This document shows, one piece after another, positions 1-61,788 of a stretch of DNA of 61,788 nucleotides. The notes under the pieces are model-generated. The model saw only the letters and a program-made list of their open reading frames with translations, did no database searches and was not told the DNA's origin. The first letter of the stretch is position 1, and every line of letters starts with the position of its first letter. The stretch covers positions 1 through 61,788 of IMG/VR virus record IMGVR_UViG_3300021062_000016, one strand, 5' to 3'. The DNA comes from a virus. A program made the position numbers and the translations under genes.

Positions 1-203
1 GCCCGTAGGAGCGGGCATAGCAGACGCTTGCGAAGCTCAATGAGGTCCGGCGGCATCCGGTCGTAAAGCTTGCACCATTCGGCCATTGTTTCTTCCGGGG
101 CATCCGGGGCGAGCGCAACGACAACATCGTCTATGCGCCAGAACAACCGCTCCTCGGAGGTGCGACCGCGCATGATCCGAGCCTCGGCGTCAGTCAATTC
201 CAT
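1..203 (-). CDS. Small hypothetical protein, part 1 (crosses the genome join)
   Basis: This is the 5' part of a leftward gene that starts at ATG 203-201 and runs off the left end. Joining the terminal repeats gives a 68-residue protein, complement of 146-203 plus 61640-61788, ending in CPTPAA and a TAA. It opens MELTDAEARIMRGRTSEERL and is acidic, with no domain I recognise. The first 19 bases of the window give a different tail (CPLLRA, no stop) from the right-end copy, so the left end seems to come from a variant. It lies directly downstream of the structured RNA at 465-654. Confidence 0.7.
   Translation of the reverse strand, partial: MELTDAEARIMRGRTSEERLFWRIDDVVVALAPDAPEETMAEWCKLYDRMPPDLIELRKRLLCPLLR
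20..145. repeat. Terminal direct repeat, left copy (126 bp)
   Basis: Bases 20-145 are identical to 61663-61788. A 126-bp overlap between contig ends is what a de Bruijn assembler leaves on a circular or circularly permuted molecule, so it is probably not a biological terminal repeat. Reading across it restores an intact gene. Upstream of base 20 the two copies diverge. Confidence 0.9.
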
Positions 204-331
204 TGCCTATCCCTTCCTTTCCTACCAGCGCCCTCAAGGGCGCCCTCTACTGAACCTGTCCCCCGTTTGTATACGTTTGGGGGACATCCCCCGGTCATCT
301 TCTCGGCCCTTGCGGGCCGTAATGGGGTCAT
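194..331 (-). CDS. Possible 45-residue small protein
   Basis: A short leftward frame from ATG 331-329 to TGA 196-194, overlapping the start of the next gene by 10 bases. The protein begins MTPLRPARAEKM and is basic and glycine rich. A GGGAG stands about nine bases before the start. It contains three of the tetraloop hairpins, as do other small frames in this operon, but codon use does not prove coding. It may instead be the untranslated leader of the 68-residue gene. Confidence 0.25.
   Translation of the reverse strand: MTPLRPARAEKMTGGCPPNVYKRGTGSVEGALEGAGRKGRDRQWN
228..319. other. Cluster of short hairpins between the RNA and the 68-residue gene
   Basis: Three inverted repeats stand in series: 228-243 (GCGCCC, loop TCAA), 304-319 (CGGCCC, loop TTGC), and between them an 8-bp inverted repeat 257-264/279-286 (TGTCCCCC/GGGGGACA). 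The G run at 279-283 can instead pair with the C run at 288-292, so two exclusive folds are possible. There is no U run, so simple intrinsic termination is not indicated. Apart from a doubtful small frame, 204-462 holds no clear gene. Confidence 0.5.
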
Positions 332-464
332 GGCGCGAAGCTCCCGCGACAAATGGGACGGCGACGGCTTTCAACTCCCCACACGCGCCCGCATTTTAGG
401 CAACGCCAAATCCCGCAAGCCTTTTCTTTCCACCAAGTGGACACCTATCCATCCCTCCTCACCG

Positions 465-654
465 GGAGTCGTGTGGATGACAACGGAGCCGGGCGGCGCG
501 CTACCAGACTGCGCCACGACACTTGCGTGTCGGCCGGATTTGAACCGGCGCAATGCTTGGGCATGACCCAAACACCCCGAGATGCGATGGGGCGCGACCC
601 CGCCACAGTTGCTCGGCTCCGCCATCGGCGTTCCGTTGTCATCTACACAACTCC
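465..654 (-). ncRNA. Permuted tRNA-like structured RNA, candidate bacterial Y RNA (YrlA class)
   Basis: Read on the minus strand, the 5' end (654-632) pairs with the 3' end (487-465) over 23 positions with one A-C mismatch and one G-U. Inside come a hairpin at 573-555 (7 bp, loop UCAUG), a canonical T arm at 549-533 (GCCGG, loop UUCAAAU, CCGGC), then directly an acceptor-like stem 532-517 (CGACAC, GCAA, GUGUCG), two linker bases UG, and a D arm 514-498 (GCGC, loop AGUCUGGUA with GG, GCGC). These are tRNA parts in permuted order: the acceptor is closed by a GNRA tetraloop and the molecule opens where the anticodon stem would be. Published bacterial Y RNAs have this plan. No U-rich terminator or obvious promoter is visible, so it may be processed from the early transcript; its 5' arm overlaps the end of the upstream gene. 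Confidence 0.75.
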
Positions 655-1038
655 GTCACAGCCCCTCCCCCAGCATGGGAGGGATGACTCATGGATGGCG
701 GGGCTGTCGCCGGGCTTACGCCCGGTAAGGGGCTGCCAATGGGTCGGTTCGGCAAAGGTGCCCGGATTGATCTTTGTGCTGTACCCCTCGCGGTCCCAGT
801 ACTCCCGGTCCCCGTCGCCGTTATCGACCCACAGGGAGACGTTCTCGCCTTTCTCCCCCTCGCGCTTGGTCCGGCAGTAGATGCGCTCAGGCATCGTCGC
901 CACGGGCTGCCAGCCCTCAGAAAGTGCGACACACGGGGCCGGATTCTCCTGGCCCGCTGCGGTCGATTTGGGGCCGGTGAGGGCGTCTAAGCCCTTGGCC
1001 TGTCTATTTGTGGAAGCCCTGCCGGGGTCGCCACTCAT
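643..1038 (-). CDS. DUF551-like small phage protein
   Basis: 131 residues. The core runs from GWQPVATMPE to THWQPL, the usual frame of DUF551 proteins (W..I...P opening and HW.PLP ending), whose function is unknown. Two more copies of this fold type lie at 4991-5176 and 60411-60725. After HWQPL the reading frame passes through a 16-base palindrome (710-725) that encodes part of a non-conserved tail. The first 40 residues before GWQPV are also non-conserved, so a later start is possible. The stop lies inside the 5' arm of the structured RNA. Confidence 0.6.
   Translation of the reverse strand: MSGDPGRASTNRQAKGLDALTGPKSTAAGQENPAPCVALSEGWQPVATMPERIYCRTKREGEKGENVSLWVDNGDGDREYWDREGYSTKINPGTFAEPTHWQPLTGRKPGDSPAIHESSLPCWGRGCDGVV
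710..725. repeat. Tetraloop palindrome (CCGGGC, TTAC)
   Basis: Perfect 6-bp stem with a TTAC loop inside the 3' end of the DUF551-like gene. It belongs to the hairpin family spread through the early genes. Confidence 0.8.
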
Positions 1039-1096
1039 CGAAATAACCCTTTATTATCAACGGGTGCGACACATGGCGCGGGCCATGGTGCGACAC
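924..1096. repeat. Three copies of GTGCGACAC near the integrase end
   Basis: The 9-mer GTGCGACAC occurs at 924-932, 1064-1072 and 1088-1096, the last two being GGTGCGACAC 24 bases apart in the 74-base gap after the GIY-YIG gene. Spaced direct repeats beside an integrase are what arm-type binding sites of an attP look like. The att core itself cannot be located without the host sequence. Confidence 0.4.
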
Positions 1097-1112
1097 CGAT
1101 GTTCACTTTTCG

Positions 1113-1604
1113 TCACAGACGCACCCCGTGGATTGCGTGTCCCAAGGCGTCGGCCGCGGTCCTTATCGAAGCCTCGATATTCTCAAGCGTGGTGGCGAAC
1201 CACTCCCCCGCTCGTCGTGTTGCCGCCATCGCTTCGTGAGAGGCGGCCTCGATCTCCCGAGCGAAGACCATGTTCGCCACAGAGAAAGCCCGGTGAATCT
1301 CAAGCTTGCGCGGGTTGCCGTTCTGAAGGTTCCGCAAACGGCGCTCGACGTTGCGCGCAATGCCGACCTTGAAGGGACCATTCCTCCCGCCGATGCAGTA
1401 GACGTAAGCGCCGCGGCCTAGGCTTGGACGCTTCGCTGGTTGCAATTCGCCGCGCACAAACATCACGTGCAGGGCCTCGAACTCTGGCGTGCCCGGCTCA
1501 TGGCGGATGCGAATGCGCTGCTGCCCACGCTTGCGAAAATACAGCCGCTCATTGCCGTGGCGGTCGGTGTCGTGGGTCAAATATTTGTAGTTACGCTCGG
1601 CCAC
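1113..1604 (-). CDS. GIY-YIG (T5orf172/Mug113-type) protein with an integrase-like N-terminus
   Basis: 163 residues from GTG 1604, preceded by a full AAGGAGG Shine-Dalgarno six bases upstream, overlapping the integrase end by 14 bases. Residues 1-50 copy the integrase N-terminus: both read KYL....DRHGN.R.YFRKRG.QRIR.R..PGT..F, and the DNA retains a 16-base identity. Residues about 66-110 form a GIY-YIG-like core (AYVYCIGGRNGPFKVGIA, then RNVERRLRNLQ), with a later glutamate region AREIEAASHE, as in the T5orf172 branch of these nucleases. The simplest reading is a nuclease-like domain tethered to the same DNA arm sites as the integrase. Catalysis is inferred, not shown. Confidence 0.75.
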   Translation of the reverse strand: MAERNYKYLTHDTDRHGNERLYFRKRGQQRIRIRHEPGTPEFEALHVMFVRGELQPAKRPSLGRGAYVYCIGGRNGPFKVGIARNVERRLRNLQNGNPRKLEIHRAFSVANMVFAREIEAASHEAMAATRRAGEWFATTLENIEASIRTAADALGHAIHGVRL

Positions 1605-2640
1605 GCTTGGCCTCCTTGGGGGTTTGATCCAACAGTTTCGCCGCTTCCCCGGCCAGGCGTTTGCGGTCTGCCCTGCGGGTGTAGCTCGTTGCCTGCCCCG
1701 GTGAGGTCCATCCGAACAGCGCCATGAGCTGGCGATCTGACGCGCCTTCGTCGGCCGCAATCGTCGCCCCGGCTTTGCGGAGACCGTGAGCGGAGCAGTG
1801 AGTAAGCCCCGCCTCGTTGCACCGCTCGCGGAACCAGTTGCCAAACCCGGCGGGCGTGAAGGGCTTCCCAAAGGAGGTCAGGAGGTAATGCATCTTGCCG
1901 CGGTGAAGGTTTAGGACCGCCCGAAGGCTTGGCAGGATGGGAAGGTCGCGCGCCTTCAGTTGCTGGCTGTCGCCCTTTTTCTCGATCAGCCTCAGCCACC
2001 CGTCGCCGGCCTCCAGTTGCCGGCCAAGGCCAACCACGTCGGATCGGCGCACTCCCAGGTAAAGGAGCAGGGCCATTGCCAAGCCAGCCTTCGTGTGTGC
2101 GGGATGCCTCTCGCGGAACTGCTCGATCTCCGCAACCGTCCATGTGTGGTGCCCGTCGCTGGGGGCCTTGATCTTCGCTAGATCACGGGCGGGATTGTGC
2201 TTCATGTGCCCCGCTTCGACCGCCCAACCGAACATCACGCGAAGGGCTTTCAGGAGGTTATTGGCAGCGTGGGGAAAGCCAGCCTTCTCGTCTCTGATCT
2301 TGCGGACGTACTTTGGCTCCAGGTCATGGATCTGACCGCCACCCCACGTGGGAAGCGTGGCCTCGATCATGGAGCGGCGGATTTTCTGAGTAGCGCCGTC
2401 AAGGCGCTTAAATTCCGGGCTCTTGAAATACTCCATGGCGAGCCAACGGTAGGTGCCTGGGACAATCCTCGCCGCGGAAGGCGGTAAGGGGCGAGCAGCC
2501 AGGGCAGCCTTGTACTCGGTCATGAAGGCGTCGGTTCCGGGCGTCTCGCGCATCCTGATCCGCTGCCGGCCTCGCTTGCGGAAGTACACCCGCACGTTGC
2601 CGTGGCGGTCGGGTTCCTCGGACAGGTACTTGAGCTTCAT
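1591..2640 (-). CDS. int: Tyrosine-family site-specific integrase
   Basis: 349 residues. It would integrate the phage into the host chromosome and, with the excisionase, excise it. The catalytic set is visible in order: R in LGVRRSDVV, HGLRKAG (H-x-x-R), a W in LFGWTSPGQ and the tyrosine in SYTRRADR. A SAM-like core-binding region precedes the catalytic domain, and the first 45 residues form the small N-terminal domain shared with the neighbouring GIY-YIG protein. I chose ATG 2640 because it overlaps the excisionase stop as ATGA and matches where the shared domain starts; an upstream ATG at 2673 has a GGGAGG and would add 11 residues. Leftward order is excisionase, integrase, GIY-YIG. Confidence 0.93.
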   Translation of the reverse strand: MKLKYLSEEPDRHGNVRVYFRKRGRQRIRMRETPGTDAFMTEYKAALAARPLPPSAARIVPGTYRWLAMEYFKSPEFKRLDGATQKIRRSMIEATLPTWGGGQIHDLEPKYVRKIRDEKAGFPHAANNLLKALRVMFGWAVEAGHMKHNPARDLAKIKAPSDGHHTWTVAEIEQFRERHPAHTKAGLAMALLLYLGVRRSDVVGLGRQLEAGDGWLRLIEKKGDSQQLKARDLPILPSLRAVLNLHRGKMHYLLTSFGKPFTPAGFGNWFRERCNEAGLTHCSAHGLRKAGATIAADEGASDRQLMALFGWTSPGQATSYTRRADRKRLAGEAAKLLDQTPKEAKRGRA

Positions 2641-2942
2641 TTCCCCGCTGCCGTCCTTAAGGATGATTCGCATATGGCCTCCCAGGAATTGCCCCCGCCG
2701 CTATCAGGCAACGCCTCAAAGGCCAGTGTCAACTTACGGACGGACCATACCGACCGCCCGTCGATCTTCTTGGGTCCGGGCATACGCCCGTCCTCCACCA
2801 TTTCTAGGAACTTGGTGAGCGAAACCCCAATAAAGGCAGCCGCTTCCTCTCGGGAAATGCCGGCGGGAGGTAGGCTCTTGGGCAATACGTCGCCCTTCGG
2901 CCGGCGGCCATCCTGCGGAACGAGCTTCAGGGGTTGTGTCAT
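2637..2942 (-). CDS. xis: Excisionase / AlpA-like DNA-binding protein
   Basis: 101 residues. The centre, PAGISREEAAAFIGVSLTKF followed by a short wing GRMPGPKKIDGRSVW, matches the winged helix-turn-helix of AlpA/MerR-like excisionases, in which a GR.P.P...G..R..W strand follows the recognition helix. It sits directly upstream of and overlaps the integrase (ATGA), the usual place for a recombination directionality factor. A GGTGGGGA stands before the ATG. It could also regulate integrase transcription. Confidence 0.75.
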   Translation of the reverse strand: MTQPLKLVPQDGRRPKGDVLPKSLPPAGISREEAAAFIGVSLTKFLEMVEDGRMPGPKKIDGRSVWSVRKLTLAFEALPDSGGGNSWEAICESSLRTAAGK

Positions 2943-2943
2943 T

Positions 2944-3036
2944 CTATCCCCACCTGAGGAGGGAGGAATGGGGGCGCTGTTGAAGCGCGACGCTTATGCG
3001 TCGTAAGGGCTTGGCAATGGGTGCGGTCGGGGTCAT
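2944..3036 (-). CDS. Micro-ORF, 30 residues
   Basis: Starts at ATG 3036-3034, overlapping the stop of the previous gene as ATGA, and stops (TAG) one base before the excisionase ATG. It begins MTPTAPIAKPLRR and is basic. It contains the palindrome 2988-3003. One of three frames that fill inter-gene spaces by start/stop overlap; its role may be to carry ribosomes on to the excisionase rather than to make a protein. Confidence 0.4.
   Translation of the reverse strand: MTPTAPIAKPLRRISVALQQRPHSSLLRWG
2988..3003. repeat. Tetraloop palindrome (CGACGC, TTAT)
   Basis: Perfect 6-bp stem, TTAT loop, inside the 30-residue micro-ORF. Confidence 0.8.
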
Positions 3037-3605
3037 GCCGCCACCTTCATCGCGTCGATGTTGCACTGGTGGACGGTGAAGGTCGGGGCGACGACTTCTG
3101 CGTTGGCCGCCCACGCGCCTTCGCCGTGCAGCGACTCCCACAGTCGCTTGAACAGCCGCCACGGTGCGACGCCTTCCTCAGGGGTCACGCCTTCAGCGAG
3201 CGCGTCGATCCCGTCGATGTCATTAAGCCGCTCGATCTTGGTGGCCTTCACCACCAGCGTCAGGCGCGACGCCCAGCGCGGCATGTGGATGGAGGGTATG
3301 CCCTTGGCGTAATGAGACGAGCCACGCACGCTCGATGCCGCGGAATCATCCGCCGTGTATGTCCAGTTCAACTCAGCATCGCGTTTAAGTGGCTCGAAGT
3401 CCTCGTCGCGGTTTGGGTAGAGAAATAAGTTCTCCCGCACCCAAAGCCGGTCGCCCGGCTTCACCTTCTGCCAGGGCGATGGCGTGACGATGCACGGCGC
3501 TGCTCCCTTTATGGGCCGCCACGCCAGCCGCCGCGTCATCGTCTTGCGGCCTTCGAGCAGAGCCCGAACCATCGACGCGGAAAAGATGATTGGAATATCG
3601 GTCAC
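3033..3605 (-). CDS. Phage protein of the ASCH-like family
   Basis: 190 residues from GTG 3605 (GTGA overlap with the micro-ORF stop; GAGGAG lies upstream). The opening PIIFSASMVRALLEGRKTMTRR and the motif KPGDRLWVREN are the signature of a common phage family that resembles ASCH domains, a PUA-like fold thought to bind RNA or modified bases. A strand pair near WASRLTLVVKATKIERLNDI fits the same fold. Members are sometimes labelled morphogenetic protein without experimental basis. It lies in the early leftward operon, not among structural genes. Confidence 0.65.
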   Translation of the reverse strand: MTDIPIIFSASMVRALLEGRKTMTRRLAWRPIKGAAPCIVTPSPWQKVKPGDRLWVRENLFLYPNRDEDFEPLKRDAELNWTYTADDSAASSVRGSSHYAKGIPSIHMPRWASRLTLVVKATKIERLNDIDGIDALAEGVTPEEGVAPWRLFKRLWESLHGEGAWAANAEVVAPTFTVHQCNIDAMKVAA

Positions 3606-3661
3606 TTCCCCATCTCCTCAGGCGCGCAAGCGCCGCTACTTAGGATGTAGTTGAGGGTCAT
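3602..3661 (-). CDS. Micro-ORF, 19 residues, overlapped at both ends
   Basis: ATG 3661-3659 overlaps the upstream stop as ATGA, and its TGA overlaps the next GTG start as GTGA. The peptide begins MTLNYILSSGACAPEE. Its middle is the palindrome 3621-3634, and its end supplies the GAGGAG that serves the downstream gene. The double overlap suggests translational relay. Confidence 0.45.
   Translation of the reverse strand: MTLNYILSSGACAPEEMGK
3621..3634. repeat. Tetraloop palindrome (GGCGC, GCAA)
   Basis: Perfect 5-bp stem with GCAA loop in the 19-residue micro-ORF. Confidence 0.8.
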
Positions 3662-3945
3662 GGGGGCTGCGCCGATGCTTGCGCATCGGAAGGAAGAAGG
3701 CCTGGCAACGAGTGTGCAAACGGGCGGTCCTCGTTCTTTGCCAGCGCTGCGGTCCAATTCGCAGCCAATACCTTGGCGTCTCCGGTCGGCACTGCAAACA
3801 GCCTCACACCGTTGAACGTGCCCTCGACGTTGCAATTGAGCGTTTTCGCGAGCGCTACCATCTCACCGCACGCATCCTCAATCCTCGATCCGACCGCGAT
3901 GTCGATATCGAGCGTCAGTGTTTTGACCCGATTGCCGTAGACCAT
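3658..3945 (-). CDS. Hypothetical protein (95 aa)
   Basis: Start taken at MVYGNRVKTLTLDID; a TTG start 11 codons upstream is less likely. Alternating hydrophobic strands (TLTLDIDIAV, GVRLFAV) around a helix EMVALAKTLNC suggest a small alpha/beta protein. The last residues (DAQASAQPP) are encoded by and beyond the palindrome 3673-3688. Function unknown. Confidence 0.65.
   Translation of the reverse strand: MVYGNRVKTLTLDIDIAVGSRIEDACGEMVALAKTLNCNVEGTFNGVRLFAVPTGDAKVLAANWTAALAKNEDRPFAHSLPGLLPSDAQASAQPP
3673..3688. repeat. Tetraloop palindrome (CGATGC, TTGC)
   Basis: Perfect 6-bp stem inside the 3' end of the 95-residue gene. Confidence 0.8.
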
Positions 3946-3969
3946 TTCCCAATCCCTTTGTCTGTTACA

Positions 3970-3983
3970 GCGGCGCAAGCCGC
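3970..3983. repeat. Tetraloop palindrome between genes (GCGGC, GCAA)
   Basis: Perfect 5-bp stem in the 58-base space between the 165-residue and 95-residue genes. No U run follows. Confidence 0.8.
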
Positions 3984-4003
3984 CCTACTTACCTACTTAC
4001 CAA

Positions 4004-4501
4004 TCACGTAGAAGCGGAGACTGTTATCTTCTCCCCTCGACACACGCGCTCGAAGGCGTCGAGGACGACGGACTTGGGGACGGCCTCCGGTGGATACTTG
4101 GCAAACTCGGGTATGAGATCCCTTATCCGGTCTGGTTTCACTTCCTGCTCCAATCTTGAGAAAAACGGAGCGTTGCCCCAGAAGATTAGTGACCTCATCT
4201 CGCCATCCGGTGGAGACATCGCGAGCAGGCGGCTAAATTCATCGTCCGGATCAGAGTCTCTCGCGATGGAGAGATGGCCGGCGATGCAGCAGAAACACGC
4301 CGCTTTTGGCGAACGAACGCTGTCGAGAACACCCTCATCAGTCGTTCGGGCGTAGTAGTAGGGAAAATAGAACGTCTCCGCCGGGTACTGCTTCAACAGG
4401 TCCAACGCCTCCTGTTGATCGCGCGTAAGCGCGGGCTTCATTTCCTTCGGTGGGAACTCAATCACTTGATGTTCTGGTGATGTAGGGGAGAGGGGTTTCA
4501 T
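4004..4501 (-). CDS. Hypothetical protein (165 aa)
   Basis: Starts MKPLSPTSPEHQV; an AAAGGA lies about 12 bases upstream. The region QQEALDLLKQYPAETFYFPY and a CFCC cluster near residue 70 are the only notable features, and the CFCC could bind metal. I do not recognise the family. It is transcribed with its leftward neighbours. Confidence 0.6.
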   Translation of the reverse strand: MKPLSPTSPEHQVIEFPPKEMKPALTRDQQEALDLLKQYPAETFYFPYYYARTTDEGVLDSVRSPKAACFCCIAGHLSIARDSDPDDEFSRLLAMSPPDGEMRSLIFWGNAPFFSRLEQEVKPDRIRDLIPEFAKYPPEAVPKSVVLDAFERVCRGEKITVSAST

Positions 4502-4535
4502 GACCTGTGAATCCTTTATTGATGTTGGGCTTTGC

Positions 4536-4549
4536 GGGGCTTACGCCCC
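4536..4549. repeat. Tetraloop palindrome holding a stop codon (GGGGC, TTAC)
   Basis: The loop, GUAA on the transcript, contains the UAA stop (4543-4541) of the upstream leftward gene. Confidence 0.8.
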
Positions 4550-4981
4550 TTGCTTGGCAATGAATTTGTGCAGGTCGGGTTGAGCGACGACGTACTTGCT
4601 GCGCTTTGTGATTTTGTTGCCGTGCTTCGCGATGAGCGCCTTAGCCTTCTGACCTGCTAGCGCGAAGTCATCGCTGTCGCCCTGGGCGTGGCGAGCAACG
4701 ATGTCATCCCAATCCGCGAGCGCGTCGATTTCTGTGGCGCAGGCGACCGCGCGTTCCAGGTCGTCCCAATTTGATGGGAGGGCAAGCCCGGTTTGGTGGT
4801 GTGTAATGCGCCAGTGGTCGCCAGATTTACCGACGCCGCGATGGACGCAGAGCCGACCGACCATGATGCACGGCTCAGATGTCTTCAGGGTGCCATCGGA
4901 ACGCGCTATGTAGACTGTGGCGTCAAACTTCGCGTCCTCCTCACGCGCCATAAGGCGCGCCCCTTGGCCCTCATTCCCCAT
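4541..4981 (-). CDS. Hypothetical protein (146 aa)
   Basis: Starts at ATG 4981 with AGGAG six bases upstream. Composition is ordinary for a soluble protein: strands around ATVYIARSDGTLK and CIMVGRLCVHRG, then helices (ERAVACATEIDALADWDD) and a basic C-terminus. Family not recognised. Its stop codon sits in the loop of hairpin 4536-4549, and hairpin 4945-4958 lies in its 5' end. Confidence 0.65.
   Translation of the reverse strand: MGNEGQGARLMAREEDAKFDATVYIARSDGTLKTSEPCIMVGRLCVHRGVGKSGDHWRITHHQTGLALPSNWDDLERAVACATEIDALADWDDIVARHAQGDSDDFALAGQKAKALIAKHGNKITKRSKYVVAQPDLHKFIAKQGA
4945..4958. repeat. Tetraloop palindrome (GCGCC, ATAA)
   Basis: Perfect 5-bp stem in the first codons of the 146-residue gene; the same core recurs at 59086-59103. 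Confidence 0.8.
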
Positions 4982-4990
4982 GATCCTCTC

Positions 4991-5176
4991 CTATGGTGTG
5001 GGTGGCTCTGGTAGCGGCATCCAATGGGTGGGGTCTGATACGGGGTCTCCTTCCTCGTCGATCCACCCATCGCCGCGCCATTCAGTCAGCCCGTAGACCT
5101 TACTGCGAGCCCAATAGCCGAGAATCTCAGTCCCATCCTTCGGCGCAGTCGAAATCGGTTTCCATCCCCCGCTCAT
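4991..5176 (-). CDS. DUF551 family small protein
   Basis: 61 residues from ATG 5176 (ATGA overlap with the upstream gene). It reads GGWKPISTAPKDGTEILGYW and ends DPTHWMPLPEPPTP, a textbook DUF551 frame. The function of the family is unknown; it is frequent in temperate phages, usually several per genome, as here. Confidence 0.75.
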   Translation of the reverse strand: MSGGWKPISTAPKDGTEILGYWARSKVYGLTEWRGDGWIDEEGDPVSDPTHWMPLPEPPTP

Positions 5177-5595
5177 TCTGTAGAGCCTCCCTGCTTCTCC
5201 TGGAGCTTTGCTTCGTAGCGTTTGCGAGCCGGGGATATCTCCCACAGCCTCTTGGCTATCGCCTTCATGTCGATGCCCCATTCCTTCTCGAAAGCAGGCT
5301 CGCCAATTTGGTGCTGGCGCTTATGCGCCAGGGAGCACAGGGGAATGGTGAATGAATCGGACGGCTTCAATGATGTCCCGCCATCGGTCCCGGTGCGGAC
5401 GTGGGCGGCTTCGATGATCCCCTCGCATTCGTGCTGGTAGCCGTTCCACCCGGCGTCACCCGTGCAGGCCCTTGGCTCTCTCCCTGCCAAACAGCACACA
5501 AACGAGCGAATGAACTTTAGGTGAGACGCACACCGTATCTGTGACGGCTCCCTCACATTCATCCGGGGGCGCTGGCGACGTTTGGGCAGGTTCAT
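5173..5595 (-). CDS. HNH-type / DUF968-like nuclease
   Basis: 140 residues from ATG 5595 (ATGA overlap). Motifs in order: C-x7-C-T, then HECEGIIEAAHVR (HNH-like with C and H ligands), GGTSLKPSDSFTIPLC, and HKRQHQIGEPAFEKEWGID. This matches DUF968-like proteins of lambdoid phages, a divergent HNH family. A role in processing recombination intermediates is suggested by SSB and Erf just upstream, but is inference. Confidence 0.65.
   Translation of the reverse strand: MNLPKRRQRPRMNVREPSQIRCASHLKFIRSFVCCLAGREPRACTGDAGWNGYQHECEGIIEAAHVRTGTDGGTSLKPSDSFTIPLCSLAHKRQHQIGEPAFEKEWGIDMKAIAKRLWEISPARKRYEAKLQEKQGGSTE
5314..5331. repeat. Tetraloop palindrome (CTGGCGC, TTAT)
   Basis: Perfect 7-bp stem inside the DUF968-like gene, encoding part of the segment between IPLC and QHQIGE. 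Confidence 0.8.
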
Positions 5596-6161
5596 GCGCG
5601 GCCTCTGTAGTCGAACGACGCCAACAAGCGGTCCCAATTTTCGCCATGGGTGCTGTTCGGGAAATCCAGTTGCTTCTTGCTGGTGATGCCGAGAACCTCT
5701 TTCAGTGTGAGGTCCGCAGCTTCAGGCGACAAACATTTGCCGTCGATGTAGTGACGGTCCCATATCTTCGGGTACGTCTCGGCAAGCCAGATTTGGAAGC
5801 CCTCGTCTTGAAGCTTGATTGCAGCCTGACGGCTTCTCGGTAGATCCCGGAAAGGTGTGCGGGGCTTATCCTGCGCTTTGCCTTCCGCGTCTTGGGGCTC
5901 GGGTAGCGGGTCATGAGCGAGCGCAGACCCATTCTCTACAGGCGCGCAAGCGCCTGCCCATTTCTTGAACGCATCCTCAGATATTCTGGTAATCGCAACG
6001 TACTTCTTAGCGCCGTCTAGCGACGGCGGAACACCCAAGACAACTTGGTTCGCCTCCCACAGCTCTAGGGGCATCTCTACGGTGACGCGCGCCACAGCGA
6101 GCTTGGTCAGGTACTCGACCTTCGTGTAATAGCCGCCGAGGACTGCGGGACGGTCGGACAC
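5592..6161 (-). CDS. Hypothetical phage protein (189 aa)
   Basis: The N-terminal half has strands with WEANQVVLGVPPSLD; the C-terminal half has SRQAAIKLQDEGFQIWLAE, then EAADLTLKEVLGI and a WDRLLASF end, a layout I associate with uncharacterised alphaproteobacterial phage proteins next to SSB. The two halves are joined by a charged linker encoded around hairpin 5939-5956. It may be a replication or recombination accessory by position. Confidence 0.6.
   Translation of the reverse strand: MSDRPAVLGGYYTKVEYLTKLAVARVTVEMPLELWEANQVVLGVPPSLDGAKKYVAITRISEDAFKKWAGACAPVENGSALAHDPLPEPQDAEGKAQDKPRTPFRDLPRSRQAAIKLQDEGFQIWLAETYPKIWDRHYIDGKCLSPEAADLTLKEVLGITSKKQLDFPNSTHGENWDRLLASFDYRGRA
5939..5956. repeat. 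Tetraloop palindrome (CAGGCGC, GCAA)
   Basis: Perfect 7-bp stem in the linker region of the 189-residue gene. Confidence 0.8.
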
Positions 6162-6164
6162 GGG

Positions 6165-6587
6165 TTAGCGCCACTCCGGGCTGAATGGGATTGGATCGTC
6201 GTCCATGTGGGCGGGGCCTTGGCCCTTAGGGGCCGTGCTCGGCTTCCCATCCAGCAGAATCAACTCCGCACCGAAGCCCTGTAGCACCACCTCGGTCGAG
6301 TATTTGTCGTTGCCGTCCTTGTCCTGCCACTTCCGGGTTTGAAGCTGACCGGCCAGGTACACCTTCGATCCTTTGCGGGTGTACTTCTCCGCAATCTCAG
6401 CCAAAGGCCCGAAGATGACGACGCGGTGAAACTCCGTCCGCTCCTTCTTCTCGCCCGTGGCTTTGTCCTTCCAACTTTCGGAAGTCGCCACGGAGACGTT
6501 GGCGACCTTGCCGCCGTTCTGCATTGTCCTAACCTCGGGGTCTCTTCCGAGATTGCCGATCAGCATGACGCGATTGAGAGATGCCAT
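6165..6587 (-). CDS. ssb: Single-stranded DNA-binding protein
   Basis: 140 residues from ATG 6587 (AGGA upstream). The OB fold is plain: [19 protein letters not shown], a strand with [33 protein letters not shown] and the closing strand TEVVLQGFG. The C-terminus carries DDDPIPF, the acidic tip that recruits partner proteins in bacterial SSBs, followed here by five extra residues. It acts in phage replication and, with the adjacent Erf, in single-strand annealing. Confidence 0.95.
6221..6234. repeat. Tetraloop palindrome (GGCCC, TTAG)
   Basis: Perfect 5-bp stem in the linker before the acidic tip of ssb. Confidence 0.7.
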
Positions 6588-6592
6588 TGGTC

Positions 6593-7333
6593 CTATTCCG
6601 CTGCGTGTTGAATTGGTGCCTTCGCCTGTTCGCATTTCGAGAGCCAGGCTTCCATTGCCTTGGGGTTGCCCAGTTGCGTAGCAACCTTGAGGGCTTCCCC
6701 CCTCAATCCCGTTCCATCGGGGCCGGTCCACTCATTCGTGAAGATGGTCGCCACTTTGATGAACAGCGGCTTTCTGTCGTTCAGGAGGGCTAAAAGCTGC
6801 TCCCAATCAGAGCAGGCGTGGATTTCACGCATGACCTCGCGGACTTCCACCTTCACAGCAGAGATGCCGGGAGGGTTCTTGCCCTGGGTTGGGTCTGGGA
6901 AGTGTTCCGGGGCGCGGTCGCCGTTCGTCCGGTGCGTGCCGTTCTGCACAGCCGCGTTGCCATCATCGTCCTCAGCAATCACCCCAAGGGCTGCGGAGAG
7001 GGCGTACCGCCGCCCATACGAGATACCGGAGCCGACGCCGTGAGCGTCACGCTTGGAGAGCGGGACCACGATGGGGCCGAAGTCGATGAACTGGCCGGAC
7101 TCGTGCGCGATCCTGGTAACGACGGAGACGCCATCGGGCGTAAGCCCGACATCCTGGAGAGCAACCAGCTTGTTGTCCGATAGGGGTTTGCGAACGGCCT
7201 CCCACACCGAGGACAGGTCCGCGTACTTAGACTTGAAGTGCGGGTTGGTTGAGTCCTTCACCGCCGGCTGCAGAGCTGCTTGCGCCTTTTGCAGGGCCGC
7301 AAAGAGTTTCTCGGTTGTCTCACTGGTTCGCAT
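6593..7333 (-). CDS. erf: Erf-family single-strand annealing recombinase
   Basis: 246 residues; a GGAGGAAG precedes the ATG. The N-terminal 130 residues show the ERF signature: [20 protein letters not shown], then [19 protein letters not shown] and a [18 protein letters not shown] segment. P22 Erf and relatives form rings on single-stranded DNA and promote annealing, allowing genome circularisation and recombination. The C-terminal part after about residue 150 is a separate helical region. Next to ssb, as is usual. Confidence 0.93.
7134..7149. repeat. Tetraloop palindrome (TCGGGC, GTAA)
   Basis: Perfect 6-bp stem inside erf, in the LTPDG region. Confidence 0.75.
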
Positions 7334-7424
7334 TTACTTCCTCCGTCCTCTTCCTGAGAGCGCGCAAGCGCTCTGCTTCCAACTTGATGGCCCAATAAAG
7401 TCTGATCCGTGTGACGTAGTGCAT
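7320..7424 (-). CDS. Possible 34-residue protein ahead of erf
   Basis: Frame from ATG 7424 to TGA 7322-7320, overlapping the erf start by 14 bases. The peptide begins MHYVTRIRLYWAIKLEAERL and is strongly basic and helical. No clear Shine-Dalgarno precedes it. Hairpin 7357-7374 lies inside. It may be a coupled leader for erf. Confidence 0.35.
   Translation of the reverse strand: MHYVTRIRLYWAIKLEAERLRALRKRTEEVNANQ
7357..7374. repeat. Tetraloop palindrome (AGAGCGC, GCAA)
   Basis: Perfect 7-bp stem between two genes, just upstream of erf. Confidence 0.8.
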
Positions 7425-7434
7425 GGGGGTAGTC

Positions 7435-7448
7435 GCCGCTTACGCGGC
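7435..7448. repeat. Tetraloop palindrome (GCCGC, TTAC)
   Basis: Perfect 5-bp stem immediately after the stop of the 153-residue gene, leftward direction. Confidence 0.8.
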
Positions 7449-7449
7449 T

Positions 7450-7911
7450 TCAGAAGGGCACAAGGTCCTCTTGGGCGGGCGCGGTCGAGGTCGTGGCCTT
7501 AACCTCGATTTCATCGTTCGTGATTTCGAGACCGCTGGTGCTCTCCAAGTCACGGTGCCGTTGCTGAGCTTCGTGCTCGTACTCGAACGTCTCGTTGACC
7601 TTGAGACCCCGGTACTCGCCGTGGAGGCGCCACACCTTCTTGGTCTCCGGTGCGGCGGGAACGCTGGCGGTCATCGAGTAGGACTCCATGCCGACCCGCA
7701 GCGCATTGCCGTCCTTATCGCGAATGACGACGTTCTTCAGCGAGCGGTCGCAGTAGTCGAGTCCGACCGTGACCCCGGACAACTTGATTTGCTCAGCAGA
7801 CTTGATCGTTTCCCATTTCATTTTCGTTCCTTTCAGAAACAGCCCATAACAACCAGCCCAGATGCTCACCAACCCGAGGGTATCGAGGATGAAGGCCTTG
7901 GCGTCTGTCAT
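7450..7911 (-). CDS. Hypothetical protein with two plausible starts
   Basis: The long form (153 residues) starts at ATG 7911, overlapping the upstream stop as ATGA, and opens with a hydrophobic segment (AFILDTLGLVSIWAGCYGLF) able to cross the membrane. The short form (123 residues) starts at MKWETIKSAEQIK, ATG 7821, with AAGGA seven bases upstream. The soluble part reads GVTVGLDYCDRSLKNVVIRD and is beta rich. I do not recognise it. Either one gene makes anchored and soluble forms, or the first 30 codons are a small membrane peptide fused in frame. Confidence 0.6.
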   Translation of the reverse strand: MTDAKAFILDTLGLVSIWAGCYGLFLKGTKMKWETIKSAEQIKLSGVTVGLDYCDRSLKNVVIRDKDGNALRVGMESYSMTASVPAAPETKKVWRLHGEYRGLKVNETFEYEHEAQQRHRDLESTSGLEITNDEIEVKATTSTAPAQEDLVPF

Positions 7912-8201
7912 GCGACATCCCGGTATCCAAGGATGTCGGCCAAGTGCTCGCGCTGTTCCTCAGGCGTCTTGTGCGAGAGTATCCAAGCGCGGGCCTTTTC
8001 CATCGACGCGGCGAAGGTGGGAGCCTCGAAGTCTTGTTTTGTCGCGTCGCCGAGCGTAATGCGGCAGCAAGCGTTTGGTTTGACGCCGGGCGTATAGTGC
8101 ATCCGATCGACAGAAACGTAGCTAGTCAGGCGGATGCCGCGCGCCATGCACTCTTGCCGAGCCCACTTCACGAAGTCGTCAATCTGCTGTTCCATTGTCA
8201 T
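7908..8201 (-). CDS. Hypothetical protein (97 aa)
   Basis: GGAG lies seven bases before ATG 8201. Mostly helical with a central strand pair (RLTSYVSVDRMHYTPG, ACCRITLGD). Family unknown. Coupled to its downstream neighbour by an ATGA overlap. Confidence 0.6.
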   Translation of the reverse strand: MTMEQQIDDFVKWARQECMARGIRLTSYVSVDRMHYTPGVKPNACCRITLGDATKQDFEAPTFAASMEKARAWILSHKTPEEQREHLADILGYRDVA

Positions 8202-8204
8202 GCC

Positions 8205-8489
8205 CTACTCCGCCGCCGCTACTTCACGCGCGTAAGCGCGCTTTCCATCCCTATAATCGTTGTCGTCCTCCAGATCCCTCATCCACCCTCTGACTGAATC
8301 CCCCAGGATGTCGTGCTCATGGGAGTTGATGAGGCTGCGGAACTCCTCCATCAGGTCGTCGGGGCTTTGCTTGAGCGTCTTGATTTCCAACAGGGCGCCG
8401 TAGACCTCGACCTTCATTTCCCTGAGATGTCTGGAAATGATTCTCTCTGCTGCGAGTAGGATGGCTTTGTCGTCAGAGGGGAGGTGCAT
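8205..8489 (-). CDS. Hypothetical helical protein (94 aa)
   Basis: Helical throughout (LLAAERIISRHLREMKVEVY, MEEFRSLINSHEHDI) with an acidic stretch DLEDDND. Hairpin 8227-8240 encodes part of the C-terminal KRAYARE. Not recognised. Confidence 0.6.
   Translation of the reverse strand: MHLPSDDKAILLAAERIISRHLREMKVEVYGALLEIKTLKQSPDDLMEEFRSLINSHEHDILGDSVRGWMRDLEDDNDYRDGKRAYAREVAAAE
8227..8240. repeat. Tetraloop palindrome (CGCGC, GTAA)
   Basis: Perfect 5-bp stem in the 3' end of the 94-residue gene. Confidence 0.8.
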
Positions 8490-8491
8490 CG

Positions 8492-8773
8492 TTAGGCTCC
8501 TTGGGCTTCGCGGCGCTTACGCGCCAGAATGAGCTTGCGGGCCTCGCGCTTGTCCGACTTGCTCAGCGACAAGCCGCGCCGATAGCGGTCGATTAGGCAG
8601 TCCTCGTAGGCGATGCGGTGCTGGTCGAGTTCGTCGGCGGTGAAGGTCGGACCCGGACCCTGATCGACCAGAGCCTGCCGAGCCCCTTCCTTACGCTGCG
8701 TAAGCAGCGCCTCTTGGCCCATCTCTTCCATAATCCACTCTCCCCTTGGTATGTCGCGTGCGGTGATAAGCAT
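8492..8773 (-). CDS. Hypothetical protein (93 aa)
   Basis: Start taken at MLITARDIPRGEW, five bases after the stop of the small membrane gene. Charged, helical; the end KREARKLILARKRREAQGA is strongly basic and is encoded partly by hairpin 8512-8525. A second hairpin, 8694-8709, lies in its first third. A nucleic-acid-binding role is possible but unproven. Confidence 0.55.
   Translation of the reverse strand: MLITARDIPRGEWIMEEMGQEALLTQRKEGARQALVDQGPGPTFTADELDQHRIAYEDCLIDRYRRGLSLSKSDKREARKLILARKRREAQGA
8512..8525. repeat. Tetraloop palindrome (GGCGC, TTAC)
   Basis: Perfect 5-bp stem, 3' end of the 93-residue gene. Confidence 0.8.
8694..8709. repeat. Tetraloop palindrome (CGCTGC, GTAA)
   Basis: Perfect 6-bp stem inside the 93-residue gene. 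Confidence 0.8.
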
Positions 8774-8778
8774 CTCGC

Positions 8779-8868
8779 TCACTCGTAAAACCCCAACCCC
8801 CACAGAATCTTCGGCCCCCACACGATCAGGGCCATGGCGAGGAGAGCGATGAAGAGGGCGCCTTTCAC
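8779..8868 (-). CDS. Single-pass membrane micropeptide (29 aa)
   Basis: GTG start at 8868 overlaps the upstream stop as GTGA. The peptide VKGALFIALLAMALIVWGPK plus nine more residues is one transmembrane helix with a positive N-terminus. Small membrane peptides in early temperate operons often modify the host envelope or exclude other phages; the role here is unknown. Confidence 0.6.
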   Translation of the reverse strand: MKGALFIALLAMALIVWGPKILWGLGFYE

Positions 8869-9257
8869 GGCGCACCGACGATGGCTTTGCGGACGGCGGA
8901 CTCTGCAGTCAGCATCGTTGAGTGCGAAACCTTCAGCACCCAGCCGTCGTGGTCTGACTCCGACCACCGCGCAACGCGCGTGAACATGTCGAGCGCGGCA
9001 AGCAGTTCTGGCGCTCCAGCGATCAGGCGGGCGTTGGCTTCGGCCACGCGGGGGTCGTCGGTATTGCCGCCCTGAACCTTTGCAACGCGGGCAACATCAG
9101 GGCCGTGCACCAGGCAGAAGTGGTCGCCGAAGTTGCTGGACCTGGTGGCGCGCTTAGAAGCCGACCACGGCCCCGGTGTAAACGATGACCCAGCCGCCGT
9201 CGTGGGAGAGGGGCTATGTGCCGGGGGAGTGGCACCGAGGGCGGCTGGGGTTCTCAT
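8865..9257 (-). CDS. Common phage accessory protein (FTPGPW/AEANARLI type)
   Basis: 130 residues from MRTPAALG, with GGAG six bases upstream; a second ATG four codons earlier is possible. The FTPGPW motif followed by AEANARLIAGAPELLAAL is the signature of a very common but uncharacterised family of small temperate-phage proteins. It is the first gene after the left promoter, so it should be expressed immediately after infection or induction. Confidence 0.7.
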   Translation of the reverse strand: MRTPAALGATPPAHSPSPTTAAGSSFTPGPWSASKRATRSSNFGDHFCLVHGPDVARVAKVQGGNTDDPRVAEANARLIAGAPELLAALDMFTRVARWSESDHDGWVLKVSHSTMLTAESAVRKAIVGAP

Positions 9258-9287
9258 CGCAGGCTCCATTCGGTAGGAACGGAGCCA

Positions 9288-9316
9288 ACTATACGCACGC
9301 GTATAAACCGACGCAA
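9288..9316 (-). promoter_or_regulatory. Leftward early promoter (PL-like)
   Basis: On the minus strand, TTGCGT (9316-9311), a 17-base spacer and TATAGT (9293-9288). It is nearly the same sequence as the rightward promoter at 10067-10095, including the operator in the spacer. Predicted start near 9281, giving a 24-base leader with GGAG before ATG 9257. Confidence 0.75.
9290..9305. promoter_or_regulatory. Operator site, TATACGC AC GCGTATA
   Basis: Perfect 7-bp inverted repeat with a two-base centre lying over the spacer and -10 of the leftward promoter. Same half-site as the sites at 9324, 10046 and 10078. Probable target of the repressor. Confidence 0.75.
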
Positions 9317-9323
9317 GCGAAAT

Positions 9324-9339
9324 TATGCGTTAACGTATA
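9324..9339. promoter_or_regulatory. Second left operator (one mismatch)
   Basis: TATGCGT TA ACGTATA, upstream of the leftward -35, centred 34 bases from the first site. The right side has the same two-site arrangement. Confidence 0.6.
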
Positions 9340-9342
9340 AAA

Positions 9343-10026
9343 TTATTCTGGTGCGTATTTCCCGGTGACGCGGGCGGTGATCCGGAGCTCTTCGTCTTCC
9401 GGCACGGCTTCAAGGAGAATGGGCGCTTGGTGATCGGGATGGTCGGACCTAGGCCAGAGATAATGCCGGCCGTCCTGAAGGACATATTCTTTGATTGTGG
9501 CCTCGACCTGCCCAGTCTTATCCCTGCGCTGGCAGACCACTTTCTCGCCGGGCAGGGGGTCCCGGGCGAGATCCAAGTAAGAGACAACAATGACGAACGA
9601 ACCGTCCGGATAATAGCGATTCATGGACGGGCCCTTTACTTGCAGAGCCCTGCGGGGGATGCCCGGAAACCTATTGTCTTCAGGCACTTGGATAGCAAAT
9701 TGCTGGTCGAACGGCCATTCTATGGCTTCCTGCCAAACGCCTGCCTCAACCGCACCTACAACTGGCACGGAATTAAGGTTAACACCCGATATTAATGTCG
9801 GGAAGCCCAGAAACTCGTCCACGGAACGGCAACCTGCGATGGTGGCAAGCGTTCGTAGCGCCGGATATTCCGGCTCGTCCGTCCCCGCCTCCCACCGGCT
9901 TACCGTCGGTTGAGAGACCTTTAGTTTCGCTGCGAACTGACTTTGATTCAGTTTCAGTTTTTCACGCAACTCGACAACTAGGTCGCGAACTTTTCTCGGC
10001 CGCCTCTGCATCTCCGGATGATGCAT
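9343..10026 (-). CDS. cI: LexA/CI-type phage repressor
   Basis: 227 residues. N-terminal XRE helix-turn-helix (LRLNQSQ-type: KLNQSQFAAKLKVSQPTVSRW), then a linker and an S24 peptidase domain: cleavage-site region VGAVEAGVW, catalytic serine in KGPSMNRYYPDGS and catalytic lysine in PGEKVVCQ. Such repressors hold lysogeny by binding paired operators and self-cleave after DNA damage through RecA. The operators found on both sides of the gene fit this. A start five codons later (MQRRPRK) is possible. No good Shine-Dalgarno is visible at either start. Confidence 0.93.
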   Translation of the reverse strand: MHHPEMQRRPRKVRDLVVELREKLKLNQSQFAAKLKVSQPTVSRWEAGTDEPEYPALRTLATIAGCRSVDEFLGFPTLISGVNLNSVPVVGAVEAGVWQEAIEWPFDQQFAIQVPEDNRFPGIPRRALQVKGPSMNRYYPDGSFVIVVSYLDLARDPLPGEKVVCQRRDKTGQVEATIKEYVLQDGRHYLWPRSDHPDHQAPILLEAVPEDEELRITARVTGKYAPE

Positions 10027-10045
10027 GCGACCCTACGGGGCGTCC

Positions 10046-10061
10046 AATACGCATGCGTATT
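10046..10061. promoter_or_regulatory. Operator site, AATACGC AT GCGTATT
   Basis: Perfect 16-base palindrome between repressor and cro, upstream of the rightward -35. Probable repressor/Cro target controlling the repressor promoter. Confidence 0.7.
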
Positions 10062-10066
10062 TTTCC

Positions 10067-10095
10067 TTGCGCGGGTTTATACGTGAGCGTATAAG
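10067..10095 (+). promoter_or_regulatory. Rightward early promoter (PR-like)
   Basis: TTGCGC (10067-10072), 17-base spacer, TATAAG (10090-10095), overlapped by an operator. The cro ATG is only seven bases past the -10, so the message would start at or next to the AUG: a leaderless transcript. Confidence 0.75.
10078..10093. promoter_or_regulatory. Operator site within PR (TATACG TGAG CGTATA)
   Basis: Six-base arms with a four-base centre, in the same register as the other sites; covers the spacer and -10 of the rightward promoter. Confidence 0.7.
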
Positions 10096-10102
10096 TGAAG
10101 CC

Positions 10103-10327
10103 ATGCACCCGATCCGCCGCTTGCGAACCAAGGTCTTGAAAATCAGCCAGTCCGCCATGGCGGCAGCGGCCAACGTGACGCAGGCGACGGTTTCCCGCTG
10201 GGAAAGCGGTGAATTGGAGCCGTCGCTGTCGGAGCTGCTGGCGATCAAGGCGAGGTACGGCCGGCGCGTGAACCTGAGCGCGCTGCAGGCGAAGGACCAG
10301 GCCGAAATCAAGGCGAGGGCGTCGTGA
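10103..10327 (+). CDS. cro: Cro-like XRE regulator
   Basis: 74 residues. One helix-turn-helix (ISQSAMAAAANVTQATVSRW followed by ESGELEPSLSEL) fills most of the protein; the recognition-helix pattern TQATVSRW parallels SQPTVSRW of the repressor, so both probably read the same operators. Opposite in direction to the repressor. There is no convincing Shine-Dalgarno, and the promoter position implies a leaderless mRNA. Confidence 0.85.
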   Translation: MHPIRRLRTKVLKISQSAMAAAANVTQATVSRWESGELEPSLSELLAIKARYGRRVNLSALQAKDQAEIKARAS

Positions 10328-10331
10328 GCGA

Positions 10332-10658
10332 CTACCTCGGATTCACCTGCCGTCGTTCGTGCGACCCACAGGCTGGGTCGTGGCAGACCCACACTTCGAC
10401 GGCACCGTTCTGCTTGGAGCTTTCGAACCGCAGGGTGCGGTTCCCGCATTTGCGACAGACATCGGCCGGCGACTTGCCGCTGAGCAAATCGGCCATCTTC
10501 ACTTCCAGCGCCGCGACCCGCGCATCGAGATTGCCCGTACCCTCGATTGCCGCAATCCGGCGTTCCAGGTCCACGATTCGCTTGACCCACTTCCATGCCC
10601 ATTTCACCGCACCGACGGCGGTTTCGGGGATGTCCGATGGCTGATCCGACTGTGACAT
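10332..10658 (-). CDS. Coiled-coil plus zinc-ribbon protein, opposite to the early right genes
   Basis: 108 residues. An amphipathic start (AVGAVKWAWKWVKRIVDLE) leads into a coiled coil (RRIAAIEGTGNLDARVAALE) and a C-terminal zinc ribbon, CRKCG then CHDPAC. It lies convergent to cro (5-base gap) and divergent from the 10637 gene, whose start it overlaps. A leftward gene here would be read in the lysogen rather than from PR, so it may be a lysogenic accessory gene. Confidence 0.65.
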   Translation of the reverse strand: MSQSDQPSDIPETAVGAVKWAWKWVKRIVDLERRIAAIEGTGNLDARVAALEVKMADLLSGKSPADVCRKCGNRTLRFESSKQNGAVEVWVCHDPACGSHERRQVNPR

Positions 10659-10894
10659 CGCGAAGCTCCGAACTGCTGGAAAGCACAGCGTACCCCGGCG
10701 CCGTCCACAATTGGGAGTCCGTCCTGGTGCAGCTAACCCTGCTGCCGCTCCTCAACGGCAACACCATGCTCTCCCTCCGGAGAGGGGATTCCACCCTTCG
10801 CATCGAACTACCTCCCCATTCCTGCGCAAACCTCGCGCGTCAGCTTGCCGAGCGTGGCGCCGTCGGCGTCACTCCGCAGCCGGAGGCCGCATGA
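10637..10894 (+). CDS. Hypothetical protein (85 aa)
   Basis: Starts MADPTVTSRSSELLE after GGGGA. It has a strand pattern (VLVQLTLLPLLNGNTMLSLR, STLRIELPP) and a C-terminal helix. Not recognised. First rightward gene of the early right cluster after the opposed zinc-ribbon gene. Confidence 0.55.
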   Translation: MADPTVTSRSSELLESTAYPGAVHNWESVLVQLTLLPLLNGNTMLSLRRGDSTLRIELPPHSCANLARQLAERGAVGVTPQPEAA

Positions 10895-11091
10895 CTCTCC
10901 CCCGCATCAAAGACGGCGAGACCTTCCAAGTAACTCGGCTCCGCTCGCATCGCTTGGGCTGCTGTGATTGCGGTTTGGTCCATGACCTTGAATTTAAGAT
11001 TCGCCGCATCGGCGCCGGCCACAAGTTGTTCATCCGCGCCACCAGGAATGCCCGTGCGACTGCCGCAGAGCGACGGGGCAAGGCCGCATGA
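10891..11091 (+). CDS. Small zinc-binding-like protein (66 aa)
   Basis: ATGA overlap with the preceding gene. The core GCCDCGLVHDLEFKI is typical of a widespread small phage family with a CCDCG...H set, possibly metal binding. Function unknown. Confidence 0.6.
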   Translation: MTLPRIKDGETFQVTRLRSHRLGCCDCGLVHDLEFKIRRIGAGHKLFIRATRNARATAAERRGKAA

Positions 11092-11357
11092 ACCGCCGCT
11101 CTCCCAAACACCGCCCCCGCAGCTTTCTGGAACTTGCTCAGGCAGCCGCCCGCGACACCCACCTACCTTCACCGGAGCCGCACATGAGAACAGCCATACA
11201 AACGGACGAAGACGACCGTCGCTACATCCGCCAGCGCTGCCTTGAACTCGCCGCGGGCAGTCATCCGCGCCCGCCGCTGAACGTGATCATCGAGCAGGCG
11301 CAGCAGATGGAAGACTACATCTGCGGTTCGGCCAAGAAGCGGAGCCGCCGTGGTTAA
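11088..11357 (+). CDS. Hypothetical protein (89 aa)
   Basis: ATGA overlap. Basic N-terminus (MNRRSPKHRPRSF) and a helical C-terminal half (NVIIEQAQQMEDYIC) ending in a basic tail. Not recognised. Confidence 0.55.
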   Translation: MNRRSPKHRPRSFLELAQAAARDTHLPSPEPHMRTAIQTDEDDRRYIRQRCLELAAGSHPRPPLNVIIEQAQQMEDYICGSAKKRSRRG

Positions 11358-11421
11358 CAAGACCACCTCCGCAGGGCAGGGGACCTGCAGGACCGGAATC
11401 AGCGGTCCTCTGTCCTGCGGT

Positions 11422-11661
11422 TCATTCACCACTTTCGGCGCCCACCCCTTGGCGCCGCGCTCCCCCGTCAGGGAGCCTCGCCTCGACCGTCGCGGATGTA
11501 CCGGCGGCGAGGCCCGTTTCGGCGTTCGCACGCCATCTCTCCAGGCGTTTGCGCGCGGCGTACTCGGCACGCGCATTCCACGTCAAAACCAAGATGCGCT
11601 GCGTCAGCGCACCGAACTTCATCATTTTTCTCGTTCGTGGAGGGGCGTGTGACTTGCTCAC
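11422..11661 (-). CDS. Possible small basic protein (79 aa)
   Basis: GTG 11661 with GGGAGA upstream. The part RKMMKFGALTQRILVLTWNA followed by a basic helix (EYAARKRLERWRANAE) looks like protein; the C-terminal third is low complexity. It lies opposite to its neighbours. A rightward frame across the same stretch (GTG 11350) has poorer composition. The region may also be largely untranslated. Confidence 0.4.
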   Translation of the reverse strand: MSKSHAPPRTRKMMKFGALTQRILVLTWNARAEYAARKRLERWRANAETGLAAGTSATVEARLPDGGARRQGVGAESGE

Positions 11662-11673
11662 TGTCTCTCCCTG

Positions 11674-11698
11674 AAAAAAACCCCGCCTGGCAGCGGGG
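11674..11698 (-). terminator. Intrinsic terminator (leftward U7; perhaps bidirectional)
   Basis: Stem CCCCGC/GCGGGG (11681-11686, 11693-11698). On the minus strand it is followed by seven Us; on the plus strand by GUCUUUC. It separates the 10.6-11.4 kb genes from the 11.8 kb operon. No leftward gene is seen just upstream, so its main use may be rightward. Confidence 0.6.
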
Positions 11699-11722
11699 GT
11701 CTTTCGAACCGATGTTTTCAAT

Positions 11723-11759
11723 CCGTCCTTCTCGGAACCTTTTTTATTTCGAAGGACGG
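11723..11759 (+). promoter_or_regulatory. 5' UTR hairpin touching a Shine-Dalgarno
   Basis: Nine-base inverted repeat CCGTCCTTC (11723-11731) and GAAGGACGG (11751-11759) with a 19-base T-rich loop. The last bases of its 3' arm begin the GGGAGGAA that serves ATG 11766, so folding could affect translation of that gene. Confidence 0.5.
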
Positions 11760-11765
11760 GAGGAA

Positions 11766-12176
11766 ATGGCCGCACTTTCATCGGAGAGCGCCGTCAAGGC
11801 GCCGATATTTTCCAGGGAACGCAGCCTCAAGCGTGCACAGGAGAAGCTTCACGAGATCGTCAAGCCCATCGAGGCCGGCGATTCCAAGAAGACCCTGATT
11901 CGCCGGGCTCACCTCGCGCTTCTCAAGTACCTGCCCAAGATCAAGTACAGCCGTGTGAAGGACCTCTTCAACGCGGAGCAGCGGATCAGCGTCCGCGACT
12001 TCGAGACCGAAGCGATCATGGCTGCTTGGGAGGACTGGTTGGAGCGTTCGGAAAGCTGGCAATCACGGGGACTCCAGCGCACGCGGGACCTATTGGCGAG
12101 ACGGGGGATCACACGTGCCACGCCTGACGAGACTGCTTCTTCGAACCCTTCTTCTGCTGCCACTGCTGCTGATTAA
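11766..12176 (+). CDS. Hypothetical basic protein (136 aa)
   Basis: Strong GGGAGGAA before the ATG. Basic, helical (LKRAQEKLHEIVKPIEAG, RRAHLALLKYLPKIKYSRVK, then RISVRDFETEAIMAAWEDWL). The composition suggests nucleic-acid binding. First gene after the terminator and hairpin, so probably the head of an operon. No family recognised. Confidence 0.6.
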   Translation: MAALSSESAVKAPIFSRERSLKRAQEKLHEIVKPIEAGDSKKTLIRRAHLALLKYLPKIKYSRVKDLFNAEQRISVRDFETEAIMAAWEDWLERSESWQSRGLQRTRDLLARRGITRATPDETASSNPSSAATAAD

Positions 12177-12270
12177 CGCAGTCTGCTGGCTGTTGAGTTG
12201 GGTGGTTGAACTGGGCGCGTGGATCGAGCGCGTCCGAGCGAAGCTAAAGCGCGAAGCTTCATTGCGCTGA
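12115..12270 (+). CDS. Small membrane protein (51 aa)
   Basis: GTG 12115 with GGGGGA about seven bases upstream, overlapping the previous gene by 62 bases in another frame. The peptide opens VPRLTRLLLRTLLLLPLLLI and continues with a second hydrophobic stretch (NAVCWLLSWVVELGAW), then a basic tail. A short membrane anchor followed by an amphipathic helix is clear; the role is not. Confidence 0.6.
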   Translation: MPRLTRLLLRTLLLLPLLLINAVCWLLSWVVELGAWIERVRAKLKREASLR

Positions 12271-12280
12271 GGTTGTGGGG

Positions 12281-12304
12281 ATCGGGCTTGCGCCCGATTT
12301 TTTT
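12281..12304 (+). terminator. Intrinsic terminator with a TTGC tetraloop
   Basis: Perfect stem ATCGGGC/GCCCGAT (12281-12287, 12292-12298), loop TTGC, then seven Ts. The hairpin has the same design as the U-less hairpins of the leftward genes. It follows the small membrane gene. Confidence 0.85.
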
Positions 12305-12344
12305 ACCGATGGGACTACCCGTAACGCTGAAAAAGGGGAAAAGC

Positions 12345-13163
12345 GTGCACACCGCACAGGTCCACTCGCTAAACAAGCATCCCGACTACCAACCGCACGA
12401 AGCTGCGGAGATTTTCCCCGCCATGGGCCAGGACGACATGGAGGCTTTGGCGAAGGACATTGATGAACATGGCCTTCGCGATCCGATCATTCTTCACGAA
12501 GGGAAAATCCTCGACGGGCGCCACCGCTACCAAGCCTGTCTGATCGCCGGAGTAATCCCGCGCTTTGAGGAATGGGACGGCGATGGCACTGCTGTTGCCT
12601 TCGTCATCTCCAAGAATCTCCACCGTCGTCACCTGACTGAAAGCCAGCGGGCGATGGTGGGGGCGAAACTGGCCACTCTCAAGGTTGGGCACGTGGCGTC
12701 TCAAAGAGATGGTGCCCGAATCCATTCACCAGGGCTATCGGCGCAAGAAGCAGCCGATCTTCTGCATGTCGGACGTCAAAGCGTCACCGATGCAAAGAAG
12801 GTTCTGTCCGAAGGAACGCCCGCTGAGGTATCTGCCGTGGAGCGCGGCGAAATGGCTGTCAGCACAATCGCCGATCAAATCCGTTCCGGTGAATCACCGA
12901 AGCAACGTCAACGGCGCCGTGACGAGTCTCTCTCCCAAACCGGGCGCAATCCCGAACGGATTCAGCGTCAGCAGATCAACGCAGAAATCTGGGGGCGCGT
13001 CAGAGATTCCCTCATTCACTTAACCAGTCTCCCAAAACCATCCGATGTCGTTTCAATCGCGTACGCGCACGACAAGACGGGCCTTATCGATGCGCGAGTC
13101 CCCCAGGCCCTCCAATGGCTCAAGGATTTTGCCGATGAATGCCGCAACCGTAACAAAGCTTAA
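12345..13163 (+). CDS. ParB-like nuclease/DNA-binding protein 1
   Basis: 272 residues from GTG 12345 (AGGGG upstream); an ATG 12 codons earlier lacks a site. The N-terminal ParB domain reads DMEALAKDIDEHGLRDPIIL, GKILDGRHRYQACLIAG and later FVISKNLHRRHLTESQRAM; a helix-turn-helix (LSAQEAADLLHVGRQSVTDAK) follows. ParB-type folds are CTP-dependent DNA clamps in chromosomes; phage versions often act as regulators. No ParA is present, so plasmid-like partition is unlikely. Confidence 0.75.
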   Translation: MHTAQVHSLNKHPDYQPHEAAEIFPAMGQDDMEALAKDIDEHGLRDPIILHEGKILDGRHRYQACLIAGVIPRFEEWDGDGTAVAFVISKNLHRRHLTESQRAMVGAKLATLKVGHVASQRDGARIHSPGLSAQEAADLLHVGRQSVTDAKKVLSEGTPAEVSAVERGEMAVSTIADQIRSGESPKQRQRRRDESLSQTGRNPERIQRQQINAEIWGRVRDSLIHLTSLPKPSDVVSIAYAHDKTGLIDARVPQALQWLKDFADECRNRNKA

Positions 13164-13974
13164 ACCAAAGAGCGACGCACCGCAGATCGTCATGCTGACG
13201 CCAGACATGGCCACCGCCATGCTCGAGCATAACCAGCACAATCGCCCTCTCAGCGATTCGCACGTTCACCGTATCGCCTCTCAGATCGTCTCCGGCAAAT
13301 GGCGGTTCAACGGCGACACCATCAAAGTTGCCAAGACCGGCGACGTGTTGGATGGGCAGCATCGGCTGTGGGCGGTCATCGAATCCAAGACCCCGATCGA
13401 GACCATCGTGGTTTACGGCATCGAGAAAGACGCCTTCGCCACCATCGACACGTTGCGCAAGCCGCGGTCTGGCGCCGACATCCTCTCGCTTGCCGGCGCG
13501 ACTCGCCACCGTCAGGCCCTCGCTTCCGCCCTCACCTGGCTGATCCGCTGGCAGCGGGAGTGCATTGAGGATTATCGCGCTCCGCAAAACCGGGTCGAGA
13601 ACTCGGACATCGAAGAGGCTTACGAGACACACCAAGGAATGATCCGCGCAGTTGAGCGGGCATCAAACCTCCGTCGTCTCGCCAATGTCTCGTTGATGGC
13701 GTTCCTCTACTACGTCTTCTCGAATCGCAACCACGACGTTGCGGAGCGGATGATGGAAGTCCTCGAGAATCCGGCCGGAGTGGGAGTCAATGACCCGTTC
13801 TTCCGGCTGCGGGCCTACTTCACCGCCGATCATCACCAGAAGAAAGATCCAATCGTCACCATCGCCTTGGCGATCAAGGCGGCTAATGCCTGCAATGCCC
13901 GCAAGGCTGTTCAGGTCCTGTCCTGGAAGAACCAGGGCAAGAACCCGGAAGCGTTTCCTGAACTGACCATCTGA
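13135..13974 (+). CDS. ParB-like protein 2 (GQHRL type)
   Basis: 279 residues, overlapping the first ParB gene by 29 bases. Motifs: RPLSDSHVHRIASQIVSGKW, then TGDVLDGQHRLWAVIESKTP and IETIVVYGIEKDAFATIDTL. The DGQHRL box is the variant ParB/sulfiredoxin-like fold seen in many actinophage and alphaproteobacterial phage proteins. Residues after about 120 are helical. Tandem ParB-like genes suggest DNA-linked regulation; the exact role is unknown. Confidence 0.7.
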   Translation: MNAATVTKLKPKSDAPQIVMLTPDMATAMLEHNQHNRPLSDSHVHRIASQIVSGKWRFNGDTIKVAKTGDVLDGQHRLWAVIESKTPIETIVVYGIEKDAFATIDTLRKPRSGADILSLAGATRHRQALASALTWLIRWQRECIEDYRAPQNRVENSDIEEAYETHQGMIRAVERASNLRRLANVSLMAFLYYVFSNRNHDVAERMMEVLENPAGVGVNDPFFRLRAYFTADHHQKKDPIVTIALAIKAANACNARKAVQVLSWKNQGKNPEAFPELTI

Positions 13975-13996
13975 ACCTCTTCAATTGGGGAATCAC

Positions 13997-14248
13997 ATGC
14001 GACTTCGCGAAACCCACGTCCTCGGCGGCATCTGCCTGCTCGGCTTCCTTGCGATGCAGGCCGGCTCCATCTACGGCGTCACCTTTGCTCCGACGACCGT
14101 TCAACTTTTCACCGGCTTCGGCTCTCTCATCTTCATCGTGTTCTTCGTCCTCTGGGCCATTGCCTGGCTTGAAGGACCCGACGATTTGGTGAAGCCCGGC
14201 GAGGGGATGGGAGCGGATTGGTCTTCCGAGCAGGATCGCCGCCCATGA
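13997..14248 (+). CDS. Two-helix membrane protein (83 aa)
   Basis: GGGGA six bases before ATG 13997. Two hydrophobic segments: HVLGGICLLGFLAMQAGSIY and LFTGFGSLIFIVFFVLWAIA, then an acidic tail EGPDDLVKPGEG. No relation to lysis genes by position. Possibly superinfection exclusion; unproven. Confidence 0.6.
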   Translation: MRLRETHVLGGICLLGFLAMQAGSIYGVTFAPTTVQLFTGFGSLIFIVFFVLWAIAWLEGPDDLVKPGEGMGADWSSEQDRRP

Positions 14249-14763
14249 AGCGCATCCTCACCCCCGCGAAAGACTGGGACCTCGAGCAGGACAAGCTCGT
14301 CCGCCGCTATTGGAAAACCAAACCCACCCAGGAACTTGCGGCCCAATTGGGCCGATCGGAGAAATCCGTCAAAGCCCGAGCTCAGCGACTTGGCCTGAGA
14401 AAGCGCCTGCATGAATCGCACCCGGTGATCCACCTGAAGCCAAAAGCGCAGGAGACGGAACCGCAGAAACTGATTCGTCTCCCGACACTGATTAAGCGTC
14501 GGCCGCAGCCGGAGTTCGTGCCGAAGCAATGCCAGTACATTTTGGGCAACCCCACCAAGGCCGACTACCGCCTGTACGGGACTCAGAAGTTCATGTGCGG
14601 TGACCCCGTCACACCTGGCAAGTCGTATTGCCAAGCTCATACCTCATGTTGCTTCGACATCGTCCGCACCGAAAACACCGCGGCAATTGCCGAGATCAAC
14701 CAAGCCTTCAACACCCCCACTGGGGCCAACAGCATCATCCGCAAGCGGAAGAGGGCGGCATGA
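14245..14763 (+). CDS. gcrA: GcrA-like cell-cycle regulator
   Basis: 172 residues, ATGA overlap. The N-terminus WDLEQDKLVRRYWKTKPTQ then ELAAQLGRSEKSVKARAQRL is the GcrA DNA-binding helix-turn-helix, and the C-terminal half has CQYILGNPTKADYRLYG...CGDPVTPGKSYCQAH, the cysteine/proline module that in GcrA contacts sigma factor region 2. In Caulobacter GcrA activates promoters carrying methylated GANTC. A phage copy could redirect host RNA polymerase to methylated or phage promoters. Confidence 0.75.
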   Translation: MKRILTPAKDWDLEQDKLVRRYWKTKPTQELAAQLGRSEKSVKARAQRLGLRKRLHESHPVIHLKPKAQETEPQKLIRLPTLIKRRPQPEFVPKQCQYILGNPTKADYRLYGTQKFMCGDPVTPGKSYCQAHTSCCFDIVRTENTAAIAEINQAFNTPTGANSIIRKRKRAA

Positions 14764-15206
14764 CGATCTACGTCAACAGAATCGTCCGCCCTCCGGCCCC
14801 GCCGATCTTCACCCCGAAGCCCATCATTGCGGTGCGGAAGAAGCGCGACCCCCGCCAGCCCTTCAAGTGGAGCCATCCCAGCCCAATGAAGGGCAAAGTC
14901 CGGATTCTCACCACGACCAAACCACGTACCGAGGTTGTCTCCATGCGAACCGGGCTGACGATCAACGAGTCCAAGGTCCTGAAGTTCATCGAGACCTACA
15001 TCGCACAGCACGGCCACAGCCCGAGCTACGAGGACATCGGCAAGCACATGCGCCTCAAAGCGTTCAGAGCTGGGGTGAATCGTTACGTCAAATCCCTCGT
15101 GAAGCGGGGCCACGTCACCTACATCCCCGGCCACGGTCGTTCCCTCATGGTGGTGAAGACCGAGTCCGACTGCTGCCCCACCTGCGGACAGAAGAGGGCG
15201 GCATGA
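14760..15206 (+). CDS. LexA-type DNA-binding domain protein without protease
   Basis: 148 residues, ATGA overlap. Residues about 65-130 (LTINESKVLKFIETYIAQHG, HSPSYEDIGKHMRLK, YVKSLVKRGHVTYI) match the winged helix of LexA. No serine/lysine protease domain follows; the protein ends with a CCPTCG zinc-knuckle-like pair. The first 60 residues are proline rich and basic. It might compete with host LexA sites. Confidence 0.65.
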   Translation: MTIYVNRIVRPPAPPIFTPKPIIAVRKKRDPRQPFKWSHPSPMKGKVRILTTTKPRTEVVSMRTGLTINESKVLKFIETYIAQHGHSPSYEDIGKHMRLKAFRAGVNRYVKSLVKRGHVTYIPGHGRSLMVVKTESDCCPTCGQKRAA

Positions 15207-15610
15207 CCCGCAAGCGCTACGCCAACTACGGCCAGGGCGAGTATCTCATCCCTGACACTCTCGACCGTCAGGACGTGTTTGTCAGTCTGAAGGACTACGA
15301 ACCCATCGACATCGGCTGGACGCCCGTTGACGAGGTGCTGGACGGCATCCGCGCGACCGCTGGCAAGCATCCCACCGGCACGCTTGAGATCGAATTCCAT
15401 CCGCAGGGTTACGACGACGATTACAGGCTCAGCTACTCCCTTCGCCTCCGCCGTCCCGAGACCGATGAAGAATACAGCCTCCGTCAGGAAGGGCTTCGCG
15501 AAGCAAAGCAAAGGGCAGAGCAAGAGGCCATCCAGCGTAAAGCCGACGAAGAGGCTAGGGCCCGCGCCACCTACGAAAAGCTGAAGCAGAGGTTCGAGGC
15601 GCGCACATGA
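15203..15610 (+). CDS. Hypothetical protein (135 aa)
   Basis: ATGA overlap. A beta-rich middle (GTLEIEFHPQGYDDDYRLSY) and a charged coiled-coil end (LREAKQRAEQEAIQRKADEE). Family not recognised. Confidence 0.6.
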   Translation: MTRKRYANYGQGEYLIPDTLDRQDVFVSLKDYEPIDIGWTPVDEVLDGIRATAGKHPTGTLEIEFHPQGYDDDYRLSYSLRLRRPETDEEYSLRQEGLREAKQRAEQEAIQRKADEEARARATYEKLKQRFEART

Positions 15611-15915
15611 AGCGCTACGCCCCCGTGACCTGGAAGAAGATCGCCGCGTGGCAGAACCACCGCTGCTACCTGTGCGGTAGGACCTTCCGCAAGATCACCT
15701 GCCGCCACGACGAGAAGCTTCCCGACGGCCCGACCATCGAACACATCGTTCCCCGCGCACAAGGGGGAGGTGGGTTGGGCAACATCGCTATCGCCCATCG
15801 TCGCTGCAACACCCGCAAGGGCATGAACACCCCGACCGTTTGCCAGCGGCTGTTCGGACGATTGCTGGCTGAGTGCGCCTTTTCGATGCACACGGTTGGC
15901 GAGGCGCGCACATGA
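15607..15915 (+). CDS. HNH endonuclease
   Basis: 102 residues, ATGA overlap. CYLCG and a second metal-type pair near HRRCN frame the HNH core: TIEHIVPRAQGGGGLGNIAI then AHRRCNTRKG. A small free-standing HNH nuclease in the early region, not beside the terminase, so probably not the packaging-associated type. Confidence 0.85.
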   Translation: MKRYAPVTWKKIAAWQNHRCYLCGRTFRKITCRHDEKLPDGPTIEHIVPRAQGGGGLGNIAIAHRRCNTRKGMNTPTVCQRLFGRLLAECAFSMHTVGEART

Positions 15916-16235
15916 CCGAGCAGGGCGATTTGCTCTCGTGGTCTTCGCCCGACTCCGACCGGCACGGGCGCACGTTTGACCGTGAACTCGACGGCAAGCG
16001 CCTGAACGGTCAGGCCCTGCGCGTCTATGAGGCGATGATCGACGGGGTCTACCGGACTCTCCGGGAAATCCACGACATCACCGGCGACCCGGAAGCTTCG
16101 ATTTCCAGTCGCTTGCGCGACTTCGACAAACCCGAGATGTCCCAGCTCAACATCTACAAGGACTCCCGCCGCCGCGCGGGCATGGAGAAGCGCGGGGTGT
16201 GGGAATACGCCCTGCTGAGCAGGAGAAAGCCATGA
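15912..16235 (+). CDS. Hypothetical winged-helix-like protein (107 aa)
   Basis: ATGA overlap. The segment GQALRVYEAMIDGVYRTLRE followed by HDITGDPEASISSRLRDF resembles a small winged helix used by phage replication or regulatory proteins. Ends in a basic tail. Confidence 0.6.
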   Translation: MTEQGDLLSWSSPDSDRHGRTFDRELDGKRLNGQALRVYEAMIDGVYRTLREIHDITGDPEASISSRLRDFDKPEMSQLNIYKDSRRRAGMEKRGVWEYALLSRRKP

Positions 16236-16540
16236 CCAACATCGGCCCCAACATCGGCCACAACTCCGGCGACAAGGGCATCTCAGCCCAGAGGCTGAAG
16301 TCCTTTGTGAGTCGCATCGAGCGCCTCGCCAGCGAACGCGAGGGGTTGGGGGCGGACATCCGCGAAGTCTACTCGGAACTCAAGAGTGCGGGATTCAACC
16401 CCAAGATCGTCCGCAAGGTCGTCGCCCTGCGGAAGAAGAAGGACTCCGAACGCCAGGAAGAGCAAGCCCTGCTTGACGTCTACCTGGACGCCATCGGCTT
16501 CGAGAGCACACCACTGGGAGAGGCGGGGAAGCCGAAGTGA
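16232..16540 (+). CDS. gapR: GapR-like nucleoid-associated protein (DUF2312)
   Basis: 102 residues, ATGA overlap. The sequence GISAQRLKSFVSRIERLASE then a long helix with GFNPKIVRKVVALRKKK is the DUF2312/GapR pattern. Caulobacter GapR is a small helical protein that encircles overtwisted DNA ahead of replication and transcription and stimulates topoisomerases. A phage version may support rapid phage replication or alter host chromosome packing. The N-terminal NIGPNIGHNSGD motif is also typical of the family. Confidence 0.85.
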   Translation: MTNIGPNIGHNSGDKGISAQRLKSFVSRIERLASEREGLGADIREVYSELKSAGFNPKIVRKVVALRKKKDSERQEEQALLDVYLDAIGFESTPLGEAGKPK

Positions 16541-17697
16541 GCGTTGAAATCCGCATAGGCGACTGCCGCGAGATGTTGCGCGCCATGCCGGATGAGTCCG
16601 TGCACTGCGTGGTGACGAGTCCGCCGTATTGGGGGCTACGGGACTATGGCGTGTCTGGCCAACTCGGCATGGAACCGACCCTCGGCGAGCACATCGGCGT
16701 GATGGTCGAAGTGTTCCGCGAGGTGCGTAGGGTCCTAAAGAAGGATGGAACCTGCTGGCTGAACTACGGCGATTGCTATGCCACATCACCGAATGGCCGC
16801 AGCGCCGCGGAAGTCAAAGCCATCGGCAACGATGATCGGACGTTCCGGGATAAGCCCTTCAGCACTATCGGCGCGATCTACGACCCCGAAGGCGGCGCAA
16901 AGGGCGGAGGGGCGCGTGGGTCGAACAAGGGCAACGCGGCTCCACCATCAGGCCGGGTTGTCGCTGGCGGTTACTTGAAGGCCAAAGACCTCTGCATGAT
17001 GCCCAACCGCCTCGCCATTGCTCTGCAAGACGACGGCTGGTGGGTGCGCAGCGAGATCATCTGGCACAAGCCCAACCCAATGCCGGAGAGCATCAAGGAT
17101 CGGCCGGGATGCAGCCACGAGAAGATATGGCTGCTGTCAAGGTCCGAGCGCTATTTCTATGACCACCTCGCCGTTCGCCAGCCCTTAGCTGCTGCATCCT
17201 ACGCTCGGCTGGATCAGGACATCGACAACCAAGAAGGCAGCGACCGCGCCAATGGTGGCCGCAAGACCAACGGCAAGATGAAGGCCGTAAGGTTTGGCGG
17301 CAATAAGGGTGGCGGCGATCACGGTACTGCAGCGCGGCGGATGAGTGGGCGGGACTGGGAGCCCGCCGAAGAGATGGCGAGCCTCCGCAATGTATGGACC
17401 ATTCCGACAGCAGCTTTCAGTGATGCCCACTTCGCAACATTCCCGCCCGCCCTTGTCGAGCCCTGCATCAAGGCAGGCTGCCCCAAAGGCGGCACGGTGC
17501 TGGATCCCTTCGGTGGGGCCGGAACAGTCGGCCTTGTCGCCGACCGGCTGAAGCGCAACGCCATTCTCCTCGAGTTGAACCCGGCCTACGCCGAGATCGC
17601 CGAGCGCCGCATCAAACAGGACGCGGGCATGTTCGGTGACGTCACCAGCCAACCCCAGGAAGCGCCCGCGCTACTCGCTGCCATGGGTGCCGCATGA
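16537..17697 (+). CDS. Beta-class DNA methyltransferase (N4-cytosine or N6-adenine)
   Basis: 386 residues, GTGA overlap. Motif IV is TSPPYWGLRDYG near residue 28 and motif I is LDPFGGAGTVGLVA near residue 325: the order of beta-class enzymes. The SPPY variant is most common in N4-cytosine enzymes. A target-recognition insert lies between about residues 100 and 300. With no restriction partner beside it, it probably protects phage DNA or alters gene control. It is not CcrM-like, which has DPPY. Confidence 0.85.
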   Translation: MSVEIRIGDCREMLRAMPDESVHCVVTSPPYWGLRDYGVSGQLGMEPTLGEHIGVMVEVFREVRRVLKKDGTCWLNYGDCYATSPNGRSAAEVKAIGNDDRTFRDKPFSTIGAIYDPEGGAKGGGARGSNKGNAAPPSGRVVAGGYLKAKDLCMMPNRLAIALQDDGWWVRSEIIWHKPNPMPESIKDRPGCSHEKIWLLSRSERYFYDHLAVRQPLAAASYARLDQDIDNQEGSDRANGGRKTNGKMKAVRFGGNKGGGDHGTAARRMSGRDWEPAEEMASLRNVWTIPTAAFSDAHFATFPPALVEPCIKAGCPKGGTVLDPFGGAGTVGLVADRLKRNAILLELNPAYAEIAERRIKQDAGMFGDVTSQPQEAPALLAAMGAA

Positions 17698-17963
17698 CCG
17701 CCATCTGCACCCTCCGCGACCGCATGTTCGACCTCTTCGAACACAACGCCAAGGGCCTAGACGGCTCTCTCGTCGTCCGCGCCCTCAAGAACGCCTCCCA
17801 CAACATTTGGGAGTCAGGCATCGACCACGCCTACGAGGGCAGCAACCAGCGGACAACCCTGGAGTTTGCCACAGCCTTTGACCTGACCTGGCTCACCCAG
17901 GTGAATGTTGAACTCACCGCCCAGCGCAAGAAGCGGGGATTGCCGACGGGGGATGAGCGGTGA
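17694..17963 (+). CDS. Hypothetical protein (89 aa)
   Basis: ATGA overlap with the methyltransferase. Helical, ordinary composition (RMFDLFEHNAKGLDGSLVVR). Not recognised. Confidence 0.55.
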   Translation: MTAICTLRDRMFDLFEHNAKGLDGSLVVRALKNASHNIWESGIDHAYEGSNQRTTLEFATAFDLTWLTQVNVELTAQRKKRGLPTGDER

Positions 17964-18352
17964 TCGCACAAACCGAATCCCAGCTTCAGCGGGCCGTGGT
18001 CGATCTGCTGGTTGTCTACGAACGCCAGGGGAAGCTTCGCTACTACGCCGTGCCCAATGGCGGGAAGCGCGACCCCGTCACGCAGAAGAACCTGAAGCTT
18101 CAAGGGCAGCGCAACGGCGTGCCGGACCTCGTGATTCTGTTCCCGAAGCTTTCCACCCGCGTCCGCGAGATGTCCCTCTACTGGGAGCTCAAAGGCCCAT
18201 CCGGGCGCCTGTCTGACGAGCAAATGGACTGGCGCGACTGGCTTAAGTCCTCCGGGTTCATGTGGATGGAGATCCGCGACGCCGACGACGCGGCGGTGGT
18301 ACTCGCCGGGCTGCTGGCCAGCCGAGAGCATCTGGCGAGGGAAGCAGCATAG
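17960..18352 (+). CDS. VRR-NUC domain nuclease
   Basis: 130 residues, GTGA overlap. ESQLQRAVVDLL, then YYAVPNGGKRD, GVPDLVILFPK and WELKGPSGRLSDEQ give the E...GxPDxxL...ExK pattern of the VRR-NUC branch of the PD-(D/E)xK nucleases, which cut branched DNA in eukaryotic FAN1 and occur alone in phages. Probably processes replication or recombination intermediates. Confidence 0.85.
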   Translation: MIAQTESQLQRAVVDLLVVYERQGKLRYYAVPNGGKRDPVTQKNLKLQGQRNGVPDLVILFPKLSTRVREMSLYWELKGPSGRLSDEQMDWRDWLKSSGFMWMEIRDADDAAVVLAGLLASREHLAREAA

Positions 18353-18354
18353 CC

Positions 18355-18567
18355 ATGGGCATCATCCTCCAGCTCGTCTCCCGCACCACCCCCGACCACT
18401 CCACAGAGGTAGGGGCCCAGAATCTCGCCAGGAGACTCCGCCTGTTCTGGAAGCACCGCGGTGTGGAGGTGGAGACCTGGATCGAGAACGCCGTCTGCAA
18501 GGCCGAGGGCATGAGCGTCTTCGGGGTGAGATCACGTTTTCCGAACAACAAGATTCCAAACACTTAA
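18355..18567 (+). CDS. Hypothetical protein (70 aa)
   Basis: ATG two bases after the VRR-NUC stop. Helical with RRLRLFWKHRGVEVETWIE. Not recognised. Confidence 0.55.
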   Translation: MGIILQLVSRTTPDHSTEVGAQNLARRLRLFWKHRGVEVETWIENAVCKAEGMSVFGVRSRFPNNKIPNT

Positions 18568-18588
18568 GCGCGGGGGCGCGGGGGACCA

Positions 18589-19785
18589 ATGCCTGAACCG
18601 ATTGCAAAGTGGATGCCGGTCTATATCGCCGACTACCTGGCCGATACCGGGCATTTGAACCGCAGCCAGCACGGCTCGTACCTGCTGTTGTTGTTCACCA
18701 TGTGGCGCCGCGGTGGGGGGTTGCCGGACGCTGACGCCTTGCTGGCACAGATCGCCGGCTGCACGGCGAAGGAGTGGCGTGCCGATCGTCCTGTGTTGGC
18801 CCCGCTATTTCAGATCAAAGACGGTGTCTGGACACAGAAAAGGCTGGGCGAAGAACTCGCCAAAGCCATCAAGAACCACGCCGCCAAAGCAGAAGCAGGG
18901 GCGAGGGGTGCGGCAAAGCGATGGCACACAGATGGCACAGCTATCGTCCCGCCAATAGCTGACACGTCACAACCCCAATGCCGAACAGATGCACCGTCAC
19001 CTTCACACTCTCCTATCGGAGAGACAGGTGCTAACGCACCTGTGCCGCGCAAACCCCGGAAAGCCAGGAGGACTCGCCTTGCAGACGATTGGCAGCCTAA
19101 CGAAATCGATCGTGCCTACGGACGAAACGTCGGGCTCGCTGACGAAGAAATCGACACCGTTGCCAGCGAATTCAAGCGCTATTGGCTCAGCGGGGACGCC
19201 GTCAAAGGCGGTCTCCGCGCCGACTGGCACGCGACGTGGTGCAATCGCGTTGACGCCGTCGCCCAGCGTGTCATTGCCAGCCGCTCTCGCGGGGGACTCG
19301 CCGCGCGACACGGATCAAGCCCTCGAAATGTCTTTGACGCGGTTGCTCGGGCGAAAGCCCGTGCCGCTCGAGAGGACGACCTTCACGGACGCGGGGATGG
19401 ACTCGGTGTTGGAGGGCTACAGCCTTCCGGCGATGACCCCGGAGCAGCGGGAGAATGCGCTGATCGAGGTGGCGAAATCATTGAGTCCGATGAGACAGAC
19501 CGACTGCATCGGGATGCTGGGGGAACTGAAACTTCTGACGGCCTGCCGGCCGGAACAGCAGCACGACCTGGAGATTCAGCTGACCCTCTACGCCCGGATG
19601 CTCCAGGAATTTCCGGCGGACGTGGTCCGGCATGTGCTCAAAACCCAGCCGAAAATCTCAAAGTGGTGGCCCACTTGGCAGGAGCTGAACGACCGGCTGG
19701 AACTGCACACGGCCAAGCGGAAGGCCCTTATGCGGGCGCTGAAGACTTCGAACCGCTCCCCGACTTCCTCCGCCGCAGTGCGTGA
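18589..19785 (+). CDS. DUF1376 (YdaU-like) replication protein with an overprinted tail
   Basis: 398 residues; GGGGGA upstream. Residues 5-100 are the DUF1376 domain (WMPVYIADYLADTGHLNRSQ, HGSYLLLLFTMW). The middle (LADDWQPNEIDRAYGRNVGL ... FKRYWLSGDAVKGG) is the second conserved part. Related proteins serve as replication initiators or loaders in lambdoid phages. After about residue 260 the sequence turns into Gly/Ala/Asp/Pro-rich text because from 19328 on another gene is encoded in the +1 frame; no stop occurs in the first frame until 19785. Either the tail is real overprinting, or the true end lies near 19385 and a frameshift removed it. Confidence 0.75.
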   Translation: MPEPIAKWMPVYIADYLADTGHLNRSQHGSYLLLLFTMWRRGGGLPDADALLAQIAGCTAKEWRADRPVLAPLFQIKDGVWTQKRLGEELAKAIKNHAAKAEAGARGAAKRWHTDGTAIVPPIADTSQPQCRTDAPSPSHSPIGETGANAPVPRKPRKARRTRLADDWQPNEIDRAYGRNVGLADEEIDTVASEFKRYWLSGDAVKGGLRADWHATWCNRVDAVAQRVIASRSRGGLAARHGSSPRNVFDAVARAKARAAREDDLHGRGDGLGVGGLQPSGDDPGAAGECADRGGEIIESDETDRLHRDAGGTETSDGLPAGTAARPGDSADPLRPDAPGISGGRGPACAQNPAENLKVVAHLAGAERPAGTAHGQAEGPYAGAEDFEPLPDFLRRSA

Positions 19786-19912
19786 AAAACCCGAACCCAT
19801 GGAATGCTACGAGGCCCCGCCTCCGTTGGAACCGCTGTCTGCTGTCGTGCTCACTGACGACGACCTGGAAGCCCGCAAGCGCCAATTCCTGGAGCAGTGC
19901 GAGTCCGCATGA
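19328..19912 (+). CDS. Hypothetical helical protein overlapping the DUF1376 gene
   Basis: 194 residues from ATG 19328, sharing 458 bases with the preceding gene in a different frame. It has good protein character (MTPEQRENALIEVAKSLS, LYARMLQEFPADVVRHVLKT, WWPTWQELNDRLELH), which matches a common phage gene placed after DUF1376 proteins. No Shine-Dalgarno is evident, so it may depend on translation of the first gene or on frameshifting. Confidence 0.7.
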   Translation: MSLTRLLGRKPVPLERTTFTDAGMDSVLEGYSLPAMTPEQRENALIEVAKSLSPMRQTDCIGMLGELKLLTACRPEQQHDLEIQLTLYARMLQEFPADVVRHVLKTQPKISKWWPTWQELNDRLELHTAKRKALMRALKTSNRSPTSSAAVREKPEPMECYEAPPPLEPLSAVVLTDDDLEARKRQFLEQCESA

Positions 19913-20205
19913 AATCCCCCATGGACATCGCCCACCATCTCCTGGACGTGGACTCCCCCCACGGTCGAGTCCAGATCCGCGGCGACATCTCCGTTGAACG
20001 CGCCCGCGAACTGATCATCCAAGGCATCAACCAGGACCGGGACCAGAAGAGACCCAACCTCGAGACCTACGCCGACACCATCCTGGTCCAGTGCACACCG
20101 GATGGGTGGACGACGGAGAGAGTCAGGATGGCAATGCTGGCCGTGCTGCACTACGCGCAAGGCCAAGGCGAACGATTTGGCCAGGGGGAACCTCATGCAA
20201 GATAA
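19909..20205 (+). CDS. Hypothetical protein (98 aa)
   Basis: ATGA overlap; starts MKSPMDIAHHLLDVD. Helical C-terminal half. Not recognised. Confidence 0.55.
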   Translation: MKSPMDIAHHLLDVDSPHGRVQIRGDISVERARELIIQGINQDRDQKRPNLETYADTILVQCTPDGWTTERVRMAMLAVLHYAQGQGERFGQGEPHAR

Positions 20206-20716
20206 CACCGCGCAAGCCTACGCCACCGACGTTGGGACGAAAGAACGCGGCCGGCACAATGGAGGCGTAACCCTCACCACCCGCACCGTCACCGAGGGAG
20301 GCATCGAAACCTCCGTTGGGGCAAAAGCCACGTTCGAGTGCGTGCTTGACCAACTCTTGGGCCGAAAGGTCTCCGAGGGCCAGTTGATGGGCACCCAGGG
20401 CACCCGCAGCGACCGGGAAGCCGTCGCCCACTCGCGCTACATCGCCGGCATGAGGCTGCGACGTTTGTTCGTAGATGCGGGCTTGGTCGGCATCGCCGCA
20501 AAAGACCCAAATCGTTCCCCAGGCAAAGGCGAGATCAGCGACAAACGGGATCAAGCCCTGAAGGAATACCACCGCATCATCCGCTCTCTCGGCCCCGCCT
20601 GGGGCCCTCAAGCCTCCGCCTGGTGCTGCCATGCCAACGAACCCCCGACCACTGAGGCACAGAAGAACAACTGCCGCATCGCGTTGGACAAGCTGTGCGA
20701 GGTGATGGGCTTATGA
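20195..20716 (+). CDS. Hypothetical protein (173 aa)
   Basis: GGGGGA before ATG 20195. Contains SRYIAGMRLRRLFVDAGL and, near the end, ALDKLCEVMGL. The shape resembles phage proteins of the DUF6456-like or antitermination type, but I cannot assign it. It sits at the end of the early right genes, where a late regulator would be expected; that is inference only. Confidence 0.55.
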   Translation: MQDNTAQAYATDVGTKERGRHNGGVTLTTRTVTEGGIETSVGAKATFECVLDQLLGRKVSEGQLMGTQGTRSDREAVAHSRYIAGMRLRRLFVDAGLVGIAAKDPNRSPGKGEISDKRDQALKEYHRIIRSLGPAWGPQASAWCCHANEPPTTEAQKNNCRIALDKLCEVMGL

Positions 20717-21603
20717 GCGATCTAGCTACGCCGTTTGGCAGCCGCCGCAAAGACCGAGGATTGGCGATAGAGGAATTAACCGATCTCGTCGTTGATAATC
20801 TGGTTTTGGCACGCCCCCTCAAAGACGGCTGGTCGCTGACCAATCCACGGGACACGTTCGGCCCAATGGACCCTATCGGGTTTGAAAGCGAGTGGGACGA
20901 TGATGACGAGAGGTGGTTTTTCAACCCCGAGGAACTGACTCCCGAAGTGCTGTGGCCCTTCGACTACACGACCGTCCATCCAGTGAACGGCGAATGGCAG
21001 GTTAACCGGCGCTTCTCCTGCACGGCGTCGCAAGCCCGCGGCTTCACCCGCATCCAGCCAAAATACATGGCGCAAATTCGTGTTGGCTATTTGAAGCCCG
21101 GTGGCGGAACTCTCGAAACCCAAGCCAGATTTGCTGGGTGGATGAACGGACGGTTCCGGCCAATCGACTTCGGCGTCGTTCGGCATCAAAAAACGGACGG
21201 ACTTCGAGGCGACTGGTCTGGTCTGCGGATGCGCCCGGATGACGCCAAGCATCTCGCCGAGATAGACGATTCGGTGAGGATGGCGATGTCTATGGCCTTT
21301 CGCGCACGATACTTGTGGCATGTGATGGTTGGCGTTGAAGATGGCCCGCAAGTTCGGTTTGAAACTGACCCGGCCGGGTCAATGGAAATTTTCCGAGACC
21401 GGGACAGACCAGAGACAAAAGATCGCCGCGCCGCTTTGCGGAACTGGGTCCGGGCTCATTGGCGCCGACATCGCACCGACCCAAGCGCAGAAAGTTACGT
21501 CCGAGAACACCTTCGGGGCGCGACCTCGTTTAAGTGGCGCGGCTTCGATTGCCGGATAAGCCCGCCGCAGTTTGATTTGGAAAAGAGTGGCGTAAAGCCA
21601 TGA
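20713..21603 (+). CDS. Hypothetical phage protein (296 aa)
   Basis: ATGA overlap. Acidic N-terminal half with FESEWDDDDERWFFNPEEL, then RVGYLKPGGGTLETQARFAG, and a C-terminal helix set ALRNWVRAHWRRHRTDPS. It resembles uncharacterised proteins of alphaproteobacterial phages. No catalytic motif seen. Confidence 0.55.
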   Translation: MSDLATPFGSRRKDRGLAIEELTDLVVDNLVLARPLKDGWSLTNPRDTFGPMDPIGFESEWDDDDERWFFNPEELTPEVLWPFDYTTVHPVNGEWQVNRRFSCTASQARGFTRIQPKYMAQIRVGYLKPGGGTLETQARFAGWMNGRFRPIDFGVVRHQKTDGLRGDWSGLRMRPDDAKHLAEIDDSVRMAMSMAFRARYLWHVMVGVEDGPQVRFETDPAGSMEIFRDRDRPETKDRRAALRNWVRAHWRRHRTDPSAESYVREHLRGATSFKWRGFDCRISPPQFDLEKSGVKP

Positions 21604-22121
21604 ACCGCCGCCACTTCTTCGGCGCCGCTGCTGGTGCGGTGGCCACAGCGCCAGTGGCCGCTAAAGCCGCAGTTAGCAGATTCGGACGGCAGATTGCCGG
21701 GACGGCAGTGCCGAAAGCGGCAGGGCTGGCTGGCAACTTGAACCAACTCTTCTCCTCTGCGCCGGACGCGCCCGCGCCATCCCCGTACACCGAGACGTAC
21801 ACCAAAGAGCCCCACGACCCCCGCTACAGCATCATGCGCGAGGCCTGCCGGCTTCTCGAGCGCGACTACGAAGACAAGAGGTGGCGCGCGTCCCTCCGCA
21901 CGTCGGCGCAATCCCTGGACTACGACATCGAATGCCTGCGGTCCGTCGCCCCCTACCGCAAGGTCCAGATGCAGAATGAGCGTCTGATTGCGCAACGCGA
22001 CGCGAGCAGGAGCGCCTACGAGCTCATCGGAGAGATTCGCCGCAGCCCCGTCGAAAAAGCAGCCAACCTCTTGGGCAGCTTCTGGAATCGCGCCGCCAGC
22101 ATGGTGAAGGAGGAGACGTGA
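21600..22121 (+). CDS. Protein with a twin-arginine-type signal
   Basis: 173 residues, ATGA overlap. The start MNRRHFFGAAAGAVATAPVA with a following AKA site is a convincing Tat signal: RRHFF, a mild hydrophobic stretch and an A-x-A cleavage site. The rest is soluble and helical. Exported phage proteins in an early operon are unusual. Function unknown. Confidence 0.6.
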   Translation: MNRRHFFGAAAGAVATAPVAAKAAVSRFGRQIAGTAVPKAAGLAGNLNQLFSSAPDAPAPSPYTETYTKEPHDPRYSIMREACRLLERDYEDKRWRASLRTSAQSLDYDIECLRSVAPYRKVQMQNERLIAQRDASRSAYELIGEIRRSPVEKAANLLGSFWNRAASMVKEET

Positions 22122-22474
22122 GCCGCATCGAAATCACAGATGAGATGATCGACCGCGCCATAGCTGCGGGGTTCGGTCGGTACCGCAAACTGGCGCCGCA
22201 CTTCGCCGACCAGGGAATCCGCGAGGGTTACCGTAAGGCTCTGGAAGCAGCCCTCAACCCACCTGCCGAGCCCGAGATACCGGTGACCGAGGAAATGGTG
22301 CGGGCTGGAGAACAGGCCCATCTCGAGTGCGAGCGCGTCGGCAACACCCGAGGGACGCGCTACCTGTACCAGATGGTCTACCGCGCCATGTTCAAGGCTC
22401 GGCCATATCCCAATGTGCCGGTCACGATCAACAATCCGTTTGGCCAGCCCCGCCGCAAGGACGACCCCAAGTGA
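22118..22474 (+). CDS. Hypothetical protein (118 aa)
   Basis: GTGA overlap. Contains two copies of an IT/VTEEM-type helix start (EITDEMIDRAIAAG, PVTEEMVRAGEQA), a pattern found in small phage proteins of unknown function. Confidence 0.55.
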   Translation: MSRIEITDEMIDRAIAAGFGRYRKLAPHFADQGIREGYRKALEAALNPPAEPEIPVTEEMVRAGEQAHLECERVGNTRGTRYLYQMVYRAMFKARPYPNVPVTINNPFGQPRRKDDPK

Positions 22475-22779
22475 GACCGCCAACCGAGATGGAAGAGCGG
22501 GTGGCCAAGGCGCTGACCCGCTATGACATGGCCGAAGCCCTGAAGCACTCCGTATTCGACACGTCACACCCCACCGTCATCGGCGCGATGCAGGTTGTTG
22601 TGGATACGAAGTGGGAGAAGATGCTTCCGCTAGCCCGCATTGCCATCCGGTCCATGCGCGAAGTGACCCAAGGCCAAGCCGACGCACTCAGCGCCACCGA
22701 CAAAATGTGGAAAGACCTGAATTCCCAAACAGTTTGGCAGACATACATCGACGCCGCCTCATCCCCGGAGGAAAAATGA
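22471..22779 (+). CDS. Hypothetical protein (102 aa)
   Basis: GTGA overlap. Helical (EERVAKALTRYDMAEALKHS, ARIAIRSMREVTQGQ). Similar in type to its neighbour upstream. Not recognised. Confidence 0.55.
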   Translation: MRPPTEMEERVAKALTRYDMAEALKHSVFDTSHPTVIGAMQVVVDTKWEKMLPLARIAIRSMREVTQGQADALSATDKMWKDLNSQTVWQTYIDAASSPEEK

Positions 22780-23015
22780 CCCCAGCACAGATCGCCGAAG
22801 CCCAAACGCTGCTCGGCCAGCGTAGCCGGTGGAAAGAGATGTTGGCTGAAGCCAAGAAGGGGCGGCTGTGGATCGGCAGTGAGGTGCGCAACGCCTACAC
22901 CTGCTGCGGCTACACCGTTTACGGCAGGGTATCCGAGGAAATGGCGACGCAATGGGCCAGAGAGAAGCTGGCTCAGGTGGAGGCCAAGCTCGTGGCGCTC
23001 GGGGTGACGCCGTGA
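22776..23015 (+). CDS. Hypothetical protein (79 aa)
   Basis: ATGA overlap; GGAGG upstream. RSRWKEMLAEAKKGRLWIG then a CC pair and a C-terminal helix. Not recognised. Confidence 0.55.
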   Translation: MTPAQIAEAQTLLGQRSRWKEMLAEAKKGRLWIGSEVRNAYTCCGYTVYGRVSEEMATQWAREKLAQVEAKLVALGVTP

Positions 23016-23461
23016 AAATCGCCCTCTACATCGAAGACGGCCTTACCACGAAAAGACGCAGCCCCCTCCACGACGCCCTCACTTACCTTCAGTCCGTAAG
23101 GCAATGGGAGGGTGACGTTCACTTCGCCGTTGTTGCCGCCCTACGCCAAGCCGCGCTGGACGGGGATATCCCAATGTGGGGAGAGGAGCAGGAATCCAAC
23201 CCGTCCAACTCCACCCCGCCTAGGGTGAAGATCGAATCTGACCACTGGCGGGATCATGGCATCGACCCGACCTCGATCTCGGTCCCGCCCAGCGAGGCCC
23301 CTAGATGGGGCGCTTTCTCGGAAGCCGATACATCGACAGCAAGGGGCTATTATCACCTGCACACGGACATGACTGCTGTACGGAAGGCGTGGCCGGCACC
23401 CAAATTTTGGCGGACATTGCCCGCTATCAAAGGTTTCTTGGGTTGGCCTGGCCGAGGCTGA
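23012..23461 (+). CDS. Hypothetical protein (149 aa)
   Basis: GTGA overlap. N-terminal KIALYIEDGLTTKRRSPLHD; the rest is loosely structured and proline rich. Last gene of the early right operon. Not recognised. Confidence 0.5.
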   Translation: MKIALYIEDGLTTKRRSPLHDALTYLQSVRQWEGDVHFAVVAALRQAALDGDIPMWGEEQESNPSNSTPPRVKIESDHWRDHGIDPTSISVPPSEAPRWGAFSEADTSTARGYYHLHTDMTAVRKAWPAPKFWRTLPAIKGFLGWPGRG

Positions 23462-23574
23462 CGGTGACAGCGCATCAAGGCCGCTCGGAGTGGATGGTTT
23501 GGAACCGGTGAACGTGTGAGACCCGATTTTTCTTCACTTTCAGCGTCAGCTTCTTCAAATGCCAAGGCGGGTGG

Positions 23575-23700
23575 GTGAGGTACGGCCAACCGTGGACCGG
23601 CAACTACGGGACGTCGGGCGACGACGAGAGCACAATGATCGTTCTCCGCCGCCAGGCACCAGATGCGGGCGCCACAGACTCGCCACATACTGCCCCTTGA
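23575..23700 (+). CDS. Doubtful 41-residue frame before the late operon
   Basis: GTG 23575 to TGA 23700. VRYGQPWTGNYGTSGDDEST has protein-like character, but there is no good start signal. The stretch 23462-23773 otherwise holds no gene I can support; a packaging signal could lie here, just upstream of terminase. Confidence 0.25.
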   Translation: MRYGQPWTGNYGTSGDDESTMIVLRRQAPDAGATDSPHTAP

Positions 23701-23773
23701 CTCGCTTCGCTGATTAAATGATACAGACGGCAGCGCCACAGGTGCGCCTGCACCTCGGCACACGAGAACAACA

Positions 23774-23815
23774 CCCCGCACGGGACCTTCGGGCCGCACC
23801 AGCGGGGTTACTTTT
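23774..23815 (+). terminator. Terminator between early and late regions
   Basis: Stem CCCCGC (23774-23779) with GCGGGG (23802-23807), an inner hairpin closed near a TTCG, then TTACTTTTT. Confidence 0.7.
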
Positions 23816-23935
23816 TGGCCCCGCCGCATTTCGCCGCAGGGCTTCCATCATCCACAGCACAGCTTTGCCCGCCCCATCCCGGGGCCGACGGCTTGCGAGG
23901 ATCCATGACCCAAAAAGATTCAAAGGAATTCAATC

Positions 23936-24226
23936 GTGGCTAGGGGAGGCCCCCGCAAGGGCGCCGGCCGCAAGCCCGGGGTTCCAAGCAAAAAGACACA
24001 GGACGTCGCCGACAGACTCGCTGCATTGGGCTGCGACCCCCTCGAAGGCATGGCCATGATCGCCATGAACGAGGAGAACGCGCCCGAGCTCCGCGGACGC
24101 ATGTTCGCCGAACTGGCCCAGTACGTCCTGCCCAAACGGAAGGCCATCGAGCACTCAGGCCCCGCCGGCGGACCCATCCCCTTCACGGGCATCACGCGGA
24201 CCATCGTTGAGCCAGCTCAACATTGA
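23936..24226 (+). CDS. terS: Probable terminase small subunit
   Basis: 96 residues from GTG 23936 with AAGGAA upstream. Opens with ARGGPRKGAGRKPGVPSKK, the basic GAGRKPG motif found in phage terminase-linked small proteins, followed by helices. It overlaps the large subunit by 20 bases. Assignment rests on position and the motif; it is shorter than many small subunits. Confidence 0.6.
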   Translation: MARGGPRKGAGRKPGVPSKKTQDVADRLAALGCDPLEGMAMIAMNEENAPELRGRMFAELAQYVLPKRKAIEHSGPAGGPIPFTGITRTIVEPAQH

Positions 24227-25490
24227 CACCGCCAAGGTGTTCCGGCCCTTGCTGGAGCCCTCGCGGTACAAAGGGGCTCACGGGGGGAGAGGGTCGGGAA
24301 AGAGCCACTTCTTCGCCGAGCTTCTGGTTGAGCGTTGTGTGCTTCAGCCTACCCGCTGGGCCTGCATCCGTGAGGTGCAGAACACCATCAAGGATTCCGT
24401 CCGTCAGCTTTTGGCGGACAAGATCAACAAGCTAGGTCTTTCGTCAGCATTCGAGATCCTCGAGACCGAGATACGAGGGCCGAACAATTCCCTGATCATC
24501 TTCAAGGGAATGCAGCACTACAACGCTTCCACCATCAAATCCCTCGAAGGTTACGATGGGGCATGGGTGGAGGAAGCTCAGGACTTCAGCCAAACCTCGC
24601 TCGATCTGCTCCGCCCGACCATCCGCAAGGAGAGATCGGAACTGTGGTTCAGCTGGAACCCCACCAGCAGCAAGGACCCCGTAGACCTGTTTCTGCGTGG
24701 CCCGAATTGCCCCAAGGACGCCATCGTCGTTGAGGCCAACTGGAAAGATAACCCCTGGTTCCCCGAAGTCCTCCGCAAGGAGATGGAAGAGGACCGGGCC
24801 GCGGATGCCGACAAAGCCGGCCACGTGTGGGACGGCAAATATCAGACCGCTCCCAAAGGGGCGTATTACGCCCGACTGCTTGCCATAGCGAAGACCGAAG
24901 GCCGGATTGGATTTGTCCCCTACGATCCGGTCCACGAAGTCAGGGTGTGCTTCGACCTGGGTAATGGTCCGAACATGTCCGCCTGGTTCCTGCAGTGGAT
25001 TGGGCTGGAGATCAGGGCGATCGATTACCTGCAAGGCGACGAGCAGGCCAAGAACGAAGGCTGGCCCTGGTACATCAAGAAGCTGCGAGAGAAGCCTTAC
25101 AGTTACAGCGAAATCGTCCTTCCCCATGACGCCGCTCCTGCACAGCGGGTCACGGGCAAGGGTGACCAGCAGACCCTGGTGGATGCCGGGTTCCGCACGA
25201 CGGTGGTCCCGAAGATGGACCCTGCCGAGCGAGTGAAACTGGTCCAACGCTATCTGCCCCGATGCCGCTTCGATGAAACGAAGTGCGCCGATGGGCTTGA
25301 GGCCTTGCGGCAGTACCAGTCGAATTACGACGAACGGCTGCAGCTGGATAAAGGTCCCTTACACAACTGGGCGTCACATCCTAGCGATGCCCTTGGCCAT
25401 GGGATCCAGGCCTACCAGGAACCGCACGGGTTCAAGATGTCCGGGGCCATCGGCTCCGCAGGACGAGGCGACAGGAGGGCCGGATATTGA
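24207..25490 (+). CDS. terL: Terminase large subunit (PBSX-type)
   Basis: 427 residues from TTG 24207. The ATPase has Walker A GGRGSGKSHFF, and Walker B GAWVEEAQDF; coupling motif WNPTSSKDPVD. The C-terminal nuclease part shows CFDLGNG, LPHDAA and HPSDALGHG, the acidic positions of the RNase H-like fold. It packages DNA into proheads and cuts it. The whole late operon is read downstream. Confidence 0.95.
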   Translation: MSQLNIDTAKVFRPLLEPSRYKGAHGGRGSGKSHFFAELLVERCVLQPTRWACIREVQNTIKDSVRQLLADKINKLGLSSAFEILETEIRGPNNSLIIFKGMQHYNASTIKSLEGYDGAWVEEAQDFSQTSLDLLRPTIRKERSELWFSWNPTSSKDPVDLFLRGPNCPKDAIVVEANWKDNPWFPEVLRKEMEEDRAADADKAGHVWDGKYQTAPKGAYYARLLAIAKTEGRIGFVPYDPVHEVRVCFDLGNGPNMSAWFLQWIGLEIRAIDYLQGDEQAKNEGWPWYIKKLREKPYSYSEIVLPHDAAPAQRVTGKGDQQTLVDAGFRTTVVPKMDPAERVKLVQRYLPRCRFDETKCADGLEALRQYQSNYDERLQLDKGPLHNWASHPSDALGHGIQAYQEPHGFKMSGAIGSAGRGDRRAGY

Positions 25491-25696
25491 CCACAGCCTC
25501 ATCGAACGACCGCCGCAAATCCAGGGTTGAACGCTTCATGCGCGGGGACTGTCCCGACTGGCCCGAGCTGTACATGCGTGGGGAGATTGACGACCTCACC
25601 CTGTACGAAAAGACGGGACTGAATCCCGGCGACCTGGTGACCATCGTGGTGCCAAGGGTCCACGCAAACGCTTTGCTTGAGCAAGAAGGCCACTGA
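25487..25696 (+). CDS. Hypothetical protein (69 aa)
   Basis: TTG start overlapping the terL stop as TTGA. Acidic/basic mix (RRKSRVERFMRGDCPDW). Not recognised. Confidence 0.55.
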   Translation: MTTASSNDRRKSRVERFMRGDCPDWPELYMRGEIDDLTLYEKTGLNPGDLVTIVVPRVHANALLEQEGH

Positions 25697-25866
25697 TGAG
25701 CCGGAACGACGACGGCGAGACGGCGCGCGAATACATCGAGCCTGAGCGGGAGCGCTGGTCCGGCCTCTACAACAAGGACGGACAGAAGCTTTTCCGGGAA
25801 CAACCGACAATCGGCTTTGATCCCCACAGAAGGGACTCGCGCAAGGGAAAACGGAAAGGCAAGTGA
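25696..25866 (+). CDS. Small hypothetical protein (56 aa)
   Basis: ATG shares one base with the previous stop (TGATG), and the stop overlaps the portal GTG as GTGA. The peptide begins MSRNDDGETAREYIEPERER and ends in a lysine-rich tail RKGKRKGK. The double coupling supports a real gene. Confidence 0.6.
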   Translation: MSRNDDGETAREYIEPERERWSGLYNKDGQKLFREQPTIGFDPHRRDSRKGKRKGK

Positions 25867-28061
25867 AGATGGCGACCGCCGGACAACAGAAGGCCGGCGA
25901 CATCAAGGTAGCCATCGAGACGATCATTGGCGGGCTGGAAAAAGAGGCTGAGCGTAGAGTCTCCCGCCGTTCCTCCATCGAAGACCGGTGGATCGAAGAC
26001 ACCCGCCAGTATCACGGGGAGTATGACGAGAGCACGCTTTCCGACCTGAGCTCTCAGAACAAGTCGCAACTGTTCATCAACCAGACGCGGCCGAAGACCA
26101 ACGCCTGCTCCGCCCGTCTGTTCGACATGCTGTTCCCGACCGACGACAAGAACTGGGACGTCCAACCCACCCCCGTTCCTGAGCTGTCCAACCTCGCGAC
26201 CCAAGCCACTTCTGTTGCCGAGCAAGGCAAGGAACTGGCGGACAGGGCTATCGCTCGTGGAGATATGGCCACAGCACGGTGGATTGTCGAAGAATCCAAC
26301 GCGCAACTTGATGCAGGGGTCAACGCTCAGTCCCTGATTGACGAAGCCAAGCGCCGCTGCGATGCGATGCGCGAGGAGATGGAGGACCAGCTCCGGGAGT
26401 GCCGGTACGCCGAGGAAATGCGTCTGGTTCTCGAGGACGCCTGCAAGCTGGGCACCGGCATCGCCGAAGGCCCGGTGGTTAATGACAGGGTCCGCCGGAA
26501 TTGGACCAAGAGCCAACTCAACAACGGCGCTGAGGTCTACGAACTGAAGGGCACCGAAGACGCACGGCCGGCTTTTCGCCGCATTAATCCATGGGACTTC
26601 TTCCCCGACATGGATGCGATGAGCCCGGAGGAGTCGGAAGGGTTCTTCATCCGGCACCTTGAGACCAAGAAAGGCCTCAGAAAGCTTGCCCGTGAGCCGG
26701 GCTTCGACAAAGACGCCATCCGCGAATTGCTCAGGGAATCTCCCCGTTCAAAGGTCCCCACCTACATCTCCGAATTGCGGGAGATCAGCGGCAACGACCA
26801 AGATTCAAACCTCGAGCGTTATACCGTTTGGAAATACACCGGGCCCATCACCGCTGAAGACCTGGAGGCCCTGGTCGAATTCACCGGGCAGGAGAAGATC
26901 GAAGGCGAGACCGACCCGCTGAAGGAATTGCCGGTCACCATTTGGTTCTCCCAAGGGAAGCTTCTCAAGTTCGGCATCTACCACATGGACTCCGGGGATC
27001 CGATCTACTCGGTGTTTCCGTTCGAGAAAGACGACTCGTCCATGTTCGGCAAGGGCGTGCCTTGCCTGATGCGGGATAGTCAAAAGGCACTGAACGCCGC
27101 CTGGCGCATGATGATGGACAACTCGGGGCTGTCGTCTGGGCCCCAGGTTGAGATTGACCCGACAGTCATTGAACCGGTGGATGGTGAATGGGGGCTTGCC
27201 CCCCGCAAACTTTGGAAGAGGCTAGCTACCGCTCTCCCCGGCAAGAAGGGCATGGAGACCTACGAGATCGAGTCCCACCAACAGGAACTCGCCAATATCA
27301 TCACCCTTGCCAAGCAGTTCATTGACGACGAGTCGTCCATGTCCGTCCTGGCTCAAGGGGAACAGGGTAGTCACACCACTCAGACCGCGGGCGGCATGTC
27401 TATCCTGATGAACGCCGTCAATGTGGTGTTCCGCCGCATCGTGAAGAACTTCGATGACTGCATGACGGTGCCGAACCTTCGTCGCTTGTACGATTGGAAC
27501 ATGCAGTTCTCGACTAAGGAAGACATCAAGGGCGACTTCGAAGTCGATGCCCGCGGTTCCTCGGTTCTGCTGGTCCGTGAAATCCAGAGCCAGAATCTGA
27601 TGGCCCTCACCACCAACTGGTCCGGGCATCCGGTGCTGGGACTGTTGCTGAAAGCCGCGCCCGCTGCCCGCAAAACCGTGCAGTCCCTCATGATCGCCGC
27701 GAACGAGATCATCAAGACCGACGACGAGTTGAAGGCAGAGGAAGAGGCGAGGGCAAATCAGGAACAACCTGAAGACCCCGCCGTAACCATGAAGCGCATG
27801 GAACTGGAGGATCGTGAACGCGACCGTCAGCACAAGGAGCGCATGGCTGCGATGCAGCGCGACACCGAGATGGTCCGGCTGTCTGCCCAAACCAATGTGA
27901 CCTTGGACAAGATCAGGGCGCAGCTGCAGGACTCCCGCGAGGAGCGCGCCAGTTCCGAGCGCAAATTCGCCGCGGAAGTGGCTGTCGAGAAGCAGAACAA
28001 GGAAGAAGCCCTCGCCAGGGGTGACGAGCCCCAAGGTTCCGGCGGGTTTGTCTCGCAGTGA
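25863..28061 (+). CDS. Portal protein (P22/N4-like)
   Basis: 732 residues from GTG 25863. Forms the dodecameric ring at the capsid vertex. Motifs of large podovirus portals are present: QSQLFINQTRPK-type opening, WDVQPTPVPEL, the INPWDFFPDMDA stretch, FGKGVPCLMRDSQKALNAAW and the clip/barrel helices. The C-terminal 120 residues form a charged coiled coil (EARANQEQPEDPAVTMKRME onward), as in the P22 barrel. Lies between terminase and scaffold, as expected. Confidence 0.88.
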   Translation: MKMATAGQQKAGDIKVAIETIIGGLEKEAERRVSRRSSIEDRWIEDTRQYHGEYDESTLSDLSSQNKSQLFINQTRPKTNACSARLFDMLFPTDDKNWDVQPTPVPELSNLATQATSVAEQGKELADRAIARGDMATARWIVEESNAQLDAGVNAQSLIDEAKRRCDAMREEMEDQLRECRYAEEMRLVLEDACKLGTGIAEGPVVNDRVRRNWTKSQLNNGAEVYELKGTEDARPAFRRINPWDFFPDMDAMSPEESEGFFIRHLETKKGLRKLAREPGFDKDAIRELLRESPRSKVPTYISELREISGNDQDSNLERYTVWKYTGPITAEDLEALVEFTGQEKIEGETDPLKELPVTIWFSQGKLLKFGIYHMDSGDPIYSVFPFEKDDSSMFGKGVPCLMRDSQKALNAAWRMMMDNSGLSSGPQVEIDPTVIEPVDGEWGLAPRKLWKRLATALPGKKGMETYEIESHQQELANIITLAKQFIDDESSMSVLAQGEQGSHTTQTAGGMSILMNAVNVVFRRIVKNFDDCMTVPNLRRLYDWNMQFSTKEDIKGDFEVDARGSSVLLVREIQSQNLMALTTNWSGHPVLGLLLKAAPAARKTVQSLMIAANEIIKTDDELKAEEEARANQEQPEDPAVTMKRMELEDRERDRQHKERMAAMQRDTEMVRLSAQTNVTLDKIRAQLQDSREERASSERKFAAEVAVEKQNKEEALARGDEPQGSGGFVSQ

Positions 28062-28276
28062 TCGAGCCCGCATCCGAGACCTGGAAAGAGATCGTCAAGT
28101 GGGCGGAAGCCAACAGGCTTAACGCCACCATGCGCCTGTGTGCCCACGGCACCGGCATGGAAGAGACCGAATACCAACGGGGGCGTGCCTCCGTGCTCAA
28201 CGAATTGCTGGCGCTGACCAAGCCACAGCCTGACCTGACCGGCATGAGTAGGCCGGATCGGAAGACCGGCTACTAG
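28058..28276 (+). CDS. Hypothetical protein (72 aa)
   Basis: GTGA overlap with portal. Helical; a head-region accessory by position. After it, 28277-28315 holds an inverted GCCCG/CGGGC pair and the scaffold leader. Confidence 0.55.
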   Translation: MIEPASETWKEIVKWAEANRLNATMRLCAHGTGMEETEYQRGRASVLNELLALTKPQPDLTGMSRPDRKTGY

Positions 28277-28315
28277 CGGGCCGCCCGTACCGGGCCGCCA
28301 AAACCAGAGGACATC

Positions 28316-29317
28316 ATGACCGAGAAGACCGCAGAGACCGCGGTCGCCGGTGATTCGCAGGAATCGCCCGCGACGCAGGACGAAGCGAGCCAAGCCTGGG
28401 CGGAGTTCGAACAGGCCGACAACCCCAAAGGCAAAGAGCCGGAGGAGGAGCTTGAAGGCGGTGATGATCAGACCGCCGACAAGAAAGACGGTGAGGAACC
28501 GTCCAAGGACAAGGCCGAAGAGAAGCCGGCCGAGAAGACCGAAGCCAAGCCCGACATCTGGGCCAACGCCCCGCCTGAACTGAAGGCCGCCTACGAGGCC
28601 GCCGAGAAGAAGGCGAGGGACCTTGAGCACCGGAAGAAGTCGGACGACGGCAGAGTCGCGACCTATCAGCGGCAGGTCAAAGCACTCACCGACCAGATTT
28701 CCGAACTTCAGAAGGGCAAGAAGGACGGCGCCACCCAGGCGTCCTCCGAAAAGAAAGCCGGAGAAATCTCCGACAAGCTTGCCAAGCTGAAGACCGACTA
28801 CCCGGAGATCGCCGAGCCTATCGAACACCTCGAGGGCCGGCTGAACGATGCGCTCAAGAAGATCGACTCTTTGACGAGCGAGTTCTCCGGCATCTCCAAG
28901 GAACGTTCGGAGAAGCAATTCGCCACCCAGGAGAAGATCGTCCTGGAGGCGCACAAAGACTACGACGCCATCGCCGAGTCCGACGAGTTCTACGCCTGGT
29001 ATGCGCAATCACCCGCCTTCATCAAGGCCGGTGTTGAGCGCAACGCCCGCGGGATCGTGGACGGCCATGAAGTCAAGAAGATCATCGACCTCTTCAAGCT
29101 GGAGACCGGGAAGGTCTCCACCGGCGCCGTGACGGCGACGAAGACTGAACCGGCCGACAAAGGCCAATCCAACAACCCAGCCCCTGCCGATCCTCACAGG
29201 AAACGGCAACTCGAATCAGCTTCCAGTCCTCGCAGCAAGTCTCTCGGCCCCACGCCAAGTGGAATCCCGGACGACCCTGAAGGCGCCTGGAATGCCTTCG
29301 AGCGCATGGGGCTTTGA
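28316..29317 (+). CDS. Scaffolding protein
   Basis: 333 residues. Very charged, low-complexity N-terminal third (EEELEGGDDQTADKKDGEEP), a long helical middle with coiled coil (EAAEKKARDLEHRKKSDDGR; DQISELQKGKKDG) and a basic C-terminus (ADPHRKRQLES). Position between portal and capsid and composition are those of podovirus scaffolds, which guide prohead assembly and then leave. Confidence 0.75.
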   Translation: MTEKTAETAVAGDSQESPATQDEASQAWAEFEQADNPKGKEPEEELEGGDDQTADKKDGEEPSKDKAEEKPAEKTEAKPDIWANAPPELKAAYEAAEKKARDLEHRKKSDDGRVATYQRQVKALTDQISELQKGKKDGATQASSEKKAGEISDKLAKLKTDYPEIAEPIEHLEGRLNDALKKIDSLTSEFSGISKERSEKQFATQEKIVLEAHKDYDAIAESDEFYAWYAQSPAFIKAGVERNARGIVDGHEVKKIIDLFKLETGKVSTGAVTATKTEPADKGQSNNPAPADPHRKRQLESASSPRSKSLGPTPSGIPDDPEGAWNAFERMGL

Positions 29318-29333
29318 CCTCAACAGGTAACCC

Positions 29334-30344
29334 ATGACCACGACCAAATACTCCGACTCGGGGATTTCCCCCCGTACAAACGTCTACGCCGTCCGGCAGA
29401 TGCTCAAGCATGCCGGCCCGGTCGTCGTTCTCGACAAGTTCGGCCTCATGCAGAAGATGCCGAAGAACAAGACCCAGACCATCAAGTGGCGCCGTCCGAA
29501 CGTGTTCTCGGCCGCGTCCGTTCCCTTGGTGGAAGGCGTGACTCCTTCGACCACGCAGTTCAGCTACACCGACGTGGAAGCCACCCTCAAGGAATACGGC
29601 CAGTTGGTGGAGATCACCGACGCCATCGAGGACACCCACGAGGATCCTGTTCTCAACGATGCGGCGGTCCAGGCGGGCGAGAACATCGGCCGCACCATCG
29701 AGGCCCTGACCTATGGCGTTGTCCGTGCGGGCACCAACGTGGTGCGCGCCAACGGCTCCGCTCGTACCGACATTAACACTCCGGTGACCCTGAACGGTCT
29801 CCGCTCGGTGGTGAAGTCGCTCAAGGCCCAGAAGGCGATGATGATCACCAAGGTCCTGGACGGATCGGTCAACTACGCCACCCGTTCGGTGGAAGCGGCT
29901 TATATCGCCGTGTGCCACACCGACCTGGAGCCCGACCTCCGCAACCTGGCCGGCTTCCTTCCTGTCGCCCAGTACGGCTCGCGCAAGACCGTGCACGACC
30001 AGGAGTTCGGCACGGTGGAGAACGTCCGTTTTGTCACTACGCCCGACCTGACTCCCTTCACCGATGCGGGCGGCGCCAAGGCCGGCGCGGTCGGCACGAT
30101 GGTCTCCACCACGGGCACCTCGGCCGATGTGTATCCCATCCTGATCTTCGGCAAGGAAGCCTACGGCGTGGTCCCGCTTCGCGGCATGGAGTCGGTCTCT
30201 CCGTCCATCATCCCTCCGGGGAAGAAGGACAAGAGCGATCCTCTCGGCCAGCGCGGCTATGTGGGTTGGTTGACGTGGTTCACGTCGAAGATCCTCAATG
30301 ACAACTGGCTGTATCGTTACGAGGTGGCCGCGACGGCTATCTAA
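29334..30344 (+). CDS. Major capsid protein (N4-gp56 family)
   Basis: 336 residues. Key stretches: KTQTIKWRRPNVFSAASVPL, VEGVTPSTTQFSYTDVEATL, EYGQLVEITDAIEDTHEDP and AYIAVCHTDLEPDLRNLAGF, in the order of the N4-gp56-type HK97-fold coat proteins. Follows scaffold; flanked downstream by a strong hairpin that may limit read-through. Confidence 0.9.
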   Translation: MTTTKYSDSGISPRTNVYAVRQMLKHAGPVVVLDKFGLMQKMPKNKTQTIKWRRPNVFSAASVPLVEGVTPSTTQFSYTDVEATLKEYGQLVEITDAIEDTHEDPVLNDAAVQAGENIGRTIEALTYGVVRAGTNVVRANGSARTDINTPVTLNGLRSVVKSLKAQKAMMITKVLDGSVNYATRSVEAAYIAVCHTDLEPDLRNLAGFLPVAQYGSRKTVHDQEFGTVENVRFVTTPDLTPFTDAGGAKAGAVGTMVSTTGTSADVYPILIFGKEAYGVVPLRGMESVSPSIIPPGKKDKSDPLGQRGYVGWLTWFTSKILNDNWLYRYEVAATAI

Positions 30345-30363
30345 CGGCTGAGTTGAATCAACC

Positions 30364-30398
30364 GCGGGGCGCGCTCTCAGAGCCGCCCCGCTTCCTTT
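30364..30398 (+). terminator. Hairpin after the capsid gene
   Basis: Stem GCGGGGCG/CGCCCCGC (30364-30371, 30384-30391) followed by TTCCTTTT. Likely a partial terminator that raises capsid mRNA stability or level relative to downstream genes. Confidence 0.55.
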
Positions 30399-30416
30399 TC
30401 CAGGAGATCACAAACC

Positions 30417-30734
30417 ATGTTTCCCAACGTCAAAGTAGGCGAGGTTTCCGGCACCGGCAATACGGTGCTCGTCAACCTCGGCTGGCAGCCCGACTACATC
30501 GAGACCATCAACCTCACCGACAAAGACCAGATGTACAAGTTCCACTCTGGCATGTCGGCCGGCACTGCCATCGACATCAACAAGGCCGGTTCCATCGCCG
30601 AACTCGCGTCCGAGGGCTTCACCCTGGTGAACAACGCCACGGACAACGTCTGCGGGTTCAAGATCGGCACGACCATCTCCGAGTCCTCCAAGCGCATCGC
30701 GTACCTCGCGGTCCGCAACGGGCCCGGGAACTAA
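30417..30734 (+). CDS. Capsid accessory protein 1 (duplicated domain)
   Basis: 105 residues. It reads EVSGTGNTVLVNLGWQPDYI, ... AGTAIDINKAGSIAELASEG ... KIGTTISESSKRIAYLA. The next gene carries the same domain at its C-terminus, so the two are paralogues. A small beta-rich protein right after the capsid gene is probably a decoration or head-fibre protein. Confidence 0.65.
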   Translation: MFPNVKVGEVSGTGNTVLVNLGWQPDYIETINLTDKDQMYKFHSGMSAGTAIDINKAGSIAELASEGFTLVNNATDNVCGFKIGTTISESSKRIAYLAVRNGPGN

Positions 30735-30740
30735 GGATCG

Positions 30741-30773
30741 AAGGGCGGGAGCGATCCCGCCCTTTGTCCTTTT
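30741..30773 (+). terminator. Strong hairpin between paralogous head genes
   Basis: Ten-base stem AAGGGCGGGA/TCCCGCCCTT (30741-30750, 30755-30764) with a GCGA loop, then TGTCCTTTT. Intrinsic-terminator-like, probably leaky. Confidence 0.65.
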
Positions 30774-30784
30774 AGGAGCAAACC

Positions 30785-31318
30785 ATGAGCACAACCAATA
30801 TCACCAACGCCGCTCTCCGGGCGCAGATCGTTTCCGGCGAGACCATGCTGGGCCAGTTGGCGCAGGCTGTCCGTCAGGTCCTTCGGGGCAATGGCAATCG
30901 CACGAATGCCGGTAACCCGAACGGAGTCCTGACTCCTCAAAACCGTGGCGAGCGGGTGTGGGACACCACCAATTCCCGCGAGTTCGTGGCCACCGGATTG
31001 ACCAACACCTCGTGGTTTCCGACCACGGGCGTTCCGGTAACCGCTGAAGTCTCAGGCACCGGCAGCACAGTCACGGTCAACCTTGGCTTCACGCCCTCTT
31101 ATGTGATGACGCTGAACCTCACCGACTTCGACGTCCAGTACGAGTGGACCGACACCATGGCCAATGGAACCGCCATCGAGCACAACAAGGCGGGTTCCAT
31201 CCAGCAGCTGGCCTCTGAAGGCATCACGCCCATCACCACCGCTGGGTCTGAAGGCTTCCAGATCGGCACCACGATCTCGGAAAGCTCCAAGCGCATCGCT
31301 TACGTCGCGCATCCGTAA
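30785..31318 (+). CDS. Capsid accessory protein 2 (longer paralogue)
   Basis: 177 residues. The first 80 residues (AALRAQIVSGETMLGQLAQA, LTPQNRGERVWDTTNSREFV) are new; residues 85-177 repeat the preceding gene (EVSGTGSTVTVNLGFTPSYV ... TTISESSKRIAYVA). It could attach to the capsid through one part and expose the shared beta domain. Confidence 0.65.
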   Translation: MSTTNITNAALRAQIVSGETMLGQLAQAVRQVLRGNGNRTNAGNPNGVLTPQNRGERVWDTTNSREFVATGLTNTSWFPTTGVPVTAEVSGTGSTVTVNLGFTPSYVMTLNLTDFDVQYEWTDTMANGTAIEHNKAGSIQQLASEGITPITTAGSEGFQIGTTISESSKRIAYVAHP

Positions 31319-31323
31319 CGGGG

Positions 31324-31344
31324 TGGGGGCTTCGGCCCCCATTT
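31324..31344 (+). terminator. TTCG hairpin after the paralogue pair
   Basis: Seven-base stem TGGGGGC/GCCCCCA with a TTCG loop, followed only by TTT; weak terminator or mRNA-stability hairpin. Confidence 0.45.
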
Positions 31345-31363
31345 CCTTACCCATAGGATGGCC

Positions 31364-31867
31364 ATGAGAACCTTCACCAATAATCTGTGGATGCCGGCCG
31401 TGTCGATCACCCGGCCCGCGAACACCACGACCTATGCCACAGGTGATGCGGTAGGCGCGGCAGCCGGCTCGCGTCTGTCGTTCGTCGTGCCGCATCCCCA
31501 CGGGCTGGTGAAGTCAGCCCGGCTGTGGAAGTCATCGACCGGCACGACCGCGGACGACTTCCGCCTCCTGCTGTTCACCAAGCAGCCCACCAACAACCCG
31601 GTGGACAACGCCGCGCCGACCACCTCGTTCATCGATATCGCCGACGCCGGCAGTTACGTGGGCTCCATCGACTTCGAGACCATCGATCATACCTTGGCTG
31701 CTGGGATCACCTACGTCGGCCAGGACTATGTTCCGTCCACGGGAATCCCATTTCATCTAGGCGGCACTGGCCACGCCAACGTGCTGTTCGGGATACTCAC
31801 CGTGGTCGGCAACTACGACCCCGGCTCCGCCGAAGTCTTCACCATCAGCCTTCAGATCGACCAGTAA
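31364..31867 (+). CDS. Head or tail beta-rich protein (167 aa)
   Basis: Starts MRTFTNNLWMPA with TAGGA upstream (an in-frame ATG two codons earlier is possible). Beta-rich, threonine/glycine-rich text (ITRPANTTTYATGDAVG) resembling jelly-roll surface proteins. Its place after the head accessory pair suggests another virion surface protein. Confidence 0.55.
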   Translation: MRTFTNNLWMPAVSITRPANTTTYATGDAVGAAAGSRLSFVVPHPHGLVKSARLWKSSTGTTADDFRLLLFTKQPTNNPVDNAAPTTSFIDIADAGSYVGSIDFETIDHTLAAGITYVGQDYVPSTGIPFHLGGTGHANVLFGILTVVGNYDPGSAEVFTISLQIDQ

Positions 31868-31953
31868 TTCCTTCGCGTGTCTCCGACACGATAACCCGCC
31901 GCTCTCTCCTCCACCTGATACCCGGACGTGAGAGCCGCAAGCCAGAGGACTCC

Positions 31954-32463
31954 ATGCGCAAAGAAATCCCCGTCAAGGAAGCCAGCAACAACGACCTTCG
32001 CCAGTACGCGGAAGAGAAGGGGATCAACGTCCACCCTGGGGCAAAACGGGATCAGCTTCTGACCAAGCTGAATCTCAACGATGAGATGTCCATCTCCATC
32101 GGCGCCGGCGACCTACCGAAGGAAAACGACGCTCCGGACTATGTGATCGTCCGCATCGCGACCTCGGAAAGCGAAGGCGGCGATAAACCCGTGGTGCTGG
32201 GATTCAACACCAAGCTGATGCTGGTGGAGCGTGGCGCCTGGTCGCTCATTCCCTGGGGTTATTACAACAGCCTCAAGGATGCGGTGGAAGACCGCTACGA
32301 TCCGTTGCCCGGTGGTGGAGTGGGCGCCCCTCGTCAGGTGCCGCGGTTCCCGCACGAACTGTGGGACAGAACCGATCCCCCGGCCGACCTCAAGACGCCC
32401 CCGGCCTTCAGCGGGAACGTGGACGAGATACTCGCCAAACGGCGCGTCAAGCGGGCGGCCTAA
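31954..32463 (+). CDS. Hypothetical virion-region protein (169 aa)
   Basis: Begins MRKEIPVKEASNNDLRQYAE; residues 10-45 resemble a small HeH/SAP-like helix pair (LRQYAEEKGINVHPG, KRDQLLTKLNL). The remainder includes VLGFNTKLMLVERGAWSLIP. Often found in head completion regions; role unknown. Confidence 0.55.
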   Translation: MRKEIPVKEASNNDLRQYAEEKGINVHPGAKRDQLLTKLNLNDEMSISIGAGDLPKENDAPDYVIVRIATSESEGGDKPVVLGFNTKLMLVERGAWSLIPWGYYNSLKDAVEDRYDPLPGGGVGAPRQVPRFPHELWDRTDPPADLKTPPAFSGNVDEILAKRRVKRAA

Positions 32464-32469
32464 GCACCC

Positions 32470-33186
32470 ATGGCCACTTTCTTGCAGCTCGCACAGAAGG
32501 TGGCCCGCGAGAGCGGAACTGTTTCTGGGACTCAACCTTCCTCGGTCACCAGTCAGACCGATCGCCTTCTGAAAATCGTCAACTGGACGGCGGACGCCTG
32601 GACCCACATCCAGAACTCCAAGCCCAACTGGATGTGGATGGACGCCAGCTGGTCCGCCACGCTGACGGCTAACACTACGACCTACACGGCTTCGGCTCTG
32701 GGCATCTCCTCCCGTTTCGGGGCCTGGGTGCAGGACAACCCGATCAAGAGGTTCTACCCCACCACCATGTACGATTCCTCCATCGGCGTGTCGGATGAAG
32801 GAATCCTCCGCCAGCTCACCTACAGCCAGTGGCTGACACGGTATGGCAGGGGGACGCAGACCGCGAACAAACCCGGACACTGGGCGATTGCGAACAACAA
32901 CTCTCTGGTGTTCGGCCCCAAGCCTGATTTGAGCACCTACGTGGTGAGCGGACGGTACCGCAAGGGACCGCAGACTCTTTCGGCTAATGCGGACGAACCG
33001 GAGATGCCGGAGCGCTTCCACGACGCGATTGTCTGGTACGCCCTCGGGTACCTGGTCGAGCACGACGAGGCGGTGAATCAAGTTGCCGGGTTCCGTTCCC
33101 GCTACATGCAGCTCATGCACCAGCTTGAGCGCGACCAACTACCACCTGAGAGCCAGCCGCACATCGCCGCGGGCCCGCTTGCGTAA
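32470..33186 (+). CDS. Head-tail adaptor protein
   Basis: 238 residues. The pattern TFLQLAQKVARESGTVSGTQ...QTDRLLKIVNWTADAWTHIQ, followed by YSQWLTRYG and ERFHDAIVWYALGYLVEHDE, is that of podovirus adaptor proteins that bind below the portal. Directly precedes the tail hub gene. Confidence 0.7.
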   Translation: MATFLQLAQKVARESGTVSGTQPSSVTSQTDRLLKIVNWTADAWTHIQNSKPNWMWMDASWSATLTANTTTYTASALGISSRFGAWVQDNPIKRFYPTTMYDSSIGVSDEGILRQLTYSQWLTRYGRGTQTANKPGHWAIANNNSLVFGPKPDLSTYVVSGRYRKGPQTLSANADEPEMPERFHDAIVWYALGYLVEHDEAVNQVAGFRSRYMQLMHQLERDQLPPESQPHIAAGPLA

Positions 33187-33191
33187 GTCCG

Positions 33192-35261
33192 ATGCAACAG
33201 ACCGCCTTCTTCTCCCTTCAAGGCGGGCTCGATCTTGTGACTCCCGCCATCCAGACGCCGTCTGGACGGATGATTGCCGGATACAACTACGAACCCGGTC
33301 CAAGAGGCTACAAGCGCGTTGACGGCTACGAGCGATACGACGGACGTCCTGAACCACAGAACGCGACTTATTACCTGCTGAACTTCGACGCCGGCACTGC
33401 TGCGATTACCGAGGGGCAGACCGTCACGGGCGCGACATCGGGAGCCACCGGCAAAGCGCTGATTGATGCTGTTGTCTCCTCCGGCTCCTACGGCGGTGGA
33501 AACGCCGCTGGATACCTGATCCTCGATCTCGTCACTGGGACCTTCCAGGACAACGAGAACCTTCAGGTATCGGCGGTCACCAAGTCGGTGGCCAACGGCG
33601 TTGCGATTGAACGGGGCGCCGCCACAGACGCCCTCGACACCACGTATTACCGCGATGCGATCGAGACCCGCAGAGCCCTGATTGCCGCGCCTACTGGATC
33701 CGGTCCGATCCGGGGTGTGTGGGTGTTCAACGGCACCGCCTACTGCTTCCGCAACAACGCGGGCGGAACAGCTGGGTTGATGTACAAGGCCACCACATCG
33801 GGGTGGTCGGCTGTTTCGCTGGGTGTGAAGCTTGCCTTCACGGGCGGAACGTCATCGACCGTTGCCGACGGCCAAACCCTTGTAGGTGCGAGCTCGGGCG
33901 CGACTGGCGTTGTTACTCGCCAAGCCATTCGGACAGGTACCGTCGCCGCGTCCACGGCGGCCGGCATCTTCACCTTTGCCAGCGTCACCGGAACATTCAC
34001 CAACGGTGAGAACCTCCAAGTCGGAGGCGTGACCAAAGCTGTTGCCTCTGGGACTCAGGCCGCCATCACGCTCCCGGCCGGCGGTCGCTACGAGTTCGTG
34101 AACCACAATTTCTTCGGCGCCTCCAATCTCGCCCGGATGTACGGCGTGAACGGAGTGGGTACGGCATTCGACTTCGATGGAACGACCTTCGTTCCCATCG
34201 CTACGTCGATGACCACCGACACACCGAAGCATATCGCGGTTCACAAGCAGCATCTGTTTCTGGCTTTCCCCGGTGGCTCTGCCCAGCACTCGGGGACCGG
34301 AGATCCTTACGCCTGGACCCCCGTCACCGGCGCTGCCGAGTTGGGCATCGGTGAGGAAATCACCGGTTTCATCCAGGATTTTGCCAAGCAATTGGTGATC
34401 CTGGGTCGGAACAAGATCGCTGTGTTGTACGGCAACGATAGTTCGGACTGGGTTCTGGTTCCGATTGCTGATGACGCAGGCGCGATCGAATGGACCGCGC
34501 AGAGAATTCGTAACCCGATCTACGTTGACGACCGCGGCATCCGCGACATGCGGGCCACGCCTGCGTTCGGCGACTTCAACATGGGAGCGGTGAGTCAGCT
34601 CATCGAGCCATTGTTCCGGACGAAGAAGGTTGCTGGGATTACACCCACCGCTTCTGTCCGTGTTCGAGCCAAGGATCAATATCGTTTCTTCTGGTCCGAC
34701 GACACCGGGGTGACCGTCTACCTCGGGCGCAAAAACCCCGAGTGCACATTCTTCAAGTTCAGCCATTCAGTCGAATGCGCCTGTTCCTCTGAAGACTCAA
34801 ACGGCAACGAGATCATGCTGTTCGGGTCCGACAATGGGATGGTTTATCGCCTGGATGCGGGGACGAGTTTCGACGGCGGCACGGTTGAAGCCTTCATTCG
34901 CCTGCCGTTTAACCACGTCGGTTCGCCGACGCAGAACAAGCGCTGGCACAAAGCAACGCTGGAAGGAAACTTCTCCGCTGCGGTGAGCCTGGGGATGCTC
35001 GCGGAGTTCTCCTACGGCGATCCCGGCACACCTCCTGCGATTGAACAGACCTTCTCTGTCCAAGGGGGCGGCGACTTTTGGAACGAGCTGACACTCAACG
35101 ACTTCTACTGGTCCGCCCCTGTTGAAGGGGTGGCCGAATGCTCCGTTGACGGCCTCGGCCGCAACATCTCCATCGCGGTTGTGAGCTCGTCCATCTACGA
35201 GGAACCACATCAATTGCATGGCCTAACTTTACACTACAGTCATAGGGGATTGGCGCGGTGA
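33192..35261 (+). CDS. Tail hub / stabilisation protein with an internal duplication
   Basis: 689 residues. The opening GGLDLVTPAIQTPSGRMIAG YNYEPGPRG is typical of P22 gp10-like hub proteins, and the C-terminal half has propeller-like repeats (WTAQRIRNPIYVDDRGIRDM). Two copies of a beta module occur in the N-terminal half: TEGQTVTGATSGATGKAL with VTGTFQDNENLQV, and ADGQTLVGASSGATGVV with VTGTFTNGENLQV. Such modules are common in tail proteins and easily shuffled. Confidence 0.7.
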   Translation: MQQTAFFSLQGGLDLVTPAIQTPSGRMIAGYNYEPGPRGYKRVDGYERYDGRPEPQNATYYLLNFDAGTAAITEGQTVTGATSGATGKALIDAVVSSGSYGGGNAAGYLILDLVTGTFQDNENLQVSAVTKSVANGVAIERGAATDALDTTYYRDAIETRRALIAAPTGSGPIRGVWVFNGTAYCFRNNAGGTAGLMYKATTSGWSAVSLGVKLAFTGGTSSTVADGQTLVGASSGATGVVTRQAIRTGTVAASTAAGIFTFASVTGTFTNGENLQVGGVTKAVASGTQAAITLPAGGRYEFVNHNFFGASNLARMYGVNGVGTAFDFDGTTFVPIATSMTTDTPKHIAVHKQHLFLAFPGGSAQHSGTGDPYAWTPVTGAAELGIGEEITGFIQDFAKQLVILGRNKIAVLYGNDSSDWVLVPIADDAGAIEWTAQRIRNPIYVDDRGIRDMRATPAFGDFNMGAVSQLIEPLFRTKKVAGITPTASVRVRAKDQYRFFWSDDTGVTVYLGRKNPECTFFKFSHSVECACSSEDSNGNEIMLFGSDNGMVYRLDAGTSFDGGTVEAFIRLPFNHVGSPTQNKRWHKATLEGNFSAAVSLGMLAEFSYGDPGTPPAIEQTFSVQGGGDFWNELTLNDFYWSAPVEGVAECSVDGLGRNISIAVVSSSIYEEPHQLHGLTLHYSHRGLAR

Positions 35262-35860
35262 CCAACTTGTACTTCGACACCGGCGACTATACCGCCCTGA
35301 CCAGGCACTCACTTGGGCGTGCTGAGTCGGTCAACGCAATTTTTTCAGCGGTTGAAGTCGGTTTTGATCAACTGCCGACCCCGACCGAGATCAAGCAAAG
35401 CAAGGTGACCTTCGTTGCCACCGACACCGGAGCAGCGAATGCCTACTTGGTGAGCCTGACCTACGCGCCCGCCAGTTATAGCGACGGGCTTGAAGTCGTC
35501 TTCCGCGTCGGCAACACCAACACCAGCACGGCCACCATCAACGTCAATTCCCTGGGCGTGAAGTCCATCCGCAATTACGCGGGCACTGCGCTTTCTGGCG
35601 GGGAACTGGTGCAGGGCGCTCTCGTCACGCTGCGCTACGACAACACCAATGGGTATTTCCGCATCACCTCACCGGTGACCACGGTCGGTTCGGTGACCGG
35701 GATCGACATCAACGGCCTCACCCAGGCCAGCGAAGTCGATACCGCTGCGGACTTTGTCCCCATCTACGACGCTTCCGCCGGCGGACACCGCAAGGTGCTG
35801 CCCAGCCTCATCGCCGATGAAGGCAACCTCTGCCTTGCCGCAGGAGTATTCGCGCTATGA
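35258..35860 (+). CDS. Tail protein / fibre base (200 aa)
   Basis: GTGA overlap. N-terminal YFDTGDYTALTRHSLGRAES is like the anchor of tail fibre proteins (N-terminal domain that docks to the hub); the middle is beta-rich (TNTSTATINVNSLGVKSIRN). Probably links the hub to the adhesin. Confidence 0.6.
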   Translation: MTNLYFDTGDYTALTRHSLGRAESVNAIFSAVEVGFDQLPTPTEIKQSKVTFVATDTGAANAYLVSLTYAPASYSDGLEVVFRVGNTNTSTATINVNSLGVKSIRNYAGTALSGGELVQGALVTLRYDNTNGYFRITSPVTTVGSVTGIDINGLTQASEVDTAADFVPIYDASAGGHRKVLPSLIADEGNLCLAAGVFAL

Positions 35861-36252
35861 CTCAGTTCACCATCGTCCCGTTGTCGGGCTCCACCGACTT
35901 TCGGGGCATCCTGGTTACGCCTACAGCCTTGGGCTCGGCCGAGACAATCCACACCGCACAGGGCTCGGCGTCGCTGCCGGACCTGGTGAGCATCGAAGCC
36001 TACAACTCCGATACCGTCGCGCGCCCGCTGAAGCTCGCCTGGGGCGGCACGACGGACCCTGACGATGTATTGGCCTTCGTGCTCTTGCCCGGAGAGACGC
36101 GGATGATCGTCCACCAGCGGCCGATCCGCAATTCGCTGATCATCAAGGCGGCGTCGGTCACCATGACGTGGGTGGATGGCCAGTCTTACACCGGCGCGGC
36201 CGACAAGATCGTCATCACCGGCGGCTCCTACGTGCAGAGGCAAACGTCATGA
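35857..36252 (+). CDS. Tail-associated beta protein (131 aa)
   Basis: ATGA overlap. Beta-rich throughout (FTIVPLSGSTDFRGILVTPT; RPLKLAWGGTTDPDDVLAFV). Lies between fibre base and adhesin. Not assigned further. Confidence 0.55.
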   Translation: MTQFTIVPLSGSTDFRGILVTPTALGSAETIHTAQGSASLPDLVSIEAYNSDTVARPLKLAWGGTTDPDDVLAFVLLPGETRMIVHQRPIRNSLIIKAASVTMTWVDGQSYTGAADKIVITGGSYVQRQTS

Positions 36253-37388
36253 GCCAGAGTCCTGACGTCTTTGGCGAAGCCTTCAAGGCGCTGCTCGTTC
36301 GCGGGCGTGTGGTTCCATTGCCAGCGATAGAGCGCTTCGGTCCTGGCACATACACCATTCCGATCCCGGATCGGTGTGAGGCATGGGAATGCGGCGTCAT
36401 GGGCGGTGGTGGGTCCGGCGCAGCTCTCGAGGGCGATGACCTTGCCAACGAACAGAACGCAACCGGTGGCGCGGGGGGATCGTGGGCGCATGGCTTCCGC
36501 AAGCTGACTCCGGGCGTCACGAGTCTGACGCTGGTCATTGGTGCCGGTGGCGCGTCAGTCACAGAAACATCCGGCGGTACCAATGGTAATGCCGGAAGCT
36601 CGTCCACCTGTTCTGACGGAACGATCACCTTCACCGCACCTGGTGGCGGAGGTGGCTTGTTTACTGCCAACGGGCCAGCGTCTGGGGCTACGCCTGGCGC
36701 CACTGGGTCTGTGAATGACGGTGGCGACGTTGATAGTGCGCAGGGCGGCGCGTCCGGTGCGGCCACCACCACAGCTAACGGCGGCGCATCTGGCGGCGGC
36801 TCTCCCGGCGGGCCATGGGGAGATGGGAAGGCTTCCGGTGCGTGTTCAGGAACAGCGCAGGCGTCGTCTGGCGGGGCCAGCCCACTGTTTGCATCGGCTG
36901 CCGCCACGACTTCCACTGGCGGTGCTGGTCTGGGTGGAACTAGCGCGCAGACAGCGGGTGGCGGCGGTCTTGGGGCCGCCGTAACGACTACGGCAGGCGA
37001 TGGCATGGATGGTGGCATTGTCACCATGGGTGTCGGTGCGCCGTTGGTATACGCCACTGCCTACGGAAAAGGAGGCGGCGCCGGAGCCGCGGGAGACGAT
37101 GGCGGCGGTGGCGGAGGGAATACCGCCGGGAACGGTGGTGACGGAGGCTTTAAAGCCGGCGGTGGCGGCACCAGCAATACGTCAGGCGGGAGCGCAGGGC
37201 ATGGCGGGTTGTTCGCTGGCGGAGGCGGGGCATGTGTAGTCGGCGGAGCCTCCACGGGAACGTCAGGAAGAGGACGCGCCGGTGGCGGTAGCGGTGCAGC
37301 CGTCAACCTGTCCGACAGCGCGACGGCCACTTCGTCACCCGGCGGCAACGGCTACGGCTTTGTGATCCTCTACGTGAGGTTGCCCTAA
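36249..37388 (+). CDS. Glycine-rich tail adhesin
   Basis: 379 residues, ATGA overlap. A 60-residue N-terminal domain (PAIERFGPGTYTIPIPDRCE) is followed by about 300 residues dominated by glycine runs (GGGGSGAALEG, GAGAAGDDGGGGGGNTAGNG). This resembles the polyglycine-sandwich adhesins of phages such as S16 gp38, which bind host receptors through loops between glycine strands. A long minus-strand frame in the same place is a by-product of the composition. Confidence 0.7.
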   Translation: MSQSPDVFGEAFKALLVRGRVVPLPAIERFGPGTYTIPIPDRCEAWECGVMGGGGSGAALEGDDLANEQNATGGAGGSWAHGFRKLTPGVTSLTLVIGAGGASVTETSGGTNGNAGSSSTCSDGTITFTAPGGGGGLFTANGPASGATPGATGSVNDGGDVDSAQGGASGAATTTANGGASGGGSPGGPWGDGKASGACSGTAQASSGGASPLFASAAATTSTGGAGLGGTSAQTAGGGGLGAAVTTTAGDGMDGGIVTMGVGAPLVYATAYGKGGGAGAAGDDGGGGGGNTAGNGGDGGFKAGGGGTSNTSGGSAGHGGLFAGGGGACVVGGASTGTSGRGRAGGGSGAAVNLSDSATATSSPGGNGYGFVILYVRLP

Positions 37389-37957
37389 TGGCTAAGTACG
37401 CACGCCCGGTGGACCACTCCACGGCGCAGGACGGCAGCGACGTCCGCATGATCGATGTGGTGACGGTACAAACCCCATTGCCGCCATGGGCAGCGAACGA
37501 TGCTGACTGGCTGTCCAAGATGTACGGCGCTACCGCCAACCAATTCGTGCTGATCCCCGACAGCATCCAACCATGCGCCAAGTACAACGGGGGCGGCTAT
37601 GGCAACCCGAGCAACTATACGAACCCAGGCGCGTCTCCAACGCCACAGCCCGTCGTCTACACCAGCCGCAAGGCTGTGAGGAGACACCTCGTCTCTCAGC
37701 TTGGCGGTGGTTCCACAGGAGAAATTCGTCTAGGCGCGATCATCAAGGGCATCAAGGGATCAACGGACGAGCGCGTGAACTACGCCTGGGACTATTTCAG
37801 CTCGGCAATGGATTTCGAAAAGGCTGAGATCGTTGGGCTGTTCCAACTCGCTCGTGCCAAGGACTTGCCGAGCGCCGACACTAGCGGCGCAAACGTGGCC
37901 CGTAAGGTCGAAGCCGCGGAAATCACAGCAATCTCCAACAACTGGCCGGAAGTCTGA
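37388..37957 (+). CDS. Hypothetical virion-region protein (189 aa)
   Basis: Starts one base after the adhesin frame. Contains NGGGYGNPSNYTNPG and a helical C-terminal half (AWDYFSSAMDFEKAEIVGLF). Not recognised; may be an adhesin chaperone or part of the tail tip. Confidence 0.55.
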   Translation: MAKYARPVDHSTAQDGSDVRMIDVVTVQTPLPPWAANDADWLSKMYGATANQFVLIPDSIQPCAKYNGGGYGNPSNYTNPGASPTPQPVVYTSRKAVRRHLVSQLGGGSTGEIRLGAIIKGIKGSTDERVNYAWDYFSSAMDFEKAEIVGLFQLARAKDLPSADTSGANVARKVEAAEITAISNNWPEV

Positions 37958-37958
37958 C

Positions 37959-38462
37959 ATGGCCCTCCAACGCTCCGGCATTTTCACCTTCCGCAACGGC
38001 GTCGAGATTTTCTTCGGCGTCGAGTGGGACGATTACAACATCGGCCTGCGCAGCAAGAAGTACATCGGCGAGAATTGGGTAGACATGGCGGCCAAGGCCG
38101 GCCTAACGGCCCCGAACGGCACGCGCCCCACGGCAAAGCACTGGACCTTCGCCTACTACGGCCCGCTCTACACCAAGGGACAATCCTTCGATCCAGACGG
38201 GTCCATGGGACCGCTGCCGCAGAAAGCGGGCGACCTGATCGAGTACGCCAACGAACACGGGATTGCCGCCATGGTAACCAACCATTTCGATGAACACGAC
38301 TGGCTGGTGGCCAACGACCCGGACCTGCAAGCCACAACCTCAACTCCCCCTCCGACCCAAGGCACCTACACCACCGCGCAGCAGGTGGGCGCCGATCTCA
38401 TGTCGTTCCTCAATGGGAAGGTCGGCTACGGGCCCGACGGAAAGCTGACGAGACTCGCATGA
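37959..38462 (+). CDS. Hypothetical protein (167 aa)
   Basis: Begins MALQRSGIFTFRNGVEIFFG and has aromatic-rich strands (KHWTFAYYGPLYTKGQSFDP). Not recognised. Between tail and ejection-protein genes. Confidence 0.55.
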   Translation: MALQRSGIFTFRNGVEIFFGVEWDDYNIGLRSKKYIGENWVDMAAKAGLTAPNGTRPTAKHWTFAYYGPLYTKGQSFDPDGSMGPLPQKAGDLIEYANEHGIAAMVTNHFDEHDWLVANDPDLQATTSTPPPTQGTYTTAQQVGADLMSFLNGKVGYGPDGKLTRLA

Positions 38463-38749
38463 GCGACGACCGGCAAGAGCGCCGCAAATCCCATCTCACC
38501 GACCACGACCTGGAGCGCATCGGCGATGCCTTCGATGAAAGGCTCTCCAAGCGCTTCGAGTTGATCGGTTACGACGACACCACCCCGGAATCGCGCGCTG
38601 AGATCCGCAAGGACCATGAGTGGACGCGGACCACCCGCCAGTTCAAGACCGCCATCATCATGGCCATTGCCCTGGCAATAGCCGGGGGGATTGGGACCAC
38701 GATCTACAACGGCATGACCGTCGCAGCCCAAGAGCAGCCGAGGAAGTAA
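38459..38749 (+). CDS. Single-pass membrane protein (96 aa)
   Basis: ATGA overlap. A charged N-terminal 60 residues (HLTDHDLERIGDAFDERLSK) precedes one transmembrane helix (FKTAIIMAIALAIAGGIGTT) and a short tail. This topology occurs in putative holins or pinholins of alphaproteobacterial phages, but it is far from the lysis genes, so a virion or entry role is equally possible. Confidence 0.55.
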   Translation: MSDDRQERRKSHLTDHDLERIGDAFDERLSKRFELIGYDDTTPESRAEIRKDHEWTRTTRQFKTAIIMAIALAIAGGIGTTIYNGMTVAAQEQPRK

Positions 38750-39933
38750 TGGCCGACCTTGACGACATCAACCGACGGTACGCCACCTGGCGCACGGGGC
38801 AACTCGCGGCAGGCAAGACCGATGCAGACTTGCCGAACGCCCCTGGCTTCGCCGACTTCGAGCAGGAGCTGGCCGGACATTATTCGACACTGAGTAATCC
38901 AAACGACATCGCCGCTGAGATCAACAAAACCCAGGCCCGCACCGGCACCGACAATCCCTTCAAGGACTCAGCCGACCGCCTCCTCAACACCCTGAGCACC
39001 CGCCAAGCCAACCTGAACATCAGCGGGCAGGGTGGTGGTGGGACCCCATCCACCCCGCAGAGCACCACGCCCGGACTCATCGCCCCACCGCGGCTCGCCG
39101 CGCCACGCACCCTCACTCCACCACCGAAGATTTGGACCGAGCAGAGCGCCGACGTCACCCCGCGTCTGAAGGGACTCCTCGATTCCGGCTCCCCCCTCAT
39201 GCAGCAGGCGGAGACGGCCGGACTCCAGCAGGCCAACAAGCGCGGACTGCTGAACAGCAGCATGGCCGTGGGTGCGGCGCAGGATTCCGCTTATCGCGTG
39301 GCTGTGCCGATTGCGAGCCAGGAAGCATCCCAAATCCACCAGCGCAACTTGTCCGGCCAGAACTACCAGCAAGAAGGCGTCCTTCAGGACCAGCGCGTTG
39401 ACTCATCCGAGCGCATCGCCGAGTTGGGAGAAGAGGGCGCGCTGACCCGGCAGACGCAACAGATCCAATCGAACGAGCGCATCTCCGCTGCGGAGATCGA
39501 CTCAGCCATGGCTCGCCTTCGTCAGCAGGGTGTGGACCAGCGCACCTTGCAGATCATGACCGACGCGGCGCAAAAGGAGCGGCTGGGCCAGGAGTTGAGC
39601 AGCCTCGAGAAGCGCGCCCTCGACACGCTGAACGAGGACGTCCGTCAGTTCAACCAAAGCCAGGGCGCCACAGCCCGCGACGCCACGGCCACCGCCGTTC
39701 GCAGCGTGGATGAAGCCTACAACCGAGCCGTCGATTCTATCATTCAGAACAAAGATTTGAATGACGCGAACCGGACCACCGCTCTCATGGCAGCAGCTCG
39801 TGTTCGTGACTCATCCATGCGGCTCATCGAGCAAATCTACAACGTCGATCTCACTTGGGATTCGCCCGTACCGCCGAACACGACACCAACCACGCCCGCA
39901 GTCGATCCGCCTGCGGACCAGAACGTAGGGTAA
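38749..39933 (+). CDS. Internal virion (ejection) protein 1
   Basis: 394 residues. Proline-rich linker (TPGLIAPPRLAAPRTLTPPP) and a long helical body with repeats of AEIDSAMARLRQQG-type helices; the stretch SPLMQQAETAGLQQANKRGL LNSSMAVGAAQDSAY is a motif I know from internal proteins of podoviruses. Probably packed in the head and ejected with DNA. Confidence 0.6.
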   Translation: MADLDDINRRYATWRTGQLAAGKTDADLPNAPGFADFEQELAGHYSTLSNPNDIAAEINKTQARTGTDNPFKDSADRLLNTLSTRQANLNISGQGGGGTPSTPQSTTPGLIAPPRLAAPRTLTPPPKIWTEQSADVTPRLKGLLDSGSPLMQQAETAGLQQANKRGLLNSSMAVGAAQDSAYRVAVPIASQEASQIHQRNLSGQNYQQEGVLQDQRVDSSERIAELGEEGALTRQTQQIQSNERISAAEIDSAMARLRQQGVDQRTLQIMTDAAQKERLGQELSSLEKRALDTLNEDVRQFNQSQGATARDATATAVRSVDEAYNRAVDSIIQNKDLNDANRTTALMAAARVRDSSMRLIEQIYNVDLTWDSPVPPNTTPTTPAVDPPADQNVG

Positions 39934-39945
39934 AGAGGAACGGCA

Positions 39946-40851
39946 ATGGGTCTTTTCAAGTCAGTAGGCAAGATTTTCAAGAAGGTCGGGAAGACCGTCG
40001 CCAAGGTCGCCCCCTATGCACTTGCTGCTGCCGCCGTTGTTTTCACGGGCGGTGCCGCTTTGGGCGTTGGTGCGATGGCTGGTGGGTGGGGTGCTGCGGC
40101 TGCCTCACTCGCCTCATTTGCGGGGCCAACGCTCGCGCCAATAATTGGTGGCGCCTTGACGCAAGCAGGCTACGGCGCTGCGGTCGGCGGAGTTCTTGGC
40201 GGAAAGCGCGGTCTGAAAAGCGGTGCTGCGATCGGCGCCATCACGGGCGCCACCATGGGCGCCATGGGGATGAACACTGACCCGCTCAAGGGTGTGTGGG
40301 AGAAGAAAGCCGCGGCCGACGCTGCGCAGACCTACGGCAGCGGAAAGGGATTGATCCGCGCTGAGAACTTGGCGCCGGCGCAGGTGGCGCAGGCTCCAGG
40401 GGAAACAACGTCTTTGTCGGCGGCGGGCGCGGGTGGAGGTTCTGGTGCTGGTGATCAAGTGGCCAAGACTGGCTGGGACAAATTCCTTGAGTCTTCGGCC
40501 GCCGGCGGAGTTGCATCAGGTGTCGGCCAAGGCCTGCTCTCGCTGGCCCAGTCCTCCGACGACGGACTCCAGCGCGACCGCGAGGAGCGCGCCGCTGTGG
40601 AGAAAAACTATGGCACCCTCGGCAAAGGCCTGCTGAGCGAGAGCCAGATGGACAACACCGTCCGTCCGTTACCGCATGAGCGCTTCGGCGGTGGTCTACT
40701 GCCCCCAGGCACGCCCGCCGCGGCTGCCGCGGGCGGGAACAACGGGCTGCTCCGGGCGCCACAGGCTAAGGCGCTCCCGCGGTTCGACCCCGGCAACACC
40801 GGCCGAGTCGAAGTGGGCCCGGACGGTCGCCTGCAGTGGGTGGCGGCCTAA
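39946..40851 (+). CDS. Internal virion (ejection) protein 2
   Basis: 301 residues. Basic amphipathic start (GLFKSVGKIFKKVGKTVAKV) and long Ala/Gly hydrophobic stretches able to insert in membranes. Such proteins help form the channel through the host envelope during DNA entry. Its end overlaps the opposed HicA-like gene by four bases. Confidence 0.6.
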   Translation: MGLFKSVGKIFKKVGKTVAKVAPYALAAAAVVFTGGAALGVGAMAGGWGAAAASLASFAGPTLAPIIGGALTQAGYGAAVGGVLGGKRGLKSGAAIGAITGATMGAMGMNTDPLKGVWEKKAAADAAQTYGSGKGLIRAENLAPAQVAQAPGETTSLSAAGAGGGSGAGDQVAKTGWDKFLESSAAGGVASGVGQGLLSLAQSSDDGLQRDREERAAVEKNYGTLGKGLLSESQMDNTVRPLPHERFGGGLLPPGTPAAAAAGGNNGLLRAPQAKALPRFDPGNTGRVEVGPDGRLQWVAA

Positions 40852-41093
40852 TGAACGGTGTGATCTAGCGGCAGCAGATCGATGCCGTAGCAGTGAAAGA
40901 CGTGCTCGATCTGACTTAGTTGTTCCTGGGTGTAGCCCAAACCGTTGGGAGCGCGAGGCAGGAACAGTGGCGTCCCGTCGCGGACGAAGAAATAAGACTG
41001 CGGCGTGTGATTCTCTTTAACTTCGCGCCACCCATCCTGGACGAGCTTCGTCACGACGGCGGCTTCCGCCGCGACGATATAGCCGTCCGACAC
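40848..41093 (-). CDS. HicA-like toxin candidate
   Basis: 81 residues, leftward within the rightward late operon. The order VVTKLVQDGWREVKENHTPQ, YFFVRDGTPLFLPR, then QLSQIEHVFHCYGI follows the HicA fold (L..DGW, a histidine in the loop, strands ending in P, helix before G-[IL]). HicA proteins are mRNA interferases. It follows the HicB-like gene, the usual antitoxin-toxin order in one subgroup. Slightly longer than typical HicA, so the call is tentative. Confidence 0.5.
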   Translation of the reverse strand: MSDGYIVAAEAAVVTKLVQDGWREVKENHTPQSYFFVRDGTPLFLPRAPNGLGYTQEQLSQIEHVFHCYGIDLLPLDHTVH

Positions 41094-41099
41094 GTGTGA

Positions 41100-41423
41100 T
41101 TACGCGGCTTGAGCCAGCGACGCCCAAGAAAGCGACGCAGACGGGATGGGCGAGAAGGAAGGGCTGGCCTCTTCGATGTTCTTCTGAAGCCACGCAAAGA
41201 AGGCCTCATACGGCAGAGCCGGCTTCACCGACGCCTTCTTCGGCAGCTTGAGATGATGAGTGATCAAGACGTTGAGCTGGGCGGTGACTTCGTTGTACGC
41301 GGTCTCCGGATCTTGACTGGCCACGCAAAGGCCCTTCGCGAGATCGTCCTGCGACCAAAAGAAATGCGCGCCATCTACATATTTGTAGATGACTTTGATT
41401 TGCCCCTTACCTTCGTTCGTCAT
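41100..41423 (-). CDS. HicB-like antitoxin candidate
   Basis: 107 residues; GGGAA seven bases before ATG 41423. The N-terminal QIKVIYKYVDGAHFFWSQDD then LAKGLCVASQDPETAYNEVT resembles the partial RNase H fold of HicB (strand, phi-S-x-D-L, G-C/L-V-x, E-A). No clear ribbon-helix-helix is seen at the C-terminus. It has its own promoter-like sequence upstream. Together with 40848-41093 it may form an addiction or defence module expressed in the lysogen. Confidence 0.5.
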   Translation of the reverse strand: MTNEGKGQIKVIYKYVDGAHFFWSQDDLAKGLCVASQDPETAYNEVTAQLNVLITHHLKLPKKASVKPALPYEAFFAWLQKNIEEASPSFSPIPSASLSWASLAQAA

Positions 41424-41493
41424 GACACTATTCCCGGTACCCGTTGCCAACACCGTAACCCCGACGGCGTTGCTAAGTGGTTATCGCGCAAAG

Positions 41494-41524
41494 GGTATAT
41501 GGGAGCAATGTGGCATTTTTGCAA
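41494..41524 (-). promoter_or_regulatory. Possible leftward promoter of the HicBA-like pair
   Basis: Minus strand TTGCAA (41524-41519), then TATACC (41499-41494) with 19 bases between, or the overlapping CATATA with 17. Predicted leader about 65 bases. Confidence 0.35.
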
Positions 41525-41575
41525 TACAGCCGACCGCAGCAACGCATTGATATAGCGACGGTTTCGAAGACAGCC

Positions 41576-41605
41576 TTGACGCGAACTCGGGGCGCCCCAT
41601 TCTAC
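41576..41605 (+). promoter_or_regulatory. Possible promoter of the lipoprotein gene
   Basis: TTGACG, 18-base spacer, TTCTAC, ending only five bases before ATG 41611, which would give a leaderless or near-leaderless message. Confidence 0.35.
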
Positions 41606-41610
41606 GTGGG

Positions 41611-42249
41611 ATGAAGTACCTCCGAGTCATTATATGTGCGCTGCTTTCGGCCTGCACCCAACTGGCCGACCCCGAGTCCATGCGGGCCCCGCAGACCGCG
41701 GAGGAAAGGGCGGAGTGGGAGAGACTGTACCCGGGTGTGGAGCGGACCCGCCAAGCCCTGATGTTCGGCAACCGTGAGGTTTGCGACTGGTCAGCGCCGC
41801 GGTGCGTGCTCAACGTATCGTTATCAATCGCTGGAGGCGTGGGTTCTTTTGCGCGAGACGGGTATGTCTGGGTGCCAACCGGCATGGCCGAGTTCTTGGA
41901 AAGTGATGCGGAGTTTGCCTTGGTTATGGCCCATGAGTGGAGCCACAACATTCTCGGCCACGCCGGCGGTGACTTCTCGGAGCTGAAAGAGTCCCAAGCC
42001 GACTGCCTCGGCACCCTCCTTGCCGAGCGCGCTGGCTACGACGCTATAGCTGCTTCCGACGTCCACCGCCGCCTGGCAGCGAGCGAACTCAGGACTCAGA
42101 TCGGCTGGGCGTTCTTCGGGGTGTACCAGCCCGGAGCCAAGTTTGACTGGGGTCGTCGGCGGGAACTGATCGCTCAAGCCGCTACCCAGGGGCGCCAAGC
42201 CCCGCTGACAAAAGCACGTATGCAGCAAATCTGCGGCGTGACGTTCTGA
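41611..42249 (+). CDS. M48-like zinc metalloprotease lipoprotein
   Basis: 212 residues. Lipoprotein signal with lipobox LLSAC at residues 12-16. The zinc motif MAHEWSHNILGH (HExxH) lies near residue 111, and a downstream glutamate in KESQADCLGTLLAERAGYDA completes the M48-type site. Likely anchored in the outer membrane facing the periplasm. It sits with the HicBA-like pair in a cassette with its own signals, so it is a moron candidate that may alter the lysogen envelope. Confidence 0.8.
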   Translation: MKYLRVIICALLSACTQLADPESMRAPQTAEERAEWERLYPGVERTRQALMFGNREVCDWSAPRCVLNVSLSIAGGVGSFARDGYVWVPTGMAEFLESDAEFALVMAHEWSHNILGHAGGDFSELKESQADCLGTLLAERAGYDAIAASDVHRRLAASELRTQIGWAFFGVYQPGAKFDWGRRRELIAQAATQGRQAPLTKARMQQICGVTF

Positions 42250-42252
42250 CCG

Positions 42253-42412
42253 TCGTGCGCTCGCGACGGTGTTTCGCTAAGACCTGCGCATGAGCACCGC
42301 AGGCCGCCCGGGTTGATCGCCGGGCGCTCGTATCCGCTACGCCCGTAGGCGGGCACGAAAACATGGCCGGCCCCTCTGCACCGAAAGGTGTACGGGCCGG
42401 TTTTCATTTCTA
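42253..42412 (+). terminator. Hairpin series ending in an intrinsic terminator
   Basis: Directly after the lipoprotein gene: CCGTCG/CGACGG, then GCCCGG/CCGGGC, then GCCCG/CGGGC with loop TAGG (42341-42354 region), and finally stem CCGGCCC/GGGCCGG with an inner GCACC-GAAA-GGTGT hairpin followed by TTTTCATTT. This insulates the cassette from the late genes. Confidence 0.65.
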
Positions 42413-42428
42413 CAACCGAGGACCATCC

Positions 42429-42962
42429 ATGCCCAACAAGGGACTGCTTCGCCAAACCGAGCCCGAGGAGATGGAGGGCATGGCCGCGGCCAATGAGAAC
42501 ACAGGGCAGGAAGCCTCACCTGAAGAGCAAAAAGCCTACGAAACCTTCGTCGGCAACGCCCTGTCGCTCGTGTACGAGAACGAGAAGGTGCTCCCCGCTG
42601 TCATCCAGACCCTTCAGTCCGGCGACCCCATCGAGTCCCTCGGCACCGCAGCCGCCAACATCATCACCCGCCTTCTCGACTCAGCCGAAGAGAAGGGCGC
42701 CCCCATCTCCGACGACATCCTCCTCCACGGCTCCCGGGAAATTGTTGAAGACCTGGCCGACCTTTCCGCCACCGCAAAGATCCACACCTACACCGAACAG
42801 GAACTTGGCGGAGCCTTCACCCGCGCCATGGATGAAGTGCGGAACACCCGGGAGAAGACCGGCAAGCTGAACCCCGACAGCATCAACGAAGACTGGCAGG
42901 CCATCCAGCAGGCCGACCAGGATGGGACTCTCGCTTCCATGGTGGGAGGCGCCTATGGCTAA
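42429..42962 (+). CDS. Virion-region protein (177 aa)
   Basis: Starts MPNKGLLRQTEPEEMEGMAA. Acidic and helical. Its start resembles small internal proteins co-packed with the large polyvalent protein (N-PNKGLL-type). Restarts the late operon after the cassette. Confidence 0.55.
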   Translation: MPNKGLLRQTEPEEMEGMAAANENTGQEASPEEQKAYETFVGNALSLVYENEKVLPAVIQTLQSGDPIESLGTAAANIITRLLDSAEEKGAPISDDILLHGSREIVEDLADLSATAKIHTYTEQELGGAFTRAMDEVRNTREKTGKLNPDSINEDWQAIQQADQDGTLASMVGGAYG

Positions 42963-43791
42963 AGGATTGTTGAGGGTCGCCGCGGCCATTGGAGGCGGAG
43001 TGCTTCAGGCCGCGGGAAACGCGCGTCTTGAGGAGATCAAATCCGCCCGTGCGGAGAAGCTTCAGAAGCTTGAGCAGGAGTGGCGATCGACCGAATCCCG
43101 CCTTGACAGGGAGCACCGCGACCGGGTGGAGGGTGAGCGTCAGTTTGCCCAGCTTGGCTCCGACACCCTCCGCATCAAGTCTCAGGAGCGTAGCGATGAC
43201 CTCCGTGAAGGCAACGCCGAGCGCCGGCATAAAGAAGGCTTGGGCAACGCCGAGCGGATCGCAAACGCCAACCGCGAAGCCGACACTACCCGCACGAACA
43301 CCAGCCAAGCGGAGCTCATCGAGGAGCCCGACGGCTCGCTGACATGGTCTTACCCCGACGGCACTTCCAAGCCTGCAATGAAGGGCGACAAGCCCCTGAA
43401 GGGACGGCGCTCAGGCTTGACTCCGTCCGTCACCGCCCCCTCTGGCTTCAGTGCACAGGCCATGAACGCGATCAAGGTTGCCGAGACTCAAGAGGGACTG
43501 GACGAATACGCTGACCCAGAGGAGCGCTCTGCTGCCGTGGCCCGGGTGGCGACGCGCCTCCGCAACGCCGGGCTGAAGACCGACGCCGACCGCTATGAGG
43601 CGTTGGGCGGCAAACTTGAAGAGCCCACCGACACTGGCGCTGCGCGTCCGCCGCCGGACCCCACCACCGCCACCGCTGCGGAACCCGTGGTCAAACCACC
43701 CAAACCCACCCAATACCCCCAGGCTCAGTGGTCCGACAAAGCCAACGCCTGGGTGATCCAGCAAAACGGCCAGTGGTTCGCGGTCGAGTAA
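42955..43791 (+). CDS. Internal virion protein candidate (278 aa)
   Basis: Overlaps the previous gene by 8 bases. Starts KGLLRVAAAIGGGVLQAAGN, then a long charged coiled coil (RAEKLQKLEQEWRSTESRLD) and a proline-rich linker, ending in a small strand-rich tip (WSDKANAWVIQQNGQWFAVE). Probably packaged with its 2567-residue neighbour. Confidence 0.55.
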   Translation: MAKGLLRVAAAIGGGVLQAAGNARLEEIKSARAEKLQKLEQEWRSTESRLDREHRDRVEGERQFAQLGSDTLRIKSQERSDDLREGNAERRHKEGLGNAERIANANREADTTRTNTSQAELIEEPDGSLTWSYPDGTSKPAMKGDKPLKGRRSGLTPSVTAPSGFSAQAMNAIKVAETQEGLDEYADPEERSAAVARVATRLRNAGLKTDADRYEALGGKLEEPTDTGAARPPPDPTTATAAEPVVKPPKPTQYPQAQWSDKANAWVIQQNGQWFAVE

Positions 43792-46700
43792 ATGCCCCTC
43801 CGTCCCCTGTCTTTCGACCCGTTCGAATCAAGCGAACAGGGAACGGCGATGCTGCGCCCGCTGGACTTCGATCCGTTTGAAGCGAAGGCAGCGCCGACGC
43901 TAAGACCACTCGACTTCGACCCCTTCGCGCGCAAGGGCCTGGACCAGATGCCGGGGGCGGGCATGGTGGGAGGCGGCGGCAAGCGTCTGACACCCGAAGA
44001 GGGCCTGGACCTTGCTCGTAGCATCCCCGCTGGCGCCGTTAAGGGTGTCGGCATGGCGGCCCGTGGTCTCGGCACCGCATATGAATCTGTCGGCCGCTCA
44101 CTCGCGCGCCCCGTTGAAGCCGGCCTACGTGCCGCAGGAATGGGCGATGTCGTAGACGCCCTCAACTCCAACACCCCCTGGTGGCTGCAACCTTCAGAAA
44201 TCCTCAAGCGGCCCGGCGAGCAAACCGTCAAAGCGGGCGAAGCTATTGGAGTGCCTGAAGAGCGCCGCACGATTGGCACCGACATTGGAGAGGGTGTTGG
44301 CCAGCTGGGCGGCCAGATCACCGCCGCTCTCCTCTCTGGCGGTGCTTCTGCAACATCATCCCTCGCCATGCTTTACGGCCAGGGCGTGGATCAGATGGAG
44401 CAGCTCCGAAAGGAGCACGCCCCTGATCGACAGGATGCCGTGACCGATACCGCCGTTCTCGGGGGAGGGGCGATCACCGCCCTGACCGAACGGTATGGCC
44501 TCGACAAAATCCTCAACCGTATCCCGCCCAAGATTAAGAACGCAGTCCTCCGTCAACTGGCTGATGTGTCGATCGCAGGAGGCATCGAAGCTGCCCAGGA
44601 AGTTGCCGAGAACGTCCTTCAGCGCCTGACCGCCATCGCCACCTTTGCCCCGGATGCCTCCGTACTCGAGGGCGCGGGCCGCGAAGCCATCGCTGCCGGC
44701 GGTGCGGGCGCCATCGCCCGCGGCCTTCTCAACACTGCACTCCCCGGCCGCCAACCAGCCCCCACCGAAAACGCGCCCCTCCCTGTCTCCCCCGAGATCC
44801 GCGCCCAGACCACCGCGGACGACATCAACTCCCCCATCCCCACCGAATTGATCGAGGGCGGTCGCCAGGTTGTCGCCGACGCCATGGGTAGCCGTCGCTC
44901 TCCTGTTCCTTCCACCGACCGCCCACAAGAAAGTGCGCCGAACGTCGGGGGACCGACGGCGCCGCCACCGGCGCTTGAGGCTTTGCCCCGCGCCGGTGGT
45001 CTCCCCTCAGCGCCAGTAGGCGCGCCCCCGGCAGAAGTCACGGCTCCGGCCGCGCAGCCGGGGGTTTCCGTTCAGCCCACAGAGGCCAGCAATGTCGAAC
45101 CTCGTGTTGATGGACAGCCACCGCCCGTCCGAAGCGGAACGCCTCCGCCGCCACAACCGATTGTTGGAGCGCCAGTACCTCAAGGCCCGCAACCAATCCC
45201 CGCCCCTGGCCCAACTGTTGCCCTTCCCGAAAGCGTGGGAGGGGATCAGCTCGTCACACGACAGGACGGAACACCCTGGGCTTCTGAAACCGACGCACGC
45301 ACGGCAAGAACCTCCCGACCGGACCTGAGAGGCAAGGCGTTCGAGCCGGTTCAGGTTGAGGGCGGGTGGGCCTTGCGGCCCCTGCCTGCGCCCCCGATTG
45401 AGATACCTGCCGCGCCCATTGGAACACTTAACCCGCCCATTGAGACAGTTAAGCAGCCGGTTGCCGAACCGCAAAAGGCACCGCCCCTCCGACGGCACGA
45501 AGGAAGCTGGGTGGTCGTCAAAAAGGGTACGCTCGAACCGGTCCTGGAGACCTTCGAGCAGAAGACCGCCGACGCGATCAACCGCGAGAAGTACGACGTT
45601 CTGACCGCGGGCGACTACCTTGGCCGCAAGAACCAGGAAATCAGGCAGCAGGACGCCGCCCGGCCGTCTGCCGAGCCAGCCTTCAGCCGCACCAACGCAC
45701 CCCCGCCGCCGGACACCAGGCTGGCGAACATCAGCCGCGGCAAGGACGCAATCGAGCGCGCCCTGAAGAACGAGGACGAACCCTACGCCGTCCACCGGAA
45801 GGACACGGGCTGGATTGGCGTGTACGCCAACAACATCGCGCATGCCATTCGTGAGCGCATGTCGGCGGTTAAGCAGCGGATGACCCGCGAACAAGCCGTC
45901 GCGATGATCAGGGAATTGCCGGTGGTCCTGGCCAACGGCCGCCTGGGGACGCCCTATACCCAAGACGGCAAGACCGTCTCCCGCAACATCAACTACAACG
46001 GCAAGACGGCAGTCCTGAGATTCGAGCGCTTCGGTGAACGGGAGACCTGGGTCGTCACCGCCTATCCAGGCATGCAACAGATGCCCATGACGGGCAAAAA
46101 GCTGTCTGAAGCCGAAGCGGAGAAGATGATCGCCGATGCGGTCACCCCGGGTTTTAAGCTCCGTGATGATGCTACGCAACCGGACCATCAAGCGGTCCTA
46201 CGTGCCCCGGTCTCCGAAGAGACTTCTGCCCCGAAGGGCAGCCCCAGTATTTCGACTGAGGCGGGTCCGGCTAACAGACCTCCCGTGAGGGAGCCCTCGG
46301 GCCGGTTGGGAGCGGCGACAGCCGATAATGTAGTCACAAAAACGCCCGAAAACAAGGCAGCCGAGAAAGACGAACCACAGCAACGCCTTGCCGAGCCTCG
46401 GGAATCCGCACCCGTCCTCACCGACGAACAGATCACCCAGGCCAAGGAAGAACTCCTCGCCGACCTCAAGCGCATGGACCCTTCCGGCCGTCTGGCCATG
46501 CGTCTGGTGAAGCAGATCAACAACGCCGTCACGGGACAGCAGGAGCCCAACGCCGACGGTCAATACTTCCGCCGGCTCATCGAGATCGCCCACCAGGCCA
46601 TCAAGGACAACCGGGGAAAGCACGTCCTCAATCACGAAGTCATCCACGCCCTGCGTGACCTAGGTCTGTTCACAGACTTCGAGTGGAGAGCCCTGGTACG

Positions 46701-49700
46701 GGCAGCCCGCAGCGACAAAGCCCTGATGGACAGGATCAACCGCACCTACAAGGACCTCCCCCTTGGAAAGCGGATGGAAGAAGCCGTCGCCGAACTGTTT
46801 GCACAGTGGAGCAACGGAAACCTTGAAGCCAAAGGCTTCCTGCGCACGGCGATGGAGAAGATCAAACTGGTGTGGGAGGCGCTGTCCAACCTTGCACTCG
46901 GCAACAGACTCACCACCGCCCGCGGCGTCATGCGCAAGGTGGAGAGCGGGGAGGTGGGCGCGAGGGAATCTCGCGAGACCCGCGACGCTGAACCCAGCTT
47001 CAGCCGCAGCGAGAAGCCTTTCTACTCCGCCCTGACCCGCGCCGCAGAGAAAGCCAAGGACTCCAAAGCCACCCCCGGCCAGTGGATGGGCATCCTCAAA
47101 AACTCCCCCGGCGTTAAGCAAGACGAACTTGACTGGTCCGGCATCCAAGAGTGGCTGAACACCCACGCCAAGCCCGTGACCAAAGAAGACCTGCTCGCCT
47201 TCCTCCGCGCCAACGAGGTGCAAGTGCAGGAGGTGGTGAAGGGCAACACCGCGAAGGACCGGAACGAAATCAAGAAGCAGATGCGCGAAATCATCAAGCG
47301 CAATGACAATCTTGGTTTCGATACAGTCGGCGAAGCCATCCAGGCGCTAATTGCCGAGCCTTCCAGGACGGCGGACGCCTGGGAATTTGGCGGCGACGAC
47401 GGGCAGAAAATGAACGCGCTGCTCGCCGACTATCACACCGAACTGAACAGCACGACCAAATTCCAGTCCTACACCCTCCCCGGCGGAGAGAACTACCGCG
47501 AGCTGCTGCTGACCTTGCCAACAAAAGGCGAGGGCGGGAAGCGGGTGCGCGTCTACACCAGCGACGGATTGAGCGCGGTGCAAACTATGACGGACGCTCA
47601 GATCGAGGGAATGCGCGAACGTGGCCGTCGCCGGTTTGAAGTGCTCGACACCGTCCATCCGCAGGGAACTTTTCAGCAGGGCCACTACGATGAAGCGAAC
47701 GTGGTCGCCCATATCCGCTTCAACGAACGCACCGACACCGATGGAAAGCGCGTGCTCTTCATCGAGGAAATCCAGTCCGACTGGCACCAGAAGGGGCGGA
47801 AGCAGGGGTATGCGAGCAAACGCACCATCGAGCAAATCGACGCTGACATTGACGCGGTATACGCAGAAGCCGAGCGGCGCGAACCCGGCATGGACCGCGA
47901 ATCAGCGGGTGGATGGCAGGCGGTGTGGGACACGCACCCCGACCTGAAAGTCCGCCACGATGCTCTCTTCCTTGAGCGCGGTCGCACCCAGGCAGGCGGT
48001 ATCCCCGACGCCCCCTTCAAGACCACCTGGCCCGAACTCGCCTTCAAGCGCGCCCTGAGATGGGCAGCGGAGAATGGATTCGACAGTGTGGCTTGGACAA
48101 CCGGCACGCAACAAGCGGAGAGGTACGACCTAAGCAAGCAGATCGGGCGCATTGAGTGGCAGCGCGAAGATGACGGCACGTATGAAGTTCGTGCGTATCA
48201 GGCTGAGGATGTGCGTCGCGGCGAGGGCTCGCTGATCGACAAGCGCGGCATGTCGCCGGAAGCTGTCGCGGACACCATCGGCAAAGAGCTTGCTGATCGC
48301 ATCGTCAACAGTGCGGATACTCACGGCACGATCAAGGGCGAGGGCCTCCGTGTCGGCGGCGAGGGCATGAAGGGCTTCTACGACCAGATTCTCCCCGCCT
48401 TCGCCAACAAGTACGGCAAGAAGTGGGGGGCGAGGGTTGGGACAACGAATCTAGATGTCTCCGGCCTGTATCAAACCGCCCCAGACCTTGCCGAGCTGGA
48501 AGCGGAAGACGCCGAGCAACAGGCCATCATAGACAGCGGCAAAAAACACAAAACCGCCACCGCGACCGTCCACTCCCTCCCTATCACCCCCCACATGCGC
48601 GCGAGCGTCATGGAGGGCCAGCCGATGTTCAGCCGGCGCGTCCCCGAAGTGAAGGAACGGGACACCCCGCCCCGCCGCTCCGACGGCACCTACGCTTCCC
48701 CCACCGACCCCAACTACAAAGCCCCCAAGGGAACCCCTACCCAGCAGAGGGCGGTGAACAAGGCCATCTCCGCCGACAAGCCCGGCGGCCTGTGGGCCCG
48801 CACCCGCGAGACCTACGACACCATCCGCAACACCATCAAAGACGAGATTATCTGGGCCACGGCGGATGAGTTCTACGGTCAGCGCAAGCTGGGCAAGCAC
48901 ATCATGCCCAAGAGCGCGGATACGGACCTTGCGGCGTGGATGGCTGCCGGCATGGCAAGACATTCCGCTGGACAAATCGAAGCCTTCCTGCGTCATGGGG
49001 CTCCGAAGTGGAACGGCGATGACGCCGTTCTCGAGCAGGACAAGGAGACATCACCCGGCTTCTACGAGATCGTCGCCCCCCTGTACGAAAAAGGCCTGGA
49101 CCGTCTCTTCGAAGGCTATGCGTATGCACGTCGTGTGAAGACCCAGAACCTTATCGAGGACGGGCGCGAGCACAACATCACGGCTGAAGAACGTGACTCC
49201 CTCGTCGCCCTCGAAAACGAGTTCCCCGAGTTCAAGCGCATCTTCAACCAAATCCAGACCTTCAAGAAAGCTGTGTTGGATGCAGCCCAGGACATGGGCC
49301 TGATCGACAAGGAGCAGCGGAAGGTTTGGGAGCAGGCGGACCACGTTCCGTTCTACCGGGTGGCGGAGGAGGAAGACTCCAGCGCAGGACCGTTCCGCAA
49401 GAAGGGCCTCGCCGGTCAGTCTCCCCAGATCGGCCGGCTCACCGGCGGCGAAGAACGCTTCGTCGTCTTCAATCCCGAAGGCGAAGTGGTCTCCCGCCAC
49501 GAGACCAAGAGCGCAGCCAATCTGGAAGCGAAGAAACTGGGCAAGGGCCACACCGTCGAGTCCGCCGGCCAACCCATCGTTGGAATCATCGAGAACCTCG
49601 TTAAGAACTTCTCCCACCTGATCGACGCCAGCATGAAGAACTACGCGGCGGTGCTGGCAGTTGACGACGCTCTGCAAGTCGGGATCGCCGAAAAGGTGGG

Positions 49701-51495
49701 CATGGAGCACACCCAGGCTCTGGTTCCCCGTGCCGTCATGGCAAAAGCCCTGGGCCTGGATCCGAAGCAGGAAGACGGGATTGAGGCAGTAGCTGCGATC
49801 AAGAGCCCCGTCCGCCCGGACAACGACGTCATCTCTATTCGTCGTGACGGGAAGGTGGAGTTCTACCGGATCAAGGACAAGCTTCTGTACCGCGGCGTTG
49901 CCGGACTCCATCGCGCTGCGATGTCTTGGTGGACCAAGCCCCTTGTGAAGCTGAAGAACATCTTCACCCGGAGCATCACGGCCACCCCCGCCTTCATGGC
50001 GCGCAACTTCTTCCGTGACTCCCAGTCTGCCTGGTTGCAGACGCCCGAACGTGGCTACAACGTGCTGAGCGAGATGGCCAAGAGCGTCAAAGCCCTCGGC
50101 ACGCGCCTGGACGACCCCCGCGTGAAAGCCATCATGGCTGCGGGTGGAGACACGGGTTGGTACCAGAACGCCCCCGAAGACGTGGTGAAGCAGCTGCGTC
50201 AAATGGAAGCGGACGGCAAAGCAACCCTCATCGGCCTGGCAGACGTCCGCAAATGGTGGCGCACCTGGGAGCGAATTGGCCGGGCGTCGGAAATCGCCAA
50301 CCGCGTTGTGACCTATGATGCCACCCTGAAAGCCTCTGGCTCCAAACGCAAAGCCGCCTTTGCCGCCGCGGACCTGCTCGACTTCCAACGTCGTGGGGGA
50401 GCCGAGTGGATGCAGTTCCTGACGGCTGTTACCCCGTTCCTGAACGCCAGAATCCAGGGCCTCTATAAACTTGGCAGATTGGCGACCGCCGGCGACAAAC
50501 AAGCCCGCAAGGCTCTGCTCACCAAGGCCGGTATGATGATTGCGTTCTCCACCACCCTTGCGATCCTCAATGCTGGAGACGACGAAGACGACGGCTACAA
50601 CGACCTTCCAGAGTACGTGAAGGACGGAAGCTGGGTCATCAACCTGAAGCGCATGGGAATTGAAGGCGAGGGGGTTCCCCGCTTCATCCTGATCCCCAAA
50701 CCCTTCGAGCTCGGCGTCCTGCTTGGAACCGTGCCCGAGCGCGCCGTTCAACTGATTGCAGGAAACGACCGCGCCAAAGACACGTGGGATGCCCTGGAGA
50801 GAACGGTTGTCGATACCTTCTCCATCAACCCGCTTGGGAATCCCTTGGTGAAGGAAACCGTGGAGCAGTGGGCCAACCGGGACTTCTTCACCGGCAGACC
50901 CATTGTGAACCAGACCCTGCAATTCCTTCCCCCGGAACAGCAGTACGACAGCGGCACGAGCGAAACCGCGAAAGGGCTGGGCAAGATGTTTGATGCTTCC
51001 CCCGCCAGAATCGAACACGCCATCCGTGGATTCACCGGTGACATGGGCATGTTTGCCGTTGCCGTGGCCGACGCCATCATGCGCGGCACGGGTATGAGCC
51101 CTCAGTTGCCGAGCGAGCGCATAGACGAGATGCCCGTGGTCAAATCCTTCATCCGCCAAGATCCAGCCCGTAACTCCAAGTGGGTGGAGCGCTTCTACGA
51201 CATCCGCAACGAAGCGGAGGAAGTCGTCAGGGGCATGAATGCAAGCAGGAAGGCCGGTGACCTGGAAGGAGCCCGTGAACTCCGCGACGAGAACCGCGGC
51301 CTTCTCCGTGTCCGCAAGGAACTGGATGACCGTGCAGACACCATGGCTGCCCTCAACAAGCAGTCCCGCGAGATCAAGGTCAGGGATGATTTGACCCCCG
51401 ACGAGAAGCGCCGCCGCCTTGATGCAATCACCCGGCGCCGAAACGAAATCGCCAAAGCCGGCGCCCAGAGAGCCGAGACCGCTTCCGAGCGGTAA
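43792..51495 (+). CDS. Giant polyvalent virion protein (2567 aa)
   Basis: Starts one base after the previous stop. Residues 1-45 carry three copies of LRPL[SD]FDPF, perhaps a packaging or docking tag. A Gly/Ala hydrophobic region and long proline-rich linkers follow to about 600. Near 948 is NHEVIHALRDLGLF, an HExxH zinc-peptidase-like site. Residues about 1200-1600 hold the polyvalent-protein module with VLFIEEIQSDWHQKGR and AWTTGTQQAERYDL (W1435). The C-terminal 500 residues (FMARNFFRDSQSAWLQT ... FLILIPKPFELG-like IPKPFELGVLLGT) match the LPD38-type domain found at the end of such proteins. They are thought to be injected with DNA and to act on host defences or transcription. Confidence 0.8.
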   Translation: MPLRPLSFDPFESSEQGTAMLRPLDFDPFEAKAAPTLRPLDFDPFARKGLDQMPGAGMVGGGGKRLTPEEGLDLARSIPAGAVKGVGMAARGLGTAYESVGRSLARPVEAGLRAAGMGDVVDALNSNTPWWLQPSEILKRPGEQTVKAGEAIGVPEERRTIGTDIGEGVGQLGGQITAALLSGGASATSSLAMLYGQGVDQMEQLRKEHAPDRQDAVTDTAVLGGGAITALTERYGLDKILNRIPPKIKNAVLRQLADVSIAGGIEAAQEVAENVLQRLTAIATFAPDASVLEGAGREAIAAGGAGAIARGLLNTALPGRQPAPTENAPLPVSPEIRAQTTADDINSPIPTELIEGGRQVVADAMGSRRSPVPSTDRPQESAPNVGGPTAPPPALEALPRAGGLPSAPVGAPPAEVTAPAAQPGVSVQPTEASNVEPRVDGQPPPVRSGTPPPPQPIVGAPVPQGPQPIPAPGPTVALPESVGGDQLVTRQDGTPWASETDARTARTSRPDLRGKAFEPVQVEGGWALRPLPAPPIEIPAAPIGTLNPPIETVKQPVAEPQKAPPLRRHEGSWVVVKKGTLEPVLETFEQKTADAINREKYDVLTAGDYLGRKNQEIRQQDAARPSAEPAFSRTNAPPPPDTRLANISRGKDAIERALKNEDEPYAVHRKDTGWIGVYANNIAHAIRERMSAVKQRMTREQAVAMIRELPVVLANGRLGTPYTQDGKTVSRNINYNGKTAVLRFERFGERETWVVTAYPGMQQMPMTGKKLSEAEAEKMIADAVTPGFKLRDDATQPDHQAVLRAPVSEETSAPKGSPSISTEAGPANRPPVREPSGRLGAATADNVVTKTPENKAAEKDEPQQRLAEPRESAPVLTDEQITQAKEELLADLKRMDPSGRLAMRLVKQINNAVTGQQEPNADGQYFRRLIEIAHQAIKDNRGKHVLNHEVIHALRDLGLFTDFEWRALVRAARSDKALMDRINRTYKDLPLGKRMEEAVAELFAQWSNGNLEAKGFLRTAMEKIKLVWEALSNLALGNRLTTARGVMRKVESGEVGARESRETRDAEPSFSRSEKPFYSALTRAAEKAKDSKATPGQWMGILKNSPGVKQDELDWSGIQEWLNTHAKPVTKEDLLAFLRANEVQVQEVVKGNTAKDRNEIKKQMREIIKRNDNLGFDTVGEAIQALIAEPSRTADAWEFGGDDGQKMNALLADYHTELNSTTKFQSYTLPGGENYRELLLTLPTKGEGGKRVRVYTSDGLSAVQTMTDAQIEGMRERGRRRFEVLDTVHPQGTFQQGHYDEANVVAHIRFNERTDTDGKRVLFIEEIQSDWHQKGRKQGYASKRTIEQIDADIDAVYAEAERREPGMDRESAGGWQAVWDTHPDLKVRHDALFLERGRTQAGGIPDAPFKTTWPELAFKRALRWAAENGFDSVAWTTGTQQAERYDLSKQIGRIEWQREDDGTYEVRAYQAEDVRRGEGSLIDKRGMSPEAVADTIGKELADRIVNSADTHGTIKGEGLRVGGEGMKGFYDQILPAFANKYGKKWGARVGTTNLDVSGLYQTAPDLAELEAEDAEQQAIIDSGKKHKTATATVHSLPITPHMRASVMEGQPMFSRRVPEVKERDTPPRRSDGTYASPTDPNYKAPKGTPTQQRAVNKAISADKPGGLWARTRETYDTIRNTIKDEIIWATADEFYGQRKLGKHIMPKSADTDLAAWMAAGMARHSAGQIEAFLRHGAPKWNGDDAVLEQDKETSPGFYEIVAPLYEKGLDRLFEGYAYARRVKTQNLIEDGREHNITAEERDSLVALENEFPEFKRIFNQIQTFKKAVLDAAQDMGLIDKEQRKVWEQADHVPFYRVAEEEDSSAGPFRKKGLAGQSPQIGRLTGGEERFVVFNPEGEVVSRHETKSAANLEAKKLGKGHTVESAGQPIVGIIENLVKNFSHLIDASMKNYAAVLAVDDALQVGIAEKVGMEHTQALVPRAVMAKALGLDPKQEDGIEAVAAIKSPVRPDNDVISIRRDGKVEFYRIKDKLLYRGVAGLHRAAMSWWTKPLVKLKNIFTRSITATPAFMARNFFRDSQSAWLQTPERGYNVLSEMAKSVKALGTRLDDPRVKAIMAAGGDTGWYQNAPEDVVKQLRQMEADGKATLIGLADVRKWWRTWERIGRASEIANRVVTYDATLKASGSKRKAAFAAADLLDFQRRGGAEWMQFLTAVTPFLNARIQGLYKLGRLATAGDKQARKALLTKAGMMIAFSTTLAILNAGDDEDDGYNDLPEYVKDGSWVINLKRMGIEGEGVPRFILIPKPFELGVLLGTVPERAVQLIAGNDRAKDTWDALERTVVDTFSINPLGNPLVKETVEQWANRDFFTGRPIVNQTLQFLPPEQQYDSGTSETAKGLGKMFDASPARIEHAIRGFTGDMGMFAVAVADAIMRGTGMSPQLPSERIDEMPVVKSFIRQDPARNSKWVERFYDIRNEAEEVVRGMNASRKAGDLEGARELRDENRGLLRVRKELDDRADTMAALNKQSREIKVRDDLTPDEKRRRLDAITRRRNEIAKAGAQRAETASER

Positions 51496-51553
51496 GTCCT
51501 CCGAAACAGAAACAGGAGTCCCCTATGCGCAACCGCACGACGGCGGGTGGTTG

Positions 51554-51841
51554 ATGCCGTTCAAATCGAAAAGCAAGCGAGCCGCGTATCACCGGGTCTA
51601 TCGGGCCAAGAACGCAGAAAAGATTCACGCCAAGGACCGCGCCTATCGGTCAATATGCGCAGACGCCGAGCGGGCGCGATTCCGGCAAAACTACTTGGCC
51701 CACGGCGACGAACTCCTGGCCCGACGCCGGCAGAAATACGCCACCGACCCTGAGCACCGAACTCGCATCCTCGCCTCCAACCGCGCCTCGTGGAAGCGCC
51801 TCTCTCACACATGGAAGAGGGCCCGTCATGGCACCGCCTAA
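51554..51841 (+). CDS. Small basic protein (95 aa)
   Basis: Start taken at MPFKSKSKRAAYHRV; the frame is open further upstream. The repeats of AYR..N.EK and RRR.KY..DPE.R are typical of small basic phage proteins linked to HNH-like or nucleic-acid-binding families. No zinc ligands are seen, so nuclease activity is not claimed. Confidence 0.5.
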   Translation: MPFKSKSKRAAYHRVYRAKNAEKIHAKDRAYRSICADAERARFRQNYLAHGDELLARRRQKYATDPEHRTRILASNRASWKRLSHTWKRARHGTA

Positions 51842-52949
51842 ACGCACGGAAGCGGAGCGGATCGGTCTGCTCGATGACGAAATCCGCCGTCTTCGCGCCC
51901 AACTTGCCCAAGCCAATCGCGATCGGTTGCAGCGTCAGCGGGCCGACGACAGCGCCGAAGCCATCCGCAAGGAAATCTTCAACCTCGCCGCCCGCAGTCC
52001 GGAGGCGCCCACCTGGGTCACATCGATCAAGGGCGGGGCTGACGGACGGCGCGGAACCCCCTGCACCATCTGGTCCGACTGGCATTTCGGCGAAGTCGTC
52101 AACCCTGCGGAAGTAGGGGGTGTCAACGAGTTCAACACCGACATCGCCAACAAGCGCGTCAAGCGATTGGTGGATACGACCATCGACCTGTCCTTCAACC
52201 ACATGGGGCGCGCGAAGGCGGATTACCCTGGGGTAGTGATCTGCCTCGGCGGTGACATGATGACGGGGGACATCCATGAAGAAATCGTCATCACCAACGA
52301 TCGGACACCGCAGCAACAGATCAACGATCTTACGGACACTTTGGCGGGTGCTATTGACCGCATGGCTACGGCGTTCGGGAAAGCGTTCGTGCCGTGCGTC
52401 GTCGGCAACCATGGCCGTGACAGCAAAAAGCCGAGGCTCAAGGGTCGCGTCTTCACGTCCCACGAATGGGTGATCTACACCAACCTTGAGCGTCACTTCC
52501 GCAAGTCAAAGAACATCATCATCCACGTCCCGTCGGAGAGCGACGCCTACTTCAAGGTTTACGGTCACCGGTACCTTTTGACTCACGGAGACAGCCTCGG
52601 AGTGAAGGGTGGTGACGGAATCATTGGCGCCATCGGGCCGATCATGCGCGGGACGATCAAGACTGGACGGTCCGAAGCCCAGATTGGACGCGACTTCGAC
52701 ACCCTGATCCTTGGGCACTGGCATCAGCTCCTCTGGCTGCCCGGCTGCATCGTCAACAATTCGCTCAAGGGCTACGACGAGTTCGCCCGCCTGATCCTTC
52801 GGGCGCCGTACAGCCGGCCATCCCAGGCCCTGTGGTTCACCCATCCCGACCACGGCATCACGGCACGGTGGGAGATTTACCTGGAAGGCCAGCGCCAAGC
52901 CAAACAGCAGAACGAGTGGGTCACGTTTCAGCAGCGGAGCGCCGCATGA
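51828..52949 (+). CDS. Calcineurin-like metallophosphoesterase
   Basis: 373 residues. A coiled-coil start (LLDDEIRRLRAQLAQANRD) precedes a catalytic domain with the full motif series: SDWHFGE (D-x-H), LGGDMMTGD, VGNHGR, THGDS and LGHWHQ. These bind two metals. Phage members can be nucleases or phosphatases. Downstream of the giant virion protein and upstream of DUF5664. GNHG replaces the usual GNHD/E. Confidence 0.85.
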   Translation: MAPPKRTEAERIGLLDDEIRRLRAQLAQANRDRLQRQRADDSAEAIRKEIFNLAARSPEAPTWVTSIKGGADGRRGTPCTIWSDWHFGEVVNPAEVGGVNEFNTDIANKRVKRLVDTTIDLSFNHMGRAKADYPGVVICLGGDMMTGDIHEEIVITNDRTPQQQINDLTDTLAGAIDRMATAFGKAFVPCVVGNHGRDSKKPRLKGRVFTSHEWVIYTNLERHFRKSKNIIIHVPSESDAYFKVYGHRYLLTHGDSLGVKGGDGIIGAIGPIMRGTIKTGRSEAQIGRDFDTLILGHWHQLLWLPGCIVNNSLKGYDEFARLILRAPYSRPSQALWFTHPDHGITARWEIYLEGQRQAKQQNEWVTFQQRSAA

Positions 52950-53380
52950 CCGTGAACCCGAAGGAGTCTATCGGCAGCAAGAAAGCGCCGATGTCCGCGC
53001 TATCTGGCCCGGTTCTCCTTGAGATCGGACTAGGGATGCTGGAAGGCGCATGCAAGTACGGCCGACACAACTACCGCATCACTGGCGTGAGAGCCTCGGT
53101 CTATTACGACGCCGCGATGCGCCATCTCATGGCCTGGTGGGAAGGTGAGGACATCGACCCACAAAGCGGCCTTCCGCATATCAGCAAAGCCATGTCCTGC
53201 CTCGCCGTGGTCCGCGATGCACAGATGCTCGGCAAGTTCCGCGATGACCGGCCGCCGCCTCACCCCACCGGGTGGGTGGAGCGCGCGAGTGAGACCGCAG
53301 CGCAAATTATCGCGCGCTTCCCTGACCCCGTCGCGCCCTACACCCGCGAGTCCACGGAACTGAACAAGCCCGATGTGTAA
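52946..53380 (+). CDS. DUF5664 family (dATP/dGTP diphosphohydrolase-like)
   Basis: 144 residues, ATGA overlap. LEGACKYGRHNYRITGVRAS then YYDAAMRHLMAWWEGEDIDP and GLPHISKAMSCLAVV is the DUF5664 pattern, an all-alpha NTP pyrophosphohydrolase-like fold labelled dATP/dGTP diphosphohydrolase in some databases. It may adjust nucleotide pools. No PurZ homologue is seen, so a 2-aminoadenine genome is not indicated. Confidence 0.8.
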   Translation: MTVNPKESIGSKKAPMSALSGPVLLEIGLGMLEGACKYGRHNYRITGVRASVYYDAAMRHLMAWWEGEDIDPQSGLPHISKAMSCLAVVRDAQMLGKFRDDRPPPHPTGWVERASETAAQIIARFPDPVAPYTRESTELNKPDV

Positions 53381-53401
53381 ACCCATCGACATGGAGTGGC
53401 C

Positions 53402-53530
53402 ATGCGCAAACACCGAAAGCGTAAGCAGCCCATGAAACCTCGAACCCGCACCTTCGACCCCGACGACGAACAGGACAAATCCATGGACGAAGAAAAGACC
53501 CCGATCTACCTGGGCCCGGTGAACAAATGA
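53402..53530 (+). CDS. Small protein (42 aa)
   Basis: GGAG five bases before ATG 53402; stop overlaps the next ATG as ATGA. Basic start MRKHRKRKQPMKPRTRTFDP turning acidic. Start signal and overlap support a real gene; function unknown. Confidence 0.6.
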   Translation: MRKHRKRKQPMKPRTRTFDPDDEQDKSMDEEKTPIYLGPVNK

Positions 53531-54861
53531 GCGAAGTGAGTCCCCCCATGGACCCAGGCGTAGAGGTTCTGGCCACCGATATTGCCCATCCCGAATCCTT
53601 CGCTAGAGCCATCTACCACCAATGCAGGGCAGGGGATTCACCCGGAGCCATCGACCTGGGAGCGACAGCCCTTCAGCTATATCCGAACCACGCCCCCATC
53701 TGGGACGCCGTTGCTCTGGCTCTTCGCTACCCCGACAGGCTCGAAGACGCCGAAGCGTTCCACCGCAGAGCCGTAGCGCTTGAACCCAACAACCCGGGCT
53801 TCAAGACCAACCTCGCCATGACTCTGATTGACCTGGGCCGGACACAAGAAGCTAGCCAGCTTCTGCGCGAAGTCCTCAATGCCAATCCGTTTTTCCAATA
53901 CGCCGGCATCCAACTGATGCTGGCTGAGCTGATGAGCGGGAATCTGGAAGAGGGATGGAAGGTCCACAGCCAAAGACTCGGCTGGCACGCCTACGCCAGC
54001 CAGATTCGGGACAGCAAACTCCCCACATGGGACGGCAAGTCCAAGGGCAAGATTCTCCTCCTCGGTGAAGAAGGCGCCGGCGAACGCATGATGTACGCCT
54101 CCATGTTCCAGGAGGTTATGGATTCTGGAAACGAGATCGTCATCGAATGCTGTGGTGTGAACGGAGGCTTCAAGCGCTTCGCCCGTTTGATGGAACGAAG
54201 CTTCCCCCAGGCTGAGATTTCCCTGACCCCCGGCAGCGCCAAAGCAGATTACCAACTCGCGATGGGATCCCTGGCCCCCATCTTCCGCCCCACCTGGGAT
54301 CACTTCCCCAAGCACCGTGGCTACCTGAAAGCCAACCCCGCCCGGACGGAACAGCTCCGCCGCAAGATCAACGCCAAGGGCCTCACCGTCGGTCTCTCAT
54401 GGAAGTCCGGCAGCACCAACCTGATGCCGCGCAAGAGCCTGCCCATCCATGCGTTCAAACAGATTCTCGGCATCGACAACATCACCTTCGTGAACCTTCA
54501 GTTCGGCGAAACCGTAGACGACCGCAATTCATCCCACGAAGCCATGAGCATCGTTGATACCGGAGTGGACCTCTACAACGACATGGAGGGAGTTGCTTCC
54601 CTGATGAAAGCCTGCGACCTGGTCATCACGGTGAGCAACACCAATGCTCATCTTGCTGGTGCACTGGGAATCCCCACCTGGATTCTCGTCCCCGCCCGCA
54701 CCGGGCGCATGTGGTTCTGGGGCCTGAACCGCGACGACTGCCCCTGGTACCCCAGCGTCAAACTGTTCCGCCAGGAAGAGACCTGGGGCCCGGCGCTGGC
54801 GAAGCTTCATCGTTCCCTGCTGAACCTGCAGTGGGAACGCCAGTTCCTGAGCGCGGCGTGA
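53527..54861 (+). CDS. TPR protein with a C-terminal glycosyltransferase-like domain
   Basis: 444 residues, ATGA overlap. Residues about 20-150 form three to four tetratricopeptide repeats (AIDLGATALQLYPNHAPIWD; AFHRRAVALEPNNPGFKTNL). From residue 170 a GT-B-like domain follows (KGKILLLGEEGAGERMMYAS ... LTVGLSWKSGSTNL ... DLVITVSNTNAHLAGALGIP ... CPWYPSVKLFRQ), as in bacterial TPR/heptosyltransferase-like proteins. It probably glycosylates a virion protein or a host surface molecule. Unusual in a phage late operon. Confidence 0.8.
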   Translation: MSEVSPPMDPGVEVLATDIAHPESFARAIYHQCRAGDSPGAIDLGATALQLYPNHAPIWDAVALALRYPDRLEDAEAFHRRAVALEPNNPGFKTNLAMTLIDLGRTQEASQLLREVLNANPFFQYAGIQLMLAELMSGNLEEGWKVHSQRLGWHAYASQIRDSKLPTWDGKSKGKILLLGEEGAGERMMYASMFQEVMDSGNEIVIECCGVNGGFKRFARLMERSFPQAEISLTPGSAKADYQLAMGSLAPIFRPTWDHFPKHRGYLKANPARTEQLRRKINAKGLTVGLSWKSGSTNLMPRKSLPIHAFKQILGIDNITFVNLQFGETVDDRNSSHEAMSIVDTGVDLYNDMEGVASLMKACDLVITVSNTNAHLAGALGIPTWILVPARTGRMWFWGLNRDDCPWYPSVKLFRQEETWGPALAKLHRSLLNLQWERQFLSAA

Positions 54862-54864
54862 CAC

Positions 54865-55287
54865 GTGCTCGTCCGCATCGAGCGTTTGGACACAAGCGAC
54901 CAAGGAACTTTTGGAAGACTCACCGCCGGCGGACTGACTCTCTTCACCGGCGAGCTCCCGGATCGAAACAACGCACCGAACGTCTCCTGCATCCCGGCCG
55001 GGAACTACCAGTGCCTATGGACCTTCTCACCGACGTTTAAGCGCTTCATGTACGCCGTGGTCCCTGTAACCGGGAGATCGGGGATCAGGGTCCATCCCGC
55101 GAATTACATGGGCGAAAACCCGCCGTGGAGGAAACAACTCCATGGCTGCATCGCGCTCGGCGAAAAACTCGGGTGGATGGACAAGCAAAAAGCCGTCCTC
55201 CTTTCGGCGCCCGCGGTCACCAAACTCGAAAACACCCTTGAGCGGCAACCCTTCACTTTGGAGATCATCAATGCTTGGGCTTCTTAG
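54865..55287 (+). CDS. DUF5675 protein, lysis-region candidate endolysin
   Basis: 140 residues from GTG 54865. GTFGRLTAGGLTLFTGELPD, SCIPAGNYQC, SGIRVHPANY and LHGCIALGEKLGW follow the DUF5675 family, which has an H...GC pattern like L,D-transpeptidase-related folds. It lies immediately before the holin, so it is the best candidate for the missing endolysin, but enzyme activity is not established for the family. Confidence 0.7.
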   Translation: MLVRIERLDTSDQGTFGRLTAGGLTLFTGELPDRNNAPNVSCIPAGNYQCLWTFSPTFKRFMYAVVPVTGRSGIRVHPANYMGENPPWRKQLHGCIALGEKLGWMDKQKAVLLSAPAVTKLENTLERQPFTLEIINAWAS

Positions 55288-55828
55288 CTCCGTCCTCTCC
55301 GGCGGCCTCACCGGAATCCTGGGAGCCGGCATCCAGCGCTTCGCCGACTTCATGAACAAGAAGCAGGATATCAAGATCATGGAGTTGAAGTTCGCCCAGG
55401 AGGTGAAGCTGAAGGAGGTAGACGCCTCGATCATGCGGGAGGAATGGGCCCAGCGCACCAAAGTGGCCGAAGTGGAGGGGGCCGCGAAAGTCTCCGTTGC
55501 AGAGCAGGAAGCCTTCGCCAAGTCCTTCGAGATGGAGCCACAGCGTTACAGCGAGAAGGTGAAACCCGGAGCTGTTGCAGGGTTCATGCTCGTCCTGATC
55601 GACTTCATCCGCGGCCTCGTCCGCCCTGGATTGACGATTTACCTCTGCGTGCTCACCACGCTGATCTACTTCCAGGCCCGCGCGCTGTTGAATGATCAGG
55701 CCTTGTCGCCTGCAGAAGCAATGGCCCTCACCACCACCATCACCGAAACGGTGCTGTACCTCTTCACGACGGTAACGCTTTGGTACTTCGGCACGCGCAA
55801 TTCAGCAAAAGGACCCATGGCAAAGTGA
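55271..55828 (+). CDS. Holin (three-TM, gene-transfer-agent type)
   Basis: 185 residues. An N-terminal amphipathic/hydrophobic segment (GLLSSVLSGGLTGILGAG), a charged cytoplasmic coiled coil, and two C-terminal transmembrane helices (PGLTIYLCVLTTLIYFQARA; ETVLYLFTTVTLWYFGTR) after RGLVRP. This matches the holin family of alphaproteobacterial gene-transfer agents. Overlaps the DUF5675 gene by 17 bases. Confidence 0.75.
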   Translation: MLGLLSSVLSGGLTGILGAGIQRFADFMNKKQDIKIMELKFAQEVKLKEVDASIMREEWAQRTKVAEVEGAAKVSVAEQEAFAKSFEMEPQRYSEKVKPGAVAGFMLVLIDFIRGLVRPGLTIYLCVLTTLIYFQARALLNDQALSPAEAMALTTTITETVLYLFTTVTLWYFGTRNSAKGPMAK

Positions 55829-56139
55829 GCGGGGAAACTTGGGACAAAGTCTTGGCCGTTGCGTGCGCCGCAGCCGGGCTAGCGTTCCTCGTCAAGTGTG
55901 CGACTGCCGACGCCGCAGAAGAACCCGTGATGCCGCCCTTGTCCGTCGCCTACTCCTGTCCAACCGGCGACGTCCTCCACGTCGCATCGAATCACCCCGA
56001 CGTTCACATTGCGCACCTCATGGTGATGATCGGCCGCATCACCCCTGACCAATACATCGCATTACTCACCAGCATCACGCCCGACTTCGAACCAGCTGCC
56101 CATAAATTCCTCATCGAGTGCTTCGGCCAGGGTGTGTGA
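55825..56139 (+). CDS. Exported small protein of the lysis region
   Basis: 104 residues, GTGA overlap with the holin. A signal-like segment (KVLAVACAAAGLAFLVKCAT then ADA) precedes a soluble part with two cysteines (YSCPTGD, LIECFG). Could be a spanin-like or periplasmic helper; not assigned. Confidence 0.6.
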   Translation: MSGETWDKVLAVACAAAGLAFLVKCATADAAEEPVMPPLSVAYSCPTGDVLHVASNHPDVHIAHLMVMIGRITPDQYIALLTSITPDFEPAAHKFLIECFGQGV

Positions 56140-56996
56140 TGCAAAGCACAGGGACGCTGGGCAGGGTCAGATACCTGCCTGTGTCCCTTTACGCCGCTGG
56201 CTTGGTTCTCCTCGTCATTTCCCTGTTCCGCCCCGAAGCCGTCATCACCTGGCTTGCCCCAAGAGCCACCGTGATTCTCGCGATGGACATCTCCGGCTCC
56301 ATGCTGGCGGAGGATGTAAAGCCCACTCGTATTGACGCTGCAAGAGAAGCCGCCCGGGGATTCATCGCCGAACAGCCCGATGACGTGATGATCGGCTTGG
56401 TCGCGTTTGCCGAGTCCTCCCTCCTCGTCCAACCCCCAACCCACGACAAGGAGGCGTTGAGCCGAGCAATCGGCAGCTTGGAAGCGCAACCCGGAACCGC
56501 TGTTGGGTCCGGGATACTCCAAGCCCTCCAAGCTTTGGAGCCTCTAGCCGTACCGGACGACGACGAGCCGACGGCACCCGATCAACTCCAAGTCCCCGGC
56601 TCCAACCAGTCCTCCATCATCATCCTGATGACGGACGGCCAGACCACAAACGGCCCCGACCCGATCGACAGCGCCAGACTCACGTCCCACTACGGCATCC
56701 GCGTTTACACCGTGGGATTCGGAACCACGGAAGGAACGCTCGTCCCCATGGGCGAACGATTCCTCCACGTGGATATGGATGAAGCGACTCTCCGAACGGT
56801 CGCCGACATCACCCGGGCCAAATACTTCCATGCTTCGGATGGTGAGCAACTGAGACACGTCTACTCCACCCTGACCCGCGAGTTCATCGAGGGCAGGGCC
56901 AGAACGGAACTTACTGCTCTCTTCTGCCTCGCCGCAGCGATCCTCATCACCTTCGCTGTTTTCATCTCCCTCGGCCTCACCGGCCGCCCGCTCTAA
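56139..56996 (+). CDS. Membrane-anchored von Willebrand A domain protein
   Basis: 285 residues. One N-terminal transmembrane helix (YAAGLVLLVISLF), a vWA domain with a complete MIDAS (AMDISGSM, later MTDGQT and the threonine region), and a second helix near the C-terminus (ALFCLAAAILITFAVFISL). It resembles BatA/Aerotolerance-type vWA proteins, shortened. In phages such proteins are rare; position right after the holin suggests envelope or lysis timing. It lacks the TROVE domain of Ro60. Confidence 0.75.
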   Translation: MQSTGTLGRVRYLPVSLYAAGLVLLVISLFRPEAVITWLAPRATVILAMDISGSMLAEDVKPTRIDAAREAARGFIAEQPDDVMIGLVAFAESSLLVQPPTHDKEALSRAIGSLEAQPGTAVGSGILQALQALEPLAVPDDDEPTAPDQLQVPGSNQSSIIILMTDGQTTNGPDPIDSARLTSHYGIRVYTVGFGTTEGTLVPMGERFLHVDMDEATLRTVADITRAKYFHASDGEQLRHVYSTLTREFIEGRARTELTALFCLAAAILITFAVFISLGLTGRPL

Positions 56997-57015
56997 CCCA
57001 CAATCGAGGTCCCCA

Positions 57016-57909
57016 ATGAACCAGGTTCTCGGAACCCGGGCCGTATCCACGCGCCCTGGGAAGATCGTTGATGGACTCAGCTTCCCTCCAAGCAACGTCG
57101 AGACTCCCGCCGGAAACCTCAGCATCCTGCAAAACGCAGGGGAGGTGATACTCGAACCCTTCCCCCACATCGTGATTCACGATGCATTACCGGCTGACTT
57201 GTACAAAGCCCTGGCAGAGTCGCGCATCTCCGGCGACGACATCTCCCAAAACCGCAGGCATATGAACAACATGCGCGTGGATGTGAACACCGCCTCACTC
57301 CTGCGGTCCAGCGGCCTCGCCCCGGTGTGGAAAGATTTCATCACCTACCACACGTCCAATGCTTTCTGGCAGGAGGTGGTGACCAAGTTCGGCCCCGCGA
57401 TTTCAAACAACTACCCCACCCTCGATCGCTTCCTCGGAGATCTTCGGACTTTACCCACTGGCGTCCGCTTCCGCGACAACTGCGCCATCCACATGGAGTG
57501 CCAGATCGGCGTGAACACGCCGGTGTTTGGAATGAGCCGCGTCCGCGGCCCCCACTTGGACAACCCCCTCGAGCTCTTCGCCGGCCTGCTCTACATGCGG
57601 GACGAGGACGACGAAGACACGACGGGGGGAGATTTCCTGATTCACAGCCTCATCCATCAACCCAGCTTCTACGGCAAGGCGGAGATCGAGGACTACTGCG
57701 TCCGCCTCCATTCCCAGGTGCGGTATGGATCAAACGTGTTCGTCGCCTTCATCAACACACCAGTAGCCGTACATTCGGTGAGGGAACGCGCCCCGACGAA
57801 GCGGTACCGTAACCTCGTCAACTTCGCAGCCGAACTCTCCGTTCCCCTCTACGACTTCAACCTTGCCAAGCAGCAATGGAACCGGCGGAGCTGGGGCGCT
57901 ACCGCTTAG
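57016..57909 (+). CDS. 2-oxoglutarate/Fe(II) oxygenase
   Basis: 297 residues. The iron site is HLDNPLELFAGLLYMRDEDD (H-x-D), the distal histidine is in PVAVHSVRERAPTKRYRNLV with R as the 2-oxoglutarate anchor. It resembles prolyl-hydroxylase-like enzymes near glycosyl and TPR genes in bacteria. Substrate unknown; together with the TPR-glycosyltransferase it may modify virion or host proteins. Last rightward late gene; overlaps the opposed gene by 11 bases. Confidence 0.8.
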   Translation: MNQVLGTRAVSTRPGKIVDGLSFPPSNVETPAGNLSILQNAGEVILEPFPHIVIHDALPADLYKALAESRISGDDISQNRRHMNNMRVDVNTASLLRSSGLAPVWKDFITYHTSNAFWQEVVTKFGPAISNNYPTLDRFLGDLRTLPTGVRFRDNCAIHMECQIGVNTPVFGMSRVRGPHLDNPLELFAGLLYMRDEDDEDTTGGDFLIHSLIHQPSFYGKAEIEDYCVRLHSQVRYGSNVFVAFINTPVAVHSVRERAPTKRYRNLVNFAAELSVPLYDFNLAKQQWNRRSWGATA

Positions 57910-58108
57910 CCTTCACGGGCTTCATCCCCACCGACTTCCGCATGGCGTTCGCCTCATCCCAGGCGTGGGCGTCCTCCCGCTCCTGACGGAGATCCCGGAT
58001 TGGCAGGTCGGCTATGGCCGTCAAGTCGGCTACCCGCCGGCGGGTCTTGCGCAGCTTGTTCCCTGGACCGATTTTGTAGAGCGGGATGGTGCGGGGCTTC
58101 TTTGCCAT
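57899..58108 (-). CDS. Hypothetical basic protein (69 aa)
   Basis: ATG 58108 lies seven bases beyond a TACAAT -10, so the message may be leaderless; a start three codons earlier exists. AKKPRTIPLYKIGPGNKLRK is basic. Convergent with the late operon. Confidence 0.6.
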   Translation of the reverse strand: MAKKPRTIPLYKIGPGNKLRKTRRRVADLTAIADLPIRDLRQEREDAHAWDEANAMRKSVGMKPVKAKR

Positions 58109-58114
58109 AACCGA

Positions 58115-58126
58115 CATTGTACAATG
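58115..58126. promoter_or_regulatory. Symmetric -10 palindrome for two divergent genes
   Basis: CATTGTACAATG is a perfect 12-base palindrome. It contains TACAAT on both strands. ATG 58134 on the plus strand and ATG 58108 on the minus strand each lie 7-8 bases beyond, so both messages would be leaderless. No good -35 is visible on either side. Confidence 0.5.
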
Positions 58127-58133
58127 CCGTCCC

Positions 58134-58403
58134 ATGCCGTCCATATCAGACCCCGACCTTACTTTCGCTGACGCCCAATCCCAGGGCTACACCCACCTGG
58201 TGACCACCTGCCACTGCCAGCAGGTGACCCATTGGCCTTGGAAGCTCCTGAAGGTGCCCATGAGCACCACCCTGGGCGACATGATGAGAAAGGGCCGCTG
58301 TCGGCGGGCGGATTGCCGCAAACCGCCAGTCAGCGTCGTGGCGTGGAGGAACGCTCCGATAGAGGACGAGCTGGCGAAGAACCGCGCTTCATCTGGCGGA
58401 TGA
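58134..58403 (+). CDS. Small cysteine-rich protein (89 aa)
   Basis: Rightward island among leftward genes. TCHCQQVTHWPWKLLKVP and GRCRRADCRKPP give two C-x-C / C-x4-C pairs, probably one zinc site. Shares the palindromic promoter with the leftward 69-residue gene. Its 3' end overlaps the opposed 58330-58572 gene by 74 bases. Confidence 0.6.
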   Translation: MPSISDPDLTFADAQSQGYTHLVTTCHCQQVTHWPWKLLKVPMSTTLGDMMRKGRCRRADCRKPPVSVVAWRNAPIEDELAKNRASSGG

Positions 58404-58572
58404 GCCTGACCCACCGGTCGCAGGTGAGGGCGATGGGGTGCTCGTTCCCAACAGCCACGGCCTCGAGGCGCTCAACCGTGCAGCCACAGACCTCGGCAAT
58501 GGCTTCGTCGCTGTACCCGTCCTGGCGGGCCCAGGCGATTATCATGCGAACGTTTCGGGGTGTGGCGGGCAT
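58330..58572 (-). CDS. Helix-turn-helix protein (80 aa)
   Basis: MIIAWARQDGYSDEAIAEVC GCTVERLEAVAVG is a small helix-turn-helix (YSDEAIAEVCGCTVERLEAV). Convergent with the cysteine-rich gene. It may regulate neighbouring genes; not assigned. Confidence 0.6.
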   Translation of the reverse strand: MPATPRNVRMIIAWARQDGYSDEAIAEVCGCTVERLEAVAVGNEHPIALTCDRWVRLIRQMKRGSSPARPLSERSSTPRR

Positions 58573-58611
58573 CTGGCACAGATAGGCCAGACGGACCGCG
58601 GCGCCACGGGG

Positions 58612-58821
58612 CTAGGGTTGAGTTGTGGGCGGTGGACTCACTGGTCCCAACAACTTCCTCACGTCCTCTTTCGTCCCGCACAGCAGAAGCAGCTTACCGT
58701 GTGGTGGATCCAGGTCTATTTGGAAAGCAGCGCTTCCTGTGTGCTCGAATAGGTCCAGGGCTGATTGACGGAGCTGCTTCGCAAGCTTCTCTCTACGGGC
58801 GTTCCAGAGTTGGTCGGTCAT
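58612..58821 (-). CDS. Hypothetical protein (69 aa)
   Basis: TDQLWNARREKLAKQLRQSA then strands (AAFQIDLDPPHGKLLLLCGT). Not recognised. Confidence 0.55.
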   Translation of the reverse strand: MTDQLWNARREKLAKQLRQSALDLFEHTGSAAFQIDLDPPHGKLLLLCGTKEDVRKLLGPVSPPPTTQP

Positions 58822-58843
58822 GGGGTGCGGCGCTTAGGTGCCC

Positions 58844-59065
58844 CTAGTGCTTCCATTTGAACGAGCAGACGACCGCAGCGAGGAGCAGTTTGGTGGCCAC
58901 CGTCAATGCAGCCCAGGGGGGCAGCGCAACCCATTTACCGAAGCGGCCCTGCAGTAACATCAGCGTTACTTCTCCGTTTTCGCCGCTCACCTTGACATCC
59001 ACGCGGCCGGAATGCTCTAGCGTGGCAGTCGCACCCTCAACGTCTTTCTTCACCGTGTCACGCAT
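58844..59065 (-). CDS. Small protein with C-terminal membrane segment (73 aa)
   Basis: ATG 59065 with AGAGG seven bases upstream. Soluble strand-rich N-terminus (GRVDVKVSGENGEVTLML) and a C-terminal hydrophobic helix (WAALTVATKLLLAAVVCSF). First gene after an operator-like palindrome, so perhaps repressor controlled. Confidence 0.6.
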   Translation of the reverse strand: MRDTVKKDVEGATATLEHSGRVDVKVSGENGEVTLMLLQGRFGKWVALPPWAALTVATKLLLAAVVCSFKWKH

Positions 59066-59085
59066 TGCCAAGCCTCTTCCTGTTC

Positions 59086-59103
59086 ACGCGCCATAAGGCG
59101 CGT
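59086..59103. repeat. Tetraloop palindrome (ACGCGCC, ATAA)
   Basis: Perfect 7-bp stem in the leader of the 73-residue gene; same core as 4945-4958. Confidence 0.8.
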
Positions 59104-59114
59104 ATAACCCCATG

Positions 59115-59134
59115 ATATACGCACTAGCGTATAT
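59115..59134. promoter_or_regulatory. Distant operator-like palindrome
   Basis: ATATACGC ACTA GCGTATAT: 8-bp arms with a four-base centre. The half-site equals that of the switch operators, but the spacing is two bases wider than the perfect sites. Lies before the 58844-59065 gene and at the stop of the next. A TATATC -10 could overlap it; no good -35. Confidence 0.5.
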
Positions 59135-59520
59135 TACCGGAGGCTATCCATAAATTCGCCCCACAGGCCCTTGTTGAGGATGAAGTCGTCACGGCTGTTC
59201 AGATTCCGTTCAAGCTGAGTGATCCTATCGTCTCTTTGGTCGATGGTGGCGAACAGCCGCAATTCGCACACCGCTGCTGAAATCAGTTTCGGGTTGTCCT
59301 CCCTTATTTTCCGCCACTGCTTCAATTCTTCTGCCGTCAGTGGCTCTGCTGTCCCTGGCTTGTCATTGCTGCTGCCGTCGCATCTCACGGCATGGCGCAG
59401 GAAGTCATCGGTTAGGTGCTCGCCGCGTCCAAGCCTCGCGAGGAAATCAGCGCATTCGGCGCCCATATCAGCATCAGCGTTGGGCTCTCCTGTCGGAGTC
59501 GGGGGTGTGGAGGTGGTCAT
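59134..59520 (-). CDS. Hypothetical protein (128 aa)
   Basis: ATGA overlap with the upstream gene. Contains HLTDDFLRHAVRC and ends with RDDFILNKGLWGEFMDSL, a C-terminus common in uncharacterised alphaproteobacterial phage proteins. Confidence 0.6.
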   Translation of the reverse strand: MTTSTPPTPTGEPNADADMGAECADFLARLGRGEHLTDDFLRHAVRCDGSSNDKPGTAEPLTAEELKQWRKIREDNPKLISAAVCELRLFATIDQRDDRITQLERNLNSRDDFILNKGLWGEFMDSLR

Positions 59521-59774
59521 GGCAAGCACCTCTTACCTTTGTGCATACGCCACTTAATTGCTTGGAACGGCTTGCCCGTCAAAAAGTTGAGCCGGTCCCG
59601 CACCTGTGCGTCTTGCCACGGCGGGCGCTTGTGACAGAGCCGAGTGCGGCGCAGTCGGTTCCTCCATCTCGGGCGTAAGCGTAGCCTGATGTCTTCAAGA
59701 AACGAGCGGTGGCGGGCCTCAAAATATTCATGCCGCGCCTCGGCGCTCCATCCGCGGAAGTAAGGGTCACTCAT
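59517..59774 (-). CDS. Arginine-rich protein (85 aa)
   Basis: Starts MSDPYFRGWSAEARHEYFEA; very arginine rich in the middle (RLRLRPRWRNRLRRTRL). Start overlaps the micro-ORF stop as ATGA. Confidence 0.55.
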   Translation of the reverse strand: MSDPYFRGWSAEARHEYFEARHRSFLEDIRLRLRPRWRNRLRRTRLCHKRPPWQDAQVRDRLNFLTGKPFQAIKWRMHKGKRCLP

Positions 59775-59839
59775 CTATACGTCCTTCCCTGTGGTGGCTT
59801 GGGATGGGGGCAAGCGCCACTAAGCCCAGAGGGTGTCAT
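59771..59839 (-). CDS. Micro-ORF, 22 residues, overlapped at both ends
   Basis: ATG 59839 overlaps the upstream stop as ATGA and its TGA overlaps the next ATG as ATGA. Peptide MTPSGLSGACPHPKPPQGRT plus two residues. Contains a GGCG/CCCC imperfect hairpin. Same design as 3602-3661. Confidence 0.45.
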   Translation of the reverse strand: MTPSGLSGACPHPKPPQGRTYR

Positions 59840-60048
59840 GGCTTCACCTTGCGCGGGTCTTCGCTGTCCAGCAAAAACGACGGTGCGCCAGCTTCTGCAA
59901 CGGCGATTGCCTTCTCTTCACTGAGGTACGCGACGTGGTAATAATCCGGCGGAGTGAATGTCGGATAGTCTCGAAGCTGAAGCTTGTAGGCGCGCTTTGC
60001 GTCTCCCTTCGCTTCAAGATCAGATGATTTTCTAATGATGAGGTCCAT
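59836..60048 (-). CDS. Hypothetical protein (70 aa)
   Basis: MDLIIRKSSDLEAKGDAKRA, then DYYHVAYLSEEKAIAVAEAG. Directly follows the 121-residue gene. Not recognised. Confidence 0.55.
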   Translation of the reverse strand: MDLIIRKSSDLEAKGDAKRAYKLQLRDYPTFTPPDYYHVAYLSEEKAIAVAEAGAPSFLLDSEDPRKVKP

Positions 60049-60414
60049 CTACCTCCCTCCTTCCGCTGGAGTGGGGAGGGAGGCGAGGGCGTCTCGCAAC
60101 TGGCCCCACTCATGGTACGTGTAGCCGTTCACGCAGTTCGGCATTTTGTCGGTGCTGGATAGATTGTTGATGCAGCGCGCCGCCTCCACCACTCTTTCCA
60201 TCGCGTCGATCTGATCGAGCATGGAGGTGATGACTTCGGGGGAACAGGCGGCGAAAAATGAGGCGTCATTATCGCCGTTCTCATTATGGAACTTGCAGAT
60301 GGAGTATCCGCGCGCATCGAATACCGCGTGGTTCTCTCCGTGCCCAACGTGATGTAGCCCAGGCGTCGCCTTCCCCGCCAACTCCCGCAGGGCCGCTCTT
60401 TCGTCGGGGGTCAT
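60049..60414 (-). CDS. Ead/Ea22-like protein (121 aa)
   Basis: ATGA overlap. MTPDERAALRELAGKATPG then FFAACSPEVITSMLDQIDAM resembles the Ead/Ea22 group (ELA..ATPGPW; AA..P..I..LL..I), common accessory genes near integrase in lambdoid phages. Function unknown. Confidence 0.65.
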   Translation of the reverse strand: MTPDERAALRELAGKATPGLHHVGHGENHAVFDARGYSICKFHNENGDNDASFFAACSPEVITSMLDQIDAMERVVEAARCINNLSSTDKMPNCVNGYTYHEWGQLRDALASLPTPAEGGR

Positions 60415-60725
60415 GGAATAACCCCCAGAGGCTTCCATCGCGTAATGCACTGATCCGGGATGAACTTCCCGAATGTTGTTCTCCAGCCATCGACCTTGTA
60501 GGCTGCTTCCACAATATGTTCCTTGCACCAATTACTTGGCATGACGACGTAGAGCAGGACGTGAGTGCCGTCCCTCGGGGCCGTGTCCATTTGTTGCCAC
60601 TTCGCGGTCTCCAGCAATCGCGACCCGAGCGCCTTCAGCCGATCCATTGAATATCGGCGCTTGCCTGATTGGTTAAGAAGCTGGCGTTCAAATTCTCCAA
60701 TTTCCGCGCCACTGATAGCTGCCAT
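60411..60725 (-). CDS. DUF551-like protein (104 aa)
   Basis: TGATG overlap. The C-terminal half AKWQQMDTAPRDGTHVLLYV ... CITRWKPLGVIP is a DUF551 frame with RW replacing HW; the N-terminal helical part (EIGEFERQLLNQSGK) is extra. Third such gene in the genome. Confidence 0.65.
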   Translation of the reverse strand: MAAISGAEIGEFERQLLNQSGKRRYSMDRLKALGSRLLETAKWQQMDTAPRDGTHVLLYVVMPSNWCKEHIVEAAYKVDGWRTTFGKFIPDQCITRWKPLGVIP

Positions 60726-61243
60726 CACCCTTTTCCCTTCAGCTTGGCGTCGGCCTCGTCTAGCCAAGTTCGAAGCGGCTTCGGTACCGCAAACGTCTCG
60801 CGTAAATGCGTCGCCAACTCTTCCCTCGTCATCCCCTTCCCCGGTGCTGGTGTGGTGGGCTGAGAGGAGAGGGAGCGGATGCGTGTCGCAAGTCCGAACG
60901 GTGAAAATGGCGTTTCGTGTTTGTACACCTCTGCCAACTTCGCCGCTTCCTCCAGCGCCTCAGCCCGCGCGAGTGTCAGGGCTTTGGTGATGAAAGCTGT
61001 TGCTGCGTGTACGTTGTCGTTATTGAAGCGGCCCCCTTCTACGCACTTCTTCATTATGTAAAGCGCCAACTCCCGCGCTCTATCTTCCATTGTCGCGGTC
61101 ACTTCACCTACTTCCAGGGCCTGGGCGACGACTTCTGTAGCCCGATGATAGTTGGCGCCGTTTACCACGCATGGGTTTAAATTCAGCGCATCAAAGACAG
61201 ACGCCAGCAACTTCCTCGCGCTCTCCATGTCTGGCTGGGTCAT
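60725..61243 (-). CDS. Hypothetical accessory protein (172 aa)
   Basis: ATGA overlap; starts MTQPDMESARKLLASVFDAL. The block ALTLARAEALEEAAKLAEVY is common in Ead-type phage proteins, where it follows a variable N-terminus. Not assigned further. Confidence 0.6.
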   Translation of the reverse strand: MTQPDMESARKLLASVFDALNLNPCVVNGANYHRATEVVAQALEVGEVTATMEDRARELALYIMKKCVEGGRFNNDNVHAATAFITKALTLARAEALEEAAKLAEVYKHETPFSPFGLATRIRSLSSQPTTPAPGKGMTREELATHLRETFAVPKPLRTWLDEADAKLKGKG

Positions 61244-61383
61244 GCGAGTTCCTTCCATGGCCTGGTGTAGGGACAGCTATCGCAATGCCAGAGCGCGTCC
61301 CTGTACGCGGCAAAGTCATGGATCATGTACCGTCCACCGCAAACAAACGCATGGTGGAGCCAGAGTTGTATTCTCCTAATCAT
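61240..61383 (-). CDS. Small protein (47 aa)
   Basis: ATGA overlaps at both ends. MIRRIQLWLHHAFVCGGRYM ... WHCDSCPYTRPWKE has three cysteines and two histidines that could bind zinc. Confidence 0.6.
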   Translation of the reverse strand: MIRRIQLWLHHAFVCGGRYMIHDFAAYRDALWHCDSCPYTRPWKELA

Positions 61384-61598
61384 CTCTTCCCCTCTTCGTC
61401 CGTCCCTGGGGTCTTGCGGGTGAGGGTGGCTAACTTTTCCAGGGTGGCCGACAATTCCCATGCCCTGCTGTTCGCCGCACCCTTGAACACATCCGATCCT
61501 TTCGCGCGCACAATGTCGCGAAAGGTGTCGCGAGCCCTCGTTACCGCGCGGATGATCTCCTCCACCTCTGCGTCACTCGGGGAGTGGGATGGGGTCAT
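61380..61598 (-). CDS. Hypothetical protein (72 aa)
   Basis: AGGA upstream of ATG 61598. Helical, charged (DAEVEEIIRAVTRARDTFRD). Not recognised. Confidence 0.6.
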   Translation of the reverse strand: MTPSHSPSDAEVEEIIRAVTRARDTFRDIVRAKGSDVFKGAANSRAWELSATLEKLATLTRKTPGTDEEGKR

Positions 61599-61639
61599 GA
61601 TGGAATCCTATATGGGGGTAGTGGGCCAAGGGGCGCGGC

Positions 61640-61788
61640 TTAGGCCGCTGGGGTCGGGCATCGCAGACGCTTGCGAAGCTCAATGAGGTCCGGCGGCATC
61701 CGGTCGTAAAGCTTGCACCATTCGGCCATTGTTTCTTCCGGGGCATCCGGGGCGAGCGCAACGACAACATCGTCTATGCGCCAGAACA
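61640..61788 (-). CDS. Small hypothetical protein, part 2 (3' end)
   Basis: Continuation of the gene that starts at 203; here it reads through the terminal repeat to LRKRLRCPTPAA and a TAA at 61642-61640. The joined protein has 68 residues. Confidence 0.7.
   Translation of the reverse strand, partial: FWRIDDVVVALAPDAPEETMAEWCKLYDRMPPDLIELRKRLRCPTPAA
61663..61788. repeat. Terminal direct repeat, right copy (126 bp)
   Basis: Identical to bases 20-145; see the left copy. The base before it (C) differs from the left copy (A), and the next 18 bases upstream are only partly alike. Confidence 0.9.

What the first reader, a model, noticed from the sequence alone, without database searches (positions are those of the whole stretch)
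465..654. Phage-encoded circularly permuted tRNA mimic, probably a Y RNA
Seen: T arm, closed acceptor stem and D arm stand in permuted order, with two linker bases between acceptor and D stem exactly as tRNA positions 8-9, a T loop UUCAAAU, GG in the D loop, and a GCAA tetraloop instead of a CCA end. The two ends form a 23-position helix where the anticodon stem would be. Known: bacterial Y RNAs of the YrlA class have such tRNA-like modules, are bound by Ro60 (TROVE) proteins and link them to exonuclease PNPase; some phages carry them. Inference: this RNA could recruit a host Ro60, decoy tRNA-modifying or cleaving enzymes, or act without Ro60, since none is visible here.
Basis: partly seen in the sequence, partly recalled or inferred. 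Interest (0 to 1): 0.9.

Follow-up and report, generated by a model that had tools for sequence, protein, structure and literature searches.

The report
Mobile phage element mimicking permuted tRNA
A roughly 190-base stretch of this temperate phage encodes an RNA that folds like an inside-out transfer RNA on a long stem, and near-identical copies in two unrelated phages, one of them sitting inside a gene between short duplicated flanks, indicate that it is a small mobile element rather than an ordinary Y RNA.

Summary
The structure is real. On the minus strand (654 to 465) the RNA has a T arm, a closed GNRA-capped acceptor, a two-base linker and a D arm in permuted order, on a 31-bp basal helix, plus two extra hairpins. 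An independent covariance model of 27 phage modules finds it alone in the window (63 bits, E 1.6e-17). The module is of the YrlA (bacterial Y RNA) type. Most comparable viral records in the first batch carry Ro60; this near-complete phage genome has no Ro60 or DUF2828, no Ro60-site motif, and scores below Rfam's YrlA threshold.

The whole RNA occurs in two unrelated phage contigs (L373, L374; 83-84% identity, no other shared DNA found). Fourteen base pairs change on both sides (shuffles 5, shifted pairings 0-2). Both copies lie between direct repeats of 11 and 12 nt, 198 nt apart; the L373 copy sits in frame inside a gene, and the joined flanks match an uninterrupted Caulobacter-phage protein. 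Best reading: a mobile palindromic element, comparable to Rickettsia palindromic elements, that carries a tRNA-mimic RNA. Mobility is well supported. Transcription, binding partner and how it moves are inferred. The window copy has no detectable flanking repeat.

The parts
465..654 (-). whole RNA / palindromic element (RNA 5' end at 654)
   Evidence: fold z -8.3; full-length model R2 185 bits (window is one of its 3 members); homologues L373, L374
619..654 (-). basal helix, 5' strand (bulges AC and AU; A/C mismatch at 644)
   Evidence: 7 of the 10 outermost pairs (654-645 with 465-474) change on both sides among three copies, none broken
465..496 (-). basal helix, 3' strand
577..616 (-). extra hairpin H1, sequence strongly conserved in the three copies (CCGAGCAACUGUGGCGGGGUCGC...CUCGG)
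552..576 (-). extra hairpin H2, conserved GGGUCAUNCCC top, 4 of 10 counted pairs with changes on both sides
533..549 (-). T arm, loop UUCAAAU
   Evidence: identical loop in L373 and L374
517..532 (-). closed acceptor hairpin CGACAC-GCAA-GUGUCG (GNRA cap; GAAA in L373 and L374)
515..516 (-). linker UG, equivalent of tRNA positions 8-9
498..514 (-). D arm; stem GCGC/GCGC here, GGGC/GCCC in homologues
643..1038 (-). upstream ORF (131 aa) whose stop codon lies in the basal helix
   Evidence: no Pfam match
1591..2673 (-). tyrosine integrase, upstream on the same strand

Best explanation
A non-autonomous mobile palindromic element of phages, about 186-190 bp, whose RNA folds into a YrlA-type permuted tRNA mimic on a long basal helix with two extra hairpins. 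Shown by sequence: the fold, its conservation through paired changes, three copies in otherwise unrelated phages, and 11-12 nt direct repeats with an interrupted gene at one site. Inferred: the element is copied into new sites with a staggered cut that duplicates 11-12 bp; it is transcribed with neighbouring genes; and its conserved tRNA-like core acts as RNA by engaging a host tRNA-binding factor, which either helps the element spread (as tRNA-derived SINEs do in eukaryotes) or modulates host RNA metabolism, without a phage-encoded Ro60.
For: Module model E 1.6e-17. Homologues L373 and L374 are 83-84% identical over 169 nt, with no other DNA similarity detected between the contigs. 14 pairs with changes on both sides against 5.0 in shuffles and 0-2 in slid pairings (RNAalifold 17). 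The three outer-helix sequences differ but remain paired. Direct repeats CCCGCACCGGG and CCATGTGAGGGC are spaced exactly 198 nt in both copies; chance of so long a repeat is 0.0024 and 0.0015 per site. L373 joined flanks align through the junction to the 95-aa Caulobacter phage protein CcrBL10_gp004 (score 130 against 88 with the insert). Codon changes L373/L374: 10 nonsynonymous, 2 synonymous, so no protein constraint is seen. Relatives by major capsid protein lack the RNA, so it is accessory.
Against: Only three copies are known. The window copy has no flanking repeat longer than 6 nt. Variable outermost ends are unusual for transposon inverted repeats. No transposase or reverse transcriptase was linked to it. 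No expression data. A search of 398 Pseudomonadota genomes found no copy, but had no positive control.
Confidence: 0.68

Rival explanations
1. An orphan Y RNA (YrlA class) carried as phage cargo: it binds a host Ro60 and/or PNPase through the tRNA-like module and redirects host RNA decay.
For: YrlA-type module. In the first test batch 14 of 22 viral records with a closed module also encode TROVE, and 7 of 9 Ro60-positive alphaproteobacterial genomes carry a module on the same contig within about 1.2 kb. YrlA tethers Ro60 to PNPase (PMC8394870).
Against: No Ro60 or DUF2828 in a near-complete genome; no UACUUC motif; only 9 of 385 sampled alphaproteobacteria encode Ro60, if the host is of that class; the direct repeats and gene interruption in L373 are not expected of an ordinary Y RNA gene.
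Confidence: 0.15
2. A decoy or inhibitor of tRNA-modifying or tRNA-cleaving enzymes, for example against host anticodon-nuclease defence.
For: Intact tRNA core (sequence); competitive inhibition of an anticodon nuclease was proposed for Salmonella YrlA (PMC7790460); phages face tRNA-targeting defences (own knowledge).
Against: No anticodon arm to act as substrate; no experiment; does not explain the insertion pattern.
Confidence: 0.1
3. A DNA-level feature only: a MITE of an unknown insertion sequence, or part of the attachment site, with the tRNA resemblance a relic of a captured tRNA gene.
For: Inverted repeats, direct repeats in two copies, integrase nearby in the window.
Against: Compensatory changes in D, acceptor, hairpin and basal stems; permuted order and GNRA cap are not a tRNA remnant; direct repeats differ between copies, so they are not a site-specific attachment core; integrase relatives are not next to tRNA genes.
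Confidence: 0.07

Closest known systems
YrlA / bacterial Y RNA (Rfam RF02553)
   Same: Permuted T arm, closed acceptor and D arm with a two-base linker, on a basal helix formed by the two ends; known in bacteria and mycobacteriophages (PMC8394870, PMC12282133).
   Different: 33.3 bits against a gathering score of 69; no Ro60 or DUF2828 in the record; no UACUUC motif; two extra hairpins; behaves as an insertion with target duplications.
Rickettsia palindromic elements (RPE)
   Same: Small palindromic mobile sequence that can sit in frame inside genes or in spacers (PMC5656822, PMC1950309; general account from own knowledge).
   Different: Found here in phages; carries a tRNA-mimic fold; no sequence comparison with RPE families was possible.
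tRNA-derived SINEs of eukaryotes (own knowledge)
   Same: Non-autonomous, tRNA-derived RNA element with target-site duplications.
   Different: Permuted closed fold, palindromic ends, no tail, no known reverse transcriptase partner; analogy only.

Membership tests
YrlA / bacterial Y RNA | permuted tRNA-like module (T, closed acceptor, D) | tested here: met
   R1 63.4 bits, E 1.6e-17; RF02553 positions 30-81 aligned
YrlA / bacterial Y RNA | reaches Rfam gathering score | tested here: not met
   33.3 against 69; Ro60-linked phage modules also fail it, so the threshold is strict
YrlA / bacterial Y RNA | encoded with a Ro60-type protein | tested here: not met
   No TROVE by Pfam or by phage-Ro60 profile and no DUF2828 in the near-complete record; host not known
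YrlA / bacterial Y RNA | Ro60-site motif in the basal stem | tested here: not met
   UACUUC present upstream of 11 of 17 Ro60-linked modules, absent in the window; the motif is my own empirical marker
YrlA / bacterial Y RNA | bound by Ro60 or PNPase, modified by tRNA enzymes | not testable with these tools
   needs biochemistry
Mobile palindromic element (RPE-like) | palindromic repeat in unrelated contexts | tested here: met
   three copies, no other shared DNA detected
Mobile palindromic element (RPE-like) | insertion with duplicated flanks; in-frame insertion in a gene | tested here: met
   L373 and L374 direct repeats, 198-nt spacing, interrupted gene in L373; not met for the window copy
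Rickettsia palindromic element | sequence similarity to RPE families | not tested
   no RPE collection on hand
ordinary tRNA gene | matches the tRNA covariance model | tested here: not met
   ARAGORN calls tRNA-Pro 525-607, but RF00005 does not match even at E 10
phage attachment site in a tRNA gene | 3' tRNA fragment with shared core | tested here: inconclusive
   D arm is present, permuted, with no CCA; integrase homologues are not next to tRNAs; integration site unknown

The most novel reading that the evidence does not exclude
A prokaryotic counterpart of tRNA-derived SINEs: a non-autonomous mobile element of phages that spreads by virtue of its RNA mimicking tRNA in permuted form, inserting into or beside genes with 11-12 bp target duplications.
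Probability: 0.25. Interest if true: 0.93.

Novelty: new variant of a known kind. Interest (0 to 1): 0.76.

Why it matters
Y RNAs are known as partners of Ro60. A tRNA mimic of the same architecture that travels as a small mobile element between unrelated phages would show that the permuted tRNA fold can spread on its own, and would give an experimentally tractable case for how small palindromic elements, whose mobility is unexplained, move. It also separates the module from Ro60: a survey of such modules in phages shows Ro60-linked, DUF2828-linked and unlinked (including tandem) kinds.

Tried and rejected
Ordinary tRNA-Pro (ARAGORN): rejected, no RF00005 match. Erythrobacter and Caulobacter phage DNA hits: the Caulobacter hits are annotated tRNA-Pro, and the Erythrobacter hit I examined is an ordinary tRNA sharing the D-arm sequence. 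Hidden Ro60: the only weak profile hit is a 292-aa VWA protein at 56118-56996. Promoter or terminator near the RNA: none found on the minus strand. Protein-coding explanation: window indels (+1, +2, -1 nt) break the frame relative to L373/L374, and changes between those two are mostly nonsynonymous. Phage relatives by integrase, terminase and major capsid protein: no copy in the records searched; the model hits there that I looked at are ordinary tRNAs. BLAST of the L374 copy in phages, plasmids and E. coli: no match. Many pattern hits were tandem ordinary tRNAs, filtered by requiring a closed acceptor; neighbouring tRNAs with matching acceptors can still imitate it (L092). Full texts of the primary YrlA papers were not held.

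Full report
Observation. The minus strand of 465-654 folds into a long basal helix, two hairpins and a permuted tRNA-like core (z -8.3). The inverted repeat that forms the base is 23 nt at 91%. Base-pair probabilities stay high when several hundred nucleotides of flank are added. The core keeps the bases that make tRNA tertiary contacts: U in the linker, A14, G15, G18, G19 in the D arm, C before the T stem, U54, U55, C56 and A58 in the T loop (sequence; numbering from tRNA knowledge).

Is it more than chance? A covariance model (R1) built from 27 modules in other viral contigs, without the window, finds the site at 63.4 bits, E 1.6e-17, and nothing else in the window. The 27 modules themselves show strong covariation, with the caution that they were chosen for a closed acceptor. 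Rfam's YrlA aligns to the core at 33.3 bits, under its gathering score of 69; Ro60-linked phage modules also miss that score.

Surroundings. The record is an IMG/VR virus of 61,788 bases classed linear; a stretch near the left end recurs at the right end, so the genome is probably circular and near complete. Integrase, S24-type repressor, Erf, SSB, terminase, portal and major capsid genes are present: a temperate tailed phage. The RNA lies on the integrase strand, and the stop codon of the upstream ORF 643-1038 is in its basal helix.

Y RNA test. In viral contigs with the closed module, 14 of 22 records also encode TROVE, and 3 of 15 further module records tested do by a phage Ro60 profile. 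In Alphaproteobacteria 9 of 385 genomes have TROVE, and 7 of these carry a module within about 1.2 kb. So the module and Ro60 often belong together. The window has neither TROVE nor DUF2828 and lacks the UACUUC motif found upstream of 11 of 17 Ro60-linked modules.

Homologues. A search for the inverted repeat with a free interior found two viral contigs, L373 and L374. Each carries the whole RNA, 83-84% identical to the window's and 93% to each other, and no other DNA similarity is detected between the contigs. They are phage contigs (terminase genes in both; portal-type connector, RecT and a DNA methylase in L374). Both fold the same way (z -8.4 and -7.7). Of 64 pairs counted, 14 have changes on both sides, against 5.0 in shuffles and 0-2 with shifted partners. 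The acceptor changes from CGACAC-GCAA-GUGUCG to CGGUG-GAAA-CACCG and CGGCG-GAAA-CGCCG, the D stem from GCGC/GCGC to GGGC/GCCC, and the outer helix differs in all three copies yet stays paired. With only three sequences, two of them close, the number of independent events is limited.

Mobility. The L373 copy lies between two copies of CCCGCACCGGG, the L374 copy between two copies of CCATGTGAGGGC; the repeat-to-repeat distance is 198 nt in both. In random intervals of the same contigs, direct repeats that long occur with frequency 0.0024 and 0.0015. In L373 the element sits in frame inside an ORF of 167 codons. Joining the flanks at one repeat gives a 101-aa protein that aligns through the junction to the uninterrupted 95-aa protein CcrBL10_gp004 of a Caulobacter phage (score 130; 88 with the insert). 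In L374 it follows the stop codon of the methylase. The window copy shows no such repeat. Between L373 and L374 the codon frame has 10 nonsynonymous and 2 synonymous changed codons, so the RNA, not a peptide, appears to be conserved.

Interpretation. The data fit a small palindromic mobile element whose conserved product is an RNA mimicking tRNA in permuted order. In-frame insertion recalls Rickettsia palindromic elements (PMC5656822 reports one in a gene; PMC1950309 reports them in spacers). How it moves is unknown; the tRNA mimicry suggests, without proof, an RNA-based step or a tRNA-binding host factor. An orphan Y RNA that uses host Ro60 or PNPase, and a decoy for tRNA enzymes, remain possible roles of the RNA and are not exclusive of mobility.

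Limits. Records very near the window may be left out of the searched collections. My notebook entry that tandem modules of L030/L145 follow a capsid gene is corrected here: the neighbouring ORF matches an FAD-dependent oxidoreductase.

Noticed in passing
L030 8960-9074; L145 235-122 (-); L077 6749-6633 (-); L107 7312-7424; L147 7377-7219 (-); L319 (genome G440): RNAs with two permuted tRNA modules in tandem, about 17-19 nt apart, each apparently closed by its own short helix with differing but complementary sequences; no Ro60 found in these records.
   Followed up: partly
L139 5546-7101; L104 2234-3803 (-); L353-L372: DUF2828/DUF7788 proteins (annotated 'Ro-like RNA binding protein' in mycobacteriophages) are followed within about 200 nt by small RNAs, one often with a permuted tRNA module (R1 full-module hits in 10 of 21 loci). 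Y RNAs in mycobacteriophages are reported (PMC12282133).
   Followed up: partly
window 17-145 and right end: The left end recurs at the right end, so the record, classed linear, is probably a circular near-complete genome.
   Followed up: no
window 525-607 (-): ARAGORN calls a tRNA-Pro (TGG) that shares the T arm with the permuted module; Rfam's tRNA model does not agree.
   Followed up: partly
window 53527-56996: TPR protein (53527-54861) and a VWA-domain protein (56118-56996) near the right end of the phage; role unknown.
   Followed up: no
L308 1518-1594: A phage related by its major capsid protein has its integrase directly next to a tRNA-Pro (TGG) gene, a likely attachment site.
   Followed up: no
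L374 6703-6750 and 6817-6864: 48-nt tandem-like repeats in the sequence just downstream of the element.
   Followed up: no
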